A DNA stretch of 64,000 nucleotides, taken from contig NZ_CP041186.1 of NCBI RefSeq assembly GCF_006517175.1, positions 1,639,001-1,703,000 on the forward strand. The letters run 5' to 3'. This DNA is from Persicimonas caeni. Its GTDB lineage: Bacteria > Myxococcota_A > Bradymonadia > Bradymonadales > Bradymonadaceae. Below are positions 1-64,000 of the stretch, in pieces (positions within the stretch are counted from its first letter, which is position 1; every line of letters starts with the position of its first letter). The position numbers and the translations under genes were made by a program. Under the pieces are notes generated by a model. That model was given only the letters and a program-made list of their open reading frames with translations. It searched no databases and was not told the origin of the DNA.

Positions 1-116
1 CCGTGCGTTGTCAGCCACTTGCAGAATTGACTGTTACACGCCGGCTATCGGATCGTCTTTCAACCTTTTTAGCCGGAAGGGCTCGCGTTCGAAGCGGTAG
101 TTGGGAGACTGCGGGC

Positions 117-386
117 TCAAGTATCAGACTCGGACGAGCCGGTAGAGAGGTCGAGGGCGACCTTGACGAGCAGCAGCACCAACGCCGTTCCGTGAAAAAA
201 GACGTCGAAGATGTCGAGGGGGCGGGTCAGCTGGCCGTCGGCGAGCATGTTGAACTTCTCCCACAGGTGCGGCTCGGCCCCTGCCGGCCACGGCGCCAAC
301 GCGGTGAGCGCAGCCAAGGGCACCAACCAACGGTAGGAGAGTTCTTCGAAAAAGGCGCGTATGCGGCTGGAGGATTCACTCGCCAT
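117..386 (-). CDS. Small membrane protein (family often labelled 'RND transporter')
   Basis: An 89-residue protein with two hydrophobic stretches, at roughly residues 19-35 and 62-78. Between them is a polar segment containing EPHLWEKFNML and RPLDIFDVFFHG. That arrangement, hydrophobic segment, 'EPHL.EK..ML', then 'RP.DIFD...HG' and a second helix, matches a small conserved proteobacterial membrane protein that databases often call 'RND transporter', although it is far too short to be one. Its function is unknown. It diverges from the SUKH gene with about 50 bp between starts, and no clear Shine-Dalgarno precedes its ATG. Confidence 0.6.
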   Translation of the reverse strand: MASESSSRIRAFFEELSYRWLVPLAALTALAPWPAGAEPHLWEKFNMLADGQLTRPLDIFDVFFHGTALVLLLVKVALDLSTGSSESDT

Positions 387-439
387 GACGGTTGCTCGGC
401 GCAGACGTGGTGTGCACCTTCGATGGACGAGAGTGCACC

Positions 440-955
440 ATGACTTTGACAGTTAAGAGGCCGTCGATGGGAACGCACGAAACAGAAGAAGCCGCTCGCC
501 TCATCCAACGACACTCCGAGCGCGCCGACTTTCGCGGCGGCGCCTCCGATCACGAGATCGCCCGCGCCGAAGACCGGCTCGGGGTGAAGTTTCCGCCCAG
601 CTACCGACGCTTTCTGGAAGATCTCGGGGCCGGCCAGTTCGGCGACCAGACCTTCTTCGGGGTCATCGGCCCGGAGGTCGACAGCATGCTCGACGTCGTC
701 AGCCGTACCCTAGACCAGCGTACCCACGGCAACCTGCCAACTACCCACGTCGTGGTCGCGCCGTACGGCAGCGAAGCCTTTTTTGGCTTCGATTGTGCCG
801 ATCGGCGCTACAACGAAGAGTGTCCGGTCGCAGAGTTTCCGCGGGACTACGGTGATACTCAAGAGCCCAACTATTTCGAGCTCGATTTTGGCAGCTTTTT
901 GCTGGCGCGCATTCGCGATGAACTCGGCGAACGCGGCCAGTTTTTGCATCCCTGA
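440..955 (+). CDS. SMI1/KNR4 (SUKH) family protein
   Basis: A 171-residue protein with the SUKH signature: an N-terminal 'E...AE.RLGVKFPPSYRRFL...GAG' block (about residues 43-67), a 'VVAPYGSEAFFGFD' beta segment, and a C-terminal 'F..FLLARIRDEL' helix. SUKH proteins are often immunity proteins for polymorphic toxins, but many are lone intracellular proteins. No toxin or secretion gene lies next to this one, so an immunity role is only a possibility. ATG 440 is chosen; ATG 467 also fits because the conserved domain begins after it. A still earlier in-frame start at 392 adds residues that look non-homologous. Confidence 0.7.
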   Translation: MTLTVKRPSMGTHETEEAARLIQRHSERADFRGGASDHEIARAEDRLGVKFPPSYRRFLEDLGAGQFGDQTFFGVIGPEVDSMLDVVSRTLDQRTHGNLPTTHVVVAPYGSEAFFGFDCADRRYNEECPVAEFPRDYGDTQEPNYFELDFGSFLLARIRDELGERGQFLHP

Positions 956-965
956 CTAGGGTGCC

Positions 966-1259
966 TTACTGCTGGAAGAATTCGGCGTTCTTCTCGGTGT
1001 AGTCTTCCCACTCCGAGGGGACGTCCCACTCTTCGAAGATCGCCTCGACCGGGCATTCCGGCTCACAGGCACCGCAATCGATGCAGATGTCCGGATCGAT
1101 ATACAGTTGGATGTTGGCCAGCCGCTCGTCGTCCCCGGCGGCTTGAATCTCGCGAATCTCGTCGACCGACAAGGGGCCGTGGATACAGTCGACGGGACAA
1201 ACTTCCACACACGAGGTGTCACAGGTGCCCTGGCAGGGCTCGGCGATGACGAAGGTCAT
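966..1259 (-). CDS. Ferredoxin with 4Fe-4S binding domain
   Basis: A 97-residue ferredoxin. The second half has a complete CIDCGACEPECP cluster motif. The first half has Cys at residues 9, 13, 17, 21 and 25 in 'EPCQGTCDTSCVEVCPVDC'. The spacing C9-x7-C17-x3-C21 resembles the 7Fe FdxA type, but the extra Cys leaves 8Fe possible. The start at 1259 is supported by an AAGGAG site just upstream; the longer in-frame extension is not. It follows a SufR-like Fe-S regulator on the same strand, about 95 bp downstream, which suggests control tied to cluster supply. It would carry electrons in the cytoplasm; its partner is not in the window. Confidence 0.9.
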   Translation of the reverse strand: MTFVIAEPCQGTCDTSCVEVCPVDCIHGPLSVDEIREIQAAGDDERLANIQLYIDPDICIDCGACEPECPVEAIFEEWDVPSEWEDYTEKNAEFFQQ

Positions 1260-1354
1260 GATGGGTCTCCTTGCCAGCAAACAATCGGCGCGTCAAACAG
1301 CGCTGCGTTGACCGGATTGGTCGCACGCTTCTTACGCCCGCGGGACCGCATGCG

Positions 1355-2002
1355 TCAAGTCTCCGCGGCGAGTTCCTTACCGAACTGGTAGACACAGCAC
1401 GGATCGCCGTCGAGGATATATTCGGTGCGTTCGACTTTGCGCCCGCTGAGCTTCTCGAGCAGTTGGATTTCGAGCCGGCACGGCAGGCGGGTGGCCGCCA
1501 CCGCCGAGCGGTACGGACAGTTGCACACCTTGACCTGGGTGCCGTTGGTCTCGCCGTCCATCTCGGGCAGAAAGCCGCGGTCGCTCAGAAAGGCGCCCAG
1601 CGCGTCCATGCGCGCCTGCCAATTGCCGCCGGCGGCGTCGGCCTGAGCCATGACACGTTCGCTGTCCTGACGCCACCGCTGGCGAAAGAAGTCATCGACC
1701 AGGCCCAGGTGACCTTGCTGGATGAGATACTCCACCAGTTCGTGGAGCAACTCACCTTCGAGGCTGGGGTAAAACTCGCGTGCTTCTTCAGTCAGGCTGT
1801 ACATGATCCGCGGGCGACCGCGGCCTTGGCGCTGCTGGCGCCGCTTGACCAACCCGTACTGCTCGAGCAATTGCAGGTGTTGTCGAATGGTCGTCTTGGC
1901 CAGGTCCAGCTCGTCAACTGCGTCGTCGACGGAGATTTCCCCCTCGACTTTCATCATGTCGATCAGCGCTGCTTTGGCCTCAGAGAGTAGGCTCTTCTTC
2001 AT
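1355..2002 (-). CDS. SufR-like HTH regulator with Fe-S cysteines
   Basis: A 215-residue regulator. An N-terminal winged helix (about residues 10-70) contains 'AKTTIRQHLQLLEQYGLVKRR', followed by a beta-wing 'GRGRPRIMYSLT'. The C-terminal region carries Cys160, 162, 175, 202 and 203. C162-x12-C175 matches the first gap in the SufR cluster motif (C-x12-C-x13-C-x14-C), so it probably binds an Fe-S cluster and reports on Fe-S or redox status. The start is set by GGGAG six bases before ATG 2002; an upstream TTG lacks a site. It probably controls the ferredoxin downstream and itself. Distinguishing SufR proper from a paralogue needs a phylogeny. Confidence 0.8.
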   Translation of the reverse strand: MKKSLLSEAKAALIDMMKVEGEISVDDAVDELDLAKTTIRQHLQLLEQYGLVKRRQQRQGRGRPRIMYSLTEEAREFYPSLEGELLHELVEYLIQQGHLGLVDDFFRQRWRQDSERVMAQADAAGGNWQARMDALGAFLSDRGFLPEMDGETNGTQVKVCNCPYRSAVAATRLPCRLEIQLLEKLSGRKVERTEYILDGDPCCVYQFGKELAAET

Positions 2003-2219
2003 CAGCTGCTCCCAAGAGCGTATATGCGTACTGAGTCGCGCGTGCGACCCGACACTTGTGTTGGCCGTGTCCGACAAGCTATTTGACCGGACGGTTCGAG
2101 CACAAGCGCCCTAAAGTTGCTCATAAACTACACGAGCAGCGGGTCGAGGTGAAGGCGTTTGTTCAATACGCGTTGAAATAAGTTTCAGCAAAGCTCATGA
2201 ACAGCTCGGAAAGCCTCGC

Positions 2220-3629
2220 TCAAACGGTTTTAGAGTAACTCCGCGGGCCGTCTTGACCCGCTTTGAGATAGCCGTCGAACTTCATCGCAATGTTACGAAT
2301 AAATAACCTCCCCGTTTCAGTAATCTCGAGGCGGTCGGGATGGCGACGCACCAAGCCGTCTTCCTCGAGCTCGTCCAAGCTGGCGATGTCCTCGGCGAAA
2401 TACGAGGCAAAGTCGATGTCCATCTGCTCGGACATCGCCGCGTAGTCGACCTGGGCGCGACACATAACCTCCATGATAGCCTGGCGGCGAATCTGGTCCT
2501 CCTCGGAGAGGATCACGCCGCGATAAGCGGGCCCCTGCCCCGCCTGAAGCGCCTGCCCGTAGTCGTCGAGACCTTTGTAATTTTGAAAATACATATCTTC
2601 GGACTGCGAGATGGCCGACATGCCATAGGCCATGATCTCGGTGCCGCCCCAGGTGCTGTAGCCTTGGAAATTGCGCTGCAGCTTGCCGGTGCGCTGGGCG
2701 ACGGCGAGTTCGTCGTCGGGACGAGCGAAGTGATCCATGCCGATATAGACATAGCCTTCGGCACACAGCCGCTCGATGACCAGCTTGAGCAGTTGCAATT
2801 TGGTATCGGCCGAGGGAAGGCCCGTCTTCTCCAGGTGTTTTTGGGCGGGATTGACCCACGGCACGTGCGCATAGCTGTAGATCGCAAACCGGTCGGGGTC
2901 GAGTTCGAGCACATCGTCGATAGTGCGCTCGAACGACTCCAAGGTCTGGTGCGGCAGTCCGTAGATCAGGTCGACGTTGATCGAGTTGATCCCGGTGGCT
3001 CGAAGCCACGAGACCGTCTGGCGGTTCTGGTCCATCGGCTGGATGCGGTTGATCGCCTGCTGGACCTCAGGGTTGCTGTCTTGAATGCCCAGTGAGGCGC
3101 GGTTGAAACCGATCTCAGCCAGCGCTTTGGCCTTGGCCGGGTCGAATTCGCGCGGGTCGATCTCGACGCTGATCTCGGCGTGCCGGTCGAAGTCGAAGTG
3201 CTCGTGGATGCGCTCGCCGAGCAGGCGGATCTCGTCGGCACTCAAGAAGGTCGGGGTGCCCCCACCAAAGTGCATCTGCACGACCGGGCGCCCCGCGGTA
3301 ATCTCGTCGCGCAACGACATCTCGCGCTCGAGCAACTCCAGATAGTCGCGACTCTTGCTGCGATCGCCGGTGATGACCTTGGTGCATGCGCAGTACCAGC
3401 ACAGCCGTCGACAGAACGGCAGGTGGAAATACAGCGACATCGGCCGGCTGCGATCGAGTTGCTCGACGAGGCGCCGACGCACGGTGGCCGCGTCGACCTG
3501 TTCATCAAAATGCAACGCCGTGGGATACGACGTGTAGCGCGGGCCGGCGACGTTGTATTTTTTGAGCAGGTCGATATCGACGACGAATTGCTCACGATCG
3601 GTTTGAGTTTGGGCAGTCTGTTGGGACAT
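2220..3629 (-). CDS. hemN: Oxygen-independent coproporphyrinogen III oxidase HemN
   Basis: A 469-residue radical SAM enzyme that decarboxylates coproporphyrinogen III to protoporphyrinogen IX without oxygen, in haem synthesis. The signature 'CRRLCWYCAC' gives the CxxxCxxC SAM cluster plus the extra HemN Cys. The N-terminal 'YNVAGPRYTSYPTA' and 'GGGTPTFLS', 'SLGIQDSNPEVQQAINRIQ' and 'GIGMDHFA'-like blocks are typical, and the length matches HemN (about 455-470). ATG 3629 follows GGAGAAGT; a long upstream extension in the same frame contains no homologous sequence. It is transcribed away from the membrane protein at 3938, with a 308 bp gap between them. Confidence 0.95.
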   Translation of the reverse strand: MSQQTAQTQTDREQFVVDIDLLKKYNVAGPRYTSYPTALHFDEQVDAATVRRRLVEQLDRSRPMSLYFHLPFCRRLCWYCACTKVITGDRSKSRDYLELLEREMSLRDEITAGRPVVQMHFGGGTPTFLSADEIRLLGERIHEHFDFDRHAEISVEIDPREFDPAKAKALAEIGFNRASLGIQDSNPEVQQAINRIQPMDQNRQTVSWLRATGINSINVDLIYGLPHQTLESFERTIDDVLELDPDRFAIYSYAHVPWVNPAQKHLEKTGLPSADTKLQLLKLVIERLCAEGYVYIGMDHFARPDDELAVAQRTGKLQRNFQGYSTWGGTEIMAYGMSAISQSEDMYFQNYKGLDDYGQALQAGQGPAYRGVILSEEDQIRRQAIMEVMCRAQVDYAAMSEQMDIDFASYFAEDIASLDELEEDGLVRRHPDRLEITETGRLFIRNIAMKFDGYLKAGQDGPRSYSKTV

Positions 3630-3937
3630 CACTTCTCCAATGGGCGGATGCTGCAGGCCGGCAAAACCCGGCCACAAGTCTGACCCACACTTGTGATGCA
3701 AGAATGCGACCGAGAGTTCCAAATATACGTAATTTAAAGTGAATATACTGTATGCGCGCCCCAGCCGCGCGCAAAACCTGCGCATCAACTCGCCACCCAC
3801 GCATATTTTGCGCACCGATCCTTCTCCGATCGCCAGCAGGGCCATATGGAACGCCCTTTGCTTAAAAGCCACCACAGGCGACGATAATCCCGTCGGCGCC
3901 GACTGCCCGGGCACGCCACCGACTCAATCGGAGCACT
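3630..3937. promoter_or_regulatory. Divergent intergenic region between hemN and the membrane protein gene
   Basis: A 308 bp gap between divergent genes, so it should hold promoters in both directions. The segment around 3708-3750 is markedly AT-rich compared with its surroundings (for example AATTTAAAGTGAATATACTG) and is the likeliest promoter core. I find no convincing FNR-type palindrome, which would be expected for anaerobic control of hemN. Confidence 0.4.
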
Positions 3938-5287
3938 ATGGACCCGCGTACGACCCATCGATGGTCCAAATATTGGATCTTAGCGCTCGGCTGCTTCGTG
4001 CTCGCCGCACTTGCAGGCACGGCGTTCCGCGTCGGCTTTACCACCGGCGCGCTGCCCTTCGAGCTGGCCTTCGACAACGTGCGTCGGGCTCACTCCCACC
4101 TGATGTTCTTCAGTTGGGTCACCCCAGCGTTGATGGCGCTGATGGTCTCGAGACTCGACCGGCGGTTGCGCGAAGGGTTCGGCCGCCCCATGGAGTGGGT
4201 GCTCGGCGCGAACCTGGTGCTCGGGCTTTGCAGCTTCCTTCCATTCGCCCTCGACGGCTACAAAACCACGGGCGTGCTCGGCGTCGAGATGCCGCTGTCG
4301 ATCATCTTCTCGACCGCCTCGATGTTCGCCTGGTACGCGTTCGCCTGGTTGTATTGGAAGCGAACGCGCGCGCTCAGACGCGACACGACGCTGGCGCTGT
4401 GGGACGTCGCCGTGGTCGCCCTCGTGGTCAGCTCCATCGGCGCCTGGGCACGTGGGGCGCTGATGGGCATGGGGGTCGAAGACGTGTTCCTGACCGACGG
4501 GGCCGTGCACTTCTTCCTGGGCCTCTTCTCGGACGGCTGGCTGGGCATTGCCCTGTTGGGGCTGGTCCACGATCACCTCGGCGTCGAGATGAGGGGCAAA
4601 CGTGGCTGGCTGACCTGGTTGATCGTCGCCGGGCTTCCGATCACGTTCTTGCTGGGAATGCGCTCGGCGATCGTACCGCACGAGTTGCGCCAAATGGCAG
4701 CCCTCGGCGGGTTGATGGTCGGGGTCGGCTTCGTGGGCCACACCGTAGTATTGTGGCGCGCGCGTCGTGCAAGAAGCGGATTGTGGCGGATGGTGCTCGT
4801 CTTTTTGGGCTTGAAAGGCCTCGCCCAGATGCTGTTTATTGTGCCCGCGGTGGCTGCCTGGGCCGAGACGGCCGGGCTGCGCATCATGTACCTGCACGTC
4901 CTCTTTCTGGGCGCCGTCAGCCTGGGCTTGGTCGAGTCGGCCAGGCGAACCTGGGGGAATGTGCGCCCGCGGCACAGCCGTTGGATGCAGGCGGCCGTGG
5001 TCGGCCTGCTGGTGACCATGCTGCCGACCACCGGCCTGTGGCCGCCGCAACTTCTGGGGGCGTATCGCCTCTGGATTGCCGCCGTGGGCAGTCTGCTGCC
5101 GATAGCCGCGGCCGTCTGGATCTTGGCGGCGCAACCCAAGCTATTGTCGACGCGCCCGAGGAACGCCCGTGCTCAACCAACTGACGAAAAAACTCGCCGG
5201 TCACCTCTGGACGATCACACCCACGGTGCGTCATCGCATCTTGCCGCGTCGAGCTCCGAAAGCTCGGGCGTGGTCCCACACTCTTGA
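3938..5287 (+). CDS. Polytopic membrane protein with conserved histidines
   Basis: A 449-residue protein with about twelve hydrophobic segments. Histidines sit inside or at the ends of helices: H52 and H54 in 'RRAHSHLMFFSWVTPALM', H191 in 'DGAVHFFLGLFSDGW', H211 and H213, and H320 in 'IMYLHVLFLGAVSLG'. The 'HSHL...W' helix resembles the haem-ligand helix of haem-copper-oxidase-like and NnrS-like proteins, so haem or metal binding is plausible but not shown. The last 40 residues or so are hydrophilic, low in complexity, and overlap the next gene by 119 bp in another frame. Its place opposite hemN is suggestive. Function unassigned. Confidence 0.75.
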   Translation: MDPRTTHRWSKYWILALGCFVLAALAGTAFRVGFTTGALPFELAFDNVRRAHSHLMFFSWVTPALMALMVSRLDRRLREGFGRPMEWVLGANLVLGLCSFLPFALDGYKTTGVLGVEMPLSIIFSTASMFAWYAFAWLYWKRTRALRRDTTLALWDVAVVALVVSSIGAWARGALMGMGVEDVFLTDGAVHFFLGLFSDGWLGIALLGLVHDHLGVEMRGKRGWLTWLIVAGLPITFLLGMRSAIVPHELRQMAALGGLMVGVGFVGHTVVLWRARRARSGLWRMVLVFLGLKGLAQMLFIVPAVAAWAETAGLRIMYLHVLFLGAVSLGLVESARRTWGNVRPRHSRWMQAAVVGLLVTMLPTTGLWPPQLLGAYRLWIAAVGSLLPIAAAVWILAAQPKLLSTRPRNARAQPTDEKTRRSPLDDHTHGASSHLAASSSESSGVVPHS

Positions 5288-6128
5288 CGATCCTGCGGTG
5301 GGGCCGATCGAACTGCACGGCCTCTATCGGCGGCGGCCCGGCAGCGACACGCTGGTCACGATCGTCCACGGGTTGGGCGGGCACTGCGACAGCGCCTATG
5401 CCATCGACGCGGCCATCGCGGTCGAGCAGGCCGGCTTTTCCTGCTTGCGCCTCTGCCTTCGCGGCGCGCAGGGTAGCGGCGAAGACTTCTACCATGCCGG
5501 GCTGACCGACGATCTGCGCGCCGCGCTCTCCGACGCTGACTTCGAGCGCTACGATCATCTCCTGGTCATCGGATTCTCACTCGGCGGGCACGTCGCGCTG
5601 CGCACTGCGGTCGAAGGCGCCGACGCACGCCTGCGCGCGGTGGCTGCGGTCTGTCCGCCGCTCGATCTGGGGGCCGTGCAGCGGTGGCTCGACGCGCCGG
5701 CGCGCAAGGTCTACCGCGAATATATCCTGCGCGAGTTGCGCGACATGTACGCCCACGTCGACCGCCGCGGGCGCGCGCCCACCCCGCTGGAGCGGGTGCG
5801 CCAGGTGCGTACGCTGCGCGAGTGGGACGCCCTGACGGTGGCTCCGCGCTACGGCTTCGCGGGACCCGACGACTACTACCGTCAGATGAGCGTGGGCCCG
5901 CGTCTGGGCACGCTCCAGATCCCCGCGTTGCTGGTGGCCAGTCACCACGACCCGATGATTCCAGCCGGCAGCATCGAGCCCCTGGTGCGCCAGGCGCCCC
6001 AGCTCCTCGAGCTTTGCTGGGTCGACGACGGCGGTCATGTCTTTTTTCCCGCGGCACTCGACGCCGGGCTCGGCCAGGCCCGCGGAGTTGTTCCTCAGGC
6101 GCTGGAATGGCTTGTCACTCACCGGTGA
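5169..6128 (+). CDS. Alpha/beta hydrolase, YheT/ABHD family
   Basis: A 319-residue hydrolase of the YheT type. 'VTIVHGLGGHCDSAY' forms the oxyanion region, 'LVIGFSLGGHVALR' holds the nucleophile Ser, 'ALLVASHHDPMIP' supplies the acid, and 'DDGGHVFFP' the catalytic His. The family includes esterases of uncertain natural substrate. The GTG start at 5169 is preceded by GAGGA nine bases upstream, and residues 1-40 look family-like. That puts the start well inside the 3' end of the membrane protein gene, so the two are probably translationally linked. Confidence 0.85.
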   Translation: MLNQLTKKLAGHLWTITPTVRHRILPRRAPKARAWSHTLDDPAVGPIELHGLYRRRPGSDTLVTIVHGLGGHCDSAYAIDAAIAVEQAGFSCLRLCLRGAQGSGEDFYHAGLTDDLRAALSDADFERYDHLLVIGFSLGGHVALRTAVEGADARLRAVAAVCPPLDLGAVQRWLDAPARKVYREYILRELRDMYAHVDRRGRAPTPLERVRQVRTLREWDALTVAPRYGFAGPDDYYRQMSVGPRLGTLQIPALLVASHHDPMIPAGSIEPLVRQAPQLLELCWVDDGGHVFFPAALDAGLGQARGVVPQALEWLVTHR

Positions 6129-6439
6129 CAATCGCTGCCAAATCGCGAACCCGACCTTTTTAATCTGCAAACCACGTGTTAAACGTGCTAAACATGCCTC
6201 TCGAGACGTGTTCGTGACACGCATCTCGACGAAGCATTTCTGCATCTCAGGCACGGCACTTTGCCGCCGATGACTGCAACACAATCCGGTCCCAAGCAAC
6301 GTTTGTAGGAAGCTCCCACCCACACGTACCGTCAAACACGCATTTTGTTACGTAAAGTCGACGGCACAAACAAGGGTCTTAGGTTTAGAGTGGCGACCTA
6401 TTGAGGATGGACCGCGCTTTCTGCCGCGAGTTGAGCACC
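6129..6439. other. Gene-free region before the HTH gene
   Basis: About 310 bp with no supportable gene. It is richer in A and T than the neighbouring genes, especially 6150-6240 and 6330-6390, and probably contains the promoter of the HTH regulator. I see no clear hairpin or operator. Confidence 0.4.
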
Positions 6440-6703
6440 ATGGCTGACACACGTGACGAAAAACCCAACCCGATCTCCTGCGGCCGGCGCCTTGTCGGCG
6501 GCAATATCCGGCGCTTGAGGCTCGAGCGTGATATGTCTCAGGAGGACCTTGCCTTCGAAGCAGGGATCAACCGCGCCTATCTGTCGACGGTCGAAAACGG
6601 CAAACGCAATATCTCCATCGACAATATTATCGCGGTCGCCAACGCTCTGACGGTGGATCCGCGCGAACTCCTTCGGCCCTTGGACCAGGCCAGCAAAGGC
6701 TGA
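6440..6703 (+). CDS. XRE-family HTH transcriptional regulator
   Basis: An 87-residue protein that is essentially one cro/cI-type HTH domain: 'GGNIRRLRLERDMSQEDLAFEAGINRAYLSTVENGKRNISIDNIIAVANAL'. The end 'PRELLRPL' is typical of short XRE regulators related to the SinR and restriction-controller group. There is no C-terminal sensor domain. The start is uncertain: ATG 6440 is preferred, while ATG 6407 and TTG 6401 lie in frame upstream with poorly placed Shine-Dalgarno sequences. It stands alone, with no restriction or prophage gene nearby, so its targets are unknown. Confidence 0.8.
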   Translation: MADTRDEKPNPISCGRRLVGGNIRRLRLERDMSQEDLAFEAGINRAYLSTVENGKRNISIDNIIAVANALTVDPRELLRPLDQASKG

Positions 6704-6831
6704 GCGCCATTTCTGCACGACCTGTGAATGTGAGCCCGGCATCGTCGGTTATACGATGACGTTGGTTGACCTCGCGCCTCGAACACCGTAGCTAGCGAGG
6801 CATCACATTGCTTTTTGCATCAGGAGTGCCG

Positions 6832-7689
6832 ATGACCGCCCAACCCCAACAAGATCACACCGTCCGCGCGATGACCGACAAAGACGGCTTTCGCGCCATC
6901 GCCATCCGCAGCACCGACACGGTGCGCCGAGCCATCGAAACTCAGGGGGTCAGCGGCGACGTGGCCCGCATGTATGCCGAGTTGTTGACCGGCGCCGTGC
7001 TCATCCGAGAGACGATGGCCCCCAAGATGCGCGTACAGGTGATCCTCAAGCGCACCGAGGGCGGCAGCATGGTCGCCGACTCGCATCCCGATGGCATGAC
7101 CCGTGGGCTGGTCAATCTGCGCGGCAATACCCAGATCGAGTTGGGTGACAAAACCCACCTGCAGATCATCCGAGAGCTGCCCAATGGCGAGTTGCATCAA
7201 GGGGTCGTCGCCACCACACCCGAGCACGGGTTGTCGGCGTCGTTGACCACCTACATGCTTCGCTCCGAGCAGGTCGAGGGCGCCATCGGCGTGGGCTGCA
7301 AGCTCGACGGCGACGAGGTCGTCGCGGCCGGCGGCTACATCGTCCAGCATATGCCCAAAGCGGACCTGATGGCGCTCGTGCGCGTCACCGACCACCTCGA
7401 GCAGCTCGGCCACACCGAAGATTTGTTGGTGGAGGTCGACGCCGATCCGAAGGCCCTCCTCGACCGCATGCTCGAAGGCATCGACTACGACGTGCTCCAA
7501 GAGGACGAGGTCCACTTCGGCTGCAATTGCAGCAGCGAGCGCTTCCTGAGCTCGCTGGCAACGCTCGGCCGCTCCGACCTCGAAGAGCTCGTCGAAGACG
7601 ACGAGCCCCTCGATATCACATGCGATTATTGCGCAGAGAAATACCGCATCAGCACCGTGCGCGTGCGCTCGTTGCTCGATGCGGTATAA
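6832..7689 (+). CDS. hslO: Redox-regulated chaperone Hsp33
   Basis: A 285-residue Hsp33. The N-terminal fold has 'LLTGAVLIRETMAPKMRVQVILK', matching the Hsp33 core, with 'GGSMVADSHPDGMTRGLV' following. The C-terminal zinc site has the family's CxC and CxxC pairs in 'FGCNCSSERF' and 'ITCDYCAEKY'. On oxidation these Cys release zinc and the protein becomes an active holdase in the cytoplasm. ATG 6832 follows AGGAG; the earlier in-frame TTG does not. It converges with the RapA-like gene, leaving 46 bp between stops. Confidence 0.95.
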   Translation: MTAQPQQDHTVRAMTDKDGFRAIAIRSTDTVRRAIETQGVSGDVARMYAELLTGAVLIRETMAPKMRVQVILKRTEGGSMVADSHPDGMTRGLVNLRGNTQIELGDKTHLQIIRELPNGELHQGVVATTPEHGLSASLTTYMLRSEQVEGAIGVGCKLDGDEVVAAGGYIVQHMPKADLMALVRVTDHLEQLGHTEDLLVEVDADPKALLDRMLEGIDYDVLQEDEVHFGCNCSSERFLSSLATLGRSDLEELVEDDEPLDITCDYCAEKYRISTVRVRSLLDAV

Positions 7690-7735
7690 ATGTGGGGCGT
7701 GTGGGGCGAGCGCGTCATGCACTCGCACCGACTGA

Positions 7736-10700
7736 TTATCTCATCAAAATCTGGGGCGTGCCCGCCACGACGATAGCAAGAGCGTCGAGCTCGAGCTTCT
7801 CGTGGCGCACGCTGTCGATGAGCTTTTCGAGCAGCTCGAGCTCGTAGGCAGCTTCGTTCGCGCGCTGCTCGTCGTCGCTGGCCGCCTCGGCCTTCAAGAC
7901 CTCCATCTCGGCGGCGAGGTCGTCGCCCAACTCGGCGGCCGCTCCATCGACCAGCCCGGCGCGGTCTTCCTTCAACTTCTCCAAGGCCAGCTCGACGGCT
8001 TCGTTGAGAAGCTTTCGGAAGCGGGCGATGTCTTCGATGGCCTGGATGAAGATCTCGTATTCGATCTTCTGGTCGGCCTCGGGGCCTTGGTAGCTCTCCT
8101 CGATCTTCTGGATCAGATCCCAATCTTCGACGATGCGCGGGTCTCTGCGGCCTTTGAGGTCGATCTCGACGGGTACCGAGATCGACTCGGGCCACAAATG
8201 CCGATAGGCGCGGTTGATGAGTCCCGGCGGCATGTCGTGCGCTCCCCAGGCTTCAGGGTCGAGCTGAGCGAGCGCGACTACGTTGAGATAGGCTTTGCCT
8301 CGGTTCTGGGGACCCAGACGGCGCGCGAACACGGTGGTGCGACCATCGGTAGGGGCGAGCGCGTCTTCGATAAGCGCGTCGATAAACCGGTGGCCCGGGG
8401 CGAAGAACTCGAGGTTTTCACTTCGAAGCGCCCGCTTGCGACTGAACGTGCCCGACATCATCTCGACTTGCTCTTGAGGCATCAAAAAGTCGACATCCTC
8501 GGGGCTGGTGTCGAAGCCGGTAAGGCCGCGACGCACGTTCTTCCAGTGCCACTTGAAATCGTAGATACCCGGCCCCGCCGAATGATCTTGGATGCCGAGC
8601 ATGCGCGCCCAGTGGCGGATGGGCAGCGAGTCGGCGACCCCGTCGACAAAATCGAGCAAGTCGGCGAACTCGGCGTCGGCCTCCAAACGCTCATCGGAGG
8701 CGTCCAGCGCCGCCTGATAAGCGGTCGTGTCGACCTCGGCGAGGGAGTCGAGTTTCTCTTTAGTCCGTGCGACTAGCCCGCCGACGGCCTCTTGGCCGGC
8801 GCAGGCCGCCATCCAAATGTCACGGTCGATGTCGGCAACGGTGTACTCTCGGTCGTACGACGTCGCCGCGTACACCCCGAGCACCTCGTCATATAGCTCG
8901 TGCAGAGCTTGCTCGACGCCGGTGGGCCCGACGAGCACCACCGAGCGCACCGGGGTCTCGCGATTGCGGTGGATCTGGTCGACCCACGAGATGCGTCGCT
9001 CGACGCGGGTGGCCGACCACGGCTGCTCGACGTGCACGATGACCGAAGCGTTCGACAGGTCGCGCCCAGCCGCGCCAGTCTCGTCACACACCAGCACACG
9101 ACACGTCGCATCGCGGCGGAACCGCTCGACGGCGTCGTTTTGCTCGGGCGCAGGCTGGCGTGCGTGAACCACCTCGACAGCGTCCATTTCGAAGCGGCTC
9201 TCCAAAAAGAACGACAGGTCCTGGGCCGATTGCTCGGAGGTGCAGGCCACCAAGACCTTGCGCGGCGGCTCGCCGTCGTCCTCCTCATCGTCTTCGGCTT
9301 CGTTCTCCTCGGCCAAAAACGCCTCGATCCACCCGGCTGCGGCCTCGAAGCGCGCGCAGGCCATCTCGGATTCGGCGTGCCACTGGCCAACCAGGCTCAT
9401 CGCCTCGGCGATCCACTCGCCTTCGCCGTCCATTTCGCTGGCGCCGGCCACGATCATATCCCACAGCATCTCTTCTTCGCGCGGCCCGGCGTCGATGCCG
9501 AGTAGGTCGAAGGGAAGCAGTTCCTGGTGGGCGTTGCCCGCCGTCGTCTCGATGGATTCGAGGCGCTCGTCGAGCATCGCGAAGAGCCGGTCGGGAGCGC
9601 CTGCCGCCGCGGCGTAGTAGAGCCCCCGGAGGGCGAGCTGCAAGGGATTGCCCAGGCTCTCCGGTGGCAGCGCTTGCAGATGTTCGGCGATGGCGCGCTC
9701 GCTCTCGTCGGGCTCGTAGCGAAGCACCTCGTGCTCGCGCTCGTTCCACGTGACATCGTACTGCTCGAGTCGCTCGCGGCTGCTTCGGACCACGCGGCGC
9801 TCCAAGTGGTCGCCGTCGAGTCCGTCGAGCCGGGCTTGGACCGCCGCTGTATCGGTCGCGTCGTAGACGCCCGGACGAAGCAGCGCCAGCATCGGCGCCA
9901 GGCTGGCAGCATCGGGCGTCTCGGGAAGCGCGCCGAGCATCAAAACGTGCTCACTCTCCAGCGACACGGCCGACAGACAGTCATAGGCCGGGTCATTGTG
10001 GCGAAGGCGGTGCACGTCATCGAAGACCACCATGTCCCATCCCGCCCCCAAGATCAGCTCGGAGCACGCCTGGGGAAACTGCTGCAGACAACCCATCGAG
10101 ACGATTAGACGCTGGTTGTGGCTCACCGCGGCCCAGCGCTCCTGGGGATTGGCCTCCAGGTGGCTGGCGTCGACACGCACGAACGAGCGGTTTCCGAACC
10201 GCTGCTCCAGGTCGGTCTGCCAGCGATGGGTGCGCCGCCCCGGGGCGATGACCAGCACGCGCAGGTGCGGATCGGAGGCATACATGCGCTGGATGACCAT
10301 CCCCGCCTCGTACAGGCGAGCCTGAGCATCCTCGTCTGCGAGCAGGTAGCGCCGCTTGGTATCCCACAGCACGTTTCGCACCGCGTGCACTTCGTGCAAC
10401 TGCGGCACGATGCGCGCGCCGATCATCGTCGGAAGTCCCTCCGAGTCCTCGTACCAGCGCGAGATCGTGCGGTGCATGTCCCAGCGCGAGAAGAATCGGA
10501 AGGGCCCGCGCCAGTGCAGCGCGCCGAAATGGTCGCGCGGATCGCTCGAGGCGGGCTCGCGGGGGGTAATCTGCGACTCGAAGATGGTGTCTTCGTCACC
10601 GTCGATGTCGACCATATAGACGCACAACTCGCGCGGCGAGTCGGGCCAGTCGACGTCGGTGATCTCGCCTTCGAGCACTTTGTCGCCGCGTTGGACCTTG

Positions 10701-10888
10701 ACCAGCGTACCCGGCATCAGCGGCTGGCGCACGATATCGGCGTGCTGCAGGCGTACCTCGCGCACTTCATCGGAGTTTTCGAAGACAACCTTGGCGGCCC
10801 CTCCCTCGAGTTCCGCGATCACGCGGCCAGAGCCGAGTTCAGGGACTTCACGGTTACGAATAAGCGCGCCGGCGGGGATTACGGTCAT
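7736..10888 (-). CDS. RapA-like SNF2 protein with degenerate ATPase motifs
   Basis: A 1050-residue protein collinear with E. coli RapA (968 aa), the RNA-polymerase recycling ATPase. It has Tudor-like N-terminal beta domains (1-110), two RecA-like lobes, and a C-terminal region ending 'RHEKLELDALAIVV', as RapA does. Where RapA has ADEVGLGKTIEAG this protein reads ADEDAQARLYEAG (residues 184-196), so the Walker A Gly and Lys are gone. DEAH is DDVH (290-293), TATP is GALP (319-322), and the arginine-finger motif GRLDRIGQ reads SWVDQIHR. The fold is kept but ATP hydrolysis is unlikely. An acidic insert lies in lobe 2 near 9285. It may act as an RNA-polymerase-binding scaffold or compete with a working RapA elsewhere. 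Confidence 0.85.
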   Translation of the reverse strand: MTVIPAGALIRNREVPELGSGRVIAELEGGAAKVVFENSDEVREVRLQHADIVRQPLMPGTLVKVQRGDKVLEGEITDVDWPDSPRELCVYMVDIDGDEDTIFESQITPREPASSDPRDHFGALHWRGPFRFFSRWDMHRTISRWYEDSEGLPTMIGARIVPQLHEVHAVRNVLWDTKRRYLLADEDAQARLYEAGMVIQRMYASDPHLRVLVIAPGRRTHRWQTDLEQRFGNRSFVRVDASHLEANPQERWAAVSHNQRLIVSMGCLQQFPQACSELILGAGWDMVVFDDVHRLRHNDPAYDCLSAVSLESEHVLMLGALPETPDAASLAPMLALLRPGVYDATDTAAVQARLDGLDGDHLERRVVRSSRERLEQYDVTWNEREHEVLRYEPDESERAIAEHLQALPPESLGNPLQLALRGLYYAAAAGAPDRLFAMLDERLESIETTAGNAHQELLPFDLLGIDAGPREEEMLWDMIVAGASEMDGEGEWIAEAMSLVGQWHAESEMACARFEAAAGWIEAFLAEENEAEDDEEDDGEPPRKVLVACTSEQSAQDLSFFLESRFEMDAVEVVHARQPAPEQNDAVERFRRDATCRVLVCDETGAAGRDLSNASVIVHVEQPWSATRVERRISWVDQIHRNRETPVRSVVLVGPTGVEQALHELYDEVLGVYAATSYDREYTVADIDRDIWMAACAGQEAVGGLVARTKEKLDSLAEVDTTAYQAALDASDERLEADAEFADLLDFVDGVADSLPIRHWARMLGIQDHSAGPGIYDFKWHWKNVRRGLTGFDTSPEDVDFLMPQEQVEMMSGTFSRKRALRSENLEFFAPGHRFIDALIEDALAPTDGRTTVFARRLGPQNRGKAYLNVVALAQLDPEAWGAHDMPPGLINRAYRHLWPESISVPVEIDLKGRRDPRIVEDWDLIQKIEESYQGPEADQKIEYEIFIQAIEDIARFRKLLNEAVELALEKLKEDRAGLVDGAAAELGDDLAAEMEVLKAEAASDDEQRANEAAYELELLEKLIDSVRHEKLELDALAIVVAGTPQILMR

Positions 10889-11147
10889 GGCAGGAAAGTT
10901 CTTTGGTTAAGGATATTTGGTGGCTTGATCATTGGCACCGAGGCCGTCAAATCAACACGCAATGGCAACAACTCGTCGAAATTTCAAGGGCGATTTGAGC
11001 GGACAAGCTACGATTTGGGGGTCGGTCCTTTGAACGCGGTGGGTGGATTGGGCGCTATTTGGGCAGACAAACTACAATTTGAGGGTCGATCCTTCAGACG
11101 TGGTCGATAACACGCCCCCCAAATTGTAGTTTGTCTGCTTCAATAGC
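10889..11147. repeat. Intergenic cluster of GACAAACTAC palindromic elements
   Basis: The 259 bp between the RapA-like start and the LNS2 gene's stop holds three related half-elements. A single direct copy begins at 10991. A full inverted pair has arms at 11056-11085 and 11115-11145 around a 29 bp spacer. Within an arm the core is GCAGACAAACTACAATTTG, and the two arms of the pair differ at about four of 30 positions. The same element recurs at 58962-59082. The paired arms would form a long hairpin in RNA or single-stranded DNA. Confidence 0.8.
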
Positions 11148-12164
11148 TCATCGATCCGCCGTCGGCTGCTGACTCTGCAACGCATCCAGCGTTGCATCCC
11201 ACCCTTTTTTGACTTTCTGAGTCCCTTGCTCGCCTGCGTGAGGACCGATGATCCAGATCTGCTCTTTGGGCACACCTGCGCCGATATAGGCGCTGATATC
11301 GGTCGTGGCGTTGCCGTGGGCGACGTCGACCGACAGGCCCGCGGCCTGCAGCAACCGAAGCTCGGCCAGCTTGAACTCGCCGACGGCCGAATCGGAGGGC
11401 CACGAATCGCTGTGGGTCGTCGTCAACCGCAGCACCCCGTCGGCCATGCCCTCGTCGACAAGCCAATTGCGGCTGTGCTGGGCGAGCCAGTAGGGACGAC
11501 CGGTAAGGTAGACGAGCAGATAACCGCGCTGAGCGTAGTACTTGCTGATTTCCTTTCCGCCGGGATAAGCCTCGGGCACGTAATCGCCGACGTCGACAAT
11601 GTCGTCGGTGACCTCGGCGAAGATCTCTTCGTCCCCTGTGGTCAGCGTCCCGTCGATGTCGAAAATGGCTACTTTGGTCCCTTTGGGCACCACCCAGAGC
11701 TTGGACGTCGCATAGGTGCCGTCGGCGACTTGCTGGAAGAGGACGCGGTAGACCCCGGGTTCGAGCGCCCCAGTATAGTCGAGTTGCATCCAGCCGTCGT
11801 CGTCGGTGAGCGCCTCGCCGAGCTTTTGCCAACCGTCGCAGGTCTGGAGGAGCACCCGGACCTTCTCGTCTTCCATATCCTTGGAGACGTCGCCATAGGT
11901 GAACTTGGCCTGCAATTCGACCCCTGAGTTGGTCACGGTCACAGCATCGCGGGCAAAATGCCACGGCTCTCCAACGTCGGCGATGAGCTCGCTGCGTGAG
12001 TGGCGCCAATCGGCCTCAGGCAACTTGGGAAACCCGTCTGGATAACTACACGCGCTGTGGTCCTCCAAATCGAGTTCCTGCGCGCTCACACTCGCGCTCC
12101 ACAACCACGTGAGAGCGACCACCGACAAGAACAGTGCTCGGGTGCGTCGTTTTTTCATCATCAT
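11148..12164 (-). CDS. Secreted LNS2 (lipin/Ned1/Smp2)-domain protein
   Basis: A 338-residue exported protein. The signal peptide covers residues 1-28 (Lys/Arg-rich start, hydrophobic core, SVSAQ cut). A beta-sandwich-like region with 'KFTYGDVSKDMEDEKVRVLLQTC' comes next. The LNS2-type HAD domain follows: 'VAIFDIDGTLTTGD' contains the DxDxT motif, then 'LLVYLTGRPYWLAQHSRNWL' and a closing 'VDVAHGNATTDISAY'. In lipins this domain is a phosphatidate phosphatase, and in PITP/Nir proteins it binds phosphatidic acid. With DxDxT intact, a periplasmic or extracellular lipid phosphatase is the best guess. It diverges from arsC. Confidence 0.8.
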   Translation of the reverse strand: MMMKKRRTRALFLSVVALTWLWSASVSAQELDLEDHSACSYPDGFPKLPEADWRHSRSELIADVGEPWHFARDAVTVTNSGVELQAKFTYGDVSKDMEDEKVRVLLQTCDGWQKLGEALTDDDGWMQLDYTGALEPGVYRVLFQQVADGTYATSKLWVVPKGTKVAIFDIDGTLTTGDEEIFAEVTDDIVDVGDYVPEAYPGGKEISKYYAQRGYLLVYLTGRPYWLAQHSRNWLVDEGMADGVLRLTTTHSDSWPSDSAVGEFKLAELRLLQAAGLSVDVAHGNATTDISAYIGAGVPKEQIWIIGPHAGEQGTQKVKKGWDATLDALQSQQPTADR

Positions 12165-12251
12165 TCGTTGTCCAGTAAGGCAGCATTCGTTATACGAGCC
12201 GTGTTACTAAGCAAGCTGACGGCTAATTCAGCAAAACGCAAGGAGCGCAAA

Positions 12252-12617
12252 GTGGGAACGAAAAACGTCGAAATCTGGCACTATCCGCGCTGCAGCAAGT
12301 CGCGAAAAACCCTCGCCCTCCTCGAAGAGCGCGGCATCGAGCCCGAGGTTCGCAAGTATCGCCAAGATCCGCCCGACGCCGACACTCTGGGCGACGTGCT
12401 CGACAAACTGGGCATGAGCCCGCGCGAGTTGATGCGCAAAAAGGAGGACGAGTACAAGGAACTGGGCCTGGACGACGAGAGCCTCAGCCGCGACGAGCTC
12501 ATCGAGGCGATGGTCGACAACCCCATCCTCATCGAGCGCCCGGTGGTCATCGCCGGCGACAAGGCCGCGCTGGGACGACCGCCCGAGAACGTCTTGTCGC
12601 TCTTCGAGGAGGCCTGA
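12252..12617 (+). CDS. arsC: ArsC-family arsenate reductase (glutaredoxin type)
   Basis: A 121-residue thioredoxin-fold protein. 'WHYPRCSKSRKTLALLEERGIEPEVRKY' contains the catalytic Cys (about residue 14) in a CxxS setting. 'KLGMSPRELMRKKEDEYKELGL' and 'LIERPVVIAGDKAALGRPPENV' match ArsC, which reduces arsenate using glutathione and glutaredoxin. The start is GTG 12252, six bases after AAGGAG; a longer frame running back to 12000 is not homologous. There is no ArsR, ArsB or Acr3 nearby, so this is an orphan, and a role outside arsenic resistance (YffB/Spx-like) cannot be excluded. Confidence 0.88.
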   Translation: MGTKNVEIWHYPRCSKSRKTLALLEERGIEPEVRKYRQDPPDADTLGDVLDKLGMSPRELMRKKEDEYKELGLDDESLSRDELIEAMVDNPILIERPVVIAGDKAALGRPPENVLSLFEEA

Positions 12618-12622
12618 TTCGC

Positions 12623-12970
12623 TCAGGCGGCGCGTCGCCGGCTCGACTGTGTCTGGCGCACGGATTCGAGCCGGTTCGCACACGCACGCGTCGCTAATCG
12701 GTGGAGCAAGCGCACCCGCCAATGCTGGCCGGCGGGGTCGAACCAGCGCAACACGGCCTGTGCCCGCACCGTGCCGAGCAGACCGAGAATCACCAGAGCG
12801 CGCTCCTTGCTCGACGTGCGGACGCTCGCATCGACTAAGGTCTTGGCGAGTCGCTCCGGACAAGCGCCGCTGACCTGGTCGGCGCATCGATCGACCAGCC
12901 ACTCGAAGCGTTCGAGCGCCGCACGCGTTGGTTCCATCTGTCGATTTGTTTCGCAAAGGGAGGTCGCCAT
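12623..12970 (-). CDS. Hypothetical small helical protein
   Basis: A 115-residue protein with no family I recognise. It is predicted to be mainly helical, with two or three amphipathic helices ('ALERFEWLVDRCADQV', 'ERLAKTLVDASV', 'ERALVILGLLGTVRAQAVLRWF') loosely like HEAT hairpins, and an Arg-rich tail. ATG 12970 has GGAG six bases upstream, and this supports a real gene. It converges on arsC, with only 5 bp between the stop codons. Confidence 0.55.
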   Translation of the reverse strand: MATSLCETNRQMEPTRAALERFEWLVDRCADQVSGACPERLAKTLVDASVRTSSKERALVILGLLGTVRAQAVLRWFDPAGQHWRVRLLHRLATRACANRLESVRQTQSSRRRAA

Positions 12971-13087
12971 CAGTCTCTCCGTCGAACGAGTTAAGGCCAA
13001 ACCCCTCATATAGGTTTTCGGCAGAGAGACCGATTTCGTTGCGTGCCGATCGCCAGGATCGACCCGCGGCGGCCAGCAGGCGGCGAA

Positions 13088-14320
13088 TTAAGGTTGCTGG
13101 TTCTGTTTGCGCTGCTGCTGGCGTAAGCGCTTCTGCAGCTTCTTTCGCAACGCCTCGCTGCCCTTGATCGCGGGCTGCATGTCGTCGCTCTTCTCGACGT
13201 TCACCTCGATATTCTCCGGCTTGCGCTCGATGGTTGCGTCGGCTTCGAGCTTGGCGATCAATTTCTTCATGGCCCCGCGATACTGCTTGCGCTCGAGTTG
13301 CTGGCGAATCTGGGACTTCGCCTCCTCGAGAGGAGTGCGACCTGCAGGTTTGACGTCTTCGACCATGATGACGTGAAAGCCAAATTGAGTCCGCACTGGT
13401 TGCGAGATCTCGCCGGGATTGAGCGAGAACGCTGCTTTCGAAAACTCGGGGACCATGCGCTGTCGCGGGAAGTAGCCGAGATCGCCTCCCCGGCTGGCGG
13501 ACGGTCCCTCGGAGTGCTTCTTGGCGAGTTCGCCGAAATCGGCGTTGGGCCTCTTGGCCTTCTGCACGAGGTCGGCGGCTCGCTGTCGGGCCTCGGTCTC
13601 CTCGGCGGCCGTGGCTCCCTTGGCGACTTTGACGAGAATGTGGCGTGCCCGCACCTGCTCGTCCTTCTCGAAGCGCTCGAGATTCGAGTCGTAGTAGTCC
13701 TCGATATCCTGTTCGGTGACCTCGAGCTTGTACTCCCTTTTCAAGAGCTTTCGGAGCCGAAGATCTTTGGCCAAGTTCTGGCGCATCTCCTCTTCGCTCA
13801 GACCGTTGCGGTCGAGAAAGGTCTCGAACGCTTGGCGACTGGGAAAGCGCTCGACGAATTCGGCAAACTCGTCTTCGACCTCGCGGTCGCTGACCTCGAG
13901 ATTCTTTTCGGCCGCGAGGCGCTGATCGACCAGCCTCTGCTCGATCAGGCGGTCGAGCACGCGCTTTTTGAGCATGTTCGCCATGCTCGGCGGCATCTGC
14001 CCGCCCATTGCCCGGGTCCGGTTCTCGATCTGGGCGTTGTACCTTTCGGCAGAAATCTCCTCGCCATCGATCATGGCGACCGGTCCGGTCGCGTGAATCA
14101 CCGGCTTGTCGGCTTTGTCAGCGGCTGACTTTGCATCTGCGCCCTCACCGGCCTGGTCGGCCTCCCGCTCCGCCTCGGAGGTAGCCGCGTCGTCCGGCTC
14201 GGTCAGCGGAGCGCGCTCGGTGGGCGCGTCCGCCGCTCCATCGGCCGACGAAGAGGAGGCACAGCCTGCGAGGATCAACGCAGCGGTGGTAGCGAGAGCA
14301 ATGCGGCGGGGCAATTTCAT
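13088..14320 (-). CDS. Lipoprotein peptidyl-prolyl isomerase (SurA/PrsA-like, parvulin domain)
   Basis: A 410-residue lipoprotein: 'MKLPRRIALATTAALILAGC' ends in a lipobox, followed by an acidic linker to about residue 75. A SurA-N-type chaperone domain begins at 'GPVAMIDGEEISAERYNAQI'. The parvulin domain begins at 'VRARHILVKVAKGAT', with 'DFGELAKKHSEGPSASRGGDLGYF' and 'QPVRTQFGFHVIMVEDV'. A basic, Gln-rich tail closes it. It would catalyse prolyl isomerisation and help fold outer-membrane or secreted proteins in the periplasm. The start at 14320 is chosen because it gives a normal lipoprotein signal; ATG 14344 is possible. Confidence 0.88.
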   Translation of the reverse strand: MKLPRRIALATTAALILAGCASSSSADGAADAPTERAPLTEPDDAATSEAEREADQAGEGADAKSAADKADKPVIHATGPVAMIDGEEISAERYNAQIENRTRAMGGQMPPSMANMLKKRVLDRLIEQRLVDQRLAAEKNLEVSDREVEDEFAEFVERFPSRQAFETFLDRNGLSEEEMRQNLAKDLRLRKLLKREYKLEVTEQDIEDYYDSNLERFEKDEQVRARHILVKVAKGATAAEETEARQRAADLVQKAKRPNADFGELAKKHSEGPSASRGGDLGYFPRQRMVPEFSKAAFSLNPGEISQPVRTQFGFHVIMVEDVKPAGRTPLEEAKSQIRQQLERKQYRGAMKKLIAKLEADATIERKPENIEVNVEKSDDMQPAIKGSEALRKKLQKRLRQQQRKQNQQP

Positions 14321-14469
14321 CGGGTTCCCAATCTGTGTGGTCATCTTCCAGCGCTTCAATATGCGATAAACGTAGCATATCGAATGCTCCGATGCAGGCG
14401 CGGGGAAGCCTCCCAGCGCTCCTGCCGGCGGACTCGACGCTCGTGTGGTTCGTCGATATCATTTCCCCC

Positions 14470-15198
14470 ATGAGAGAGCCCTCCACAGCCGTCGTCCACT
14501 TTTACCGCGCTGCCCTCGCCCACGCCGACGTATGGCGCCAGCGCCTCGACACGACCACAAACTGGGCCGTGGTGACCAACGCGGCGATCATCTCGTTCGT
14601 GCTCAGCTCGGCGAGCACGCCGCATTTCATCTTGCTCCTCCTGGTGCTCCTCGACCTGTTCTTTTTGCTCATGGAGTCGCGGCGCTACCAAATCTACGAC
14701 ATCTGGCACAACCGCATTCGGCTGATGCACCAGTACGTGTTCGCCGAAGCCCTCTCCGGAGAGGCTCGGTGGGACGAAGAGAGAGTGGCCGAAAAACTCG
14801 GCGAACTCGCCGACGATCTCGGCCACACGGTGCCGCGTATCAGCCTGTTCGACGCCATCGGCTTCCGCATCCGGCGAAACTACTTCTACGTGCTGCTGGT
14901 CACCCTCGGTGCCTGGTTTCTCAAGCTGGATATCCACCCGTCACGGCCGACGAGCACCGCCGAGTTTATCGGGCGGGCTGAATTCGGCCCGCTGGGAGGC
15001 ACGGCAGTGATGACGGGGGCCATCGCCCTGCTGGTCTTTGCGCTCATCTTGGCCGTCCGCGCCCCCTCCGACCGGCTGATCAACTGGACCCAACAGCCCT
15101 CCCCGTTCCGACGCCTCGTTCCCACCGGCTGGCTGTACCGGCCGCCGACGGCCGAGGAGATTGAAAAGCACCCGGAGAACGACGAGGAGAAGGACTAA
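14470..15198 (+). CDS. DUF2270 family membrane protein
   Basis: A 242-residue protein with a family-typical N-terminus 'VVHFYRAALAHADVWRQRLDTTTNWAVVTNAAIISF', two adjacent membrane helices (about residues 30-65), a soluble helical stretch, and two more membrane segments before a polar tail. This matches DUF2270, a conserved membrane family without known function. ATG 14470 sits at the start of the conserved block but lacks a good Shine-Dalgarno. It diverges from the foldase lipoprotein gene. Confidence 0.8.
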   Translation: MREPSTAVVHFYRAALAHADVWRQRLDTTTNWAVVTNAAIISFVLSSASTPHFILLLLVLLDLFFLLMESRRYQIYDIWHNRIRLMHQYVFAEALSGEARWDEERVAEKLGELADDLGHTVPRISLFDAIGFRIRRNYFYVLLVTLGAWFLKLDIHPSRPTSTAEFIGRAEFGPLGGTAVMTGAIALLVFALILAVRAPSDRLINWTQQPSPFRRLVPTGWLYRPPTAEEIEKHPENDEEKD

Positions 15199-15269
15199 GG
15201 GCCGCGCTTGTATTCGTCCTACCATCCGCTAAAATCGCGCCAGAAAAGCCTTAACTGAGCGAGGATACG

Positions 15270-16481
15270 ATGATTGGCTCGAACGGGAGCACACGTTGGA
15301 GACGCGCGCTTTGTGCGCTGTTGGTGATGGGTCTGGCCGCGGCGGCGGGCTGCTCGGAGGACGAAACCGCCACCGGTGGCACCGCTGACGCCACGTTGGA
15401 GGCCCCCGACGCCGACGACACGCCTCCGCAAGACACTGCGGCGCCTGAAGATACGAGCGGAGAAGAAGACACTGGCGAGGCGCCCGACACCGGCGAGCAA
15501 GACACAGCGCCCGATGTCGAGGAGGACACCAGCCCTCCGCCACCTCAGGTCACCCGCTTTATCGTCATGGGCGACACAGGCGAGGGTAACCCCGAGCAAC
15601 TTCGCGTCGCCCAGGGCGCGCAAGCGCGCTGCGACCGCGCCGGCGGCTGCGACGGCTTCTTGATGCTGGGCGACAACATCTACGACACCGGCCCCGAGAG
15701 CGCGACCGACCCGCAATTCACCACCAAAGTCGACGAACCCTATCGTGGCCTCAAGCTCGGCCCGCCCCCCGCCGACGGTGAGCCAGACAACCGCGAGCGC
15801 ATGCCGATCTACGTGTCGCTCGGCAACCACGACCTGGGCGGCGCGGGGCTCAACCGCGACCTCATCCAGCACTACATCGACTACGCGGCGCAAAACGACT
15901 GGTTCTACTTTCCGTCGGCCTGGTGGGAGAAGAAAGTCGGTAACGTGCACCTGATGGCCCTCGAGACCAACTCGCTGGCCTACCTGGGCACCAAGTACGA
16001 CGACCACGGCCAAATGGTCGAAGGCGTGCTTTCGAGCACCGACGCACGCTGGACGATCGCGTTCGGCCACCACCCGTACCGCTCCGACGGCCAGCACGGA
16101 AACGCCGGCTCCTACGAAGGGATCCCGGGCGACCTGACGATCAACGGCGGCGAGTTCCGCAAGTGGATCGACGAATTCGTCTGCAACCGCGTCGACTTCT
16201 ACCTGTCGGGCCACGATCACAACCGCCAGTGGTTCAACAGCGTGCCCGATATCCCGACCTGGCCGTTCTGGGAGGACGACACCCGCCCGTGCAACAGTTG
16301 GTTTGCGGTCAGCGGCGCCGGCGCCAAGCTGCGCGGCATGAAAGACCGCGACAATGACCTCGCCTTTGGCGAAGCCACGCTCGGCTTTTTGTTCATGGAG
16401 TTCCACGAGAACAAGGTCGTCGCCGAATATTGCGACGCGGACGGCAACACCGAGTGGACGCGGACGCTGACGGGGCACTGA
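15270..16481 (+). CDS. Lipoprotein metallophosphoesterase (purple acid phosphatase-like)
   Basis: A 403-residue protein. The signal ends at 'GLAAAAGC' (Cys about 28), followed by an acidic Thr/Pro-rich linker to about residue 93. The calcineurin-like fold then shows its metal ligands in order: 'VMGDTGEGN', 'LMLGDNIYD', 'VSLGNHD', 'AFGHHPY' and 'LSGHDHNRQW'. The arrangement resembles acid phosphatase type 5-like enzymes, so it probably hydrolyses phosphomonoesters at the cell surface. The substrate cannot be told from sequence. The Sel1-repeat gene follows 62 bp downstream on the same strand. Confidence 0.88.
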   Translation: MIGSNGSTRWRRALCALLVMGLAAAAGCSEDETATGGTADATLEAPDADDTPPQDTAAPEDTSGEEDTGEAPDTGEQDTAPDVEEDTSPPPPQVTRFIVMGDTGEGNPEQLRVAQGAQARCDRAGGCDGFLMLGDNIYDTGPESATDPQFTTKVDEPYRGLKLGPPPADGEPDNRERMPIYVSLGNHDLGGAGLNRDLIQHYIDYAAQNDWFYFPSAWWEKKVGNVHLMALETNSLAYLGTKYDDHGQMVEGVLSSTDARWTIAFGHHPYRSDGQHGNAGSYEGIPGDLTINGGEFRKWIDEFVCNRVDFYLSGHDHNRQWFNSVPDIPTWPFWEDDTRPCNSWFAVSGAGAKLRGMKDRDNDLAFGEATLGFLFMEFHENKVVAEYCDADGNTEWTRTLTGH

Positions 16482-16543
16482 TGCAGGCACGTACAGTGAC
16501 AGACTTTTTGAAACGTACTCGCCCTGCGCGAGGTGGAGGCCCG

Positions 16544-17392
16544 ATGAGTAGGTTCTTGATTCTTGGTTCTTGGTTCTTGGGAGTTGCTGTCGCCGGCAGC
16601 CAATTCGGTTGTGTCGATTCGGCGCCCGAGCCTGGTGAGGCGGCTTCTGAGACGCAGTCCGCCAAGTTGGGAGTTGCTGAAGTGACGCGTGCCGAGTCGG
16701 GTGCGACGGCCGACGAGTCGGGCTTCGACTTCGAGTGGTTGCGCCAGAAGTCCGAGTCGGAGCGGCCGCTCGAGCATATCGACGACTGCGAGAAGGGCTC
16801 GGCCCGGGCGTGCTACGAGCTCGGCGACATGCTCCACGGCGGGGACGACATCGTGCGCGACAACGACCTGTCGGTCGCCCTCATCGACCACGCCTGCCAA
16901 GAGGGCTACATGCGCGCCTGCTACGATATGGGCGTGCGCTTTTATCTGGGCGCCGAGGTCGACCAAGACCTGCACGCCTCGCGCGCCTATTTCCAACACG
17001 GCTGCGAACAAGGCACGGCCACGGCGTGCCACATGCTCGGACGCATCGCCCGTGAGGGCGTCGGTGTCGAGGTCGACCTCGAGCTGGCCCAGCGTTACGC
17101 CCAGCGCGCGTGCGAACTCGGCTACCGCCCCGACTGCCACGCCACATGGCCCACTCAAGCACAGGTCGGCGAGCACGAGGCGACGTTGCCGGCCGACGCC
17201 ACCGACGAGGTCGCCGGGCACGCACGCGTTTGCGACAGCGGCCTGATGAGCGGCTGTGGAGCGCTGGCGCGGGCTTACGAATTTGGTGTGGGGGTCTCGC
17301 CCGATTGGAATCGAGCGTTCGCGCTTTACGAGAGCGCGTGCGACTGGGGCAGGCTGGATGCCTGCGAAGTCTTCCGGGAAGGCAAAGAGTAG
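16544..17392 (+). CDS. Sel1-repeat protein, exported (probable lipoprotein)
   Basis: A 282-residue protein. The signal runs to Cys 24 ('GSQFGC', an imperfect lipobox). A polar linker precedes four or more Sel1-like helical repeats, visible as repeated 'G...ACY.LG.....G' blocks such as 'KGSARACYELGDMLHGG', 'EGYMRACYDMGVRFYLG' and 'QGTATACHMLGRIAREG'. The Cys at each repeat could form the intra-repeat disulphides seen in exported Cys-rich Sel1 proteins. ATG 16544 follows GGAGG closely. Its signal-peptide codons contain a short TTCTTGG repeat. A protein-protein scaffold role is likely. Confidence 0.8.
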   Translation: MSRFLILGSWFLGVAVAGSQFGCVDSAPEPGEAASETQSAKLGVAEVTRAESGATADESGFDFEWLRQKSESERPLEHIDDCEKGSARACYELGDMLHGGDDIVRDNDLSVALIDHACQEGYMRACYDMGVRFYLGAEVDQDLHASRAYFQHGCEQGTATACHMLGRIAREGVGVEVDLELAQRYAQRACELGYRPDCHATWPTQAQVGEHEATLPADATDEVAGHARVCDSGLMSGCGALARAYEFGVGVSPDWNRAFALYESACDWGRLDACEVFREGKE

Positions 17393-17402
17393 ATAGGAGC
17401 AA

Positions 17403-17487
17403 GGGGCTCCTCCCCGCGGCCTTAGCCGGGGGGAGGTGCCTCGCGCAAACCGCCGCAGGCGGTGGCGCGCGAGGCGGAGGGGCCCCT
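17403..17487. repeat. Composite GC-rich palindrome (CCCCTCCGCC family)
   Basis: An 85 bp element between two convergent genes. It is bounded by GGGGCTCCTCCCC and GGAGGGGCCCC and contains inner hairpins built on CTCCTCCCC/GGGGGAGG and on CCTCGCGC/GCGCGAGG. It shares its boundary sequence and the 'GAGGTGCC...GAGGCGGAGGGG' order with the copies near 59.9 and 60.7 kb, so it is a repeat rather than a one-off terminator, although it may also stop transcription. Confidence 0.75.
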
Positions 17488-17514
17488 CAACAACCCATAC
17501 CCATCAAATAGCCA

Positions 17515-18615
17515 TCAAGTCGGCTCTTCACCCTTGGCCGCCTGCTTCATCCCGGGAAGCTCCGGCTTCTGGATATAATCCTTCGGAATCTCACCGGTCA
17601 GCGACTTCAGGAAGGCGACGATGTCGTCGACCTGCTCGTCGGTCAGCTCCATGCCGCGCTGGTGCGTGGCCATCAGCTTGACCGCTTCCTCGAGCGTCTC
17701 GACCGACCCGTCGTGGAAGTACGGCGCGGTCTTCTCGACGTTGCGAAGAATCGGGACCTTGAACATCATCTTGTCCGACTCCTCTTTGGTCACCTTGAAG
17801 CGGCCCAGGTCCGACTTGTCGGGCCACTCTTTGATGAGTCCGAGCTTCTGATACATCGTGCCACCGACCTGGTCGCCCATGTGGCAGCTGGTGCAGCCCA
17901 CCTCGACAAAGGTGTTCAGCCCGCGAATCTCCTGCTCGTTGAGCGCCTTGTCGTCGCCCTCGACGAATTTATCGAAGCGGCTCGGCGTGACCAACTTGCG
18001 CTCGAAGGCGCCGATGGCTTTGCCGATATTCGTCAGGGTGACCGGCTCTTCCTCTTCGGGGAACGCCTTCTCGAACAGATCGGCATACCCCTCGATCTTT
18101 TTGACCTTCGCGGCAACTTCCTTGCCGTCGGTCATCGCCATTTCGACTGGGTTGACCACCGGTCCGGTGGCCTGCTCTTCGACGTCGGCGGCGCGCCCGT
18201 CCCAGAACTGCGCGACCTGGTTGGCCGCGTTGTAGACCGTGGGCGAGTTGCGATCACCCGTCTGCTTTTTGTGGCCCTCGGAGACCGGCTTGTTGTCGAC
18301 ACCAAAGTTGTCGAGCGCGTGACACGAGTTGCACGAGACGTCGTCGGCTTTCGACAGACGCGTGTCGTAGTAGAGCTTGCGGCCCAGGTCGACCTTGGCC
18401 GTGGTGATGGGATTGTCTTTGCTCTCGAACTGCTCGGGCAGCGCGCCCAAGGCCTCGGCGTTCTTCTTCGCCTGGGCGAGCGGGTCGAGCTTTTCTTGCT
18501 TCTCTTCTTGCTTGTCAGCAGCCGCCTCTTTGGGCTCGGACGTCTCTTGTTTGTCCTTGCAGGCCGGCAGCGCCAACAGTCCAGCGATCACAAGTGCGTA
18601 CAACTTGCGCTTCAT
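17515..18615 (-). CDS. Di-haem cytochrome c peroxidase / MauG family lipoprotein
   Basis: A 366-residue lipoprotein: the signal ends at 'LLALPAC' (Cys 19) with a Lys/Glu-rich linker. Two haem c motifs are present, CNSCH and CTSCH, each in family context ('LYYDTRLSKADDVSCNSCHALDNFGVD' region and 'GLNTFVEVGCTSCHMG'). 'DRNSPTVYNA' and 'FKVPILRNVEKTAPYFHDGSVETLEEAV' are also typical. It reduces hydrogen peroxide using electrons from small c-type cytochromes, here held at a membrane surface. MauG-like modification activity is the alternative within the family. There is no cytochrome maturation gene nearby. Confidence 0.92.
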   Translation of the reverse strand: MKRKLYALVIAGLLALPACKDKQETSEPKEAAADKQEEKQEKLDPLAQAKKNAEALGALPEQFESKDNPITTAKVDLGRKLYYDTRLSKADDVSCNSCHALDNFGVDNKPVSEGHKKQTGDRNSPTVYNAANQVAQFWDGRAADVEEQATGPVVNPVEMAMTDGKEVAAKVKKIEGYADLFEKAFPEEEEPVTLTNIGKAIGAFERKLVTPSRFDKFVEGDDKALNEQEIRGLNTFVEVGCTSCHMGDQVGGTMYQKLGLIKEWPDKSDLGRFKVTKEESDKMMFKVPILRNVEKTAPYFHDGSVETLEEAVKLMATHQRGMELTDEQVDDIVAFLKSLTGEIPKDYIQKPELPGMKQAAKGEEPT

Positions 18616-18925
18616 GGTTCCCCGTCTTGTTCTGGAAAAATGTACTTCATACGATTCATCGCTCGGTTGCCGAAACGGGCCCGGTCGCTCGGCATCGAGA
18701 AATCCAACAGCAATTTAGCATAGTTCTAAATGCTCAGTCATCCCTCGATTGACACGACCGGCGTCAACAGACCCCACTTACCGGCAACTCCACCTTCCAC
18801 CCCCGCCCTCCAGACAGCTTCACGCGCCGATCTCGGGTTGGCATGCAACTTGTAGTGTTACTGGGCCAGTTACACTGTATAATGCCTTTTACGATAAAAT
18901 CTGACCCGTGATGGAAAGAGATCCC
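18616..18925 (+). promoter_or_regulatory. Divergent region with TATAAT-type promoter core
   Basis: A 310 bp gap between divergent lipoprotein genes. On the plus strand a perfect TATAAT lies at 18878-18883, about 43 bp before the start of the large lipoprotein gene, inside an AT-rich stretch. A clear -35 box at ideal spacing is not visible. The rest holds no supportable gene. Confidence 0.45.
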
Positions 18926-20764
18926 ATGAAAGCCCCGACGATGCTCTCTCGTCTGAAGACGAGTCCGTTTGTGGTGGTTGTGCTGCTCTGCTCGTTCGTG
19001 TTGGTGCTGAGCGCCTGCGGAGAAGACGCCGGCACCGACGACTTGCTCGCTCAGGGCGGACAGGTCGACGAGAATGGCAAGCCGGTGCTCGGCGGAAGCG
19101 GTTGGAGCGAGCCGGCGGGCAAAGACGACGCCGTCCAAGGCCGCCGCGGCCTGCCGGTGTCGGTCGACTCGGCCGACACGGCCGTCTGGGAGGTGCGAAA
19201 CGCCTGGGACGACACCGACACCGCCGAAGCGCGCGAGGCCGGCATCGCCTGGGGCGAAAATAGCGGGCTGACCTGGGAGGAGAAGTACCGCGCCTGGATC
19301 GACTCGATGGAGCGCATCGACGCCGAGAGCTACGGCGACACCTTCATGCTGACGACGCCGTGGGGCAAAGAGCTGCCCGCGCCGTCGCTCGAATGCGCCG
19401 AGGTCGCCATGTTCATGCGCGTGGCCTTCGCCAGTTGGTATGGGCTTCCCTACTTCATCGAGGGCTACGATCGCCACGGCCGCCGACTCTACTTCGGCCA
19501 CTTCGGCATCCGCACCAAGGACGGACGCTGGAGCAATATGCCCAGCTTCAAGACCCGCTATGCCGACTACACCGACCAGGCTGACGCGTTCGTCAACGGC
19601 GAGGTCGAGTGGCCGCGCGACGAAAAACTCGCCGGGCTGACCATCCCGGGCTCGTTCGACGACGAGCAGAAGATGCTCGAGCCGAACGAAGACGGCGAAT
19701 ATCCCCACGCCGGCGCCTACTTCGACGAGGTCTTCTTGAACAAGCGCGTGGGCTATTTCATGCGCCTTCACCTGGTCTACTTCGGCTCGGTCAACCTGGC
19801 CGACTCGGCCAACACCTTCAACCTGACCGCCGACGCGGTGCTGCCCGGTGACGTGCTGCTCGAGCGCTGGCAGAAGACCGGCATCGGCCACACGCTCATC
19901 GTCATGCGCAGCCGCGACCTGGGAACCAAGGAGGTCGACGGCGAAGAGGTCCCGCAGCTCGAAGCCGAGCTTGCCAGCGGCTCGATGCCGCGCCGCCAGC
20001 CCAAGTGGGACAGCGCGGCGGCGAGCAAGCGCTACTTCACCATGGAAGAGACCGGCGGCTGGGGCTACGCCGACCTCGGCGGCGGCATCAAGCGCTGGCG
20101 CCAGGCCAAGAATATCGACGGCCGATGGACGAACGTCGTGCCCGAGGACTCGATGGACGCGTTCATCAACAGTAACGACCACGAGACCATCGCCGAGCGC
20201 CCCGAGCGCTTCGAGCAAATCCTGACCGAGCTGTCCGGTGAAGAGAAGATGCAGGTGATTTTGGGCGTCATCGAGGACAAGCGCGCCCACCTGCGCAACT
20301 ACCCCGCGAGCTGCGCGGCGCGCATCGGCCGTGAGGACGCCTTCAAAGACCTGTACGAAGTGGCCGCCGAGCTCGACATGACCCGGACCGAGGTCGACGC
20401 CAAGTACCGCGAGTTCGAAGACTACGTGTTCGCCGAGCTCGTCTACGACAAGTCGAAGACCTGCTGCTGGAACTCGTCGACCTCCCAGATGTACGAGCTG
20501 GCCATCGAGTACAACCTCAACCGCGTCGAAGATCCCGAAACGGGCATGTGCCGCGACGTGGCCGTCTTCAAAGCCCGCGACGACGGCGGCGACGGCTTCG
20601 AGCTGTTCCGCGAGTACGCCGCCTCGGTCGGCCAGGGCGACGCCTGGGTCGACTGGAGCGCCGACGAGTCATGCCCGCAGGCGGGCGTGAGCGCCGACAC
20701 CGAGGCGGAGCATGGGTGGGCGCCAATTTGTGAAGTTTATGAGGATGTGTCGGCGCGTTTGTGA
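18926..20764 (+). CDS. Large lipoprotein with possible Cys/His (NlpC/P60-like) core
   Basis: A 612-residue lipoprotein with the lipobox at 'VLVLSAC'. I do not recognise a named family. One block reads 'SLECAEVAMFMRVAFASWYGLPYFI' and a later one 'AVLPGDVLLERWQKTGIGHTLIVM'. The order Cys-helix, then 'PGD...GH', is what NlpC/P60 and related papain-like peptidases show, but a long insertion separates them, so this is a hint only. The C-terminal third is Cys-containing and acidic. ATG 18926 is chosen for its signal peptide and a purine-rich site upstream; ATG 18908 is possible. Confidence 0.75.
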   Translation: MKAPTMLSRLKTSPFVVVVLLCSFVLVLSACGEDAGTDDLLAQGGQVDENGKPVLGGSGWSEPAGKDDAVQGRRGLPVSVDSADTAVWEVRNAWDDTDTAEAREAGIAWGENSGLTWEEKYRAWIDSMERIDAESYGDTFMLTTPWGKELPAPSLECAEVAMFMRVAFASWYGLPYFIEGYDRHGRRLYFGHFGIRTKDGRWSNMPSFKTRYADYTDQADAFVNGEVEWPRDEKLAGLTIPGSFDDEQKMLEPNEDGEYPHAGAYFDEVFLNKRVGYFMRLHLVYFGSVNLADSANTFNLTADAVLPGDVLLERWQKTGIGHTLIVMRSRDLGTKEVDGEEVPQLEAELASGSMPRRQPKWDSAAASKRYFTMEETGGWGYADLGGGIKRWRQAKNIDGRWTNVVPEDSMDAFINSNDHETIAERPERFEQILTELSGEEKMQVILGVIEDKRAHLRNYPASCAARIGREDAFKDLYEVAAELDMTRTEVDAKYREFEDYVFAELVYDKSKTCCWNSSTSQMYELAIEYNLNRVEDPETGMCRDVAVFKARDDGGDGFELFREYAASVGQGDAWVDWSADESCPQAGVSADTEAEHGWAPICEVYEDVSARL

Positions 20765-20779
20765 GGCGTAGCAGTGCGG

Positions 20780-20936
20780 GGCCCCCCATCCGCCTCGCGC
20801 TAAACCGCGCGCGAGGCACCTTCCCCCAGGGGAAGGGATTACCCTGCGAAAAGCTACTCCTGTGGTTCTAGCTTAGGCAGCCCTTCCCCGGGGGGGAAGG
20901 TGCCCGTAGCGAAGCGAAGGGCGGATGGGGGGCGCC
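20780..20936. repeat. Composite palindromic element, copy 1 of inverted pair
   Basis: A 157 bp element in the gap between convergent genes. It starts GGCCCCCCATCCGCC and ends with the mirror sequence, with internal hairpins of CTTCCCCC/GGGGGAAG type and an unpaired centre around 20850-20875. The element at 28641-28794 is close to its reverse complement: the arm with GCCCGTAGCGAAGCGAAGGG here appears reversed there, and so does AAGGGATTACCC. It therefore has a defined orientation and has been placed both ways round. Confidence 0.85.
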
Positions 20937-20952
20937 GCAAACCCAAACGTCC

Positions 20953-21861
20953 CTACTCGGCGTAGACCAACTCGTTGGTCCAGTAGTCACTCGCCACGAC
21001 CGTGCGCTCGATCAGCCCGTAATCGTACATCCAAGTCTGTAGGTCCGCGTAGTACTCGCGGCTCATCGAGAAATCGAACGTAAAGCACGGCACCGTCGCC
21101 TTCCAGATCGCCGACATGAGCGCGTCTTCGGGGTCGGTCTCGGTGCGGCGGAAGTAGATCTCGCGCGCCTCGTCGGGGTGCTGGTGCAGGAAGTCGAGGC
21201 CGCGCTGCATGATCTCCAGGAAGTCGCGCAGGGCGTCTTCTTTCTCGGCGAGCACCTCGGGGGAGGTGATCAGGATGAGCTGGCAGAAGTCGGGCACGCC
21301 CCAGTCTTTGAGCGCGAAGAAGTCGGCCTCGGCGCCGCGGTGGCGGGCCTCGACGACCTCGAAGTTGTAGAAGGCGAGCGTGGCGACGTCGGCCTTGTCT
21401 TCGAGCAAGGCGTCAGTGTGGAAAAAGCCGTTGTTGACCGGCTCGAAGTCGTTGGGCTCATAGTCGCCGCCGTCGGCCGCGATCATGGTGCCCACGATCG
21501 CAGGGCCGCCAGGCCCGGGCGCGCCCGGATACTGGATGCGCTTCCCGGCCATGTCGCGCGGGCGCTCGATGCCGCTGTCTTTGAGGTAGAGCACGCCGCC
21601 GTTGGTGTGCAAGAAACGAGCGATGCCAACGACAGGCTTGCCGTTGGCAACGTCTTCGACCAGATGCAGCGGCTCGGTCACCGCCAGGTCCATCTCGCCC
21701 TTCTCGATCTCCTCGACGGCGTCGAGGTGCTCTTCGGGCTCGATGAGCTCGATTTCGAGGCCGGCTTCATCGAACCAGCCCTTGTCTTCGGCGACCAGAA
21801 AGGGGACGTGATCGGGGTTGAGAAACCACTCCAATCCGAGACGAAGCTTTTGCTTTGGCAT
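20953..21861 (-). CDS. NMT1/THI5-like protein, apparently cytoplasmic
   Basis: A 302-residue protein of the NMT1/THI5 fold without a signal peptide. It tracks yeast THI5 along its length: 'LEWFLNPDHVPFLVAEDKGWFDEAGL', a His in 'EPLHLVEDVANGKPV' at the place of the HMP-precursor His, 'GGVLYLKDSGI', and a final 'YWTNELVYAE'. THI5 makes the thiamine pyrimidine from its own His and PLP. The CCCFC motif of fungal enzymes is absent, with only one Cys in 'PDFCQL'. It could be a THI5-type synthase lacking that motif, as described for Legionella, or a binding protein that lost its export signal. GGAGG precedes the ATG. No ABC transporter is adjacent. Confidence 0.75.
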   Translation of the reverse strand: MPKQKLRLGLEWFLNPDHVPFLVAEDKGWFDEAGLEIELIEPEEHLDAVEEIEKGEMDLAVTEPLHLVEDVANGKPVVGIARFLHTNGGVLYLKDSGIERPRDMAGKRIQYPGAPGPGGPAIVGTMIAADGGDYEPNDFEPVNNGFFHTDALLEDKADVATLAFYNFEVVEARHRGAEADFFALKDWGVPDFCQLILITSPEVLAEKEDALRDFLEIMQRGLDFLHQHPDEAREIYFRRTETDPEDALMSAIWKATVPCFTFDFSMSREYYADLQTWMYDYGLIERTVVASDYWTNELVYAE

Positions 21862-21955
21862 GGGGAACCTCCGTGAGATGACGTTGTTTAGATGATGGTT
21901 ACAACGGCTAGTTTCATCCCACAGGAGCCCCCATCACGCAACAGGTGCGCCGGCC

Positions 21956-22177
21956 TCAGCTCTGAGGCGCGCACTCGCCGTTCTTGCAGGTGTTGATGCC
22001 CACGAGGCGATACAGCGGGCAGAAGCCCACGGCACCGGTCGCCAGCGGAATGATGCCGAGCAGGCCCCAGGCCGTCTGCGGGCCGACGAAGACCAGGCTG
22101 AGCAGCACGACGCCGAGGACGACGCGTGCGATGCGATCGATGCTACCTTCGTTGGTCAGTTTCTTGAGAGCCGTCAT
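21956..22177 (-). CDS. DUF2892 family small membrane protein
   Basis: A 73-residue protein beginning with the DUF2892 pattern 'NEGSIDRIARVVLGVVLLSL', with two membrane helices and 'GFCPLYRLVGINTC' at the end. In YgaP this module anchors a rhodanese, whereas here it stands alone. The paired Cys ('GFCPLY' and 'NTCKNGEC') are typical. AAGGAGG precedes the ATG. Function unknown. Confidence 0.88.
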   Translation of the reverse strand: MTALKKLTNEGSIDRIARVVLGVVLLSLVFVGPQTAWGLLGIIPLATGAVGFCPLYRLVGINTCKNGECAPQS

Positions 22178-22461
22178 GGGAGCCTCCTTCGAGCAAGCAT
22201 TGGCTTGCGGTTTGAAAAAAGATCAATCTGTCGGGATAGGTACATTGCGAGGTTCGTGCCAACGCCATAAAAAACCGGATCATACGCCCGAATGCGCCCG
22301 TGAAGGGGTCCACGCCGGGATCGTGAGTGCAAATTTTGCGCTCAAGGGGGATGCCTGCAAAATTTTCTTCGGGTCGTCCGGGGCAATTTCTTTCACAAAC
22401 CTCGTGCGCACCGATATGATCGCGCCGACCCTGCATGACGACGCATTAGGAGCAGTACGCC

Positions 22462-24954
22462 ATCGAAGTTTCGTGTCCCGGTTGTGAAAAGCGCTTTCGG
22501 CTCCGGCCGGCCCAAGGGCAAGATCTGCCTGACGAGGTCCCCTGCCCGCGCTGCCACCACCCCATCGACGTGCCCAAAGAATCGCACGGATGGGTCAAGA
22601 CCGAGATCTCGACGATCTTCGAGCATCCCGACGCGCCTCGCCGCCCCGAAGACCGCCCACGACCGCAACCCGAAGCCGAACAGCCGCGGCGCGTATTTCG
22701 TGACGTGACCCGCGTGGGACGGCCCACCGTCGGGCTGGGCGGTGACGAGGCCGACCCGATCGACGAGGCTGACGAGGCTGACGAGGCGAGCTCGGCGAAG
22801 GTCGCGGAGCCCCCGAAAGAAGAAAAACCGTCGACGAGTACGCTCCTCCAGCGACTGCGTGAGCTCGAGCCGGGACGACTGAGGGCGCCGAAAGCGGAGC
22901 CCGACGAGGCTGAGTCCGACGAGGCTGAGGAGCGCGAGGCGCACGAAGATGCGCTTACGGAGGCGATCGAGCAGGACCTGCTGTCGATCGCCGACGAAGT
23001 GGCGAGTGTGGTGACGGAGACGGGGACGGTCACGGAGACGGAGACGGGGCCGGAGCCGGTCACGGTCACGGAGACGGAGACCGGGAGCCGGGCGCCGGAC
23101 ACCGGGAGCCGGCCGCCGGACACCGGGAGCCGGCCGCCGGACACCGGGAGCCGGGCGCCGGACACCGGGAGCCGGCCGCCGGACACCGGGAGCCGGACGC
23201 CGGACACCGGAAACCGGGCGCCGGACACCGGGAGCCGGGCGCCGGACGCCGTTTCTTTTACAGGGGCGGATCGCGAGGGCCCCTGGCCCATACGCGTCGA
23301 AGAGGTCGTGTATGATCCGGTCGACGAGGACGCGCTCGCCACGCTCCTGAAGTCGGGTGTGTGGCTGGCCGTCATCGAGTTGCGAACGCAAAGCGGCCAT
23401 TGGATTCCGCTCGAGCAGCATCCGGCATATCCAGATGTGCGTGAGCGCCTGCTTCGCCAAACGCAACAGATTGTCGAGAAGGTCGCCACCGGCGAGTGGT
23501 CTCGAGACAGCGTCCGCGCGAGCAGTCCGCCTCCCCAGGTGCCTGCGCCCGCTCCGACTCCGACTCCTGCGCCGCCCGAAAAGCAGACGATTTCGCCGCA
23601 GCCCCAACCTCGGCCGACCTGGCCGACGTGGGTTTACGGTACGCTTTCGATTCTCGGCGGCGTCGCCCTGGCTGTCGTCTCGCTGGCGATCGTCATCCCG
23701 ATGGTCCACAAGCCGGCGCCGACAAAGCCCCAACCCGCCGCCAAGCTCGAGGGGCCGCGGCCGGTGCTGACCGTACCGCCACCGTCGGAGCCCACCGACG
23801 AGGACTGGCGCAAGGCCATCGCCAAGGCGCGCGGGCTGGTCGCGAAGGCGCGGCGCGCCGACACGTTTGCCGACGCGCTCGTCGCCGCCGAGCGGCCCAC
23901 GATGGCCCGCCAGGTGGTGCTCGAGGCGATGATCGAAGACGGCGTGACGCCCTACTACAAGCGCGCGTTCAACGCTGCGATCGCCGCCGACGAGACGCTC
24001 CATCCCGACACGACCCACATCGGCATGGACGTCAAGGTCGACGCCATCTACGCGCTCGGCGGCGGACGCTCCATCTCCCTGCGAATGACCCGCGGCGGCA
24101 AAAACGCCTTTGCGTTCAAGCCCGCCCAACACGAATGGGGCAACGGCTGGCGCGGCGAGGTCGCCTCGTATCTGTTCTGCGAGATCGTCCCGTGCGGGTT
24201 CGAGGTGCCTCGAAACCGCGCCGCGCGCATCAGCAAGCCGCGCTTCCAGGGGTTGTACGGGCGGGTAAACGGCAACTGGCAGTCCAAATACGCCCAGCGC
24301 TTCGAAGCGCTGCACTGGACCGAGGAGAAAGGCCCCGACGGCGTCGTGCGCCCGTACCTGTACGGCACGCTCAAAGATTGGGTCCCCCACTTTGTGGACT
24401 GGCCGATCGAGTACACGCAGGTGTGGGAGGACTGGCTCGACGTGCGCTTCCACCCGGCGAACCTCGACGAGCCGTACGCCGAGGCGATCGCTCCGCTCGA
24501 GCGCCTCGGCGGCGGCAAATTCCATAAGGACGCCCTCGCCGAGCAAGGCGACGCCAAGTTGCGCGACGTCGCCCGACAGCTCTCCTCAATTTTGGTCTTC
24601 GATTACCTGACCCAGAACTGGGACCGGTTTAGCACGAGTTCGAAATACTACGGCGTGAACAATCAATTCGCCGACGGCCGGTTCATCTCCCTAGACAACG
24701 GCGCGGCGTTTTACGACGAGCCGATGCCCGACGTCGGCCCCCGCTTCGAGAAGACGAGCCGGTTCAGCCGCTCGATGATCGTGGCGGTGCGCGCGCTGGA
24801 ACCCGAGGCGGTCGACGCGGTGTTGTTCCCCAACGCCGACCGGATCGACAAGCGCCGCCTCGAGCTGTTCTGGAAGCAGCGAGACAAGCTTCTCGCCCGT
24901 GTGGATAAGCTTGTGGAAAAGTACGGCGAGGAGCGTGTCTACGAGTTCGAGTAG
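22462..24954 (+). CDS. Zinc-ribbon, membrane-tethered FAM20/four-jointed-like kinase
   Basis: An 830-residue protein read from ATC 22462. Residues 1-35 form a zinc ribbon ('[11 protein letters not shown]' and '[12 protein letters not shown]', two CxxC pairs). A long acidic disordered region follows, including eight TGSRxPD repeats (residues 207-262), then one membrane helix at about 390-415. The C-terminal half matches the FAM20C/four-jointed secretory-kinase pattern: Lys553 in 'AFAFKP', Glu566 in '[19 protein letters not shown]', catalytic-loop '[10 protein letters not shown]' with Asp721, and metal Asp745 in 'SLDNGAAF'. The zinc ribbon should be cytoplasmic and the kinase outside. The first conventional start, GTG 22570, would delete the zinc ribbon. 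AGGAG lies nine bases before the ATC. Substrate unknown. Confidence 0.75.
23080..23247 (+). repeat. Coding minisatellite, 8 x 21 bp
   Basis: Eight uninterrupted 21 bp units, each encoding TGSR(A/P/T)PD, inside the disordered linker of the kinase-like gene. One unit has AACCGG in place of GAGCCGG, giving Asn. Most differences fall in one codon, so copies have been added recently or homogenised. The unit length keeps the reading frame whatever the copy number. Confidence 0.92.
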
Positions 24955-24990
24955 ACGCTTCGGTGCGAATGCATTCCTGCTCTCGCTAAC

Positions 24991-25217
24991 GAGGGCAAGA
25001 TGCCCCCGCACCGATTCTCGAGGGCAAGATGCCCCCGCACCGATTCTCGAGGGCAAGATGCCCCCGCACCGATTCTCGAGGGCAAGATGCCCCCGCACCG
25101 ATTCTCGAGGGCAAGATGCCCCCGCACCGATTCTCGAGGGCAAGATGCCCCCGCACCGATTCTCGAGGGCAAGATGCCCCCGCACCGGTTTTCGAGGGCA
25201 AGATGCCCCCGCACCGA
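24991..25217. repeat. 29 bp tandem array, 8 copies, each with a hairpin
   Basis: Eight head-to-tail units with starts at 24991, 25020, 25049, 25078, 25107, 25136, 25165 and 25194. Each contains GGGCAAGATGCCC, a five-base-pair stem GGGCA/TGCCC around AGA, followed by CCGCACCGATTCTC. Units 1-6 are identical, unit 7 has GGTTTTC, and unit 8 diverges at its end. The array fills the gap between two convergent genes. Open frames across it are artefacts of the repeat. Confidence 0.95.
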
Positions 25218-25221
25218 ACTC

Positions 25222-25764
25222 TTACTCGACCACGTCGAAGTCGTGCACGTCTTTGCCCGCCTCTTTCGACATGATGTCGAGCGCAGCCGCCGCGCCGTCG
25301 CCGGCCGAGATGATCGCCTGGATCTTCTGGCTGCGCGCCGCCCAACCGACCGCGTAGGCATCGTCGACGTTGGTGCGACCGTTCTGGTCGACCTTGGCGA
25401 CGCCGCCGTCGCGCTCCATGCCGGCCTGATCGATCAAACCTTTGTTGCTCACCGCGATGATCAGGTAGTCGCCCTCGTGCTCGGCGCCGTCGTCGGTGCT
25501 CACCTTGAACCCGCCGTCGGTCTTCTCGATGCTGGCGACCTTCGTCTCGTGCAGATTCGCCCCGAAGCCTGCCACCTGCTCACGCGCGACCTCCTGGAAC
25601 TTGCTGCCCGTCATCTCGGGAATCCCCAGATAATTGTAGAGCATCGCCTTGTGCATCGGCGTATCATCGGTGCCGAATACGTCGACGTCGATGTCGTTTT
25701 TCGCCAAGAACAAGGCGGCGCTCAGTCCACCGGGGCCATCTCCAACAACCAGTACTTTGCTCAT
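25222..25764 (-). CDS. Short FAD-dependent oxidoreductase (thioredoxin-reductase-like, no NADPH domain)
   Basis: A 180-residue flavoprotein. It starts with the FAD motif 'VLVVGDGPGGLSAALFLAKN' and ends with the second FAD segment 'NVDDAYAVGWAARSQKIQAIISAGDGAAAALDI', as in thioredoxin reductase. The central NADPH-binding domain and the CxxC redox pair are both missing; ordinary thioredoxin reductases are about 310-320 residues. The gene has a GAGG site and a normal stop, so this looks like a compact family form, not a truncation. Its electron donor would have to be something other than directly bound NADPH. Confidence 0.75.
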   Translation of the reverse strand: MSKVLVVGDGPGGLSAALFLAKNDIDVDVFGTDDTPMHKAMLYNYLGIPEMTGSKFQEVAREQVAGFGANLHETKVASIEKTDGGFKVSTDDGAEHEGDYLIIAVSNKGLIDQAGMERDGGVAKVDQNGRTNVDDAYAVGWAARSQKIQAIISAGDGAAAALDIMSKEAGKDVHDFDVVE

Positions 25765-25879
25765 CGTAAACCTCGTGAGTGTGCGTGAATATTATGTGCA
25801 GTTGACGCATTGTTCCGGGTGATGGAACGTGGCCCTGTCTAACGTGGCGTGGCCGCGACTTCAAGATCGAGCCCCCAAG

Positions 25880-25949
25880 ACCCTAAACCCTAAACCCCCA
25901 AACCCTAAACCCCCAACAAACCCCTACACCCTAAACCCCCAACAAACCC
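25880..25949 (+). repeat. CCCTAAA-rich low-complexity leader
   Basis: About 70 bp made of degenerate CCCTAAACCC and CCCAACAAACCC units, running straight into ATG 25950. It has almost no G on the plus strand and no Shine-Dalgarno. A similar tract precedes ATG 52566. Confidence 0.85.
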
Positions 25950-26306
25950 ATGTCCTGGCATCCGCACCCGACCGAAATCCGCGCCCTCGAAGACGAGGGT
26001 ATCCTGCGCATCAAGTTTAGCGACGACGAGGAGTTCGACTACGACACCGTCATCCTGCGCGGCTACTGCCCCTGCGCCGTCTGCCAGGGCCACGGCAGCC
26101 GCCCGCTCAAGTGGAACCCACCCAAACGCAAGTCGCAGATCGTCGTCGATGATATCGGCCAGGTGGGCAACTACGCGATGTGCATCGCGTGGGAAGATGG
26201 GCACAACACGGGGGTGTACTCGTGGGAATTCTTGCGTGAGATCGTCGAGAAGCCGGAGCAGATCTTCGAGGAGTGGCCGGTGGAGTTTGAAGGTTTGGAT
26301 TCTTGA
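25950..26306 (+). CDS. DUF971 (GBBH-like N-terminal domain) protein
   Basis: A 118-residue protein matching the DUF971 family, the small N-terminal domain found in gamma-butyrobetaine hydroxylase. It shows 'LRGYCPCAVCQGHG' with a CxCxxC cluster likely to bind metal, 'VGNYAMCIAWEDGHNTGVYSWEFLREI', and a preceding 'LRIKFSDDEEFDYD' strand pair. Bacterial stand-alone members have been linked to Fe-S proteins and Mrp-type carriers, but no such neighbour is here. The start directly abuts the CCCTAAA-rich tract and has no ribosome-binding site. Confidence 0.88.
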   Translation: MSWHPHPTEIRALEDEGILRIKFSDDEEFDYDTVILRGYCPCAVCQGHGSRPLKWNPPKRKSQIVVDDIGQVGNYAMCIAWEDGHNTGVYSWEFLREIVEKPEQIFEEWPVEFEGLDS

Positions 26307-26335
26307 CGCGCCCCAATTGACCCAGCGGAGGTTCC

Positions 26336-26391
26336 CCCCAAGGCCAGCCTTGGGGCTGCACCGGCGAGAGCTCCGCAGGGGGCAAGCCCCC
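26336..26391. terminator. Two hairpins between convergent genes
   Basis: CCCCAAGG-ccag-CCTTGGGG (26336-26355) and GGGGGC-aa-GCCCCC (26378-26391) are perfect stems between the DUF971 stop and the stop of the lipocalin-like gene. Neither has a T run, so they may act as weak or bidirectional terminators, or be remnants of the GC-rich repeat family. Confidence 0.45.
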
Positions 26392-26399
26392 GCTCCGCG

Positions 26400-27356
26400 T
26401 CACGAAATCAACGGCCCCTGTGCAGGCTCCTCCCGATTGACATGCTCGAACGCCGCCCTGCCCGACGAGCGCAAGATGCGGTCGAGGCCCCGTGACGGGT
26501 CCTGAATCCGCACCGTCAGGTCCGACAATTTGCTGTTGTAGCACCACAGGTGGGAGCCGTCAGTGTCGGTATACTCGACGAGCGCGACATTGTTGGGTGA
26601 GCGCGCCTCGCCGCTCAGGACGACGTCGCCTTTGCGCGCCGAGAAGACCCAGTGGTCTTGGCCGTACTCGCTGTTGTTGAGCAGCATGCCCATCGGGGTG
26701 CGAAAGCTGTATTGGCGCCCGTCGACCCAGATGACGAAGGCGCTGAGCTTCGGCGAGACTCGGTCGCCGAGCAGCGCGCGCACCGACAATCCCTCGAAGG
26801 CGGCGTCGGGGTTGTCGTCGAAGCAGTTGCAGTGACTCCACGCCCAGTTATAGCCCATGATGCGCTTTCCCTGGATGTGGCCGACCATGCCGGGCACGCC
26901 GTCGACGTCGATTTGCTCGTCGCCCACCTCGATGGTGCCCGAGACGCGTAGGTCGAGCAGGCAGTCGTCGTAGGTGCTCTTGGCGAGCCCGATCTTTTCG
27001 AGCACGTGGGGCATGTAGCTGAAGTGCCGACCGCTGTCCGTCCACCGCAGCTTCCACGAGACCTCCCCTGCCCGGCCGATGGCCTGGCCGTCGTCGAGGT
27101 GCAGCTCGTCGGAGAGGTGAAAGCCTCGGTGGGGACCATCGAGCGCCGCGAGCTGCTCGAGCGGATAGTTGTCCTTGCCGCCCACACAATCCTCGCCGTC
27201 GAAGTAAATCGCCCAGGTCGACGCCTCCTGCTTTTTGCCGTCGAGCGTGGTGTAGCGAAACCACAGCGCGCGTCCCGGCGCGATGTCGACCTTGCCATAC
27301 CAAACTTCGTAGTGCGGACCTGTGCCATCGTAGCGTCGTGCAAATCCGGGGGTCAT
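26400..27356 (-). CDS. CrtC/AttH-like lipocalin-fold protein
   Basis: A 318-residue protein without a signal peptide. Its pattern fits the CrtC/AttH/tocopherol-cyclase-like double-lipocalin group: an N-terminal 'HYEVWYGKVDIAPGRALWFRYTT' sheet and a central 'GMVGHIQGKRIMGYNWAWSHCNCF', the family's 'GH..G.....W.WAHCN' motif. Members include carotenoid 1,2-hydratase and many with unknown substrates, usually hydrophobic. ATG 27356 follows GGAG. It is divergent from an extended SDR gene, and the palindrome at 27401-27416 lies between the two starts, so they may be co-controlled in lipid or terpenoid metabolism. Confidence 0.7.
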   Translation of the reverse strand: MTPGFARRYDGTGPHYEVWYGKVDIAPGRALWFRYTTLDGKKQEASTWAIYFDGEDCVGGKDNYPLEQLAALDGPHRGFHLSDELHLDDGQAIGRAGEVSWKLRWTDSGRHFSYMPHVLEKIGLAKSTYDDCLLDLRVSGTIEVGDEQIDVDGVPGMVGHIQGKRIMGYNWAWSHCNCFDDNPDAAFEGLSVRALLGDRVSPKLSAFVIWVDGRQYSFRTPMGMLLNNSEYGQDHWVFSARKGDVVLSGEARSPNNVALVEYTDTDGSHLWCYNSKLSDLTVRIQDPSRGLDRILRSSGRAAFEHVNREEPAQGPLIS

Positions 27357-27400
27357 CTGCCTTGCTCCATCCGACGATTTATGGTTTAACACTGCCTATA

Positions 27401-27416
27401 GTTAGTAATCACTAAC
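27401..27416. promoter_or_regulatory. Operator-like palindrome GTTAGT-AATC-ACTAAC
   Basis: A perfect six-base inverted repeat with a four-base centre, between the divergent starts at 27356 and 27438. It overlaps a TATAGT promoter-like hexamer. A closely related palindrome (AGTAAA-CA-TTTACT, preceded by GTT) lies at 29673-29686 upstream of the other SDR gene. TetR-family regulators of lipid metabolism often use such sites; no TetR gene is in the window. Confidence 0.65.
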
Positions 27417-27437
27417 ATAGCCGACACGGGATGACCA

Positions 27438-28625
27438 ATGACTGAACGATTGAACTTGGTAACTGGCGCCACTGGATTTACCGGCTCGTATGTCGTGCGT
27501 GACCTGGTCGCGAAGGGCCAGAAGGTCATCGCGACCGACCTGCCCAAGGCGTTCGAGGACGAGGCCCACCTGGAGGCGCTTCGCACCTACGGCGTCGACT
27601 TCGACCATCCCAACGTCGAGGTCATCCCGGCGAACCTGCTCGACAAAGAGACGCTCGCGCCGCTGTTCGATCACGACATCACGCACATTTTCCACGTCGC
27701 CTCACTGTACGACTACAGCGCCTCTTTGGAAATCCTGCGCAAGATCAACGTCGACGGCACCCGCAACTTCTTGGATTTTGCCCTCGAGCTCGACAACCTC
27801 GAGCGGTTCATCCACTGGAGCACCTGCGGGGTGTTCGGCAAGCCCTACACCGCCGCCGACGGCCACAAGGTCAACGTGCCGTTCGACGAGAACTCCCCGT
27901 CGCCCAAGACGATGCCCTACGGCGCCAAAGAGCCCGACAACACCCACTTGGTCAACGACTACTCGATCTCGAAGTGGGAGCAGGAGCAGATGGTCTGGAA
28001 GGAGCATCGCGACAACGGCCTGCCGGTGACGGTGGTGCGCCCTGCCCCGATCTACGGGCCGGGCAGCGACTACGGCCACGGCGGCATCATCCTGGCGATC
28101 GCCCAGGGCTGGGTGCCCGGTATCCCTGCGGATGCCAAGAACTACATCACCACTTCGGTCCACGTCGAAGATATAGCCGGGTTCGCGGTCTACGCCGCCG
28201 AGCACGACGACACGATCGGTGAGGACTACAACGTGGTCGACAACAGCATCATCAGCTACCACGAGTTCTTGCACTATATCGCGCTGTTGACGGGCCGCTC
28301 GCTCAAAGACATCCCGCTGCTCAAGCTCAAGAGCCTGCACCCGATCCTCGAAAAACTCGCCTACGGTTGGACCTGGCTCGAGCGCGCCTTCAGCGTGCCG
28401 CGCATCCGAGTCTTCGAGATCCAGTCGGCGACCTACATCAGCTCGAGCTACTGGCTGAGCAACCGAAAGAGCATCGAGGCGGGCTACGAGTACAAGTACC
28501 CGGACGTACGTGAGGGGTTGAAGGACACGGTGGCGTGGTTCCGCGAGATGGGTTGGCTGACCGACCCGAAGCGAACGTTGGTGGTCAGCCCGGGTGGGTC
28601 GAAGGCGAATAAGATTAGTGCGTAG
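27438..28625 (+). CDS. Extended SDR: NAD-dependent epimerase/dehydratase or 3-beta-HSD-like
   Basis: A 395-residue extended short-chain dehydrogenase. The NAD motif is 'LVTGATGFTGSYVV'. The active site is 'DYSISKWEQEQM' (YxxxK) with the upstream 'HWSTCGVFG' Ser/Thr. 'VVRPAPIYGPGSDYG' and 'SVHVEDIAGFAVYAAEH' are typical of 3-beta-hydroxysteroid-dehydrogenase-like and dihydroflavonol-reductase-like members. The C-terminal region beyond residue 290 has a hydrophobic stretch, 'LEKLAYGWTWLERAF', as membrane-associated sterol enzymes do. A steroid or terpenoid substrate is plausible given the lipocalin-like neighbour. The exact reaction is not determinable. Confidence 0.85.
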   Translation: MTERLNLVTGATGFTGSYVVRDLVAKGQKVIATDLPKAFEDEAHLEALRTYGVDFDHPNVEVIPANLLDKETLAPLFDHDITHIFHVASLYDYSASLEILRKINVDGTRNFLDFALELDNLERFIHWSTCGVFGKPYTAADGHKVNVPFDENSPSPKTMPYGAKEPDNTHLVNDYSISKWEQEQMVWKEHRDNGLPVTVVRPAPIYGPGSDYGHGGIILAIAQGWVPGIPADAKNYITTSVHVEDIAGFAVYAAEHDDTIGEDYNVVDNSIISYHEFLHYIALLTGRSLKDIPLLKLKSLHPILEKLAYGWTWLERAFSVPRIRVFEIQSATYISSSYWLSNRKSIEAGYEYKYPDVREGLKDTVAWFREMGWLTDPKRTLVVSPGGSKANKISA

Positions 28626-28640
28626 GTGGAAGGTTGTTGA

Positions 28641-28794
28641 GGCCCCCCATCCGCCCTTCGCTTCGCTACGGGCACCTTCCCCCAGGGGAAGGGCTTTCCT
28701 TGCTACAACCAGATAAGTAGCTTTCCGCAGGGTAATCCCTTCCCCTGGGGGAAGGTGCCGAGCGCGTCGTACAGCGCGAGGCGGATGGGGGGCC
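28641..28794. repeat. Composite palindromic element, copy 2 of inverted pair
   Basis: A 154 bp element between convergent genes, with the same GGCCCCCCATCCGCC boundary as the 20780 copy but in the opposite orientation overall: the GCTTCGCTACGGGC arm is on the left here. The GGGTAATCCCTT inner segment is the reverse complement of that copy's AAGGGATTACCC. Confidence 0.85.
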
Positions 28795-28814
28795 TCACCA
28801 ACCCACACGTCCCA

Positions 28815-29624
28815 CTATTCCCGCCCCCGATGCCCCTTCATCAACTTCGTCACCCCGAACTTCTCCAACATCGTGTCGAGCACGCCCGTGGGCAGCGTGG
28901 CGCGCAGCAGCGGCGTAAGCTTGACCATGAACGGCTCGCGCACGTACAGCTCGTCGTTTTCGACCGCCTCGATGACCTTGTCGGCCACGAAATCGGGGTC
29001 GAGGATCGGCGACAAGATCGGCTCCTGGGCGCCGTCGAACATGCCCGTGTTGACCAAGCTCGGACAGATGATGCTGATGCCGATGTGGCTGATGCCCTGA
29101 TCGCGGAACTCCTGGCGAATCGCCTCCGACAAGCCGATGACGAACCACTTGCTGGCGCAGTAGACCGCCTGGTCGGGCACGCCCAGCATGCCGGCGGCGC
29201 TGGCCATATTGACGATATGGCAGTCGCGACCGGCTTTGAGGTCGCCCATGAACTCTTTGGTCATCCAGTGCACCGCGTCGACGTTGACGCGCAGCATCAG
29301 GTCGTCGAGCTCGGGGGCGATATCTTCGTAGTGGCCGCCGGCGACCACCCCGGCGTTGTTGACCAGAATGTCGATGCGCCCCAGCCGGTCGAGCACCTCT
29401 TCACGAAGTGCCACGATGTGCTTGCGCTCGGCGAGGTCGCAGACGAACGGCTCGACGTCGAGCCCCTTGGCCCGCAACTGCTCGGCGGCCTCCTCGAGCG
29501 CCGGCTCGTTGATGTCGACCATGGCCACCCGGGCTCCGTGCTGGGCGAACTTCTCGGCCATGAGCAGGCCCATTCCCATCGCCGCGCCGGTCACCAACGT
29601 ACGTTTGTTTCGGATGTCGGTCAT
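28815..29624 (-). CDS. Classical short-chain dehydrogenase
   Basis: A 269-residue classical SDR. It has 'TLVTGAAMGMGLLMAEKFA' (TGxxxGxG), 'DILVNNAGVV' (NNAG), 'IVNMASAAGMLG' (catalytic Ser) and 'YCASKWFVIGLSEAI' (YxxxK). The C-terminal part resembles retinol/dehydrogenase-type members acting on lipophilic alcohols. Its upstream region holds an operator-like palindrome 49 bp before the start, matching the one by the other SDR gene. It lies downstream of the channel gene on the same strand, but the 119 bp gap and its own operator suggest a separate promoter. Confidence 0.88.
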   Translation of the reverse strand: MTDIRNKRTLVTGAAMGMGLLMAEKFAQHGARVAMVDINEPALEEAAEQLRAKGLDVEPFVCDLAERKHIVALREEVLDRLGRIDILVNNAGVVAGGHYEDIAPELDDLMLRVNVDAVHWMTKEFMGDLKAGRDCHIVNMASAAGMLGVPDQAVYCASKWFVIGLSEAIRQEFRDQGISHIGISIICPSLVNTGMFDGAQEPILSPILDPDFVADKVIEAVENDELYVREPFMVKLTPLLRATLPTGVLDTMLEKFGVTKLMKGHRGRE

Positions 29625-29672
29625 AGTGTCTCCGCTATGTTGCTATCGAACTCCGCTAACGCCGGATAAGTT

Positions 29673-29686
29673 AGTAAACATTTACT
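29673..29686. promoter_or_regulatory. Operator-like palindrome AGTAAA-CA-TTTACT
   Basis: A perfect six-base inverted repeat 49 bp upstream of the SDR start at 29624. With the preceding GTT, the left side reads GTTAGTAA, identical to the left side of the 27401 site. The shared octamer and similar placement suggest one regulator for both promoters. Confidence 0.6.
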
Positions 29687-29743
29687 TACTTGACCAGCCG
29701 ATTCGGTACGGGAGCAAGGATTTGCTCGTGTCGGTGCGAGCAA

Positions 29744-31741
29744 CTACACATCTACGACGATCAACCGGTCCCCCTCCTGCGGTTCGAAACGAAAGTCCCG
29801 CGGCGGATTCAGGTGCACGCCCTGCTCCAACTCGTCGCGTGGCTCAGCCAATTGATAACCAATCGCCACTCGCCCGACGCTCAGGCACGCCGCCTGACAC
29901 TCGTCGAAGTCGACGTCGGGTTGGACGACCGTGTCGATGAAATCATCGAACGGGCGGAAGCTAATCTCGGAGCCGCCGTAGGTGAACAATTCCTCGTAGA
30001 CCCAGGCGAGCGCGCGGCGCACGGAGACCTGTGAGAGGAGGTGGCTGACGATCTCTTGAGTGATGAGAATGTCGGCCGGCCGGTTGAGTTGCAACAGCGG
30101 CTGGTTGTCCTCGTCGTTGAGTTCGGCCAAAAACGCCACTTGTGCGTCGGGGGCCACCTCTTCGAGGTAACGGTTGATGAGCACGAACGCCATGACCGTC
30201 TCGGCATCGGACAACAGGGGGTCTTGGATAAATTCCGGGCTGAGCAGCGCGATATTGTCGAAGTGCTCGGCGCCGATCTGGCGCACCTCGTCGATGGAGT
30301 TGAGCCCCGATTGCACCGCGTCGACGGTCAAGTTGTCGAGGCGCGACTCCAGCGAGCGGAGCTGGGCGAGCACGTCACGGGTGTCGCGCTCGGTGACGAT
30401 GGTGATGGCGAATTCTTCGCGGTGATAAGCGCCCAACTCGCCCAATAGCGGCCGAACCAGGTGGCTCCAGCCAATCAGGAGCACCTCGCGCGGCGCGCGC
30501 TCCCGGGCCTGACCGCCATCTTCGAGGCGTCTCGACGAAGCCACCTTGTCGAGTTGGGTGCGCAACTCCTCGCCGCGCCCGGCGGCGTAGCCGTGGCGAA
30601 TGCTGCGAATGGTCGGGGCGATGCAAATCAACTCATCTCCGGCCTCCAGCGGCTCGTCGAGCTCCATGAGCCGAAGGCGCTCCTCCTTTTCGAACGGCCC
30701 CTCGAGCGCCTTCATGTACCCGATGGGAACCGCCTCCTTCATGCAGTGGATAACCTCGCGAAGCGGCTTGCCGGTCACGCCGAGTTCATCGGCCTCCACC
30801 AAATAGATCGACTCGCCGTACATGTCGGTCAACAGGTGCAAGTACACCTGCGAGAGGCCCGGCTGGCGGATCGACTGGCATAAGAGCCGGCTCATGAACT
30901 CGACGTTGGCGATCGCTTCGGTGCGGTGCCAGCCGACCGACTCGGCCAGCAACTTGTTGGCCGGCACGGCGATGTCGAGCACGACGTTGGGGAGCTCTTC
31001 CGGCGGCACGTCCTGAGCCTGGGCGCGCAGACTCATCAACACCTTGACCAGCGTCATGTCCGAGAAATGCCGGGGCGTCTCGAAATCGGCGTGCGACAAC
31101 AAGATAATCGCCGAGGCCCGCGCAAAGTCGACGCGCTCGAGGCTCTCGGCCTCCAGCGGGTTGCCCGAGCGCACCAAGATCCGAGCTTCGTCACGCACCT
31201 CTTTGGGAAGCTTGGTGCGCAATTCGGTGAGCAGGTCGGGTTGATAATCGTTCGTCAGAATGACAATGGCCGGCAGACGGGCGCGACCCAAGCGAGTGAT
31301 CACACGCTCCTCAGAGCGGATGAGCTCTTCGACGATGGCGTGAATGCGCGCGTGCCACCCGATGATCAAGATGTGCTGTCTCTCGAAGATCTGGCTTCGG
31401 CCCGACGCCAGATAGCTCATAAAGCGGCTCAACCCGTTGGTCATGATAGCGACCAGCGCGCCGAAGAAGAAAACGCCCCCCGAAACCGTCAAGACCGTCG
31501 AGACGATCCTTGGGAGTGTCCCCTCGTCGTCACCGAGATAGCCCGGGTCGGTCAGCCGTAAAAACGCCCACCATACAGATTTGGAGAAGTCCGTGAATTG
31601 GGGGCTGAACTCGAAGACGACCCAGCCGCCGGTCACCGACAAAATGACGAGAACCAGCGCCAAGGCGAGCAACTGATACGCCGCCCCCCGTTGAAAGAAG
31701 GTCTCGACAAAATAATAGAGGCGATTGAAAAGCCGTTTCAT
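29744..31741 (-). CDS. CASTOR/POLLUX-type ion channel with RCK (TrkA-N-like) domains
   Basis: A 665-residue membrane protein. Two or three hydrophobic segments occupy the first 110 residues ('YQLLALALVLVILSVTGGWVVF', 'VSTVLTVSGGVFFFGALVAIM'), with a pore-like stretch between them and 'GLSRFMSYLASGRSQIFERQHILIIGWH' leading into the first nucleotide-binding-like domain. A second such domain starts at 'REVLLIGWSHLVRPLLGELG'. This order is that of the CASTOR/POLLUX/DMI1 family, first known from plant nuclear envelope channels and also present in bacteria. Ion selectivity is not predictable. ATG 31741 is preferred over an upstream in-frame start. It diverges from the ferritin-like gene. Confidence 0.85.
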   Translation of the reverse strand: MKRLFNRLYYFVETFFQRGAAYQLLALALVLVILSVTGGWVVFEFSPQFTDFSKSVWWAFLRLTDPGYLGDDEGTLPRIVSTVLTVSGGVFFFGALVAIMTNGLSRFMSYLASGRSQIFERQHILIIGWHARIHAIVEELIRSEERVITRLGRARLPAIVILTNDYQPDLLTELRTKLPKEVRDEARILVRSGNPLEAESLERVDFARASAIILLSHADFETPRHFSDMTLVKVLMSLRAQAQDVPPEELPNVVLDIAVPANKLLAESVGWHRTEAIANVEFMSRLLCQSIRQPGLSQVYLHLLTDMYGESIYLVEADELGVTGKPLREVIHCMKEAVPIGYMKALEGPFEKEERLRLMELDEPLEAGDELICIAPTIRSIRHGYAAGRGEELRTQLDKVASSRRLEDGGQARERAPREVLLIGWSHLVRPLLGELGAYHREEFAITIVTERDTRDVLAQLRSLESRLDNLTVDAVQSGLNSIDEVRQIGAEHFDNIALLSPEFIQDPLLSDAETVMAFVLINRYLEEVAPDAQVAFLAELNDEDNQPLLQLNRPADILITQEIVSHLLSQVSVRRALAWVYEELFTYGGSEISFRPFDDFIDTVVQPDVDFDECQAACLSVGRVAIGYQLAEPRDELEQGVHLNPPRDFRFEPQEGDRLIVVDV

Positions 31742-32016
31742 GACTCGATCATTAATCGAGCTATTGCGGCCACGCAACCTCAACAGTTGAAATGCGTTTT
31801 CAACAACTCGCCAACATCCTGCAAACGTTGACCTTTACAAAACTATAGTTCCAGCACCCTGAAATTGAAACTGATTTTCATTTACAAGCCATTGAAACTT
31901 CTTGGGTTTTCTCGAATCATAACCTTGACCCCGAGCCTCGTTTCCCTACAATCAACTTCGATGTGGCGACGCGCCACACTAAATGAAAAGACAACCTCAA
32001 CTCGAGGAAGCTGAAA
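31742..32016. promoter_or_regulatory. Divergent promoter region with palindromes and a Fur-like box
   Basis: The 275 bp between the channel and ferritin-like starts holds several symmetric sites: CTCGAT/ATCGAG (31744-31760) in the channel leader, GTTGAAA-tgcgt-TTTCAAC (31786-31804), a 19-mer at 31867-31885 (GAAACTGATTTTCATTTAC) that matches the classic Fur box at 13 of 19 positions, and a small hairpin GTGGCG-acg-CGCCAC (31963-31977) before the ferritin-like gene. Iron control of the ferritin-like gene is a reasonable inference. Confidence 0.5.
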
Positions 32017-32481
32017 ATGGCCACGAAAGAAGAATTCATCGACCGCCTCAACGACGCCCTCTCCTGGGAACTCGCGGGCATCATCCAATACATGCAGCAC
32101 AGCGTGATGGTCACCGGACCGTTGCGCGAGAGCCTCGCCGACTTCTTCAGCGACGGCAGTGAAGAAGCGCGCGACCACGCTGAGGACGCTGGCAAGCGCA
32201 TCGCAGCGCTGGGTGCGGTGCCGACCGTCGAGCCGGCCAAGATCCGCCAGGCCACCGACGTCGAGGGTATGCTCGAAGCCGCGCTGGCCCTCGAAGAAGA
32301 CGCGCTCGCAGCCTGGGAAGACGCACTCGAAGCGTCCGACGCCGTCGCTCCGGGCTACGGCTTCTGGATCGAGGAGCAAATCGCCGAGGAGCAAGAGCAC
32401 GTCGACGAGCTTCGCAAGATGACCAACAAGGTGTCGTTCTCCGACGCCGACGTCAGCGGTGGCGCCGAAAACGCCGGTTGA
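32017..32481 (+). CDS. Ferritin-like protein (bacterioferritin/DPS-type four-helix bundle)
   Basis: A 154-residue four-helix protein. Helix 1 'FIDRLNDALSWELAGIIQYMQHSVMV' carries Glu18 and Gln24, helix 2 has 'SEEARDHAEDAGKRIAALG' (E..xxH ligand pair), helix 3 'MLEAALALEEDALAAWEDAL', and helix 4 'EEQIAEEQEHVDELRKM' (E..xxH). These Glu/His positions are those of a di-iron ferroxidase site. It may store iron or detoxify peroxide. GAGGAAG precedes the ATG, and a strong terminator follows the stop. Confidence 0.88.
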   Translation: MATKEEFIDRLNDALSWELAGIIQYMQHSVMVTGPLRESLADFFSDGSEEARDHAEDAGKRIAALGAVPTVEPAKIRQATDVEGMLEAALALEEDALAAWEDALEASDAVAPGYGFWIEEQIAEEQEHVDELRKMTNKVSFSDADVSGGAENAG

Positions 32482-32502
32482 TCGCCGCACCGTAGACACA
32501 CC

Positions 32503-32543
32503 AAAAGCCCTGCACGGCCAACCGTGCAGGGCTTTTGTTTTTG
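32503..32543 (+). terminator. Rho-independent terminator of the ferritin-like gene
   Basis: AAAAGCCCTGCACGG paired with CCGTGCAGGGCTTTT around a CCAA loop, followed by GTTTTT. The stem is perfect and the position, about 20 bp after the stop codon, is ideal. Confidence 0.95.
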
Positions 32544-32544
32544 C

Positions 32545-32686
32545 TCCTCTACTTCTTTACTCCTTCCCCTGTTTTACTCCTTCCCCTGTTTTACTCCTTC
32601 CCCTGTTTTACTTCTTCACTCTTTTTACTTCTTCACTCCTTTGCTCCTTCACTGCCCCTTTGCTCTTTCACTACCCCATTACGCAT
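32545..32686. repeat. Pyrimidine-rich tract with 17 bp tandem repeats
   Basis: About 140 bp of nearly pure C and T on the plus strand. It contains three copies of TTTTACTCCTTCCCCTG and then shorter TTTACTTCTTCACTCC-type variants. It lies between the ferritin terminator and the 3' end of the convergent DoxX gene and reaches into the last few codons of that gene. Confidence 0.85.
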
Positions 32687-33128
32687 TACGCGGCGTGGTC
32701 GTCGTCACCCGCGGCTTCGTGCTGCGAAAGCGCTGCGGACGACGCACCCAGCCGATGATGGCGACTGCACAGAGCATGACGGCCGGCAACACGGCGTAAG
32801 CGGCTACGCCCAGCGCCACGTGGGTGTAAATCGCGCCGAGCATGATCACGGCGAGAACACCGGCGGCGTAAAACGCGGTGGTCGGGATGATTAGGAAGAT
32901 CGCGCTGACGACCTCAGCGATGCCGACGCCCGTCTCGAACCAACCCGGGTAGCCCCACTCTTGGAAGCGCTCCGCGAAGAACGAGTAGCCACCGCCCAGC
33001 TTGGGTACGGCCGCAGCGATGAACAGGGCGGAGGTCAACATGGTCAGCGCCCAGACGCCCACCGTTTTCAGAGACCGGTGCGGTACGTCTTTTTGGCGGG
33101 CGATCAGGTCGGAAGGTGGCGAGTCCAT
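32679..33128 (-). CDS. DoxX family membrane protein
   Basis: A 149-residue protein with four hydrophobic segments and the DoxX pattern 'FIAAAVPKLGGGYSFFAERFQEWGYPGWFETGVGIAEVVSAIFLI'. DoxX-type proteins are linked to redox or quinone metabolism and are often induced through HxlR, MarR or LysR regulators. ATG 33128 follows GGAGG. A perfect ten-base inverted repeat lies 37 bp upstream. No regulator gene is adjacent. Confidence 0.88.
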   Translation of the reverse strand: MDSPPSDLIARQKDVPHRSLKTVGVWALTMLTSALFIAAAVPKLGGGYSFFAERFQEWGYPGWFETGVGIAEVVSAIFLIIPTTAFYAAGVLAVIMLGAIYTHVALGVAAYAVLPAVMLCAVAIIGWVRRPQRFRSTKPRVTTTTPRNA

Positions 33129-33164
33129 AGGGTGCACCTCCAAATTCACTGCAAGAACGTTAGC

Positions 33165-33194
33165 CATTCAACTGCGTTGGTACTCAGTTGAATG
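33165..33194. promoter_or_regulatory. Operator-like inverted repeat upstream of the DoxX gene
   Basis: CATTCAACTG and CAGTTGAATG, perfect ten-base arms separated by ten bases, so the arm centres are two helical turns apart. The position, 37-66 bp before the DoxX start, suits an operator for a dimeric regulator. Confidence 0.75.
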
Positions 33195-33237
33195 ATTAAC
33201 GCCCTCCCCTGACTTTCAATCGCCCCGTCACTGCGGG

Positions 33238-34566
33238 TCAGTCGCGCTCGGCCGGCTCGCCGCGGCGCGGAAGTTCGCGATATCGCTCGAAGAGCTTGTG
33301 CTGGCGGTTGTTATCGAGGCTCGTCTCGGCGCCGTCGACGTAGAGCCGCTCGACCCGCGTCGACAACTCGAACGGATCGCCCGACCACACGACCAGGTCG
33401 GCGGCCTTGCCGACCTCGACGGTGCCGATATCGTCACGCCCCAACGCCCGCGCCGGCGCCGCGGTAATCGCCTCGAGGGCGTCGGTGTGGCTCATACCCG
33501 CGCGCACCGCGTTGCCCGCCGCCTGGCGCAGTTTACGCACGTTGTGGGTCGAAAACGTCGACAAGACGACCGGCACGCCGGCCTCGGCGAGCAGCGCGGC
33601 GTTGTCGGCCCGCGCCCCCAGCTTCTCGAAGCGCTCGGGCAGATTCAGCGTGGGCTCGACGACGACTGGCACCTTGCGCTCGGCAAGCTCGTCGGCCACC
33701 TGCCAGGCCTCCGCGCCGCCGACGATGATGGGCTTCAACCCCACCTCGTCGGCAAACTTCAACACCACGCGAATATCGCTGGCCCGGTTGACTCGAAACA
33801 GCACCGGCATGCCCTGCTCCAACGTGGCGCCGAGGTTTTCGAGGTCGAGCCGACTCGCCGCGAGCTTGCGTGAGCGATTCTGGTCGTACCCCTCTTTGTT
33901 GTCGCGATAGAAGACTACATCGTCGTACAACTCGCGCAGCGACTCCATCGCCGCGCCACGCGAACCACCGGCGGCCCGCGCCCCGCGCTCGCCGTGGTTG
34001 ACGACCATGGCGACCGACGCGTCGTCGACGAACGCCGCCTGCTTGGCTCCGTTCTCGGCCCCGAGCCGCGCCCAGGCAGCCTTTCCGCTCACCAGCCCGC
34101 CGCCCGGGACGACCACCACGGAGGTGACCCCGCCGGTGCGCGTGATGGGAATCAATACGCTGTTGGGGTTGAATCCGTCGCTCACCGAAAACGCCGCGCG
34201 CACCGCATCTCCGCTGCCCGCGTGGTCGACCGTGCTGCCGGTCTGCCAGATCTCGACGACGCCCAGGCTCGTAAATGCGTCGACCAGCCCCGGCGTGATG
34301 ACCTTACCGGTCACATCGACGACCTCGGCCCCTTCGGGCACTTTCGTGTCGGGCCCGCCGACCGCCGCGATCTTGCCGTCTTTGCCGACCACGATCACGG
34401 CGTCGTCGATGACCTCGCCCGCGACGGTGTGGACCTTGGCGCCGCGAAGCACAGTTTGACCGAGCGCCGTCTGATCGGGCGAAGTCTGCGCCGAGGCGCT
34501 CGTCCCCCAAAGGCACAGCGCCAAGACGATGAGCAGCGTTCGAATTTGTCCGTTAAGCAGTCGCAT
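33238..34566 (-). CDS. Amidohydrolase-like protein lacking metal ligands (exported)
   Basis: A 442-residue protein with a signal peptide ending 'SASAQ'. It has the amidohydrolase frame ('GKVITPGLVDAFTSLG', C-terminal 'GKAADLVVWSGDPFEL'), but the metal sites are gone: the HxH of strand 1 is F-T-S, and the strand 5/6 His and strand 8 Asp positions in its neighbour ('LVHIHC', 'SFHHAL', 'IIHSDSP') read 'LFRVNR', 'IVGGAE' and 'VLSTFST' here. It is unlikely to be a metal-dependent hydrolase. It directly follows the working-type paralogue (TGATG overlap) with a strong GAGGAGG site, so a non-catalytic partner is likely. Confidence 0.8.
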   Translation of the reverse strand: MRLLNGQIRTLLIVLALCLWGTSASAQTSPDQTALGQTVLRGAKVHTVAGEVIDDAVIVVGKDGKIAAVGGPDTKVPEGAEVVDVTGKVITPGLVDAFTSLGVVEIWQTGSTVDHAGSGDAVRAAFSVSDGFNPNSVLIPITRTGGVTSVVVVPGGGLVSGKAAWARLGAENGAKQAAFVDDASVAMVVNHGERGARAAGGSRGAAMESLRELYDDVVFYRDNKEGYDQNRSRKLAASRLDLENLGATLEQGMPVLFRVNRASDIRVVLKFADEVGLKPIIVGGAEAWQVADELAERKVPVVVEPTLNLPERFEKLGARADNAALLAEAGVPVVLSTFSTHNVRKLRQAAGNAVRAGMSHTDALEAITAAPARALGRDDIGTVEVGKAADLVVWSGDPFELSTRVERLYVDGAETSLDNNRQHKLFERYRELPRRGEPAERD

Positions 34567-36041
34567 CACTGGACCTCCTCATCGTCCGCAGACGCATCGT
34601 CAGCAAATTGCCCCACCTCGAAGTCACTCCACGGCGCGGGGTCTTCGGCGCGGTCGTACTCACGCACGCCCTCGACCCACACCATGTCGGCCTCGGCGTA
34701 GACGCTGAAGGGATGCTTTGACCACAGCACGACATCGGCGCGCTTGCCCGCCTCGATCGTCCCGGTCGCCTCGTCGATGCCCAGCGCCCAGGCCGGGTTG
34801 GCGGTGATCCAGCGAAGCGCGTCGTCCTCGCTCAACTCCATACCCTCGTGCTTGGCCGCCCAGTAGGCCTTGGCGGCCTCCTGATTGAGCCGTTGGATAT
34901 CGTTGGGCGAGTCGGAGTGAATGATGGCGCGGCCGCCGGCGGCGTGGATGAGCGCGGCGTTTTGCGGGATGCCGTCGTGCATCTCGACCTTGTAGCCCCA
35001 CCAATCCGCCCAGGTCGACACGGCGACGTTCCATTCGGCGAGCACGTCGCGGATCTTGTACGCCTCCAGCGCGTGGTGGAACGAGCGAATCTCGAAGTCG
35101 AACTCGTCGGCGAGTTCGAGCACCTGGATCATCTCGTCGGCGCGGTAACAGTGGATGTGCACCAGGATATCGCCCTCCATGGCGCCGATGAGCGTCTCCA
35201 TACCCAGGTCACGCGATGGCGGCTGCGGCTTCGACTTCGGATCGGGCTCTTTCGCGCTCTTCCAGCGCGCCAACGCCTCGCGGTACTTCTCGTACGCACG
35301 CCGGGTCTCCCGCGCCTTCTGCAGCGTCTGACGCCACACCGCCATGGTCCCCATGCGCGTCGACGGCATGCCGCCGCGGTCGCCATAGACGCGCTTGGGA
35401 TTCTCCCCGCACGCCATCTTGAGCCCGTCGGGCGCCCCGTCGAAGTGCATCGCCTGGGCCGAAATCCCCGGATGCAACTCGAGCGTCACCGCCCGCCCGC
35501 CGATGATATTGGCCGAGCCGGGCAAGATCTGCAGCGCGGTGACGCCGCCGGCGAGCGCCTTCTGGAAGCCCGGATCTTGCGGCCAGGTACTGTGCGCGGC
35601 GTCCACCTGCGGGGTAGTCGGCGCGCTCGCCTCGTTGCCGTCGGAGTGCGCCTTCACGTAGGGCGTCGGATAGACACCCAGGTGCGAGTGAGTGTCGATG
35701 AGCCCGGGCGTGACAAACCGGCCGGTCCCGTCGATGACCTTCGCCCCCTCGGGCGCGTCGAGCTTTTCCTCGGAAACCCGAGCGATCTTGCCGTCTTCGA
35801 GCAGCAAAGAGCCGCCCTCGATGACCTCGCCCGTGGCGGTCATGATCGTCGCGCCCTCGATGAGCACGGTCTCGGGCTCGACCTCCACCGGGGTCAGATC
35901 ACGCGGCTGCGCGTTCATGCCCTCGGGCCAGTCGATGTCCTCGGCGGTGAACTCGGGGGCCTTGTCGCCGGCCGAGCCCGTCGCACAACCGGCCAACAGC
36001 GCCGCGGCGAGCAAGAAGAGAAGGGATTTTGGATACTGCAT
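34566..36041 (-). CDS. Amidohydrolase lipoprotein
   Basis: A 491-residue lipoprotein ('MQYPKSLLFLLAAALLAGC') of the imidazolonepropionase-like amidohydrolase group. The metal site is visible: 'TPGLIDTHSHLGVYP' (HxH), 'ILVHIHCYRADE', 'IRSFHHALEAYKI' and 'AIIHSDSPND'. A long charged insert lies near residues 255-285. It would hydrolyse C-N bonds of an unknown cyclic amide or peptide on the cell surface. The start at 36041 gives a normal lipoprotein signal; an in-frame GTG at 36059 is less likely. It shares a TGATG junction with the ligand-less paralogue downstream. Confidence 0.85.
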   Translation of the reverse strand: MQYPKSLLFLLAAALLAGCATGSAGDKAPEFTAEDIDWPEGMNAQPRDLTPVEVEPETVLIEGATIMTATGEVIEGGSLLLEDGKIARVSEEKLDAPEGAKVIDGTGRFVTPGLIDTHSHLGVYPTPYVKAHSDGNEASAPTTPQVDAAHSTWPQDPGFQKALAGGVTALQILPGSANIIGGRAVTLELHPGISAQAMHFDGAPDGLKMACGENPKRVYGDRGGMPSTRMGTMAVWRQTLQKARETRRAYEKYREALARWKSAKEPDPKSKPQPPSRDLGMETLIGAMEGDILVHIHCYRADEMIQVLELADEFDFEIRSFHHALEAYKIRDVLAEWNVAVSTWADWWGYKVEMHDGIPQNAALIHAAGGRAIIHSDSPNDIQRLNQEAAKAYWAAKHEGMELSEDDALRWITANPAWALGIDEATGTIEAGKRADVVLWSKHPFSVYAEADMVWVEGVREYDRAEDPAPWSDFEVGQFADDASADDEEVQ

Positions 36042-36055
36042 GGTGGCTAATTGGC

Positions 36056-36358
36056 TCACACGTAGCGTAATTCGATTTGCAGCAGCAGGTCTTTGTTCGT
36101 GCTGCCAAGAGAGATGGCGAAGTCGATCGCCTCCGGTTCGCCGTCGAGCTCTCCGTCGAGCAGGGACTCGAGCTCGCCCGAGAACGCCTCGCCGGCGTCG
36201 AAGTCACGCTTCGCCCCACGCAGCGCCACGTAAATCATGCCCGGATCTCCGGCGTCAGCGCGCACGTCGTGGCCGCCGTAGGTCGGCCACTCGCTGCGAA
36301 TACGCTCGGCGAGCTTTTCAGACAGATGCTTCAGGTGCTCTTGTTGTTCGTCGGCCAT
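36056..36358 (-). CDS. Hypothetical 100-residue protein
   Basis: A small acidic protein with no family I recognise: an N-terminal helix 'EHLKHLSEKLAERIRSEWP', then beta-rich 'GMIYVALRGAKRDFDAG' and a final 'AIDFAISLGSTNKDLLLQIELRYV'. The ATG at 36358 has GGAG close upstream, and codon use matches its neighbours. It ends 14 bp before the amidohydrolase start, so it probably leads that operon. Confidence 0.65.
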   Translation of the reverse strand: MADEQQEHLKHLSEKLAERIRSEWPTYGGHDVRADAGDPGMIYVALRGAKRDFDAGEAFSGELESLLDGELDGEPEAIDFAISLGSTNKDLLLQIELRYV

Positions 36359-36459
36359 GGCTCCGGAGGGCGTACGTGGGATGTTCTTGCAGGGGTTATG
36401 GATAGTTGGTGGGGGTGGGGGTTGGCAAGGGGTGGAGATTGGAGTCCCTTGCTTTGCGT

Positions 36460-36635
36460 GGGGTCCCCATCGCTTCGCACACACCGCTCGGCACTTCCCC
36501 TTGCGCTGGAGGACGCGCCGGGGAAGGGGATTGCAGGAAAGGCAGGTGGTTCAGACGCGCAATCCTCCTCCCCGGGCCGTTTTTCAGGCGTGGGGAGGTG
36601 GGGGCGACGCGAAGCGAGCCCCCGGAGGGGACCTC
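36460..36635. repeat. Composite GC-rich palindromic element
   Basis: The 300 bp between the small gene and the beta-helix gene holds no gene but does contain a roughly 176 bp element of the GC-rich palindrome family. It opens with GGGGTCCCCATCGCTTCGCAC, has a CTTCCCC/GGGGAAGG inner pairing, and closes with GCGACGCGAAGCGAGCCCCC and GGAGGGGACCTC. It is more diverged than the 20.8 and 28.6 kb pair. Confidence 0.65.
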
Positions 36636-36658
36636 TCAGTTGGCAAGGAATAACCCAC

Positions 36659-38479
36659 TCATCCCCGACACGCCCGCCCCAAACTCTTGCCCGCCTTCGT
36701 CACCGGCGTCTCGTCCTCGACCTTGATCGACCCGCAGCTGTTGCTGCGAATCTTGGCGCCCCACTCGATGTGCAGGCCGGCCGCGCCGCTGTGGCGGCTG
36801 GTGACGTCGTTCATCGTCGCCGAGACCAGGCCGAAATAGTCGTCGAACATCAGGTTGGCGGGCTCGGCGCCCTTGAAGGTGCGCGGGCTGCCGCCATACT
36901 CGATGACGACGTGCTCGAAGACGTTCTCCACGCTGGAGGTGTCGACCAGGTGGATGCCTTTCCAGAAGCCGGGCTTTTTGCTGGCGCCGGTGAACGTGAT
37001 CGGCGCCTCTTCGGTGCCGCGCGCGGTCAGCCGCGAGCGGTAGACCGACAGGCCGGCGCCCTCGGCAAAGGCGACCGTGGCGCCCGGGGAGATCGTCACG
37101 TGCGAGTCGTCGCGCAGCACCACGTCGCCGCGCACCACGTACCGGGCGTCGATCGCCGGCCAGGTCGACTCGACGCCGTCGAGCTTGGCTCCCAGGATTT
37201 CGACACGGCCCGGCCCCGCCTGCTCTCCCGAGGTGATCCCGTAGGTGGTCTGGTCGTCCAGATACCCCACCACTACCGGGTGCAGCAGCGCGGCGGCGCG
37301 CTCGTTGTCGACCAGCTTGTTGTTGCCGAAGTCGACGTCCATCTTCTCTTCGGCGTAAAACCCGTACGCGCCGCTGCGGGACAGTTCGACGTTATTCATC
37401 TTCAGGCGCACCTTGCCGTAGTAGTCGTCGAGCATCAGGTTGGCCGGCTCGACGCCCTTGTAGGTGGGGCTGGCCCCGCCGTAGCGCACCGCCACGTGCT
37501 CCAAGACGTTGTCGACGCTATTACTGTCGATGTAGCGAATGCCGCGCCAGTAGCCGGGCACTTCCTTGATGCCGGTGAAGACGACCGGGGCGTCCTTTTT
37601 GCCGCGCGCCGAAAACCGCGACCGGAACACCGACACGCCCGTGTTCTCGTGGAACTTGAAGACCGCCCCGGGCCCGATATCCACAAACGAGTTGCCCGTC
37701 AGGCTGATACTGCCGGTGACCTCGTAGGGTACCTTCAGCCCCGGCCAGCGCAGTGTCTGCTGGTCGAAGGTCGCCCCGGCCAGCTCGACGACGTCGCGCC
37801 CGTTGCCCGTAAAGTCGCTGCCGGTGTCGATCTGATCGACGAAGACCGGGTGCAGGTGCGCGGCACCCTTTTTGTTCTTCGTGAGGGTGTTGTTGGCGAA
37901 TTTCGAGTGGATCTCCTCTTCGGCGTACAGCCCATAGCCGCCGCTGTGACGCATGGTCACGTCGCGCAGCACCACGTTGACCTTGCCGTAGTAGTCGTCG
38001 AGCATCAGGTTGGCCGGCTTGACCCCCTTGAAGCCCGGCGTCGCCCCGCCGTACTCGATGACCGCGTGCTCCACGACGTTCTCGGCGTGCGGAGAGTTCA
38101 TAAACCGGATGCCCGACCAGGCGCCCGGCTCCTTGCGGTTGGCCGTAAAGATGATCGGCTGGTCTTTGGTCCCCCGCGCGATCAACCTGCCCTCGTGAAC
38201 TGTCAGACCGGCGTCGTCGGCGAAGACCACCTTGACCCCCGGCTCGATCTCGAGGCGCACGTCGGTGCCCACGGTGATCTGCTCGGGCACCATGTAGCAG
38301 ACGCCCGGGCCACTCTCGAGGCGCTGGCTCTTGTGCAGCATGCGGTTGGTCAACGTGGTGGTGCTTCGGCACTCCTCGACAGTGGCCGGCTGCTCGCCCT
38401 CGTCGCCGTCGTCGCCCCAACAGGCAGCAAGAAGCCCTGTTGCCAAGGCGATTGCGATCAATTTGGCTCGGTAGCTCAT
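36659..38479 (-). CDS. Triplicated right-handed beta-helix lipoprotein (EPS locus)
   Basis: A 606-residue lipoprotein ('IALATGLLAAC', then an acidic linker). It contains three repeats of about 170 residues, each with 'GLTVHEGRLIARGTKDQPIIFT', 'GIRFMNSP..ENVVEHAVIEYGG', 'GVKPANLMLDDYYGKV' and 'RHSGGYGLYAEEE'-type blocks, the rung pattern of right-handed parallel beta-helix proteins. Such folds bind or cut polysaccharides (AlgG/AlgX-like, lyases), but I see no clear catalytic set. GGAGG precedes ATG 38479. It is the last gene of the exopolysaccharide operon, 40 bp after the barrel gene, so polymer binding or modification outside the membrane is the likely role. Confidence 0.78.
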   Translation of the reverse strand: MSYRAKLIAIALATGLLAACWGDDGDEGEQPATVEECRSTTTLTNRMLHKSQRLESGPGVCYMVPEQITVGTDVRLEIEPGVKVVFADDAGLTVHEGRLIARGTKDQPIIFTANRKEPGAWSGIRFMNSPHAENVVEHAVIEYGGATPGFKGVKPANLMLDDYYGKVNVVLRDVTMRHSGGYGLYAEEEIHSKFANNTLTKNKKGAAHLHPVFVDQIDTGSDFTGNGRDVVELAGATFDQQTLRWPGLKVPYEVTGSISLTGNSFVDIGPGAVFKFHENTGVSVFRSRFSARGKKDAPVVFTGIKEVPGYWRGIRYIDSNSVDNVLEHVAVRYGGASPTYKGVEPANLMLDDYYGKVRLKMNNVELSRSGAYGFYAEEKMDVDFGNNKLVDNERAAALLHPVVVGYLDDQTTYGITSGEQAGPGRVEILGAKLDGVESTWPAIDARYVVRGDVVLRDDSHVTISPGATVAFAEGAGLSVYRSRLTARGTEEAPITFTGASKKPGFWKGIHLVDTSSVENVFEHVVIEYGGSPRTFKGAEPANLMFDDYFGLVSATMNDVTSRHSGAAGLHIEWGAKIRSNSCGSIKVEDETPVTKAGKSLGRACRG

Positions 38480-38519
38480 TTGGGCCTCCGTGTATCTAGC
38501 AACAGCTTTGAAATCTGAA

Positions 38520-39848
38520 TCACAACCGAAACTCATACCCCACCAACGTCTCCGTCTGGTCGTAGGTCTCCCACTCCGACGAGTCTTGGTCGTTTCTCTG
38601 CGTCACGCTGATCATGAACCGGTGGTTGGGCGTGAGCATGTAGCGAAATCCGGCGGTGACCAGCCAGTGGGAGTCGGCGTTGAGGTCGCGCGGCTCCAGG
38701 TAGTCGCTCTTGTCGCCCAGGCCGCCGCCCACGTAGACCTGGGTGAGGTTGGAGATGAAGTAGAATCCGCGCAGAAACGCCGAGTGCGAGAGGTCGTCTT
38801 CGCTGAAGGTCAGGAAGTAGCGCGCCTCGAGCATGAACGGCTTGAAGTACAACTCGACGTTGGGGTTGAGCACCTCGTTGGGCTCGCTGGGAAACTGGAT
38901 ATGCCAGAAGCGGGCGCTGACCTTGAAGTGCTCGAATTTCCATCCCGGCTCCACAAACGCGTTCCACTCCGGCGAGAAAATCGGGCTGGGGCTGAAGCCG
39001 CCGCCGCCCTTGAAGTTCAGGCCCATGTCGAACTCGTAGTAGCCGTAGCCGTTGAAGCGCCAGTCGGACTCGCGCTCGTCGAAAAAGGGCCTGTGCATCC
39101 ACTCCCAGGTGCCCATCAGCGTCAGGTTTTCGTTGAGCTCACTGCCCACCGCTCCGCGCAGCCGCCAGCCGTCGAGCCGGTTGATAACGCGGCTGTAGCC
39201 GTAGAAGACGTTCGTATACAGCTTCGGGTAGGCGCTCTCGGCGAAGGAATCGCGCGCCTTGCAGGCGTTGGTCGCCTCCGGGGCGATCTCGCACGACTTG
39301 CGCAGGTCGGCCAGCGCCTGGGAGTTGCGCCCCATCCCCTTGTAGGCCATCGCGCGCTTGTAGAGCACGATGGGGTTGTCGGGGTCCTTCTGGTCGTAGC
39401 GGTTGTACCACTTGACCGCCTGGGTGTACTGCTCGCCCCACAGGAGCACGTCGCCGCGAAGCCGCATGGCGTCGGGGCGGTCGTAGACCTGCTGTGGCAG
39501 CTCGCCGAGAAGCTTTTGGGCCTCCTCGGCGCGGTCGGTCCACGCCAAGAGGCGGGCCTTCAGCAACTTCAAGTCGGCGCTGTCGCTGTACTTGCTCAGC
39601 GCCTTGTTCGCCCAGTCGAGCGCCTCTTGGTGTCGCTCGCGTGCGGCCAGCGACCGGGCGAGCTCGACGTAGGCGTCGGCGTTTTCGGGCTGGTCTTCAA
39701 TGCACTTGCGCGCGGTTTGCTCGGCCTCGTTAAAGCGCTTTTGCATGCGCAAGTAACGTGCTTCGGTGGCACAGCCGATCTCCGCGAAAACCTGCACGGG
39801 TACCGCAAGGGCCAAGACGATCGTGGTGATTGTCAGGATCCAACGCAT
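38520..39848 (-). CDS. YaiO-like outer-membrane barrel with TPR domain (EPS export)
   Basis: A 442-residue exported protein. After the signal ('LAVPVQVFAEIGC'), residues 25-205 form TPR hairpins ('NADAYVELARSLAARERHQEALDWANKAL', 'NPIVLYKRAMAYKGMGRNSQALADL'). Residues 215-442 are alternating beta strands ending 'TLVGYEFRL', with the terminal aromatic-x-Leu pattern of a barrel inserted by BAM. This TPR-plus-barrel order is that of YaiO and of the polysaccharide exporters PgaA and BcsC in shorter form. It should guide the nascent glycan through the periplasm and outer membrane. Confidence 0.82.
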   Translation of the reverse strand: MRWILTITTIVLALAVPVQVFAEIGCATEARYLRMQKRFNEAEQTARKCIEDQPENADAYVELARSLAARERHQEALDWANKALSKYSDSADLKLLKARLLAWTDRAEEAQKLLGELPQQVYDRPDAMRLRGDVLLWGEQYTQAVKWYNRYDQKDPDNPIVLYKRAMAYKGMGRNSQALADLRKSCEIAPEATNACKARDSFAESAYPKLYTNVFYGYSRVINRLDGWRLRGAVGSELNENLTLMGTWEWMHRPFFDERESDWRFNGYGYYEFDMGLNFKGGGGFSPSPIFSPEWNAFVEPGWKFEHFKVSARFWHIQFPSEPNEVLNPNVELYFKPFMLEARYFLTFSEDDLSHSAFLRGFYFISNLTQVYVGGGLGDKSDYLEPRDLNADSHWLVTAGFRYMLTPNHRFMISVTQRNDQDSSEWETYDQTETLVGYEFRL

Positions 39849-39884
39849 GATGATCCCCCGTTGACCGGAAGGCGAAAAACAACT

Positions 39885-41198
39885 CTAGCCGGTCGTATCT
39901 AGAACTATCGATTCGAAGACGGGCGCGTTCTGACCGGTGGCCATCTCGCGGTCGAGAAACAGAAACCAAATGGTCGAGGCGGCCGCCGGGCGCGTCGAGA
40001 AACCGGGCACCTCCACATTGGAGTACGGCAGCCCGTTCTCCCCCCGGCAGCTCAGCGCCACGCCCGTGGCCACCACCTTTTGGGCGGTGTCCCGGTCGCC
40101 GAGCCGGTGGGCGGCTAGGCCCATGCTCATCGTCCCCTCGACGAAGATGTGCTCGGGCGCCTGCACCGGGTCGTAGCCGTCGACCGAGTCTTCGTAGGGC
40201 CGAAAGCCGTACAATTCGCCGGCGTCGGTCTCGAAGTGATCGAGGGCGTAGCGGTAACTCTGCACGGCGCGCTCGCGCTCGCCGGTCGACAAGAGCCACA
40301 GCGCCCCCCAGGCGCCGGCGGCGTCGAGCGCGCGGTTGTCGTTGAGCCGATCGCTGGCGACGGCCACCGCAAAGCGGCCCTCCTCGTCGAGCCACAGCAC
40401 CTCGTTCATCCGCTCGGCCAGGCGCTCGGCGGTGCTCGGCTCCCAGCGCGCCAGCACAAAGTGGGCGTCGAACTGGTGCTCGGTGACCGCGTACTGCAGC
40501 GTGGGCCCCGGCGGGGCGTCGTACGGGGTGCTCGCCGAGTTGTAGCCCGCCGAGACGAGCCCGCGATCGAGGGTATTGCCCCCCAGGCGCATGCGCCGAA
40601 GGAAGTCGGCGCCGCGCCGCGCCGCGCGGATGGCCCGCGGCTGGCCGTAACGCTCGCCAAAATAGCCCAGCGCGTGCGCCGCCCAGGCGACCGTGCCATT
40701 GCGCACATAGCTTGCGTGGTAGTCGGCCGGGTATTTCGTGCCGAAGCTAAACCCCCAGCTTCCGTCGGGGTTTTGCAGGTAGATGAGCGTCTCGGCGATC
40801 CCGCTGGCCTTGGCCTGCTGGCCGCTCCATGCAAACCACAACAGCGCGAGCGCGTCGTCGTACACGAAGCTTCGCGACCCGAGGCTCCCCTCGGCGCGCG
40901 GATAGGAGAGCACGGCCAGCGCCTTCGACGGCCCGAGCGTGGCCGGGGCATACTCGACGACCTCCAAGAACTGGTTGGCTCGCTGGCGAGCGGCCTGGCG
41001 CACTTCCTCCACGTTGGCCTCCGTGGGCTTCGGGCATTCGACGGGCTTTTGCTCGGCGCGCTTGACGCTGGCGGTGTGGCACTGGCAGCCGAAGCCGACC
41101 GGGGCGACCACCAGGACGAAGAACGCCAGGAGCGCCCATCGACCGACCTGGCGAAAGCCAGTCCGCCGCAAGCCTCTATGTGGGACACGAGTGGCCAT
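39885..41198 (-). CDS. Alpha/alpha-toroid lipoprotein (putative glycan hydrolase or lyase, EPS locus)
   Basis: A 437-residue lipoprotein (lipobox 'VGFGC'). From residue 60 it consists of helical pairs with 'SFVYDDALALLWFAWSG', 'PDGSWGFSF', 'GTVAWAAHALGYFGERYG', 'RLNDNRALDAAGAWGALWLLSTG' and 'IFVEGTMSMGLAAHRLGD', a pattern of six-hairpin (alpha/alpha) toroid enzymes such as GH8, GH88 or lyase-type proteins. The D/E-rich 'FVYDDA' and 'FVEGT' motifs could be catalytic. GGAGGTGA precedes the start. It sits between the glycosyltransferase and the barrel, the position where other systems keep a periplasmic hydrolase or lyase (BcsZ, AlgL). Confidence 0.7.
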   Translation of the reverse strand: MATRVPHRGLRRTGFRQVGRWALLAFFVLVVAPVGFGCQCHTASVKRAEQKPVECPKPTEANVEEVRQAARQRANQFLEVVEYAPATLGPSKALAVLSYPRAEGSLGSRSFVYDDALALLWFAWSGQQAKASGIAETLIYLQNPDGSWGFSFGTKYPADYHASYVRNGTVAWAAHALGYFGERYGQPRAIRAARRGADFLRRMRLGGNTLDRGLVSAGYNSASTPYDAPPGPTLQYAVTEHQFDAHFVLARWEPSTAERLAERMNEVLWLDEEGRFAVAVASDRLNDNRALDAAGAWGALWLLSTGERERAVQSYRYALDHFETDAGELYGFRPYEDSVDGYDPVQAPEHIFVEGTMSMGLAAHRLGDRDTAQKVVATGVALSCRGENGLPYSNVEVPGFSTRPAAASTIWFLFLDREMATGQNAPVFESIVLDTTG

Positions 41199-41201
41199 GG
41201 G

Positions 41202-42683
41202 CTACTCACCTCCGTCGGCCTGCAGCATCGCCGGCTCCAACTCGGGCGCTTTGTCGTCGCCGTCGTCGCCTGCGTCGTCGGCCTCGTCGTCGGAGTGGCG
41301 CTCGAAGCCCTTGCGGGTCATCTTGCCCCACGACTTCTCGCCGACCAGGTACTTGATGAGCCCGCGGATGCGGTACCACAGCGTCAGCTGGCGGTAGCCC
41401 AGGTTCTCGAGGACGGCGGCGGCCAGCAATTTGAGCCGCGGCTTGACGCCCTTGAACAGGTTGAAGCCCCAGTTGTCGATGACCAGCGCCTGAATCGACA
41501 TCAGCGCGCCCAGCCAGAAGGCGACGACCAGGAACAAGAGCGCGAATTTGACGTCGACGAAGCCAAATGACACGCCGGCGACGAACCAGAAGTAGCCGAA
41601 CATCTCGATGATCGGGCCGAACAGCTCGAACATCAGGTAAGCGGGGAACACGAACGTTCCCACAGGGCCGAATTTCGGGTTCAGGAACATCGACTTGTGC
41701 CGCCACATCGCGTCGGCCATGCCCCGGTGCCAGCGGTCGCGCTGGTTGCTCAGAAGCTCGAGGCTCTCGGGAGCCTCGGTGTAGGCGATGGGGTCGGAGA
41801 TGTGGACGACCTGGCGCGGCGGATCTTCTTGTTGGACGTGGCGCTGCAGCTTGACCACAAGCTCCATGTCCTCGCCGACCGAGTCGGACTCGTAGCCGCC
41901 GACTTCGACGACCGCCTCGCGGCTAAACAGCCCGAAGGCGCCCGAGATGATGAGGTTGCCGCCCAGGCGGTTGAGTCCCATGCGGCCGAATAGAAAGCCG
42001 CGCAGGTACTCGACAATTTGGAAGCGGGCGACCCAGGAGTCGGGCACGCCGACCTCCTGCAAGACCCCCTGCTTGAACTTGCAGCCGTTGGCCAGGCGCA
42101 CCGTGCCGCCCACGGCGACGACGCCCTGCGGGTCGTACAAATACGGCTCGACCATGCGCAAAAGCGCCTTGGGCGTGACGATGGTGTCGGCGTCCGCGCA
42201 GCAAATCAGCGGATAGCGCGACACGTTGATGCCCACGTTGAGCGCGTCGGCCTTGCCGCCGTTCTCCTTGTCGACCACGTACAGGCGCGCGTCCTTCTTG
42301 GACTGGTAGACCTGGCGCACCGGCTCGGTCTCGAGCTGGCGGCGCACGATCAAATCGACCGGCTCGAGGTCGAACTCCTCTTTGAGCCGCTCGAGGGTGG
42401 CGTCGGTGCTGCCGTCGTTGATGACGATGACCTGGTGCTGCGGGTACTCGAGCTGCAGAAACGCGCGCACCGAGTCGACGATCGTGGCCTCCTCGTTGAA
42501 GGCAGGCGCCAAGATCGAGATCGGCGGCGTACTCGTCTGCGAGAGCACCGACGCATCGAGTTCGGGTAATTGGGCGGCTTTTCGACGCGCGATCTCGAAA
42601 ATCGAGAAAAAGATCAACAAGCCGTAAAAGCCATTGAGCCCAATGAAATAGCACAGAACAAAAACATCGACCCATTCTCTCAT
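41202..42683 (-). CDS. Processive family-2 glycosyltransferase (EPS synthase)
   Basis: A 493-residue membrane glycosyltransferase of the BcsA/PgaC/hyaluronan-synthase type. The N-terminal membrane helix is residues 5-28. Catalytic motifs follow in order: 'VINDGSTDAT', 'CCADADTIV' (DxD), 'SVGEDMELVVKL' (the ED base) and 'QRDRWHRGM' (QxxRW, the mark of processive enzymes). Several membrane helices occupy 325-405, and the tail is acidic. It would polymerise a sugar nucleotide and extrude the chain. No PilZ domain is fused. It overlaps the HEAT gene by ATGA and is followed 3 bp later by the toroid lipoprotein, so coupled translation is likely. Confidence 0.92.
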   Translation of the reverse strand: MREWVDVFVLCYFIGLNGFYGLLIFFSIFEIARRKAAQLPELDASVLSQTSTPPISILAPAFNEEATIVDSVRAFLQLEYPQHQVIVINDGSTDATLERLKEEFDLEPVDLIVRRQLETEPVRQVYQSKKDARLYVVDKENGGKADALNVGINVSRYPLICCADADTIVTPKALLRMVEPYLYDPQGVVAVGGTVRLANGCKFKQGVLQEVGVPDSWVARFQIVEYLRGFLFGRMGLNRLGGNLIISGAFGLFSREAVVEVGGYESDSVGEDMELVVKLQRHVQQEDPPRQVVHISDPIAYTEAPESLELLSNQRDRWHRGMADAMWRHKSMFLNPKFGPVGTFVFPAYLMFELFGPIIEMFGYFWFVAGVSFGFVDVKFALLFLVVAFWLGALMSIQALVIDNWGFNLFKGVKPRLKLLAAAVLENLGYRQLTLWYRIRGLIKYLVGEKSWGKMTRKGFERHSDDEADDAGDDGDDKAPELEPAMLQADGGE

Positions 42684-43792
42684 GCCGGAGCACCTCGCGT
42701 CTGGAGGAACAATCGGTAACGCTGTAGCTCTTGGCCGGCCGACTCGGCGGCGTAGCGGTCGTCGGAATGCTCGGCCACGTGACCCAGCCGCTCGAGGCCG
42801 GACTCGCCGATCTCGCGAAGGGCCATGGCCGCGTCTTGGCGCACCCAGAAGGCGCGGTCTTTGAGCGCCTCGGCCAACGGCTCGATCGCGGCGGTCTCAC
42901 GCCGACGCCCCAGGGCTTTGGCGGCGCGCGCACGCACCTGCCAGGCCGGGTCGTCGAGCGCCTCGATGAGCCACTCGAGGCTCGATTCTTCGGGGAGGCT
43001 CGCCGCTGCGGCGCACGCGCCGATGCGCACCTCCATGTCGTCGGACTTGAAGGCTCGCTCGAGCGCGCCCAGCACCTCGCCCAGGCCCTGCTGGGCGGCG
43101 ACCATCAACAAGATGCGCCGCACCCGGCCCGACTCGAATTGCTGCCAGCGGGTAAAGACGTAGCGCAGCTGCTCGGTCGACAACTCCTCGAGCACCGCGT
43201 GCACCGGCGCCTCCATCATGGGCGTGCTCAGATCGAGGTCTTTGAGGATGGCCACGATATCTTCGGGTTGGCCCACCCGCGCCAGGGTCTGCGCGGCGAG
43301 GATGCGCGACAGGTAGTCGCTGTCGGCCTGCTCGAGGAGCACCTCGCGGTCGGCCTCGGTGGCGACCACGTACAGCCGGCGCATCGCCTCGAGGCGCTTG
43401 CGCTCACTCATCGAGCGCGCCTGCTGGTGGTCGTCGGCGGCGTAGCCGAACTCGTGGTACAGCTCGACGAGGGTGTCGTGCGAGCGCCCGCGCGTCTGCA
43501 ACAGGTAGTCGGCGACGAAATCGCGCACGAACTCGCGGGGGTGGTCCTGAGCGCGCTGCATCCACTGACGCAGCGCGTCGGGGTCCCCCAGCGCGTCGTA
43601 AAAGGGCTCTTCGAGCTCATCGAGGAAACGTTTGTGGGCGTACTCCTTGTGCAACTGGCGTCCCGACTGCACCCACAGCCATACGATCAGCGCTGCAACC
43701 AGCGCCATCTCGACAACAATGGCGATCATCAACCCCCGATACAGCGGATTTGCCCACAAAACGTTCCATAACTCCAAAACATACTCAGACAT
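42680..43792 (-). CDS. Membrane-anchored HEAT-repeat protein (EPS locus)
   Basis: A 370-residue protein with one N-terminal membrane helix (about residues 18-41), then a helical region and clear HEAT/PBS-type repeats: 'SDYLSRILAAQTLARVGQPEDIVAIL', 'SDDMEVRIGACAAAASLPEESSLEWL', 'PAWQVRARAAKALGRRRETAAIEPLA' and 'RAFWVRQDAAMALREIGE'. The repeats should be cytoplasmic and dock proteins. Being directly upstream of, and overlapping, the synthase gene suggests that it assembles or regulates the synthase complex. Confidence 0.85.
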   Translation of the reverse strand: MSEYVLELWNVLWANPLYRGLMIAIVVEMALVAALIVWLWVQSGRQLHKEYAHKRFLDELEEPFYDALGDPDALRQWMQRAQDHPREFVRDFVADYLLQTRGRSHDTLVELYHEFGYAADDHQQARSMSERKRLEAMRRLYVVATEADREVLLEQADSDYLSRILAAQTLARVGQPEDIVAILKDLDLSTPMMEAPVHAVLEELSTEQLRYVFTRWQQFESGRVRRILLMVAAQQGLGEVLGALERAFKSDDMEVRIGACAAAASLPEESSLEWLIEALDDPAWQVRARAAKALGRRRETAAIEPLAEALKDRAFWVRQDAAMALREIGESGLERLGHVAEHSDDRYAAESAGQELQRYRLFLQTRGAPA

Positions 43793-43839
43793 CAGTCCTC
43801 CCCTCAGTGGCCGCCATCAGAAACAACCAGCCGACTGCA

Positions 43840-44718
43840 TTATTGACCGGCGGCCGGGCGAACCAGCCGCGCGATGCGTGCCACCAAAATGTCCGGGTTG
43901 ACCGGCTTACTGACGAAGTCGTCGGCGCCCAACTCGAAAGCGCGCACCACCGACTCCTGTTGCCCTTCGGCGCTCAACACGACCATGTAGGGTCGCTTGG
44001 CCGCGGCGGCTCCCCCGAGCTCGCCGAGCAACTCGAATCCGTTCTTGAACGGAAGGTTTAAATCAAAGACCACCAAATCGAATTGACGTTTGGCCGCCCG
44101 GTCCAAGGCCTCGCGGCCGTCGTTGGCCTGGGTGACCGTCCAGCCGCGGCGCTCGAAGGCCGAGCGCAACACGCGGTGGATGATCTCCTCGTCGTCGACC
44201 ACCAGCACCGACAACGCCGCGTCGTCGACGGGCGCGCCGGCGGCCGTGGCGGCCAGGCTCGGCCCGCTGCCTCCGTCGTTGTGCACCGCCGAGGCGGCCT
44301 GCCGAGGCAGACTCGGCGGGCCCGGCCGCGTCCGGTTCAGGCGCAATTGCGCGCCCACCCGTGCGACCAACTCCGAAGGCACCACCGGCTCGAGCACGAA
44401 ATCGTCGATGCCCGCCTTGAACATGCGCCGGCGCATCTCCACGCTGCCATCGGCGGTGACCGCCACCAGCGGCACGGGTACCTCGGCGCGCCGGCGCAGC
44501 GTCTCGACAAATCGCTCGAGCGCGCCAGGCGCGGCCAAGCTGTCGGTGCTGCCGAGCACCAAGTCCGGCCGACGCGCCTCGAAGCGCTTCCACAGCGCCT
44601 CGGGGTGCTCGAACCGCTCGCATTGCGCGCCGACCTCGGCGAGGACCGACTCGAGTCGCTCCCCGCGCGTGTCCGCCCCCAAGACCCACACGAGTCGTCG
44701 CGACAGATCCTGCTGCAT
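43840..44718 (-). CDS. Double-receiver response regulator (first receiver degenerate)
   Basis: A 292-residue protein with two receiver domains and no output domain. The second (from 'LSVLVVDDEEIIHRVLRSAF') is canonical: acidic pair, Asp in 'DLVVFDLNLP', and Lys in 'DDFVSKPVNPD'. The first (from 'RLVWVLGADTRGERLESVL') keeps the fold but has 'DLVLGSTDS' where the phospho-Asp should be and 'DDFVLEPVVPSEL' with Glu for Lys. ATG 44718 follows GGGGAAG. It is the first gene of the EPS operon, 47 bp before the HEAT gene, so it probably adjusts synthesis by protein contact. The partner kinase is not here. Confidence 0.88.
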   Translation of the reverse strand: MQQDLSRRLVWVLGADTRGERLESVLAEVGAQCERFEHPEALWKRFEARRPDLVLGSTDSLAAPGALERFVETLRRRAEVPVPLVAVTADGSVEMRRRMFKAGIDDFVLEPVVPSELVARVGAQLRLNRTRPGPPSLPRQAASAVHNDGGSGPSLAATAAGAPVDDAALSVLVVDDEEIIHRVLRSAFERRGWTVTQANDGREALDRAAKRQFDLVVFDLNLPFKNGFELLGELGGAAAAKRPYMVVLSAEGQQESVVRAFELGADDFVSKPVNPDILVARIARLVRPAAGQ

Positions 44719-45025
44719 AAGTACTTCCCCGTTTGCATCGAAACCTTGCACTTGCGAAACATCACCACCCGGGCTGCATCGAACAACCTCAGTGACTTCT
44801 AACACCGGCCCACGCCCCATTTTCGCGTTCTACGCTGGACCAGACCGTCCCATGCCAACTCATTGAGCGCTCTTGCGAGGCGGTTAGAATTGGTCTCAGA
44901 CGGATGAATCATCACTGAAGCCAACTGCTTTGGCCTTATCGGGGGCTGCTATGAAATCTAATCATTTCTGTGGTGCGTCCACGCACTGCGCTGGTTTTTC
45001 CACAGTTTTGATGGGTGGATCTTCA
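44719..45025. promoter_or_regulatory. Divergent regulatory region of the EPS locus
   Basis: About 300 bp between the response-regulator start and the glycoside-hydrolase-like start. TGCATCGAA occurs twice, near 44734 and 44776, as a direct repeat about 42 bp apart. No sigma-54 box is convincing. The region should contain promoters for both transcription units. Confidence 0.45.
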
Positions 45026-47446
45026 ATGACGCGAAAACCTAATGAATGCGATCAGACGCCGGCTCGGCGCACTTCACCTCATCATCGGGCCAGCCGGTGG
45101 TGGATCAGCCTTGTAGTGCTGGTGCTGGTGGGACTGGTCGGCTGTGAGGACGTCAATCCCGACGACCCCTCGACCATCAACAACCAACCGGGCCAAACGG
45201 ACGGGCCCGACGCCGGCCCCACCGCGCCGTCCGACCCGTGCGGGGGCGAACAGATCTGCGTGCTCAGCGACGAGCCGGAGACCTCCGGGCCGCGGGTGCC
45301 CTACTCGACCAACAGCGATTACGTGACCGTGCGCACCGGCTCGGGCTACCGGCCCATCTTCATGAAGGGCGTCAACCTGGGGGTGGGCGTGCCGGGCACC
45401 CGCGCCGGCCACCTGGCCGCCACTCGCGAGCAATACGCCAAGTGGTTCGACCAGATGACCGACATGGGCGTAAACACCCTGCGCATCTACACGCTGCACT
45501 ACCCGCGCTTTTATGAGGCGCTGGCCGAACACAACCGGGAGAACCCCGACAATCCGCTGTACATCTTGCACGGCATCTGGCTGCACGAGGAGTTTGAGGG
45601 ACTCGATTTGCTCGAAGACGGCTTTCGCAACAATATCCGCGAGATCGTCGACTGCACCCACGGCAACTGCCACATCAATCACCGCTACGGCAAAGCCTAC
45701 GGCACCTACGAGACCGACATCTCCCAGTGGATCATGGCCTGGATCATCGGCCGGGAGGTCAACCCCGAGGAGATCGAGCTGACCAACGAGCATATGGACG
45801 GCCAGACGAGCTGGGAGGGGGCGCATGTGCGCGTCACCGACGCCCAACCCTCCGAGGTGTGGTGGGCCCAACAGGTCGACTACCTCATCGATTACGAGCT
45901 CAACGGCGGCGAGAACTCCAGCGGCTACAACCAGACGCGCCCCATCAGCGTGTCGAGTTGGCCGACGCTCGATCCGCTGAACCACCCCACCGAGACCGAA
46001 GACTTCTCCTCGGAGGACATCAACAGCTTCGACATGCTCGCCCTGGAGGCCAAAGACGCCCCGGGCGGCTTCTTCGCCACCTTCCACGCCTATCCGTACT
46101 ACCCCGACTACATCGTCGACGACCCCGACTACCGCCAGTCGGCCGACGCCCAGGGGCCGAACTCGTATCTGGGGTATTTGACCGACCTGAAGAGCCACTA
46201 CGCCGACATGCCCCTGTATATCGGTGAGACGGGCGTCTCCTCGAGCTGGGGCTCGGCGCACTGGGGTTACGAGAATATGGACCACGGCGGACACACCGAG
46301 GTCGAGCAGGGAGAAGTCGGCGCCCGACTCTTTCGCACCGTGCACGACACGAACTGTGCCGGCGGCGCACTCTTTGCCTGGATCGACGAGTGGTGGAAAC
46401 CGACCTGGATCAGCGACCCGCGCGGCTCGGACGCCGAGCGCCGCCCGTTCTGGCACAACGTGACCGCCGCCGAGCAGAACTTCGGACTCATCGGCTTCGA
46501 CGTCGCCGAGCCCGCCTGGGAAGACGGCGTGACCACCGAAGGCAGCGGCTTTGTCGAGAGCGCCACGGTCATCCACGACGTCGCCTATTTCCACGTGCGC
46601 CTGCAGACCAGCGGTAGACTGAGCAGCAACCAGAAGCTGATTATCGGCTTCGACACCTACGGAAGCGAGGCCAGCGGCCAGTTCGACGAGGAATTGGGCG
46701 AGTCGACCCTGCCCGTCTTCGGGGCGCTGGGCGAGGAGTCACGCAAAGTGGTCGACGTGAGCGTCCCCGCCGAGGGGCCGACCACCCAAAACCGCAACGA
46801 GTTCGCCCTGATGCTCGACGGCACCAACTCGGCCAACATGATGGTGACCACCGCCTACGATAGCTTCCGCATCTGGTACGGCGCCCGCTTCGCCAACGGC
46901 CAGTTGTTCCAGTCCACCCAGACCGACGGTGTGCCCTGGAAGCTGGTGCGCTGGCTCAACAGCCAGGAGCACGGGGTCAAAGACGAGCAGGGCAACCCCG
47001 ACTCGGAGTTGTGGTTCGAGGAGACCGTCCACGAAATCGGCCGGCTCACGATCCGCCGCGCCGACGAGCAGGCGACCAGCCACGACGCGGTGGTCGTCCA
47101 CGACGACCGCATCGACATTCGCATCCCGTGGACGCTGCTCAACGTGACCGACCCGAGCAAGCTCAAGGTGTTGCACGCCAGCCCCAACGCCATTCGCAAA
47201 AAGAGCCCGCAGCACGCCGAGACCCGGGGCATCGCCATCAGCGTCGCCGACGAGAACAGCGTGCTCTTCGAGACCGAGCGCTACCGCTGGGAGCCCTGGG
47301 GGGTCCACGAGGATATCAACGACATCTACGGCTATCCGGTCGACGAGGAGACCGGCACGATCGACTGGATCGAGTACGAGCGGGACAAGCCGGCGCTGTC
47401 GATCTTCGGGGATGCGTTGAAGGATTTGCCGTACTGGATGGATTGA
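45026..47446 (+). CDS. Glycoside-hydrolase-like lipoprotein (clan GH-A-type barrel)
   Basis: An 806-residue lipoprotein. 'WWISLVVLVLVGLVGC' is the signal, then an acidic linker. The barrel domain begins 'YRPIFMKGVNLGVGVPG' and continues 'QYAKWFDQMTDMGVNTLRIYTLHYPRFYEAL' and 'IMAWIIGREVNPEEI', and has the probable nucleophile Glu in 'MPLYIGETGVSSSWG', the layout of GH2/GH5-like clan A hydrolases. The last 290 residues are a beta-rich domain. It faces the EPS operon across a shared promoter region and may trim or release that polymer. The start is uncertain: ATG 44951 and 45011 are also in frame. Family-level assignment is not possible by eye. Confidence 0.78.
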   Translation: MTRKPNECDQTPARRTSPHHRASRWWISLVVLVLVGLVGCEDVNPDDPSTINNQPGQTDGPDAGPTAPSDPCGGEQICVLSDEPETSGPRVPYSTNSDYVTVRTGSGYRPIFMKGVNLGVGVPGTRAGHLAATREQYAKWFDQMTDMGVNTLRIYTLHYPRFYEALAEHNRENPDNPLYILHGIWLHEEFEGLDLLEDGFRNNIREIVDCTHGNCHINHRYGKAYGTYETDISQWIMAWIIGREVNPEEIELTNEHMDGQTSWEGAHVRVTDAQPSEVWWAQQVDYLIDYELNGGENSSGYNQTRPISVSSWPTLDPLNHPTETEDFSSEDINSFDMLALEAKDAPGGFFATFHAYPYYPDYIVDDPDYRQSADAQGPNSYLGYLTDLKSHYADMPLYIGETGVSSSWGSAHWGYENMDHGGHTEVEQGEVGARLFRTVHDTNCAGGALFAWIDEWWKPTWISDPRGSDAERRPFWHNVTAAEQNFGLIGFDVAEPAWEDGVTTEGSGFVESATVIHDVAYFHVRLQTSGRLSSNQKLIIGFDTYGSEASGQFDEELGESTLPVFGALGEESRKVVDVSVPAEGPTTQNRNEFALMLDGTNSANMMVTTAYDSFRIWYGARFANGQLFQSTQTDGVPWKLVRWLNSQEHGVKDEQGNPDSELWFEETVHEIGRLTIRRADEQATSHDAVVVHDDRIDIRIPWTLLNVTDPSKLKVLHASPNAIRKKSPQHAETRGIAISVADENSVLFETERYRWEPWGVHEDINDIYGYPVDEETGTIDWIEYERDKPALSIFGDALKDLPYWMD

Positions 47447-47472
47447 GTGGAGTTGCGCGGAGTGTAGGCAAT

Positions 47473-47501
47473 GGGTTGCCGGGGCGTCGCCCCGGCAACC
47501 C
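47473..47501. terminator. Perfect hairpin between convergent genes
   Basis: GGGTTGCCGGGGC-gtc-GCCCCGGCAACCC, a 13 bp perfect stem just after the hydrolase-like gene and before the stop of the next, convergent gene. There is no T run on either side. It is likely a bidirectional transcription barrier. Confidence 0.6.
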
Positions 47502-47508
47502 AAACACC

Positions 47509-48132
47509 TCAATTCCTCGCCTCCTTCACCCCGCCTCCCGTGAACAACAACCGCACCGCCGGCACCTCATCTTCGGCCACCTTCAGATAGTCGACGATGA
47601 CGTCGCTGCTGACCCCACCGGCGCGTTTGATCATGTCGAGGTCATAGGGCTGATAGTCCCTGCGATACCGCGACGTGTTCGCCCGAATGACACTATCCCC
47701 GATGGCTCGCGCGTGCAGCGACAGGTACATCGCCACCGCGTAGTGCTCGTCTTGGAGCGCTCGGCGCGAAGCGGCCTGGTAGACGAGCGCTCGCCGGTAT
47801 TTGTAACGCTGGCGTTGGCCGGTCAGCGCCACGCGATGCGCCGTGGTCAACACCGCCGCGGTCGCAAAGATCTCGCGCTGGACCACCGACAACTTGCCCT
47901 GCGGAAAGGTCTCGGCAAACGCCTTTTGCGCCACGTCCTCGAACGCCTCCTGAACGTCGAGCGCGGTCGAGGCCGTCTGTTCGACCTCGGGGGTCTGCAA
48001 CGGCGCGTCCGCCACGTGCGGCCCATCCTCTCGCTCCGCTGCGTTATTCTCCGCTGCGGCGCCGGCCAAGCCCAATAACATCGTCCCGGCGAACGCCGCC
48101 CCCGATAGCCACTTGAGATAAGTGCGTCTCAT
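47509..48132 (-). CDS. Hypothetical exported protein
   Basis: A 207-residue protein with a signal peptide ('AAFAGTMLLGLAGAAAE'), a polar linker and a helical remainder rich in Ala, Arg and Tyr ('QREIFATAAVLTTAHRVALTGQRQRYKYRRALVYQAASRRAL'). I recognise no family. The gene ends 8 bp from a strong hairpin and converges on the hydrolase-like gene. Confidence 0.65.
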   Translation of the reverse strand: MRRTYLKWLSGAAFAGTMLLGLAGAAAENNAAEREDGPHVADAPLQTPEVEQTASTALDVQEAFEDVAQKAFAETFPQGKLSVVQREIFATAAVLTTAHRVALTGQRQRYKYRRALVYQAASRRALQDEHYAVAMYLSLHARAIGDSVIRANTSRYRRDYQPYDLDMIKRAGGVSSDVIVDYLKVAEDEVPAVRLLFTGGGVKEARN

Positions 48133-48268
48133 CGTCTCCCCCTCTTTTCCAGGTCACTGCACGGTCACCATACATGTAAGAGTGTGTGCCCAAACATCTC
48201 ACCAACGCACACACATGGCCGAAGATCGACACGGGGGGAGAAGAAGACAACGCATGGGGCGACGGGAA

Positions 48269-49870
48269 TCAACGCACGCCGTGCATCCACTTTTTGAGGA
48301 TCGGGGTCATCATCGCGCACACCACACCGACCACGATGGCGATAATCGCGATCGTCTGGAACACGTCGGTGTAGATGGGCAGCGTGTCGGCCGGGCCGAG
48401 TTCTTTGACGTCGACGCCCTCGGGCGGGCTGGCCAGCTTGGCGAAGAGCGCGGCGATATAGTGGGCGAACGAACTCGACAAAAACCAGGCGCCCATGACC
48501 GCGCCGACGAGCTTCTTGGGGGCCAGTTGCGTGACCTTAGAGAGGCCGACCGGAGACAGCGACAGCTCACCGGTGGTGTGCAACAGGTAGCCGAGCATCA
48601 AAAAGACGACCGGCACCAGCCCGTCATCGCCGGCGAAAGTGGCGCCGGCGACGATGACCGCAAAACCCAGCCCCAGTTGGATGAGACCGAGGCTGAACTT
48701 GATCGGCGTGGACGGCTCGAGGTTCTTCTTTTCGAGCTTCTGCCACATCCACGCAAAGACCGGGGCGAGCAGGATGATGTAGGCAGGGTTGACGCTCTGG
48801 AACCACGAGGCGGGGACTTCCCAGCCCAAGATCATCCGGTCGATATTGCGCTCGGCGTACAGCGTCAGCGAGCTTCCGGCCTGCTCGAAGAATGCCCAGA
48901 AGGTCGTGGTGAACAAAATGAGCACCAGGATGACGAAGATGCGGTCGCGCTGGACCCTGTCCGACTTGAACGCCACCACAAGCATCCCGGCGAGCACGAC
49001 CAGGCCGAGCACGCCCAGCAACAAGCTCATGATCCCCTGGGCGGTGACCACGAAGGCGACCACGGGCACGGCCAAAAACGAGCCGATATAGATGGCGTGG
49101 GACATCTTGAGGCCGGGAAGCACGTTCTTCTCGAGCTTCTCGGGATCCTCCGGCTCGCCCATGCCGTACAGCAAGTCCTGAAAGTAGAGGAACAGGATCA
49201 GGCCGAGCGTCATGCCGACGCCGGCCAGCCCGAAGCCGTAGTGCCAGCCGTAGGTCTCGCCGAGATAACCGCAGGTCAACGGCGCCAAAAACGCGCCGAT
49301 ATTGATGCCCATGTAGAAGATGGTGAAGCCGCCGTCGCGCTTGGCGTCGTCGGCGTCCTCGTCGTCGTACAGCCGACCGACCAAGCTCGAGATATTGGGC
49401 TTGAAGAAGCCGTTGCCGAGGATCAACAGCGCCAAGGCCGAGTACAAAAACCAGGTGGTGTCGAGGGTAAACTCGAAGCCACCCAGAGCCACCTGCAGCA
49501 TATTGTCGTCGAGCGGGGTCGCCGCCGAGCCCAGAAGCCAGGCCAGCGTCGACTGGTCGAAGGCCATGGCGAAGTGGCCAAAGACCATCAGCACCCCGCC
49601 GAGTACGATGGCGCGCTTGAAGCCGAGCAGGCGGTCGGCGATCAGCCCGCCGATGATAGGGGTGGCGTACACCAGCGCGCCGTAAGCGCCGTAGATGCCG
49701 TAGGAGAAATCGTCGCCGAACAACAACTCCTGGGTCATGTACAGAACCAGAAGCGCCCGCATACCGTAAAAGCTGAATCGCTCCCACAACTCGGTGAGAA
49801 ACAACACGAAAAGGCCGGCCGGGTGGCCCAAGAATTGTTTGCGTTCTTCTGCTCGACTCGCGTCCGCCAT
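48269..49870 (-). CDS. POT/PTR family proton-dependent peptide transporter
   Basis: A 533-residue major-facilitator protein with 12-14 membrane helices. The POT signature is at the start: 'FLTELWERFSFYGMRALLVLYM' (ExxERFxYYG), then 'GALVYATPIIGGLIADRLLGFKRAIVLGG' and 'NIGAFLAPLTCGYLGETYGWHYGFGLAGVGM'. It imports di- and tripeptides with protons across the inner membrane. It is slightly longer than E. coli DtpA owing to a loop around residues 220-245. It is divergent from the AbgT-type gene, and both suggest use of peptide-like nutrients. Confidence 0.93.
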   Translation of the reverse strand: MADASRAEERKQFLGHPAGLFVLFLTELWERFSFYGMRALLVLYMTQELLFGDDFSYGIYGAYGALVYATPIIGGLIADRLLGFKRAIVLGGVLMVFGHFAMAFDQSTLAWLLGSAATPLDDNMLQVALGGFEFTLDTTWFLYSALALLILGNGFFKPNISSLVGRLYDDEDADDAKRDGGFTIFYMGINIGAFLAPLTCGYLGETYGWHYGFGLAGVGMTLGLILFLYFQDLLYGMGEPEDPEKLEKNVLPGLKMSHAIYIGSFLAVPVVAFVVTAQGIMSLLLGVLGLVVLAGMLVVAFKSDRVQRDRIFVILVLILFTTTFWAFFEQAGSSLTLYAERNIDRMILGWEVPASWFQSVNPAYIILLAPVFAWMWQKLEKKNLEPSTPIKFSLGLIQLGLGFAVIVAGATFAGDDGLVPVVFLMLGYLLHTTGELSLSPVGLSKVTQLAPKKLVGAVMGAWFLSSSFAHYIAALFAKLASPPEGVDVKELGPADTLPIYTDVFQTIAIIAIVVGVVCAMMTPILKKWMHGVR

Positions 49871-50106
49871 GAGCGACCACTCCTAAAAAGGCTCGATTCC
49901 ACAACCGGTTAGAACTCTCACCGGCCCTTGCGGCGTGCCTTCAAGTAGGGGATAAATCCGTGGTCGGCAAGCCTCGACTTGGGGTTTTGGCTCGAGCAAG
50001 GTATATCGAAGCCCTCCAATTTTTCATGACTCCGGCGAGCGCAGTTCGGTAAAGAGAGTCCGACGCGCACGCAGACGATCGACGACGACGAACCAGCGAG
50101 AAACCC

Positions 50107-51696
50107 ATGACCCAACCATCCACCTCCGGTGAGCTTCCCAAAGACGGCCGCATGTCGCGATGGCTCAAGCGCATTGCCGATATCGGAAACCGCCTGCCCG
50201 ACCCGCTCACATTTTTCGTGTTGTTGGCCCTGGCAGTGGTCGCAGCTTCGATCGTGTTCGACGGCATCGCGGTCGACGTGGTCCAGCGCGACGGCTCGAC
50301 GCAGACCAAAGCCGTCGAGAGTCTGTTGAGCGTCGACGGCATCCGCTGGATGCTCTTGAGCGCCATCGACAACTTCATCGGCTTTGCGCCCCTGGGTCCG
50401 GTCCTGGTGGTCATGTTGGGTATCGGCGTGGCCGAGCGCACCGGCTTTATCACCATCGGGCTGAGGATGCTCATCCAGTCGGTGCCCAAGAGCCTGATCA
50501 CCTCGACGCTGGTCTTCGCCGGCGTGATGAGCTCGATGGCCGCCGACGCAGGCTACGTGGTGCTCGTGCCCCTGGGCGCGGTGCTCTTTGCGGGCCTGGG
50601 CAGACATCCTCTGGCCGGCCTGGCGGCGGCGTTCGCCGGCGTCTCGGGCGGCTTCTCGGCCAACCTGCTCATCACCGGCCTCGACCCGATGCTCGCCCGG
50701 CTGACCGACCAGGCCGCGCACACCATCGACCCGGCCTACAGCGTCACCGCCGTGTCCAACTACTACTTCATGGTCGTCTCGACGGTGCTGGTGACCGTGG
50801 TCGGCACCTGGGTGACCACCAAGATCGTCGAGCCGATGCTCGGCGACTGGTCGCCCAAAGAGGCCGGCGGCGAGGTCGACACCGACGCCAAAGAGCCCAC
50901 CGCCAAGGAAAAGCGCGCGTTCATGGTCTCGATGGCCACCGGCGCCATCTTGGCCGGCGCGATGAGCCTGCTCATCGCCTTTCCCGAAGCCCCGCTCCGC
51001 GAAGCCGTCGGCCCCGACGAGCCGGGCGTGAACATGCTCGCGCCCTTCTTCGAGGCGATCGAGCTCTTGATCATGGTGCTCTTCTTGGTCCCCGCCATCG
51101 TCTACGGTGTGCTGACCAAAAAGATCAAAAACGACAAGGACGTCGCCGAGATGGCCGGCGAGGCGATGGGCGCCATGGGTGTCTACATCGCGCTGGCGTT
51201 CGTCGCCGGCCAGTTCGTCGCCTACTTCAACCACTCGAATCTGGGGGTCGTCACCGCCGTCAAAGGCGCGCAGTTCCTCGAGGCGATGAACTTCACGGGC
51301 ATCCCGCTGCTGCTCTCGTTCCTCGTCGTCTCGGCGCTCATGAACCTGTTCGTGGGGAGCGCGTCGGCCAAGTGGGCGTTCATGGCGCCGATTTTCGTGC
51401 CGATGATGATGATGATGGGCCTCTCGCCGGAGACCGTGCAGGCGACCTACCGTGTGGGTGACTCGATCACCAACATCATCACCCCGCTGATGCCGTACCT
51501 GCCGATCATCATCGTCTTCGCTCAGAAATACGACAAGAAGGCGGGCCTGGGCACGCTCATCGCGGCGATGCTGCCCTACTCGATTGCCTTCGGCATCGCC
51601 TGGACGTTGCTGCTGGTCGGCTGGATGCTGCTCGGCTTGCCGCTCGGCCCGGGCGCCGAACTCTTCTACGAGGCCGCAGCGAACGCGGCGCCCTGA
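50107..51696 (+). CDS. AbgT family transporter
   Basis: A 529-residue membrane protein of the AbgT/MtrF family: 'IGNRLPDPLTFFVLLALAVV', 'FAPLGPVLVVMLGIGVAERTGFI', 'AADAGYVVLVPLGAVLFAGLGRHPLAGLAAAFAGVSGGFSANLL', and 'FVGSASAKWAFMAPIFVPMMMMMGLSPE'. The last matches the re-entrant hairpin with 'GSASAKW'. Members import p-aminobenzoyl-glutamate or export sulfonamides. The AbgA/AbgB hydrolase is not present, so which of the two applies is open. It is divergent from the POT gene. Confidence 0.92.
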   Translation: MTQPSTSGELPKDGRMSRWLKRIADIGNRLPDPLTFFVLLALAVVAASIVFDGIAVDVVQRDGSTQTKAVESLLSVDGIRWMLLSAIDNFIGFAPLGPVLVVMLGIGVAERTGFITIGLRMLIQSVPKSLITSTLVFAGVMSSMAADAGYVVLVPLGAVLFAGLGRHPLAGLAAAFAGVSGGFSANLLITGLDPMLARLTDQAAHTIDPAYSVTAVSNYYFMVVSTVLVTVVGTWVTTKIVEPMLGDWSPKEAGGEVDTDAKEPTAKEKRAFMVSMATGAILAGAMSLLIAFPEAPLREAVGPDEPGVNMLAPFFEAIELLIMVLFLVPAIVYGVLTKKIKNDKDVAEMAGEAMGAMGVYIALAFVAGQFVAYFNHSNLGVVTAVKGAQFLEAMNFTGIPLLLSFLVVSALMNLFVGSASAKWAFMAPIFVPMMMMMGLSPETVQATYRVGDSITNIITPLMPYLPIIIVFAQKYDKKAGLGTLIAAMLPYSIAFGIAWTLLLVGWMLLGLPLGPGAELFYEAAANAAP

Positions 51697-51729
51697 GCCT
51701 ATCCTGAGCCCATCGCGCGATGGCCGAGC

Positions 51730-52398
51730 CTATTGCGCGATGGCCAGGACCGGATCGCTGAACAGCGCGCGCGTCTTGCCGGTCTGAACCCTTTCGTTGG
51801 CTGCCCAGAACTGGGTTGACTCGCGGTAGTTGTCCTTTTCGAGCTTGAAGCGCGCAACGTCCATCGCCCGGATGAGCATCGCATAAGGCATGTCCGGCTC
51901 GCCGGTGAAGACTACGCGCGTCTCTTCGGGGTGAGCCTTTTTGAGCTGGGCCAACTGGTTGTAGAGGCCGCGGAAGTCGTAGGCCTGCATCGCTCCGTCG
52001 AGGACGCTCTTGGCGGCGTCGGGCTTGCCGGCGTCGTACAGGCGTTTGGCCTCGTCGAATTTGCCGGCGACATCGACCGAGGTATCGGCCAGGCAAATGG
52101 TCGGCCCTTCCGCGGGGCAGCCGTCGACGGCAGGCAGCCGCTCCTTGGCGGCCATCACCTCGAAGCCGGCGTTCGACAGCGCAACTGTGAGCTCGAGGGC
52201 CTCCTCGCCGTCGTTCGGCGCCGAGTGCGTTCCCGTGGCCAAGTCGGTCGACACGTTGATGACCCCGGCGCTCACGAAAATCACCGACAAGAGCAGCATC
52301 GGGATCAGAATGACCACCATGTTCATGAACGGGGCGAGATCCAAGTTGGACGATTGTTCTTGTTCGCGGCGGCGCTTGTTGTGCTGGCGTTGAGCCAT
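51730..52398 (-). CDS. ExbD/TolR-like protein with Asn for the membrane Asp
   Basis: A 222-residue protein. A basic N-terminus is followed by one membrane helix beginning 'NLDLAPFMNMVVILIPM' and a periplasmic domain ending in a TolR-like 'ETRVVFTGEPDMPYAMLIRAMDVARF' segment. ExbD, TolR and MotB-type proteins need an Asp in 'P(L/M)(I)D' of the helix; here it is Asn26. An insert at about 90-140 adds a helical hairpin. GAGGAGG precedes ATG 52398. No ExbB/TolQ partner is adjacent. It is either a non-conducting subunit or part of a distant system. Confidence 0.8.
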   Translation of the reverse strand: MAQRQHNKRRREQEQSSNLDLAPFMNMVVILIPMLLLSVIFVSAGVINVSTDLATGTHSAPNDGEEALELTVALSNAGFEVMAAKERLPAVDGCPAEGPTICLADTSVDVAGKFDEAKRLYDAGKPDAAKSVLDGAMQAYDFRGLYNQLAQLKKAHPEETRVVFTGEPDMPYAMLIRAMDVARFKLEKDNYRESTQFWAANERVQTGKTRALFSDPVLAIAQ

Positions 52399-52529
52399 TT
52401 TGTCCTCCTCGTGGGTCGTGTGAGCTTCACAAGGAGGGACAACGCCACACCGTAGTTGTTCCACACCGCCCGTCCACGCTGATTGCCAACGAGGTTGACG
52501 CGTAACGGATCGCGTGCACAAATCATCCA

Positions 52530-52565
52530 ACCCCTAAACCCTAAACCCTAAACCCCCAAACCCCC
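52530..52565 (+). repeat. CCCTAAA-rich leader before the SDR start
   Basis: Four CCCTAAA-like units (CCCCTAAACCCTAAACCCTA and so on) ending in CCCCCAAACCCCC directly against ATG 52566. There is no Shine-Dalgarno. It is the same kind of tract as at 25880-25949. Confidence 0.85.
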
Positions 52566-53258
52566 ATGAACATCTTCATCACCGCAGGAAACCGAGGCAT
52601 CGGCCTCGAATTCGTCCGCCAACTGCTCGAGCGCGGCGACCACGTCACCACCACCGCGCGCAACCCCGGCGAAGCCGACGAACTCCAAGCACTCGCCGAC
52701 GAGCACCCCGACCGCCTGCAAGTCCTCGAGCTCGACGTCACCGACCCCGAGACGGTCGCCGCTGCGGCCGAGGCGGTCGGTGAGCGTCCCATCGACCTGC
52801 TCATCAACAACGCCGGGCGCCTTTCGCGCGGCGGCAGCCCGGACGATTTCGACTTCGACCAGATCGAGGCCGACTTTCAGGTCAATACGGTGGGCACTCT
52901 GCGCGTGATCGAGGCGATGCTCCCGCACGTGCGCCGCAGCGAAGAGAACCCCAAAATCGTCAACGTGACATCGAAGATGGGCTCGATCAGCGACAACGGC
53001 AGCGGCGGATCCTACGCCTACCGCATGTCCAAGTGCGCGCTGAACATGGCGACGCGCTCATTGGCCGCCGACTTGGCCGACGACGGCATCGTCACCTTTG
53101 TGATGCATCCCGGATGGGTGCAAACCCGTATGGGCGGGCCGAACGCGCTGATCACCACCGAGAAGAGCGTGACCAATATGCTCGAGGTTATCGACGGAGC
53201 CGGCCCCGACGACAGCGGTGAATTCTACGAATGGAACGGCAACCGCGTTCCGTGGTGA
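52566..53258 (+). CDS. Short-chain dehydrogenase, carbonyl-reductase (sniffer)-like
   Basis: A 230-residue SDR beginning 'MNIFITAGNRGIGLEFVRQLLERG' (GxxxGIG), with 'PIDLLINNAGRL' (NNAG), 'IVNVTSKMGSI' (Ser) and 'YAYRMSKCALNMATRSL' (YxxxK). 'VMHPGWVQTRMGGPNA' is typical of the C-factor/sniffer-type carbonyl reductases. NADP use is likely but the substrate is unknown. Translation starts right after a CCCTAAA-rich tract. Confidence 0.88.
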   Translation: MNIFITAGNRGIGLEFVRQLLERGDHVTTTARNPGEADELQALADEHPDRLQVLELDVTDPETVAAAAEAVGERPIDLLINNAGRLSRGGSPDDFDFDQIEADFQVNTVGTLRVIEAMLPHVRRSEENPKIVNVTSKMGSISDNGSGGSYAYRMSKCALNMATRSLAADLADDGIVTFVMHPGWVQTRMGGPNALITTEKSVTNMLEVIDGAGPDDSGEFYEWNGNRVPW

Positions 53259-53262
53259 GTTC

Positions 53263-53316
53263 ACCGGGCTCGGTGACTTAACCGGGCTCGGTGACTCAAC
53301 TGGGCTCGGTGACTTA
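53263..53316 (+). repeat. Three 18 bp direct repeats
   Basis: ACCGGGCTCGGTGACTTA at 53263, ACCGGGCTCGGTGACTCA at 53281 and ACTGGGCTCGGTGACTTA at 53299, head to tail with no spacer, between the SDR stop and the next start. The spacing (18 bp) is not a whole number of helical turns. Confidence 0.9.
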
Positions 53317-53402
53317 ACTAGGCGGGTCGAGTTGCCAGCGCTGCATGAGCGCCTAGTTTATTGAAGCGCCGCGCTTCGCTTTTTTTGACACATGTGGGAG
53401 CC

Positions 53403-54635
53403 ATGACAAGGGACCACTCTCAATCCCGGGGGGAAGCCAACGAGACCCGACGCGCCGAGCACGCCGACTCCACTGTCTGGTTCGGCCAAGACAATGCTCG
53501 ACGCGAGCAGGTGCTGTGCGATCTCATCGGCGAACTCCCCGATCTCGTCTTGTGTGTAGCGCCCGACGGAGACGGGCTCCTCTACGCAAACCACACGACC
53601 CTGCGCGTACTCGGCTATGACGCCCCGACCCTCGCCCAGTTGAACTTTGTCGACCTGCTGGCCGACGAGTCGGTCGAGGAGTTCGAGGAGCTGCGTGAGG
53701 GAGCGCTCAACGGAGCTAGCGTCGGCCCTGTGGAGCTGACGCTGGTCGATACCGACGCCAAGAAGCTGACCGTCGAGGCCAAGCTCAACTGCCGCTTCGA
53801 GGGCACCGAGCCCGCCTGGCTTCGGGTGGTACTGCGCGACCTGCGCACCGATATTCCCGAGATGGTCGTGCCCGATTTCGAAGGGGAGATAGAGGCCGAG
53901 CCGACCCCTCGCATCCTGGTGGTCGAGGATGACGACTTGTGCGCGCGCATGCTCGCCCGTCTGCTCGAGCGCGGCGGCTATGAGACCGAACGGGCGGCCA
54001 CCGGCTCTCAGGCCATCGAAATGCTCGAAGAGGGGCACTACGACGCGATGACGCTCGATTTGATGCTGCCCGACCGTGACGGCGTCGACCTTCTCCACCA
54101 AATCCGCGCCGACGAGGAGCTCGCCCAGTTGCCGGTGATCATTGTCTCGGCGTCTGCCGACGAGGCGCGCCACCGACTCACCGGCGACGCCGCCAACGTT
54201 GCGGACTGGCTCAACAAACCCTTCGACGCCGCCTCGCTTCGCAACGCGCTGACCCGCGCGGTCGACGTCGGCGAAGGCGAACTTCCACGGGTGCTGCACG
54301 TCGAAGACGACAACGCCTTCTGCGAAGAAGTCCGTCAAACGCTGGCCGAGTTCGCCACCATCGACCGCGCCGCGACGCTGGCCGACGCGCGACGCATGCT
54401 CAAGGACAACGAGGATTATGACCTGGTGCTGCTCGACCTGACGCTGCCCGACGGGCTCGGCGCCGAGCTGCTGCCTTACCTGAACCGTCCGCGCGGCCGC
54501 TCCGTGCCGGTCATCTTGGTCTCGGCCACCGAGACCGTCGACGCGCTGGCCGCCCACGTGGCCGACACGCTCAACAAGTCGCACGCCACCCAGCGCCAGA
54601 TCTTGGAGACCATCCGCGCCCACCTGCGCAAGTAG
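53403..54635 (+). CDS. PAS plus two-receiver signalling protein
   Basis: A 410-residue soluble protein. A PAS-like domain (about 40-150) has 'LIGELPDLVLCVAPDGDGLLYANHTTLRVLGY'. Receiver 1 (about 165-285) is canonical: 'RILVVEDDDLCARMLARLL', 'DAMTLDLMLPDRDG', 'VIIVSASAD' and 'DWLNKPFD'. Receiver 2 has 'RVLHVEDDNAFCEEVRQTL', 'DLVLLDLTLPDG' and 'VILVSATE'; its Lys is in 'ADTLNKSHA'. There is no kinase, DNA-binding or cyclase output. It probably relays phosphate or acts by contact. GGGAG precedes ATG 53403. Confidence 0.85.
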   Translation: MTRDHSQSRGEANETRRAEHADSTVWFGQDNARREQVLCDLIGELPDLVLCVAPDGDGLLYANHTTLRVLGYDAPTLAQLNFVDLLADESVEEFEELREGALNGASVGPVELTLVDTDAKKLTVEAKLNCRFEGTEPAWLRVVLRDLRTDIPEMVVPDFEGEIEAEPTPRILVVEDDDLCARMLARLLERGGYETERAATGSQAIEMLEEGHYDAMTLDLMLPDRDGVDLLHQIRADEELAQLPVIIVSASADEARHRLTGDAANVADWLNKPFDAASLRNALTRAVDVGEGELPRVLHVEDDNAFCEEVRQTLAEFATIDRAATLADARRMLKDNEDYDLVLLDLTLPDGLGAELLPYLNRPRGRSVPVILVSATETVDALAAHVADTLNKSHATQRQILETIRAHLRK

Positions 54636-54740
54636 TCAGCGCCAATAGACATTGACGCAAGTGCCGTTGACATCGCCTCGCCAACACGCGATCACTCGGG
54701 CATCGACTCGATTACGTTGGAAAGCACGTTGGAGAAGACG

Positions 54741-56288
54741 ATGTCTCGCGAGTATATCTCCCGCCTCTTTCGCCACGTTCACTCCGGTTCCGATCGCACC
54801 GCTTTCGCCCTGGGGGAGCGTCAGGTTTCTTGGGCCGAACTCGACGCCCTCTCGCGACGCTACGCCGCCGGGTTGAGCGCGCTGGGGCTCGAGCGCGGCG
54901 ACCGCGTCGCCGTCATCGTCGAGACCTCCATCGACATGATCGTCGCCCTCCTCGGCCACTATCGGCTCGGCCTGGTCCACGTCCCCGTCAACACCGCCTA
55001 TCGAGACGTCGAAGTGGGTCATATCCTGCGCGACTCAGGTGCGCGTGCCGTGCTCGTCGACGCGGGAACCCCGTCGCACGAAGTCCTGCGCGGGCTCGAC
55101 GCCCCGCAGCCCCTCGCCCACCGCATTGTGCTCGGCGGCGAGGACCTCGACGAGGCCGAACTGGGCTTCGATGCACTGCTCGACACCGAGCCGCTGGTCG
55201 GCGAGCCGGTCCCCGAGGACGACGACCTGTCGCTGTTCATCTACACCTCGGGCACCACGGGCAAGAGCAAGGGCGTCGAGCACACCTACCGTTCGGTCGT
55301 CTCCAATATCGACAACTTGACCGGCCTCTGGCAGTGGTCGACCGACGACCGCCAGGTGCTCGCGCTGCCGCTCTTCCACGTCCACGGGCTGGGCATCGGC
55401 GTCCACGGCACACTCATTCGCGGGTGCACCACGACCCTGCACGAGGCGTTCGACGCCGAACGGGTCGCCGAGGCCGTGGGCGACGGTGCCACGATCTTCA
55501 TGGGCGTTCCCACCATGCACACCCGGCTGGTGCGCCTGATGGACGCCGATCCTACGGTCGCCGAGAAGCTTTCGGGCGCGCGCCTGTTTACGTCGGGCTC
55601 GGCGGCGCTGCCAGTCGACATCTTCGAGAAGTTTCGCGACCACACCGGCCACGCCATTCTGGAGCGCTACGGCATGAGCGAGACCATGCTCACGCTGTCG
55701 AACCCCTACGAGGAGGAACGCCGCCCGGGCACCGTCGGCTTTCCGGTGCCGGGCTGTGAGGTCCGGGTGGTCGACGCCGACATGAACGACGTCACGCCCG
55801 AGCAAACCGGCCAGATCGTGGTGCGCGGCGACAGCGTCATGCGCGGCTACTGGAAGCAACCCGAGCGCACCGAAGAGGCCTTCGAGGACGGCTGGTTTCT
55901 GACCGGCGATGTCGCCACGGTGGACGAGGACGGATATATTTCGATTGTCGGACGTCAGTCGGTCGATATCATCAAGTCGGGCGGCTACAAGATCTCGGCG
56001 CGCGAGATCGAGCGCGTGCTGCGCCAAAACCCCAAGGTGCTCGAGGTGGCCGTCGTCGGCCTGCCCGACCCGGAGTGGGGCGAGAAGATCGCCGCGGCGG
56101 TCGTGCCCACCGACGAGGCGCGCGCCGGGGCCGACGAGGCGGCCTGGCTCGACGAGTTTGCAAGCCAGGTCGAGGACTCGCTGGCGAGCTATAAGAAGCC
56201 GCGCGCCCTGGCGATCATCGACCAGCTGCCGCGAAACGCGCTGGGCAAAGTTCAAAAGCATCGACTGGTGGAGCGTTTTTCGAAGTGA
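54741..56288 (+). CDS. AMP-forming acyl-CoA synthetase (malonyl-CoA synthetase-like)
   Basis: A 515-residue adenylate-forming enzyme: 'SLFIYTSGTTGKSKGVEHTY' (P-loop), 'ERYGMSETMLTLSNPYE', 'DGWFLTGDVATVDEDGYISIVGRQSVDIIKSGGYKISAREIE' and the catalytic Lys in 'PRNALGKVQKHRL'. The N-terminal 'LGLVHVPVNTAYRDVEVGHILRDS' resembles MatB-type malonate ligases, but the substrate is not certain. ATG 54741 follows GGAGAAGAC. It is the first of three overlapping genes with a hydrolase and fRMsr. Confidence 0.9.
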   Translation: MSREYISRLFRHVHSGSDRTAFALGERQVSWAELDALSRRYAAGLSALGLERGDRVAVIVETSIDMIVALLGHYRLGLVHVPVNTAYRDVEVGHILRDSGARAVLVDAGTPSHEVLRGLDAPQPLAHRIVLGGEDLDEAELGFDALLDTEPLVGEPVPEDDDLSLFIYTSGTTGKSKGVEHTYRSVVSNIDNLTGLWQWSTDDRQVLALPLFHVHGLGIGVHGTLIRGCTTTLHEAFDAERVAEAVGDGATIFMGVPTMHTRLVRLMDADPTVAEKLSGARLFTSGSAALPVDIFEKFRDHTGHAILERYGMSETMLTLSNPYEEERRPGTVGFPVPGCEVRVVDADMNDVTPEQTGQIVVRGDSVMRGYWKQPERTEEAFEDGWFLTGDVATVDEDGYISIVGRQSVDIIKSGGYKISAREIERVLRQNPKVLEVAVVGLPDPEWGEKIAAAVVPTDEARAGADEAAWLDEFASQVEDSLASYKKPRALAIIDQLPRNALGKVQKHRLVERFSK

Positions 56289-57175
56289 TGGAGACCAGGA
56301 CGTACCACAACAACCGCACCACGCTGGCAGGCGACGGCACCTCGCTTGCGTGGCGAAGCGAAGGTGATGGGCCCGCCATCGTCTTCGTCAACGGGTTCGC
56401 CACGTCGAACTCGTACTGGCTCTACCTCATCGAGCGCTTCCGCCGGCGCGGCCAATTGGTGACCTGGGACCTCAAAGGCCACGGCCGCTCCGGGCCGGCG
56501 CGCGACCTCGAGCAGGTCAGCATCGAGGGCTCGGTCGACGACATGCTGCGCGTCATGGACGCCGCCGGCGTCGAGAAAGCCACGCTCATCGGCTTCTCGA
56601 TGGGTTGCCAGATCATCTTGGAGGCCTGGCGCCACGCCCCCGATCGTATCTCGGCGATCGTGCCCATCCTCGGCCCCTACGAGCGCCCCTTCGACACGGC
56701 CTTTCCGCGCGGAGTCGGGCGTATCGCCTTCGAGCTGTTCAAGCGCACCGGCTCGCGCCTCGGCGGCCTCGCCCTCAAGAGCGCCAGCCTGACGAGCCAA
56801 CACCCGGTCTCCTACACCATCGCCAAGCTCGCCGGGCTGGTCGGCAAGAACGTGCGCTACCGCGACATGGAGCCCTTTTTCGAGCACCTCGCCGAGATCG
56901 ACGGGCCCACCTGGGCCGCGCTCGGCGTGGCCGCCCAATCGCACTCGGCGCGCGACGTGCTGCCGACCATCGAAGTCCCCACGCTCATCGTCACCGGCGG
57001 CAAAGACTCGTTCGCCCCGCCGCGGCTGGGCCAAAAAATGCAGCGCCTCGTGCCCGACAGCGAGCTCTTGGTGGTCCCCAAGGCAGGCCACACCGGGCTG
57101 TTGGGTCATAATGAAGTCATCGAAGAAGAGGTCGAGCACTTCCTCGAACGCCACGGATTGATCACCGATGAGTAA
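56288..57175 (+). CDS. Alpha/beta hydrolase
   Basis: A 295-residue hydrolase: 'AIVFVNGFATSNSYW' (oxyanion strand), 'LVTWDLKGHGRSG', nucleophile Ser in 'ATLIGFSMGCQIILEAW', Asp in 'TLIVTGGKDSFAP' and His in 'VVPKAGHTGLLG'. Its ATG overlaps the ligase stop as TGATG, so the two are translationally coupled, and a thioesterase or ester hydrolase acting on the ligase product is plausible. Confidence 0.88.
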   Translation: METRTYHNNRTTLAGDGTSLAWRSEGDGPAIVFVNGFATSNSYWLYLIERFRRRGQLVTWDLKGHGRSGPARDLEQVSIEGSVDDMLRVMDAAGVEKATLIGFSMGCQIILEAWRHAPDRISAIVPILGPYERPFDTAFPRGVGRIAFELFKRTGSRLGGLALKSASLTSQHPVSYTIAKLAGLVGKNVRYRDMEPFFEHLAEIDGPTWAALGVAAQSHSARDVLPTIEVPTLIVTGGKDSFAPPRLGQKMQRLVPDSELLVVPKAGHTGLLGHNEVIEEEVEHFLERHGLITDE

Positions 57176-57656
57176 TCGCCACAAGACGTACGAAGAGACC
57201 ATCGAGCGCATCAAAGCGATCTTGGAGGGCGAAGACGACTGGATCGCGGCCATGGCCACGGTCGCCTGCGAGTTGCACCACGCCTTCGACCACTACCACT
57301 GGACCGGCTTCTATCGACGTACCGGGCCCCAGATGCTCACCGTCGGCCCCTACCAAGGAGGCCACGGCTGCTTGCACATCGACTTCGCCCGCGGCGTCTG
57401 CGGCGCCGCCGCGCGCACCCAACAGACTCAGCTCGTCGACGACGTCCACCAGTTCCCCGGCCACATCGCCTGCTCGTCGACCACCCAGTCCGAGATCGTG
57501 GTGCCCGTGCTCACCCCCGACGGCGACGTCTTGGCCGTGCTCGACGTCGACTCCGACGACCCCGCCGCCTTCGACGAAGTCGACCGAGAGCACCTCGAGT
57601 CGCTTTGCGCCTGGCTCGGCCGCACGTTCAATCATCAACCCCGTCACCGCGGGTAA
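57168..57656 (+). CDS. msrC: Free methionine-(R)-sulfoxide reductase (GAF domain)
   Basis: A 162-residue GAF protein that reduces free Met-R-sulfoxide. The family's three Cys are present: in 'GGHGCLHIDF', 'ARGVCGAAA' and 'GHIACSSTTQSEIVVPV'. 'YHWTGFYR' and 'VLAVLDVDSDDPAAFDEVD' are equally typical. It overlaps the hydrolase gene by 8 bp and so ends a three-gene operon, though its biochemical link to the first two is not obvious. Confidence 0.92.
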   Translation: MSNRHKTYEETIERIKAILEGEDDWIAAMATVACELHHAFDHYHWTGFYRRTGPQMLTVGPYQGGHGCLHIDFARGVCGAAARTQQTQLVDDVHQFPGHIACSSTTQSEIVVPVLTPDGDVLAVLDVDSDDPAAFDEVDREHLESLCAWLGRTFNHQPRHRG

Positions 57657-57964
57657 GCTCAGTCGAGGTGCGCTCCCGCGCCTCGACGCTGCGCACCCGC
57701 GGAAGGGTCGACGCTCGACCCCGTCCCGATCTGGACCATCCTTACTCCACCCCCGGGCATCTGTGCCCGCATCCTACTCCACTCGGGCCCTCCGGGGCGT
57801 CCAACGCGCCCCCTGACACCGTGTCGAACGTCTTCCGACGCGTTGGCACGCCCTGTGCACCACCAGAACACGACAAGTTAATCGAATGCTGCGATTTTCT
57901 TCGCCCTCCAACGGGCGGTATGCTAAGAACGACGTCGAATTCTGGACGAGAACGGAGAATCCCA
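57657..57964 (+). other. Gene-free region before the outer-membrane protein gene
   Basis: About 310 bp without a convincing gene. It is C-rich on the plus strand through 57850, then AT-richer near 57870-57960, where the promoter of the next gene is most likely. I see no palindrome of note. Confidence 0.4.
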
Positions 57965-58900
57965 ATGAAGAAGTTGATGAATGCCACTGTCGCCCTTGGC
58001 TTGTTGCTGGTCTCCAGCAGCGCGGCCGCCGCGGTCTGCGTCGAGGTCGACGAAGAACGCGACAACCTGGCCCCCGCCGAGCGACAAGCGACCAAGACGA
58101 TGGTCGAGCAGGCGCTCGAAGGCGAAGACCTGAACGTCGCGCGTGACAACTGCACGACAACCTACACCATCTACAGCCTGCGCCTGGGCAACTCGGTCAC
58201 CGCCAATATCTCCGGCCCCGAGGGCTCGCGCACGCAGAAGGCGCACTCTCTCGAAGAGCTGCCCGAGACCTACAACCAGATCACCCGCGCGCTGATCTCC
58301 GGTGAAGAGGGACAGAACGCCGGCGTCGACCGCCACAATGTCACCAAGAAGCAGTCCGCGCCGCGCCGCGTACTCGCCGATAATATCTACTACCTGCGCC
58401 TGGGCTACGGCCTGGTGGCCGGCGGCGATATCGGCAACGGCCCCGCCTTCGGCTTCGGCTGGCGCTACGAGCTCGACCAGTTCGGCATCGACATCTCGGG
58501 CTTCAACTTCATGTTCGACAACACCGATGCGGATGACGGCTTGAACTGGAGCCTGCTGCGACTCGGCGGGCTGTACTTCTTCGACCCGGTCAACAACAGC
58601 ACCCCGTACGCCGGCGCCGCGCTGAGCTACGGCTGGACCGGACTCTCCGAAGAGGTCGCCACCAACGACTACAACTTCTACAGCGGCAACGGCCTGCAGG
58701 GCGAGCTGACCGCCGGCTACGAGTTCCTGCGCGCCAGCACCATTCGCATGTTCGTCGAAGCCAACGCGGTGCTCCCCTTCTACACCGTCGACCGCACCTT
58801 CAACGACGACGAAGACTCGAAGTACGCCCCGACCTTCACCGTCTCGATCGGCCTGGGTTACGACCCCGACCCCAACCCGGTCATCGAAGTGTACGATTGA
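57965..58900 (+). CDS. Exported outer-membrane beta-barrel-like protein
   Basis: A 311-residue protein with a signal peptide ('ALGLLLVSSSAAAA'). Residues 25-125 form a small domain with two Cys ('AVCVEVDEE', 'RDNCTTTYTIYSL'). From residue 138 alternating strands ('NIYYLRLGYGLVAGGDIGNGPAFGFGWRYEL', 'TPYAGAALSYGWTGL', 'LQGELTAGYEFLRA') suggest an eight-stranded barrel or a related beta structure. GGAG precedes the ATG. No named family recognised. Confidence 0.78.
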   Translation: MKKLMNATVALGLLLVSSSAAAAVCVEVDEERDNLAPAERQATKTMVEQALEGEDLNVARDNCTTTYTIYSLRLGNSVTANISGPEGSRTQKAHSLEELPETYNQITRALISGEEGQNAGVDRHNVTKKQSAPRRVLADNIYYLRLGYGLVAGGDIGNGPAFGFGWRYELDQFGIDISGFNFMFDNTDADDGLNWSLLRLGGLYFFDPVNNSTPYAGAALSYGWTGLSEEVATNDYNFYSGNGLQGELTAGYEFLRASTIRMFVEANAVLPFYTVDRTFNDDEDSKYAPTFTVSIGLGYDPDPNPVIEVYD

Positions 58901-58926
58901 GCCTTAACTCGGCTCGAGCTGCTTTC

Positions 58927-58960
58927 CCCCGGTGACCGTCTTGGGTTGCCGGGGTTTTTT
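58927..58960 (+). terminator. Rho-independent terminator
   Basis: CCCCGGTGACC pairs with GGTTGCCGGGG (with wobble pairs in the middle), followed by TTTTTT, 27 bp after the stop of the barrel gene. Confidence 0.85.
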
Positions 58961-58961
58961 C

Positions 58962-59082
58962 TATTTGGGCGGACAAACTACGATTTGGGGGGTCGAATAT
59001 CGACGGTGGTCGGTTGTTGTTTTTCGAGTCTGAACCACGGTTGCCCCCGCAACCCTCAAATTGTAGTTTGACTGCCCAAATA
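58962..59082. repeat. GACAAACTAC palindromic element, second locus
   Basis: An inverted pair with arms at 58962-58991 (TATTTGGGCGGACAAACTAC...) and 59053-59082 (reverse complement reads TATTTGGGCAGTCAAACTAC...), around a 61 bp spacer. It is the same arm family as at 10991-11145 and shares the GGGTCGA that follows the left arm there. It lies between the terminator and thyA. Confidence 0.88.
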
Positions 59083-59124
59083 GACCGCCGATCATCCCAC
59101 GCCCCCCTCAGCCCCAGACGAACC

Positions 59125-59919
59125 ATGCGACAATATCTCGACTTGATGGCCCACGTGCTCGAGCACGGCACTGACAAGGGCGACCGCACCGGCACCGGCA
59201 CCCGCAGCGTCTTCGGCTACCAGATGCGCTTCGACCTGCAGGAGGGCTTCCCGGCGGTGACCACCAAGAAGCTGCACTTCAAGTCGATCATCTACGAGCT
59301 GCTGTGGTTCCTCAAAGGCAGCACCAACGTGGGCTACCTGCAGGACAACGGCGTGCGTATCTGGAACGAGTGGGCCGGCGAGGACGGTGAGCTCGGCCCC
59401 ATCTATGGCCACCAGTGGCGCAGCTGGCCGACCGCCGACGGCGGCCAGATCGACCAGATCAAAGGGGTCATCGACAATATCAAAAACAACCCCGACAGCC
59501 GCCGCCACATCGTCAGCGCTTGGAACGTCGGCCAGCTCGACGAGATGGCCCTGCCGCCGTGCCACATCCTCTTCCAGTTCTACGTGGCCAACGGCAAGCT
59601 GAGCTGCCAGCTGTACCAACGAAGCGCCGACATCTTCTTGGGTGTGCCCTTCAACATCGCCTCTTATGCGCTCCTGACCCACATGGTCGCCCAGGTCACC
59701 GGACTGGAGGTCGGCGACTTCATCCATACATTGGGTGATGCGCACCTGTACTCGAACCACCTCGAGCAGGCCGAAGAACAGCTCATCCGCAAGCCCTACG
59801 ACCTGCCCGAGCTTCGCCTCAACCCGGACGTCACCGATATCGACGCGTTCGACTACGACGACATCGAGATCGTCGGCTACGAGTCGCACCCGCATATCAA
59901 GGCGCCGATTGCTGTTTGA
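59125..59919 (+). CDS. thyA: Thymidylate synthase
   Basis: A 264-residue ThyA, the same length as E. coli's. It methylates dUMP with methylene-tetrahydrofolate. Motifs: '[19 protein letters not shown]', '[15 protein letters not shown]', the active-site Cys in '[13 protein letters not shown]', '[20 protein letters not shown]' and 'GDAHLYSNH'. The start at 59125 gives the family N-terminus; upstream frame extensions cross the palindromic repeat. It is paired with folA 237 bp downstream, which recycles the dihydrofolate produced. Confidence 0.96.
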
Positions 59920-59944
59920 GAGATGTGATTCCTTGCTTGTTGTC

Positions 59945-60118
59945 GGGGCCCCTCCGTCGGCTTCGCTTAACGCTTCGCCGACACCTCCCCGTGGCGTTCC
60001 GCACGGGGAGGAGCCCCTCGCCAAGCTGCCACTGGTCGATTCACGAAGAAGCACCTCCCCGCGTCGAAGACCGTGGGGAGGTGCCGAGCGCGCAGTACAG
60101 CGCGAGGCGGAGGGGCGC
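59945..60118. repeat. Composite GC-rich palindrome between thyA and folA
   Basis: A 174 bp element with GGGGCCCCTCCG at the left and GGCGGAGGGGCGC at the right, with inner hairpins GCTTCG..CGAAGC and CCTCCCCGTG..CACGGGGAGG, a non-palindromic middle, then CACCTCCCC..GGGGAGGTG. It belongs to the same family as the other GC-rich elements and interrupts what is otherwise a natural thyA-folA operon. Confidence 0.8.
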
Positions 60119-60156
60119 GACAACAAGCAACCACTTGCCAAACCAGGACCAACACC

Positions 60157-60723
60157 ATGAAAATCTCACCTATCGTCGCGTGTGCATGGAACATGACCAT
60201 CGGCAAGGACGGCGACCTGCCCTGGCACCTGCCCGCAGACCTGCGTTTTTTCAAGCAGACCACCATGGGCAAGCCCATGATCATGGGCCGGCGCACCTTC
60301 GAGACGCTGCCCGGCGCGCTCAAGGGCCGCCTCAACATCGTGCTCACCCGCCAAGAGGACTTCTCACCCGAGGGCGTCGAGGTGGCGCACTCGATCGACG
60401 AGGCGCTGGTGATCGCCCAGGAGGCCTATCCCGACGCCGACGAGGTCATGATCTTGGGCGGCGCGCGCGTCTACGGCGAGCTGTTGCCGATTGCCGACCG
60501 GCTCTATCTGACGGTTATCCACGACACGTTCGACGGCGACACGTTCTTTCCCGCCTTCGACATCGACGAGTGGGAGATCGCCTCGGTCGAGCATCACGAC
60601 GCCGACCTGAAGAATAAGTATCCCTACAGTTTTTATCGGTTGGAGAGGGTGGCTCAGAAGCCGGTGCTGGCGGTCAGCCAGGAAGAGGCAGGAGAGTTGC
60701 CGGGGGTCTTGCGGCAGAGGTGA
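60157..60723 (+). CDS. folA: Dihydrofolate reductase
   Basis: A 188-residue DHFR that reduces dihydrofolate to tetrahydrofolate with NADPH. 'VACAWNMTIGKDGDLPWHLPADLRFFKQTTMGKPMIMGRRTFE' shows the Met20-type loop, the catalytic acidic residue in 'LPADLRFFK', and the NADPH site 'VMILGGARVYGELLP'. The C-terminus is about 25 residues longer than in E. coli, beyond 'YSFYRLER'. AGGA precedes ATG 60157. Confidence 0.95.
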   Translation: MKISPIVACAWNMTIGKDGDLPWHLPADLRFFKQTTMGKPMIMGRRTFETLPGALKGRLNIVLTRQEDFSPEGVEVAHSIDEALVIAQEAYPDADEVMILGGARVYGELLPIADRLYLTVIHDTFDGDTFFPAFDIDEWEIASVEHHDADLKNKYPYSFYRLERVAQKPVLAVSQEEAGELPGVLRQR

Positions 60724-60777
60724 CACCTCCCCGAGCCGGGGAGGTGCCGAAGCGAAGCGAAGGCGGAGGGGGGCGAC
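60724..60777. repeat. Short GC-rich palindromic element after folA
   Basis: CACCTCCCC-gagcc-GGGGAGGTG, a nine-base stem directly after the folA stop, followed by GAAGCGAAGCGAAGGCGGAGGGG. It looks like half of the composite element found before folA, and may also terminate transcription. Confidence 0.7.
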
Positions 60778-60814
60778 GCGAAACTGCCCCCTTCCAGGCC
60801 CTTCAAGCTACACC

Positions 60815-62065
60815 TTACTCCCAAGCGTACTCAGCCGAAGCCATCGTCAGGAAGCCGCTGCCTCCGCCGATGAAGTTCGGGCCCTGAGTCAGGAAGTTGT
60901 TCGAGAACGAGCCGTCGAAGCGGAAGTTGCCCGCTTCGATGCCGATACCTGCGTTCCAACCGAAGCCGCCGGGGCCGCTGGCCGAGGTCTCGTTGTCGTT
61001 GTCCTCGCCGGGCACTTCTTGGCTGGTGCCGTCGACAACCCACAGGTACTGGGCGCCGCTGCGGAAGTAGAGCCAATCGGTCAGCTCGATGTCCGAGGCG
61101 ATGTTGAAGCCGGGCAGGATCGCCTGGCTGGTACCCGAGGCGGGCACGTCGTCATCATCGACGTCGGCGTCGGAGCTGGCCGACGCGTAGCTGAGCACGC
61201 CGTAACCGGCGATCACGGTGCCATTGTCCTCACCGCCAACTTCCCAGACGGGACCGGCGCCACCCTGGATGATGAAGTTGCTCTGGCCCGAGGTGGTCGT
61301 CTCGTCACCGCCGATGGGGGTGGTGTCGATGCTGACGCTGTTGTAAGCGACGTCGCCCAAGAAGCCGAGCTCGAAGGGCTGGCCGAGGTCGGCATAACCA
61401 CGCGCTTTGAGGCCAACACCAAAGGCGGTGCCTTCCAGCGGGGTGTCGTCGCCGACATCCTGGCCGCCCGTCGAGAACGCGATGCTCAGCGCGGTGTCGA
61501 TGGTCATCGGACCGGTCATCGAGTAGCCGCCCTGAAGCAGCACGAAGGTCTCGGAGGCCGAAGTCTCGTCGGCGTCCGGGTCGGCCGGAGTGGTCGACTG
61601 AGCGCCACGGCCCAGAGCCAGGCGACCGCCTGCCAGACCGCCACCGACGTCAAAACCGGCGAACAGGTCGACGACCGTGCCCGAGTTCACACCCAGCTGA
61701 CTGGCCAGCGGGCCGGTGGTGTCGCCGAGCGCGGCGAGGCCCGGGTTGCCCGAGGCGCTTCCGCCGTACGGGAAGATCTCGTTGCCCAGCAGGTCGCCGC
61801 GGTGCACGGCCACGCCCATGGCGGCGGTGTCGCTGCCCCAGAACAGGTACGCGTTGCCGGCGTTGGCGGCCGGACCGTAGTCGAAGCCGACCAGGTTGGT
61901 GTTGTTGACCGTCAACTGCGGCCAGATGAACACGTCGTCACGGTCTTCGATGAGGAGGTTTCCAGAGAGGCTGTCGCGACGAGCGGCCTCGGCGTCCTGG
62001 ACGCCCACGAGGCTCAACACCACGACGGCCGCTGCGACATGAATTAGACTGCGGTAAGACTTCAT
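60815..62065 (-). CDS. Exported outer-membrane beta-barrel-like protein, acidic
   Basis: A 416-residue protein with a signal peptide ('AAAVVVLSLVGVQDAEA') and Gly-rich, acidic alternating strands throughout ('YGPAANAGNAYLFWGSDTAAMGVAVH', 'GAGPVWEVGGEDNGTVIAGYGVLSYAS', 'GGFGWNAGIGIEAGNFRFDGSFSNNFL'). The C-terminal 'MASAEYAWE' is barrel-like without the usual final Phe. D/T-rich loops punctuate the strands. It resembles barrel proteins of unknown role found in deltaproteobacteria. AGGTGAT lies just before the ATG. Confidence 0.78.
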   Translation of the reverse strand: MKSYRSLIHVAAAVVVLSLVGVQDAEAARRDSLSGNLLIEDRDDVFIWPQLTVNNTNLVGFDYGPAANAGNAYLFWGSDTAAMGVAVHRGDLLGNEIFPYGGSASGNPGLAALGDTTGPLASQLGVNSGTVVDLFAGFDVGGGLAGGRLALGRGAQSTTPADPDADETSASETFVLLQGGYSMTGPMTIDTALSIAFSTGGQDVGDDTPLEGTAFGVGLKARGYADLGQPFELGFLGDVAYNSVSIDTTPIGGDETTTSGQSNFIIQGGAGPVWEVGGEDNGTVIAGYGVLSYASASSDADVDDDDVPASGTSQAILPGFNIASDIELTDWLYFRSGAQYLWVVDGTSQEVPGEDNDNETSASGPGGFGWNAGIGIEAGNFRFDGSFSNNFLTQGPNFIGGGSGFLTMASAEYAWE

Positions 62066-62556
62066 ACATCACCTACTTCTTGTTGGTCGTGTCGCGTACA
62101 TTCAACAGCTGCGACACAGGTTTTAGTTGACATCCCCGCGCTGACGCGCAACACAGGATTTGTGGGCGAAGAACCCGGTCTATCCTGGTTCCTCGTCGCG
62201 CGCGCTATCTAGCTCCCCCACAAGAGCCCGGCACCGCCGGTGCCGTGGTAGACTTTGCCCCGTGTTCAAACACATAATTGCAAAGAACTCAAGAAAGCTA
62301 TTTTCTTTTCACAAATTCTTCACACACGCCGCGCGGAGTTTGCGGAATGTGCTAGCGCGCCTGTTGCTTCTCAGGTGAGAGGTACGCAGAAGTACCCGAA
62401 ATATTCATCGCCCATCGTCTCCGGTCGTTCGGACTGAGTGTCGCCCGTCGGCATTCGAGTCGAGCAACCCACGACGGAGGGACTCTTCGGCGGCGAGCGC
62501 ATCGTGCGCTTGGCGCCGACCGAGGAAAGACTAAGAATTGCCGCAAGGAAGGCAGT
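62066..62556. other. Gene-free divergent region with inverted repeat
   Basis: About 490 bp between divergent genes with no supportable ORF. GTGTCGC and GCGACAC (62089-62095 and 62111-62117) form a seven-base inverted repeat 24 bp upstream of the barrel gene's start, so it would lie in the promoter or leader. An AT-rich run at 62270-62330 is the likeliest promoter zone for the NYN gene. The rest shows no pattern I can name. Confidence 0.45.
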
Positions 62557-63399
62557 ATGAACGAACGCATCGAAGCTACGCCGAATATCGCCATTTTCGC
62601 CGACACCGAAAACGTCGCCATCGGCGTTCGCGAAGCCAAATACGGCGAGCTCGACATCGCCCTGGTCCTCGAGCGCCTGCTCGACAAGGGCAACATCATC
62701 CTCAAGAAGGCCTACTGCGACTGGTCGAATTACAAGCAGCTCAAAAAGCCGCTGCACGAAGCCGCCTTCGAACTCATCGAAGTCCCCCACGTCAGCTATT
62801 CGGGCAAGAACAGCGCCGACATCCGCATGGTCGTCGACGCCCTCGACGTCTGCTACAGCAACGACCACGTCGACCTGTTCGTCATCCTGACCGGCGACAG
62901 CGACTTCTCCCCGCTGGTGACCAAGCTGCGCGAGAACAACAAGCGCGTCATCGGCATCGGCGTCAAGCACACCTCGAGCGACCTGCTCATCGAGAACTGC
63001 GACGAGTACATCTACTACGACGACCTGGTGCGCGACAAAAAGAAGTCGAAGTCGAACAAGCGCTCCAAGGGCCGAAAGACCTCCGGCGGACGCTCGTCCA
63101 AAGGTGGGCGAAAGAGCAAAGGCAGCAATCAGAAGTCCGAGGGCGGCTCCAAAGAGGAGGCGCTCGAGATGGTCCTCGACCAGGTCGAGGCGCTGTTCCG
63201 CGAGCGCGACGCCAACGTGTGGGCCTCGCTGGTCAAGCAGACCCTCAAGCGCAAGCGGCCGAACTTCTCGGAGACCTTCTACGGCTACCGCAACTTCAGC
63301 CACCTGCTCGAAGACGCCGAAAAGAAGGGCCTGCTCGAGATCGAAAAGGACGAGAAGTCCGGCGGCTACATCATTCAGGCGTTCGGCCCGAAAGCTTGA
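62557..63399 (+). CDS. NYN-domain (LabA/DUF88) protein with C-terminal LOTUS/OST-HTH-like domain
   Basis: A 280-residue protein. The NYN nuclease-like domain (about 10-160) has its acidic set: 'IAIFADTENVAIG', 'KNSADIRMVVDAL', 'LFVILTGDSDFSPLVTKLRENNKRVIGIG' and 'LLIENCDEYIYYDDL'. A Lys/Ser/Gly-rich linker (about 163-205) is likely to bind RNA. The C-terminal region, 'VLDQVEALFRERDANVWASLVKQTLKRKRPNFSETFYGYRNFSHLLEDAEKKGLLEI', fits the OST-HTH/LOTUS winged-helix pattern. The pairing suggests an RNA-processing or RNA-targeting nuclease. AAGGAAGG precedes the ATG. Its 3' end overlaps the convergent VWA gene by 29 bp. Confidence 0.88.
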   Translation: MNERIEATPNIAIFADTENVAIGVREAKYGELDIALVLERLLDKGNIILKKAYCDWSNYKQLKKPLHEAAFELIEVPHVSYSGKNSADIRMVVDALDVCYSNDHVDLFVILTGDSDFSPLVTKLRENNKRVIGIGVKHTSSDLLIENCDEYIYYDDLVRDKKKSKSNKRSKGRKTSGGRSSKGGRKSKGSNQKSEGGSKEEALEMVLDQVEALFRERDANVWASLVKQTLKRKRPNFSETFYGYRNFSHLLEDAEKKGLLEIEKDEKSGGYIIQAFGPKA

Positions 63400-64000
63400 C
63401 CTTCGCATCACGCGCACTGCGCAACTGACGGGCTCGCTCGACGAGCTCGACGAATTCGAGGCGGTCGGAGTCTTCTCCGGCCACCTCTTTTGCCGTCTGC
63501 GCGATCGCCTCGAGGCTCAGGTACCTGCCCAGGGGCGACTCGCCAAGAATCTCGGCAAAGCCCACCACGCTCGCCGCAAACCGAAGGTCGACCGACGCCT
63601 TCGCGAAGCTCGGCTGCATCACCTCATCGCTCAACGACGCCTCGATCTCGAACGCCTCACTCTTGTCGGGGAGCTTGTAGCGCACCTTGACCGTGCCGAG
63701 CGGCTTTTTGGGCGCCTCGTCGACCAACTCGACCTCGTAGAGCACCGTCACCCGGTGCCCGGCGCCAATCTCGCCGGCGTCGGCCGCCGCGTCGTGCCAG
63801 TCGTCCTCGCTGAGCGTGCGGTTGACGTAGCCGATGCGCCGATAGCTCGAGACGACGGCGGGGTCGAACTCGACCTGCGCCTTCACGTCGCGCGCCACGA
63901 CCACCAGCGTCGACAAGAGCCGCTCGCCGAACAGGCGTTTGGCCTCGTCTTTGTCGGAGATGTAGAAGCTGTTGCCGTCGCCGTTGTCGGCGAGTTGCTC
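63371..64000 (-). CDS. VWA-domain protein with DUF3520-type C-terminus (partial)
   Basis: The 3' 210 codons of a gene that runs off the window's right edge, in frame to the last base. The visible part begins 'LADNGDGNSFYISDKDEAKRLFGERLLSTLVVVARDVKAQVEFDPAVVSSYRRIGYVNR' and continues 'DAGEIGAGHRVTVLYEVEL', the conserved join of the von Willebrand factor A domain to the DUF3520 region in YfbK-type proteins. Those are exported or lipid-anchored proteins of unclear role. The N-terminus, including any signal peptide and the metal-binding MIDAS, is outside the window. Confidence 0.88.
   Translation of the reverse strand, partial: EQLADNGDGNSFYISDKDEAKRLFGERLLSTLVVVARDVKAQVEFDPAVVSSYRRIGYVNRTLSEDDWHDAAADAGEIGAGHRVTVLYEVELVDEAPKKPLGTVKVRYKLPDKSEAFEIEASLSDEVMQPSFAKASVDLRFAASVVGFAEILGESPLGRYLSLEAIAQTAKEVAGEDSDRLEFVELVERARQLRSARDAKVKLSGRTPE

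Follow-up and report, generated by a model that had tools for sequence, protein, structure and literature searches.

A Fam20-like kinase domain joined through a membrane helix to a zinc ribbon in Persicimonas caeni and its bradymonadal relatives

A 64,000-nt stretch of DNA from the predatory bradymonad Persicimonas caeni (the window; the genome is one contig of 8,047,206 bases) contains a gene that raises an unusual question: does this bacterium hold a kinase akin to the secretory-pathway kinases of animals outside its inner membrane, tied to a zinc ribbon on the inner side? A preliminary description, made from the letters of the DNA, had read the gene in this way, as a FAM20/four-jointed-like kinase linked by a single membrane helix to a repeat-rich linker and an N-terminal two-CxxC zinc ribbon. 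We observed that the parts of the protein follow in the order zinc ribbon, disordered repeat-rich linker, GYF-like module, Pro-rich stretch, membrane helix and Fam20-like kinase domain (Table 1).

Table 1. Features of the kinase gene and its product, in positions of the window.
Feature	Position	Strand	Evidence
Whole coding sequence	22462..24954	+	830 aa; open frame 22450-24954; orthologous architecture in relatives
AGGAG ribosome-binding site (22448-22452) and inferred ATC start codon (22462-22464)	22448..22464	+	Orthologue in L032 alike
Zinc ribbon CxxC-x19-CxxC, Cys 5/8/28/31	22474..22554	+	Pfam Zn_ribbon_4, E 2e-4; Cys invariant in 9 relatives
21-nt repeat, 8.4 copies, coding GSRxPDT, cytoplasmic linker	23075..23251	+	TRF
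Second cytoplasmic module, GYF-like, residues ~277-341	23290..23484	+	Conserved in 33/57 paralogue N-termini; AF2 pLDDT 89
Single membrane helix, residues 390-414	23629..23703	+	Kyte-Doolittle mean 2.63 over 19 residues
Fam20-like kinase domain, residues 463-830	23848..24951	+	AF2 pLDDT 96.1, pTM 0.94; Fam20C Z 18.4
Glycine-rich loop LGGGR	24055..24069	+	GGG invariant in 17-member alignment
ATP-binding Lys553, in FAFKP	24118..24120	+	Aligns with FAM20C Lys285; residue naming from PMC4421793
Ion-pair Glu566, in WRGEVAS	24157..24159	+	Aligns with FAM20C Glu311; PMC4421793
Cys573 and Cys578, possible disulfide	24178..24195	+	Only two cysteines of kinase half
Catalytic loop NWDR with Asp721, in NWDRF	24616..24627	+	FAM20C Asp458
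Asn733, probable second metal ligand	24658..24660	+	Invariant in 17-member alignment; role inferred
Metal-binding stretch LDNGAA with Asp745, in SLDNGAAF	24691..24708	+	FAM20C Asp478

The span first assigned to the gene lies in the correct frame, which closes with a stop codon at 24952-24954, but its first codon is ATC and not an ordinary start codon. No ATG, GTG or TTG occurs between the preceding in-frame stop (22447-22449) and the first cysteine of the zinc ribbon. An automatic ORF call starts instead at GTG 22570 and cuts the ribbon off, and standard gene callers would begin the gene at the same codon and lose it. Because the orthologue in a relative (L032) has a matching AGGAG and ATC layout, initiation of the window gene at AUC is likely, as judged from sequence, and the count of 830 residues takes ATC 22462 as the translation start. 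Counted in this way, the protein has exactly six cysteines: the four of the zinc ribbon plus a pair in the kinase half. Directly downstream, between the kinase gene and a minus-strand oxidoreductase-like gene, a 29-nt repeat stands in about eight copies set end to end (24990-25217); a CRISPR reading of these is ruled out by the lack of spacers between copies, and pieces resembling the repeat seem, by eye, to be present elsewhere in the genome (L147). A telomere-like, CCCTAAA-rich stretch (25880-25949) lies upstream of an ORF at 25950, whose orthologue sits directly downstream of the kinase gene in L032.

In the N-terminal half, the zinc ribbon is present as first described, with its four cysteines conserved, and scores 21.6 with Zn_ribbon_4, which is below the curated cut-off of 30.3; matches to this model are common in the P. 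caeni genome, occurring at nine places. Among the top PDB hits of the ribbon, the sole near-full-length one is a weak match (E 0.014) to AgmX (GltJ) of Myxococcus xanthus (7zok). The linker does contain repeats, yet it is not linker alone, since residues ~277-341 form a conserved folded domain: BLAST among the N-terminal halves returned two conserved blocks, residues 1-41 and ~272-350, in a numbering that starts four residues upstream. The closest structural matches of this second module are TIC/TOC proteins (Z 6), ahead of recurring GYF domains (Z 3.6-4.6) that include the GYF domain of M. xanthus GltJ (7z3c, Z 3.8), and we found no Pfam or PDB sequence match that would identify it as GYF. 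Because the GYF scores fall below those of TIC/TOC proteins, we treat the GYF-like identity, suggested by the predicted model, as a lead only. A third P. caeni protein (L148, 305-2254; genome 4629204-4631153) carries a zinc ribbon, two GYF-like modules and a C-terminal membrane tail, without a kinase domain.

The single membrane helix of the preliminary description is likewise present and strongly hydrophobic. Across the family, lysines and arginines in the 15 residues flanking the helix number 149 before it versus 65 after it, and an orientation with the N-terminus inside is therefore favoured. Homologues from other families of the class have lipobox-like starts (e.g. L043, L044, L045 and L080) and those from Polyangia begin with Sec-like or lipoprotein signals, as called by eye and by hydropathy without a dedicated predictor. 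In addition, lipoprotein-like genes lie directly 3′ of the kinase gene in seven relatives, of one type in L034, L056, L057 and L077 and of another in L062, L064 and L067. Taken together, the charge bias, the signals of the homologues and the downstream genes support the proposed placement of the kinase outside the inner membrane and of the zinc ribbon inside, which we therefore adopt as the predicted topology.

The predicted structure of the kinase half relates it to Fam20. An AlphaFold2 model built with a 40-sequence alignment has a kinase fold, and the first eight Foldseek matches were Fam20C or C. elegans Fam20. In VIA-align, the nine best PDB entries were all Fam20 (Z 17.5-18.4), led by Fam20C over 272 residues with an rmsd of 4.2, with Fam20A and hydra Fam20 both at 18.1; outside Fam20 came PI4KII (Z 15.6), CtkA (14.9), HipT (12.2), CotH (11.6) and HipA (11.3). 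Sequence profiles gave the same answer: a single-sequence PDB search returned only noise, and PF06702 on its own had no match in the P. caeni genome, so that a family profile was needed, but the profile of all members found only Fam20 chains up to E 10 (human FAM20C, E 6e-5), as did a profile of copies like A, the paralogue type represented by the window protein (human FAM20C, E 4e-7). The resulting alignments pair the lysine, the glutamate, the catalytic aspartate and the metal aspartate with those of FAM20C in order. The suspected likeness to FAM20 is thus borne out by structure and profile alike, with CotH and HipA far behind in fold.

The motifs on which that suspicion rested also hold up. 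The ATP-binding lysine, the catalytic loop and the metal-binding aspartate are present in the order described, and the glutamate of the GEVASYLF motif is present and conserved, although it corresponds to Glu311 of FAM20C and not to the special Glu306 of Fam20. A search with the kinase half alone hit 34 of 58 relatives, among them every one of the 21 genomes in the same family, and the five residues (Lys, Glu, Asp, Asn and Asp) are all invariant in a 17-member alignment; on this sequence evidence the motifs are not a product of chance.

The window kinase is nevertheless Fam20-like and not a strict Fam20. A Fam20-specific loop carrying the metal-binding Glu306 is essential for FAM20C activity (PMC4421793), and the spacing between lysine and glutamate is 13 residues in the window protein and the bacterial alignments versus 26 in FAM20C, from which it follows that the loop is absent, as it is from the aligned Myxococcota relatives. 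The Fam20 kinase core contains four conserved disulfides (PMC5865150), whose cysteines are missing here; the kinase half has the Cys573/Cys578 pair alone, which is retained in nearly all bradymonadal copies of both paralogue types. Finally, the window protein scores 11.9-13.1 bits with the Pfam Fam20C model, below the curated cut-off of 26.8. The metazoan secretory-pathway kinases Fam20C, Fam20A and Fam20B (PF06702) are the closest solved fold, sharing the lysine, the ion-pair glutamate and both aspartates as well as an outward (luminal) kinase domain, whereas the window protein differs in being bacterial, in its own cysteine pair and in its fusion to a membrane helix and, beyond that, to a GYF-like module and a zinc ribbon.

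Other Myxococcota bridge this distance. Of the 379 genomes of the phylum, 43 contain matches to the Pfam Fam20C model, 32 of them above its curated cut-off, and the homologues that pass it include secreted proteins or lipoproteins (L110, L116-L119 and L102) that have a homologous domain, the same catalytic residues and secretion signals, with a zinc ribbon in none of those read. Plain phmmer aligns L110 with human FAM20C at E 7e-19, across a region that includes a C-terminal DPLTPVL..HLEALDRR stretch and flanking cysteines, and it scores 24.9 bits with the Pfam FAM198 model against a cut-off of 25. A profile of eight proteins over the Fam20C cut-off in turn matches the bradymonadal profile at E 6e-31. 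Because of these two links, we place the window protein, on sequence grounds, in a bacterial branch of the Fam20 superfamily. In two lipoprotein-type homologues outside the main family (L079 and L080), glycine replaces the ion-pair glutamate, possibly a separate loss of activity.

Our 40-sequence profile has matches in 113 of 379 genomes of the phylum, or about 30% of sampled Myxococcota. A pattern scan of genome contigs from 84,980 species confirmed 59 loci, whose titles all fit Myxococcota, although the patterns are bradymonadal and the scan is only a light test outside that phylum. The fusion of zinc ribbon, transmembrane helix and kinase is conserved in Bradymonadales; the architecture singled out as unusual is therefore real, but it belongs to a bacterial family and is not unique to the P. 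caeni genome. A phage or defence gene was considered and rejected, with no PHROGs or PADLOC match, no relative on viral contigs and, for L110, none on plasmids.

Within the family, the kinase comes in two forms with one and the same domain layout, copy A (the window protein) and copy B, both detected in all 21 genomes, some as fragments at contig ends. In an 83-row tree, the family's copies B form one side of a branch with SH-aLRT 97, and A and B together are supported at 100, indicating that the two stem from a single duplication. The lysine, glutamate and both aspartates are kept in 19 of 19 copies A with a complete domain, and the glycine-rich loop in 18 (one has TEG). Copies B have lost the glycine-rich loop, and every scored copy B (21/21) lacks at least one of the four residues, with the residues lost differing by lineage; P. 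caeni copy B (L031) keeps both aspartates and the lysine but has serine for the glutamate and a broken glycine loop. The retention of the fold where catalysis is lost suggests that copy B is a pseudokinase whose role is structural or regulatory. By analogy, the pair of active Fam20C and decayed Fam20A (PMC4421793) resembles A and B. Copy B adjoins DUF4159, VWA/GATase1-like and DUF72 genes in several genomes, and in P. caeni it lies between a VWA/GATase1-like membrane protein, itself after a DUF4159 gene, and a DUF72 gene (L031, 2119-9660), an order common to several relatives. For copy A we found no conserved operon: the window holds no partner, and neighbourhoods vary among relatives save for the downstream lipoprotein-like genes in subsets.

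The best explanation, to which we assign a probability of roughly 0.72, is a Fam20-like kinase that is tethered to the membrane, lies outside the cytoplasm and has a pseudokinase sister. The window protein would be a type II membrane protein with its N-terminus inside, holding an atypical Fam20-superfamily kinase domain in the envelope, on the far side of the inner membrane from the cytoplasm. By analogy to Fam20 in the Golgi lumen, it would most likely transfer phosphate to envelope or secreted proteins or their glycans, and the zinc ribbon and GYF-like module would probably position or gate it via a cytoplasmic partner. Copy B, by analogy again, is probably a pseudokinase partner or regulator of A. 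Against this explanation count the departures from a strict Fam20 described above (Pfam score, Glu306 loop and disulfides), the unexplained supply of ATP beyond the inner membrane and the lack of a conserved operon that would name a substrate.

The substrate class is where a competing reading enters, namely a kinase acting on something other than protein, whether lipids, as for PI4KII, or glycans, as for Fam20B. In fold, PI4KII comes directly after Fam20, hydra Fam20, a xylosylkinase, ties with Fam20C, and the fold itself gives no readout of substrate; the sequence profiles match Fam20 and not PI4K, which weakens the lipid version and leaves the glycan version untouched, and we regard this reading as possible though doubtful. 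It is unlikely that copy A is instead a nucleotide-binding scaffold, or a transferase of another kind (AMP or glutamate) as some kinase-fold proteins are: the Glu306 loop is absent, the sister copy is clearly degenerate and we know of no periplasmic ATP source, but the lysine, glutamate, catalytic aspartate, asparagine and metal aspartate are fully conserved in A and not in B, which implies selection on catalysis. A HipA- or CotH-type kinase is very improbable despite the broad shared superfamily and weak HipA_2 Pfam matches in some Polyangia relatives, as CotH and HipA fall 6-7 Z units below Fam20 with no sequence match, the topology is outward and a hipB partner is absent. CotH, a spore-coat kinase earlier compared with Fam20C (PMC12189002), is also an atypical bacterial kinase working outside the cytoplasm, but differs from the window kinase in its fold score.

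For the cytoplasmic half of the proposed membrane-tethered kinase, the nearest precedent is GltJ/AgmX, a gliding-motility membrane protein of M. xanthus in which a zinc ribbon is likewise combined with a GYF domain. GltJ uses these two modules in a switch responding to MglA, and it is not known to carry a kinase domain. The likeness is weak in both ribbon and GYF-like module and may reflect shared module types only. In the P. caeni genome, an MglA-like GTPase gene (MglA identity by eye) adjoins a Robl_LC7 (MglB-like) gene; since GltJ responds to MglA and P. caeni has such a GTPase, control of the window protein by MglA is possible, but speculative. A far-reaching version would have Bradymonadales run a two-part system of envelope phosphorylation, in which an outward Fam20-like kinase is activated by its pseudokinase sister and both are positioned via zinc-ribbon and GYF modules that read MglA, and would derive the animal Fam20/Four-jointed kinases from this bacterial family of Myxococcota; we consider the whole of it a long shot.

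In one survey, FAM20 was called a eukaryote- or Metazoa-specific cluster (PMC9758233), and the evolution of Fam20 has been told within animals (PMC5865150); among the papers searched, we found none linking Fam20 with Myxococcota. Database entries for some of the bacterial proteins may already have automatic Fam20C labels, which would make the occurrence of the domain less novel without touching the novelty of the fusion and the paralogue pair. With clear bacterial relatives in hand, the origin of the secretory kinases becomes open to direct test. Bacteria, for their part, gain a candidate means of phosphorylating targets beyond the inner membrane, which raises the question of the phosphate donor there, and the recurrent pairing of kinase and pseudokinase would offer an independent test of activation of the Fam20C/Fam20A type.

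Follow-up and report, generated by a model that had tools for sequence, protein, structure and literature searches.

Gene content and layout of the locus

The analysed window, a 64,000-nucleotide stretch of the Persicimonas caeni genome (a single contig of 8.05 Mb), carries a cluster of six minus-strand genes and a divergent plus-strand gene encoding a GH-A-like protein, whose positions were confirmed by ORF calls:

43840-44820, minus strand: regulator, 326 aa, with two REC stretches (Pfam Response_reg, 1.1e-34)
42680-43792, minus strand: HEAT protein, 370 aa (Pfam HEAT_2, 7.4e-22)
41202-42683, minus strand: GT2 glycosyltransferase, 493 aa (GT2, 6e-21; motifs DxD, GED and QRDRW)
39885-41198, minus strand: putative alpha/alpha toroid protein, 437 aa, exported, with a QW-like motif (QxxDGxWG)
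38520-39848, minus strand: TPR/YaiO protein, 442 aa (TPR_19, 8.4e-15; YaiO barrel PF19413, 1.5e-8)
36659-38536, minus strand: triplicated beta-helix lipoprotein, 625 aa, with lipobox LAAC and three tandem units
44930-47446, plus strand: GH-A-like lipoprotein, 838 aa counted from TTG, with lipobox LVGC
44719-45025: intergenic stretch separating the likely start of the regulator from that of the GH-A-like gene

The six minus-strand genes are as tightly packed as a previous reading of the DNA letters (hereafter the sequence-only reading) had described them, with gaps of 47, -4, 3, 36 and -17 bp in transcription order from the regulator to the beta-helix gene, the HEAT and GT2 genes sharing the 4 bp overlap, and the GH-A-like gene does diverge beside the regulator. 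For the latter gene an ATG near 45026 is a more likely start than the TTG at 44930, and the true start of the regulator likely lies at about 44718. GC3 values of 0.82-0.90 in all seven genes, versus 0.63-0.73 in two long antisense ORFs, indicate coding-type codon bias, and a promoter scan of the intergenic region returned one weak promoter-like match, at chance level. Among the domains of the cluster, REC, HEAT, GT2, TPR and YaiO were recovered by Pfam and NCBIfam, while the toroid and GH-A-like proteins gave no significant family match. Two adjacent amidohydrolase-family genes with signal-peptide-like N-termini lie downstream at window positions 33238-36059 and are apparently unrelated to the cluster.

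Phylogeny of the GT2

The window GT2 has 3-4 predicted transmembrane (TM) segments and carries the DxD, ED and QxxRW motifs (the last as QRDRW, residues 314-318) that are expected of the membrane GT2 in synthase-dependent exopolysaccharide (EPS) systems. These motifs show essentially no variation across the HEAT-associated GT2s, whose TM pattern is similar to that of IcaA, NodC and PgaC; because of both, the enzyme is argued, rather than proven, to be processive. Its best relative with a solved structure is cellulose synthase.

In a quick tree with E. coli PgaC, BcsA, NfrB and YaiP, Rhizobium NodC, Staphylococcus IcaA, Azospirillum BcsA, an XrtG-associated GT2 and two fused GT2s as references, some of them on long branches, all HEAT-associated GT2s lie on one side of a branch of moderate support (SH-aLRT 86). 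Scores with the GT2 family model range from 420 to 780 bits inside this clade versus at most 235 for the references, PgaC (137 bits), IcaA (152), YaiP (61) and NfrB (16) all falling outside. Tree and scores together place the window GT2 in a clade distinct from PgaC/IcaA, BcsA, NodC, NfrB and YaiP, and in the sample tested it did not group with single-addition enzymes, an outcome that had been named beforehand as a test. The boundary of the HEAT-GT2 family is marked by GT2s of Sulfitobacter and Prevotella (27-29% identity), which are long fused proteins without a HEAT neighbour.

A conserved HEAT-GT2 pair

The HEAT protein of the window has one N-terminal TM helix (residues 21-39), followed by HEAT repeats assigned to the cytoplasm. 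Its conservation was assessed in 91 loci chosen by their GT2 alone, namely the 80 best loci of a GT2-alignment scan (one genome per species, 84,980 species), to which 10 stretches of relatives and the window itself were added. At least three pairs of these loci are duplicates or nearly so (L025/L034, L028/L035 and L073/L076). A direct frame search identified a HEAT-family frame directly upstream of the GT2 in 89 of the 91 (E at most 7e-25); the two loci without one have just 74 and 0 bases upstream of the GT2 before the contig ends. A TM-like segment is present in the N-terminus of 86/87 complete HEAT proteins, and the TM-anchored HEAT protein represents, in these 89 loci, the encoded inner-membrane partner that is characteristic of synthase-dependent EPS systems. 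The HEAT gene likewise accompanies the GT2 match in 57 relatives wherever the locus is long enough, and among plasmid-borne relatives public annotation places a HEAT repeat gene next to the GT2 in Haloarcula, Mesorhizobium, Deinococcus, Bacteroides, Planococcus, Legionella and Devosia, the gene in this position in Emticicia being annotated as hypothetical.

The HEAT-GT2 loci among the 80 best are distributed over about 18 phyla, including one archaeal MAG; the nearest named relative found in the GT2 scan is a Lujinxingiaceae MAG, and further Myxococcota were recovered too. The near-universal pairing across phyla and Archaea is the more striking point, and one that is invisible from a single window. 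The sequence-only reading had proposed the HEAT protein as an inner-membrane scaffold: a membrane-anchored HEAT protein beside the GT2 is indeed what is found, but "scaffold" appears too modest, and the near-universal adjacency points to an obligate synthase partner. The pairing itself is observed, and from it we infer a physical complex of the two proteins.

Archaeal HEAT-GT2 pairs, representing the core without any outer membrane, were seen in Haloarcula (L117:4433-7380), where the locus consists of a lone response regulator (REC), HEAT and GT2 only, and in a Thermoplasmatota MAG (L078). Another record, L036, bears the title of a Klebsiella pneumoniae MAG, yet its GT2 groups with those of the Myxococcota, and the label is probably wrong.

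Receiver-domain regulators

The window regulator is a stand-alone double receiver with no output domain, in which REC1 is degenerate (phospho-Asp missing) and REC2 intact (DD/D/S/K present); in most relatives this place is taken by a single REC or a REC-GGDEF protein. According to a simple ORF caller, whose counts are approximate, 69 of 89 loci have a REC-family gene in the same orientation no more than 9 kb away, the gene immediately upstream of HEAT encoding a lone REC in 22, a REC-GGDEF protein in 11 and another REC protein in 18, and a GGDEF motif occurs in 20 of the 89. Pfam also identified proteins of the Hpt-REC-GGDEF-REC type and hybrid kinases beside the Bacillus and Neomarinimicrobiota loci. 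In three close relatives (G002, G006 and G014) no REC gene separates HEAT from the GH-A gene, and the two face each other directly.

The control of synthase-dependent EPS systems has been linked to c-di-GMP receptors (reviewed in PMC8461298). Neither PilZ nor any other known c-di-GMP receptor domain was detected by Pfam/NCBIfam in the seven cluster proteins; PilZ genes are present elsewhere in the genome. A precedent for post-translational control by a single-domain response regulator, as proposed below for the window, is the EpsW-EpsZ pair of Myxococcus xanthus, in which such a regulator activates polysaccharide synthesis through direct binding, although EpsZ is a phosphoglycosyl transferase of the Wzx/Wzy pathway and not a GT2 synthase (PMC12802240).

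Candidate exporter, putative toroid and beta-helix proteins

The TPR/YaiO protein reaches 40.7 bits with TIGR04390 (NCBIfam, cut-off 32), and its TPR domain followed by a YaiO barrel, corresponding to the TPR and outer-membrane barrel of synthase-dependent EPS systems, makes it a candidate outer-membrane exporter. In 39 loci, most of them from Gram-negatives, a YaiO-model gene lies no more than 6 kb away; the model detected none in half of the loci, among which many are Gram-positive, actinobacterial, archaeal or contig-limited. Together with the HEAT counts, this gives a strongly positive answer to the check for conserved co-occurrence of the GT2, HEAT and YaiO genes that the sequence-only reading had suggested.

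No significant match was obtained for the toroid protein in Pfam, NCBIfam or the PDB, where squalene-hopene cyclase was reached by its profile at just E 0.86, which is not significant. Its earlier description as a toroid lipoprotein comes down to a QW-like motif and this kind of weak similarity, and the GFGC lipobox that the protein carries in the window is non-canonical. The beta-helix protein has a sub-threshold Beta_helix match (23.6 vs 25.9 bits), and its triplication was rightly recognised from the letters: aligned in pairs, the three units (about 165 aa each), which plain self-BLAST had not revealed as a repeat, share 46-50% identity and score 335-390 versus at most 53 for shuffles.

The distribution of these accessories is narrower. 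A GT2 match with E below 1e-90 is found in 43 of 282 Myxococcota genomes and the toroid in 33, of which 31 also have the GT2 (p = 4e-29, inflated by the relatedness of the genomes), whereas the triplicated beta-helix lipoprotein is confined to the window and one other genome (G008), i.e., two genera. All parts of the proposed six-gene system are present in the window, but the toroid is limited to parts of the Myxococcota and the beta-helix protein to these two genera; the real unit is a HEAT-GT2 core, usually with a REC regulator, to which YaiO and accessories of narrower spread are added.

A GH-A-like family and a second exported domain

The hallmark of clan GH-A is a pair of catalytic Glu residues at the ends of strands 4 and 7 of a TIM barrel. 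An alignment of 16 sequences (A3) shows an invariant Glu pair in the GH-A-like protein, E157 and E314, 157 residues apart, and the C-terminal region is beta-sandwich-like. No significant match was found in Pfam, NCBIfam or the PDB, including a profile search of the alignment against the PDB, and one family member touches GH113 weakly, at 0.008. From these motifs the plus-strand gene is predicted to encode a hydrolase or transglycosidase of GH-A-like fold.

Several observations indicate that this gene belongs to the system. Its homologues are located inside the operon in Bacilli, Clostridium, Desulfosporosinus, Paenibacillus and one actinobacterium, and are divergent in the window family. The protein is present in 21 of the 282 Myxococcota genomes, 19 of which also have the GT2 (p = 9e-16, likewise inflated by relatedness), and in one Myxococcota family (f11) the gene still tracks the GT2 from a separate contig.

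A second exported domain of about 400 aa was seen in HEAT-GT2 loci (L053:12678-13886, L042:12922-14112 and the C-terminal part of L036:9995-12487). In Neomarinimicrobiota and some Myxococcota it forms a protein of its own, in others (L036) it is joined to the GT2, and in Bacilli to the GH-A-like domain; ORFs of 830-899 aa are probably further GT2 fusions of this type. The domain has no Pfam or NCBIfam match, scans of the Bacilli GH-A fusions with the same libraries gave nothing useful, and a search of the window genome, run without a positive control, did not detect it.

Comparison with characterised systems

A 2020 survey recognised five synthase-dependent EPS systems, for cellulose, acetylated cellulose, PNAG, alginate and Pel (PMC7112194), and NfrB was added as an EPS synthase in 2021 (PMC8669469); obligate partner subunits are described for PgaCD and Alg8-Alg44 (PMC8461298). 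The word HEAT is absent from all three of these texts, no published description of a HEAT-GT2 system was found in the open-access literature, and two literature matches to HEAT concerned beta-catenin and the XopN effector. A match in gene order to a characterised system, which the sequence-only reading had named as contrary evidence, was looked for, and none with such a gene set was found; the markers it had reported as missing (BcsB, PgaB, Alg8/44 and PilZ) indeed have no match in the cluster.

The Bcs system resembles the window in its GT2 with DxD, ED and QxxRW, its TPR/barrel exporter and its periplasmic hydrolase (a predicted one in the window), but the window GT2 has no PilZ domain and scores 56.5 bits with CelA (cut-off 699.1), and BcsB is absent from the whole genome in a search that detected its positive controls; membership was rejected. 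Alginate (Alg8-Alg44-AlgKEGXL) likewise combines a synthase and one-TM partner with TPR/barrel export and with beta-helix and alpha/alpha-fold periplasmic proteins, the latter fold being putative in the window. It was rejected in turn, as no Alg8/Alg44 or AlgK/E/G/X/L family is among the window matches, the PilZ partner is missing and the window beta-helix protein is a lineage-specific triplicated lipoprotein. The E. coli Nfr system (NfrB-NfrA-YbcH), recently added to the EPS systems and equipped with a diguanylate cyclase of its own (PMC8669469), shares a GT2 synthase and a TPR/barrel exporter with the window; it has no HEAT protein, NfrB carries a C-terminal MshEN domain that has no match in the window, and its 16 bits and position outside the clade led to its rejection.

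A candidate synthase-dependent system with a HEAT partner

Taken together, these results make it probable that the cluster encodes a synthase-dependent EPS system of an undescribed lineage, in which the HEAT protein would act as synthase partner and in which product, activity and docking are predictions. The gene set, motifs and conservation support the outline of the sequence-only reading, in which synthesis and export of a polymer are predicted, and the system is a real and conserved variant of synthase-dependent EPS machinery, apparently without published description. Judging from its motifs and TM pattern, the GT2 would polymerise a nucleotide sugar and extrude the chain across the inner membrane, with HEAT, anchored by its single TM helix, as an obligatory cytoplasmic partner that would replace PgaD, Alg44 or the PilZ/BcsB module. 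Phosphorylated lone receivers, or REC-GGDEF proteins elsewhere, probably activate the synthase by docking to HEAT or GT2. Passage of the polymer across the outer membrane may, in the window lineage, be the task of the TPR-YaiO protein; the toroid and GH-A-like lipoprotein may trim or modify the chain, and at the surface the beta-helix lipoprotein may bind or modify it.

An unlikely alternative is that the GT2 decorates a lipid or an envelope protein with single sugars or short chains, with HEAT recruiting it and the remaining genes being independent envelope genes. The small number of TM segments predicted in the window GT2, the partner sets that differ among lineages and the minimal REC, HEAT and GT2 locus of Haloarcula would fit this; the invariant QxxRW and ED motifs, however, are typical of processive enzymes, the TM pattern is like that of IcaA, NodC and PgaC, and the GT2 recurs with a TPR-barrel exporter and with enzymes that likely act on a polymer, including a fusion to the ~400-aa exported domain.

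The cluster could also be a divergent PNAG (Pga/Ica) member, with the GT2 as a PgaC relative, HEAT in place of PgaD, YaiO of PgaA and the GH-A-like protein of the hydrolase half of PgaB, a proposal we regard as very unlikely. PgaABCD/IcaADBC does share with the window an inner-membrane GT2 with QxxRW, a TPR-barrel exporter, a surface glycoside hydrolase (a predicted one in the window) and a membrane partner (the small obligate PgaD, whose role HEAT would take), and the best NCBIfam model of the window GT2 is PgaC_IcaA. Yet this match, at 127.4 bits, is far below the cut-off of 422.3, PgaC and IcaA both fall outside the clade, no PgaB/IcaB deacetylase or PgaD was matched in the operon (Pfam/NCBIfam), the PgaA equivalog models (NCBIfam) score far under cut-off, and regulation is probably through locally encoded REC/GGDEF proteins; PNAG membership was rejected on these scores, the clade and the missing subunits. 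That the cluster is an E. coli yaiO-yaiP type locus (YaiO barrel, GT2 and deacetylase) carried elsewhere is scarcely credible and ruled out by tree and scores: a YaiO-family barrel is common to both and YaiP is a GT2 encoded beside yaiO, so that some common export logic is conceivable, but YaiP lies outside the clade, the E. coli locus has no HEAT gene, and the window cluster has no acyltransferase or YaiS-type deacetylase.

Returning to the synthase-dependent system with a HEAT partner, a broader extension can be put forward tentatively, at somewhat less than even confidence: a separate, very widespread class of processive synthases, in about 18 bacterial phyla and some Archaea, in which an obligate one-TM HEAT subunit would couple receiver phosphorylation (and in some lineages local c-di-GMP synthesis) directly to polymerisation, and which would have its own unclassified GH-A-like and ~400-aa families. 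The family spans Gram-negatives, Gram-positives and Archaea, and its partner subunit is conserved and of a new type; for this subunit we offer the hypothesis of a switch between REC and synthase. An uncharacterised polymer is to be expected in many lineages, and the two families of likely polysaccharide-acting proteins stand out as well.

Finally, sulfatase/LTA-synthase-like proteins, one of them with TPRs, were seen in HEAT-GT2 clusters of Bdellovibrio and Bacteroidota (L056:5498-7864, L063:4806-7268 and L119), where they possibly transfer a phospho-substituent to the polymer.
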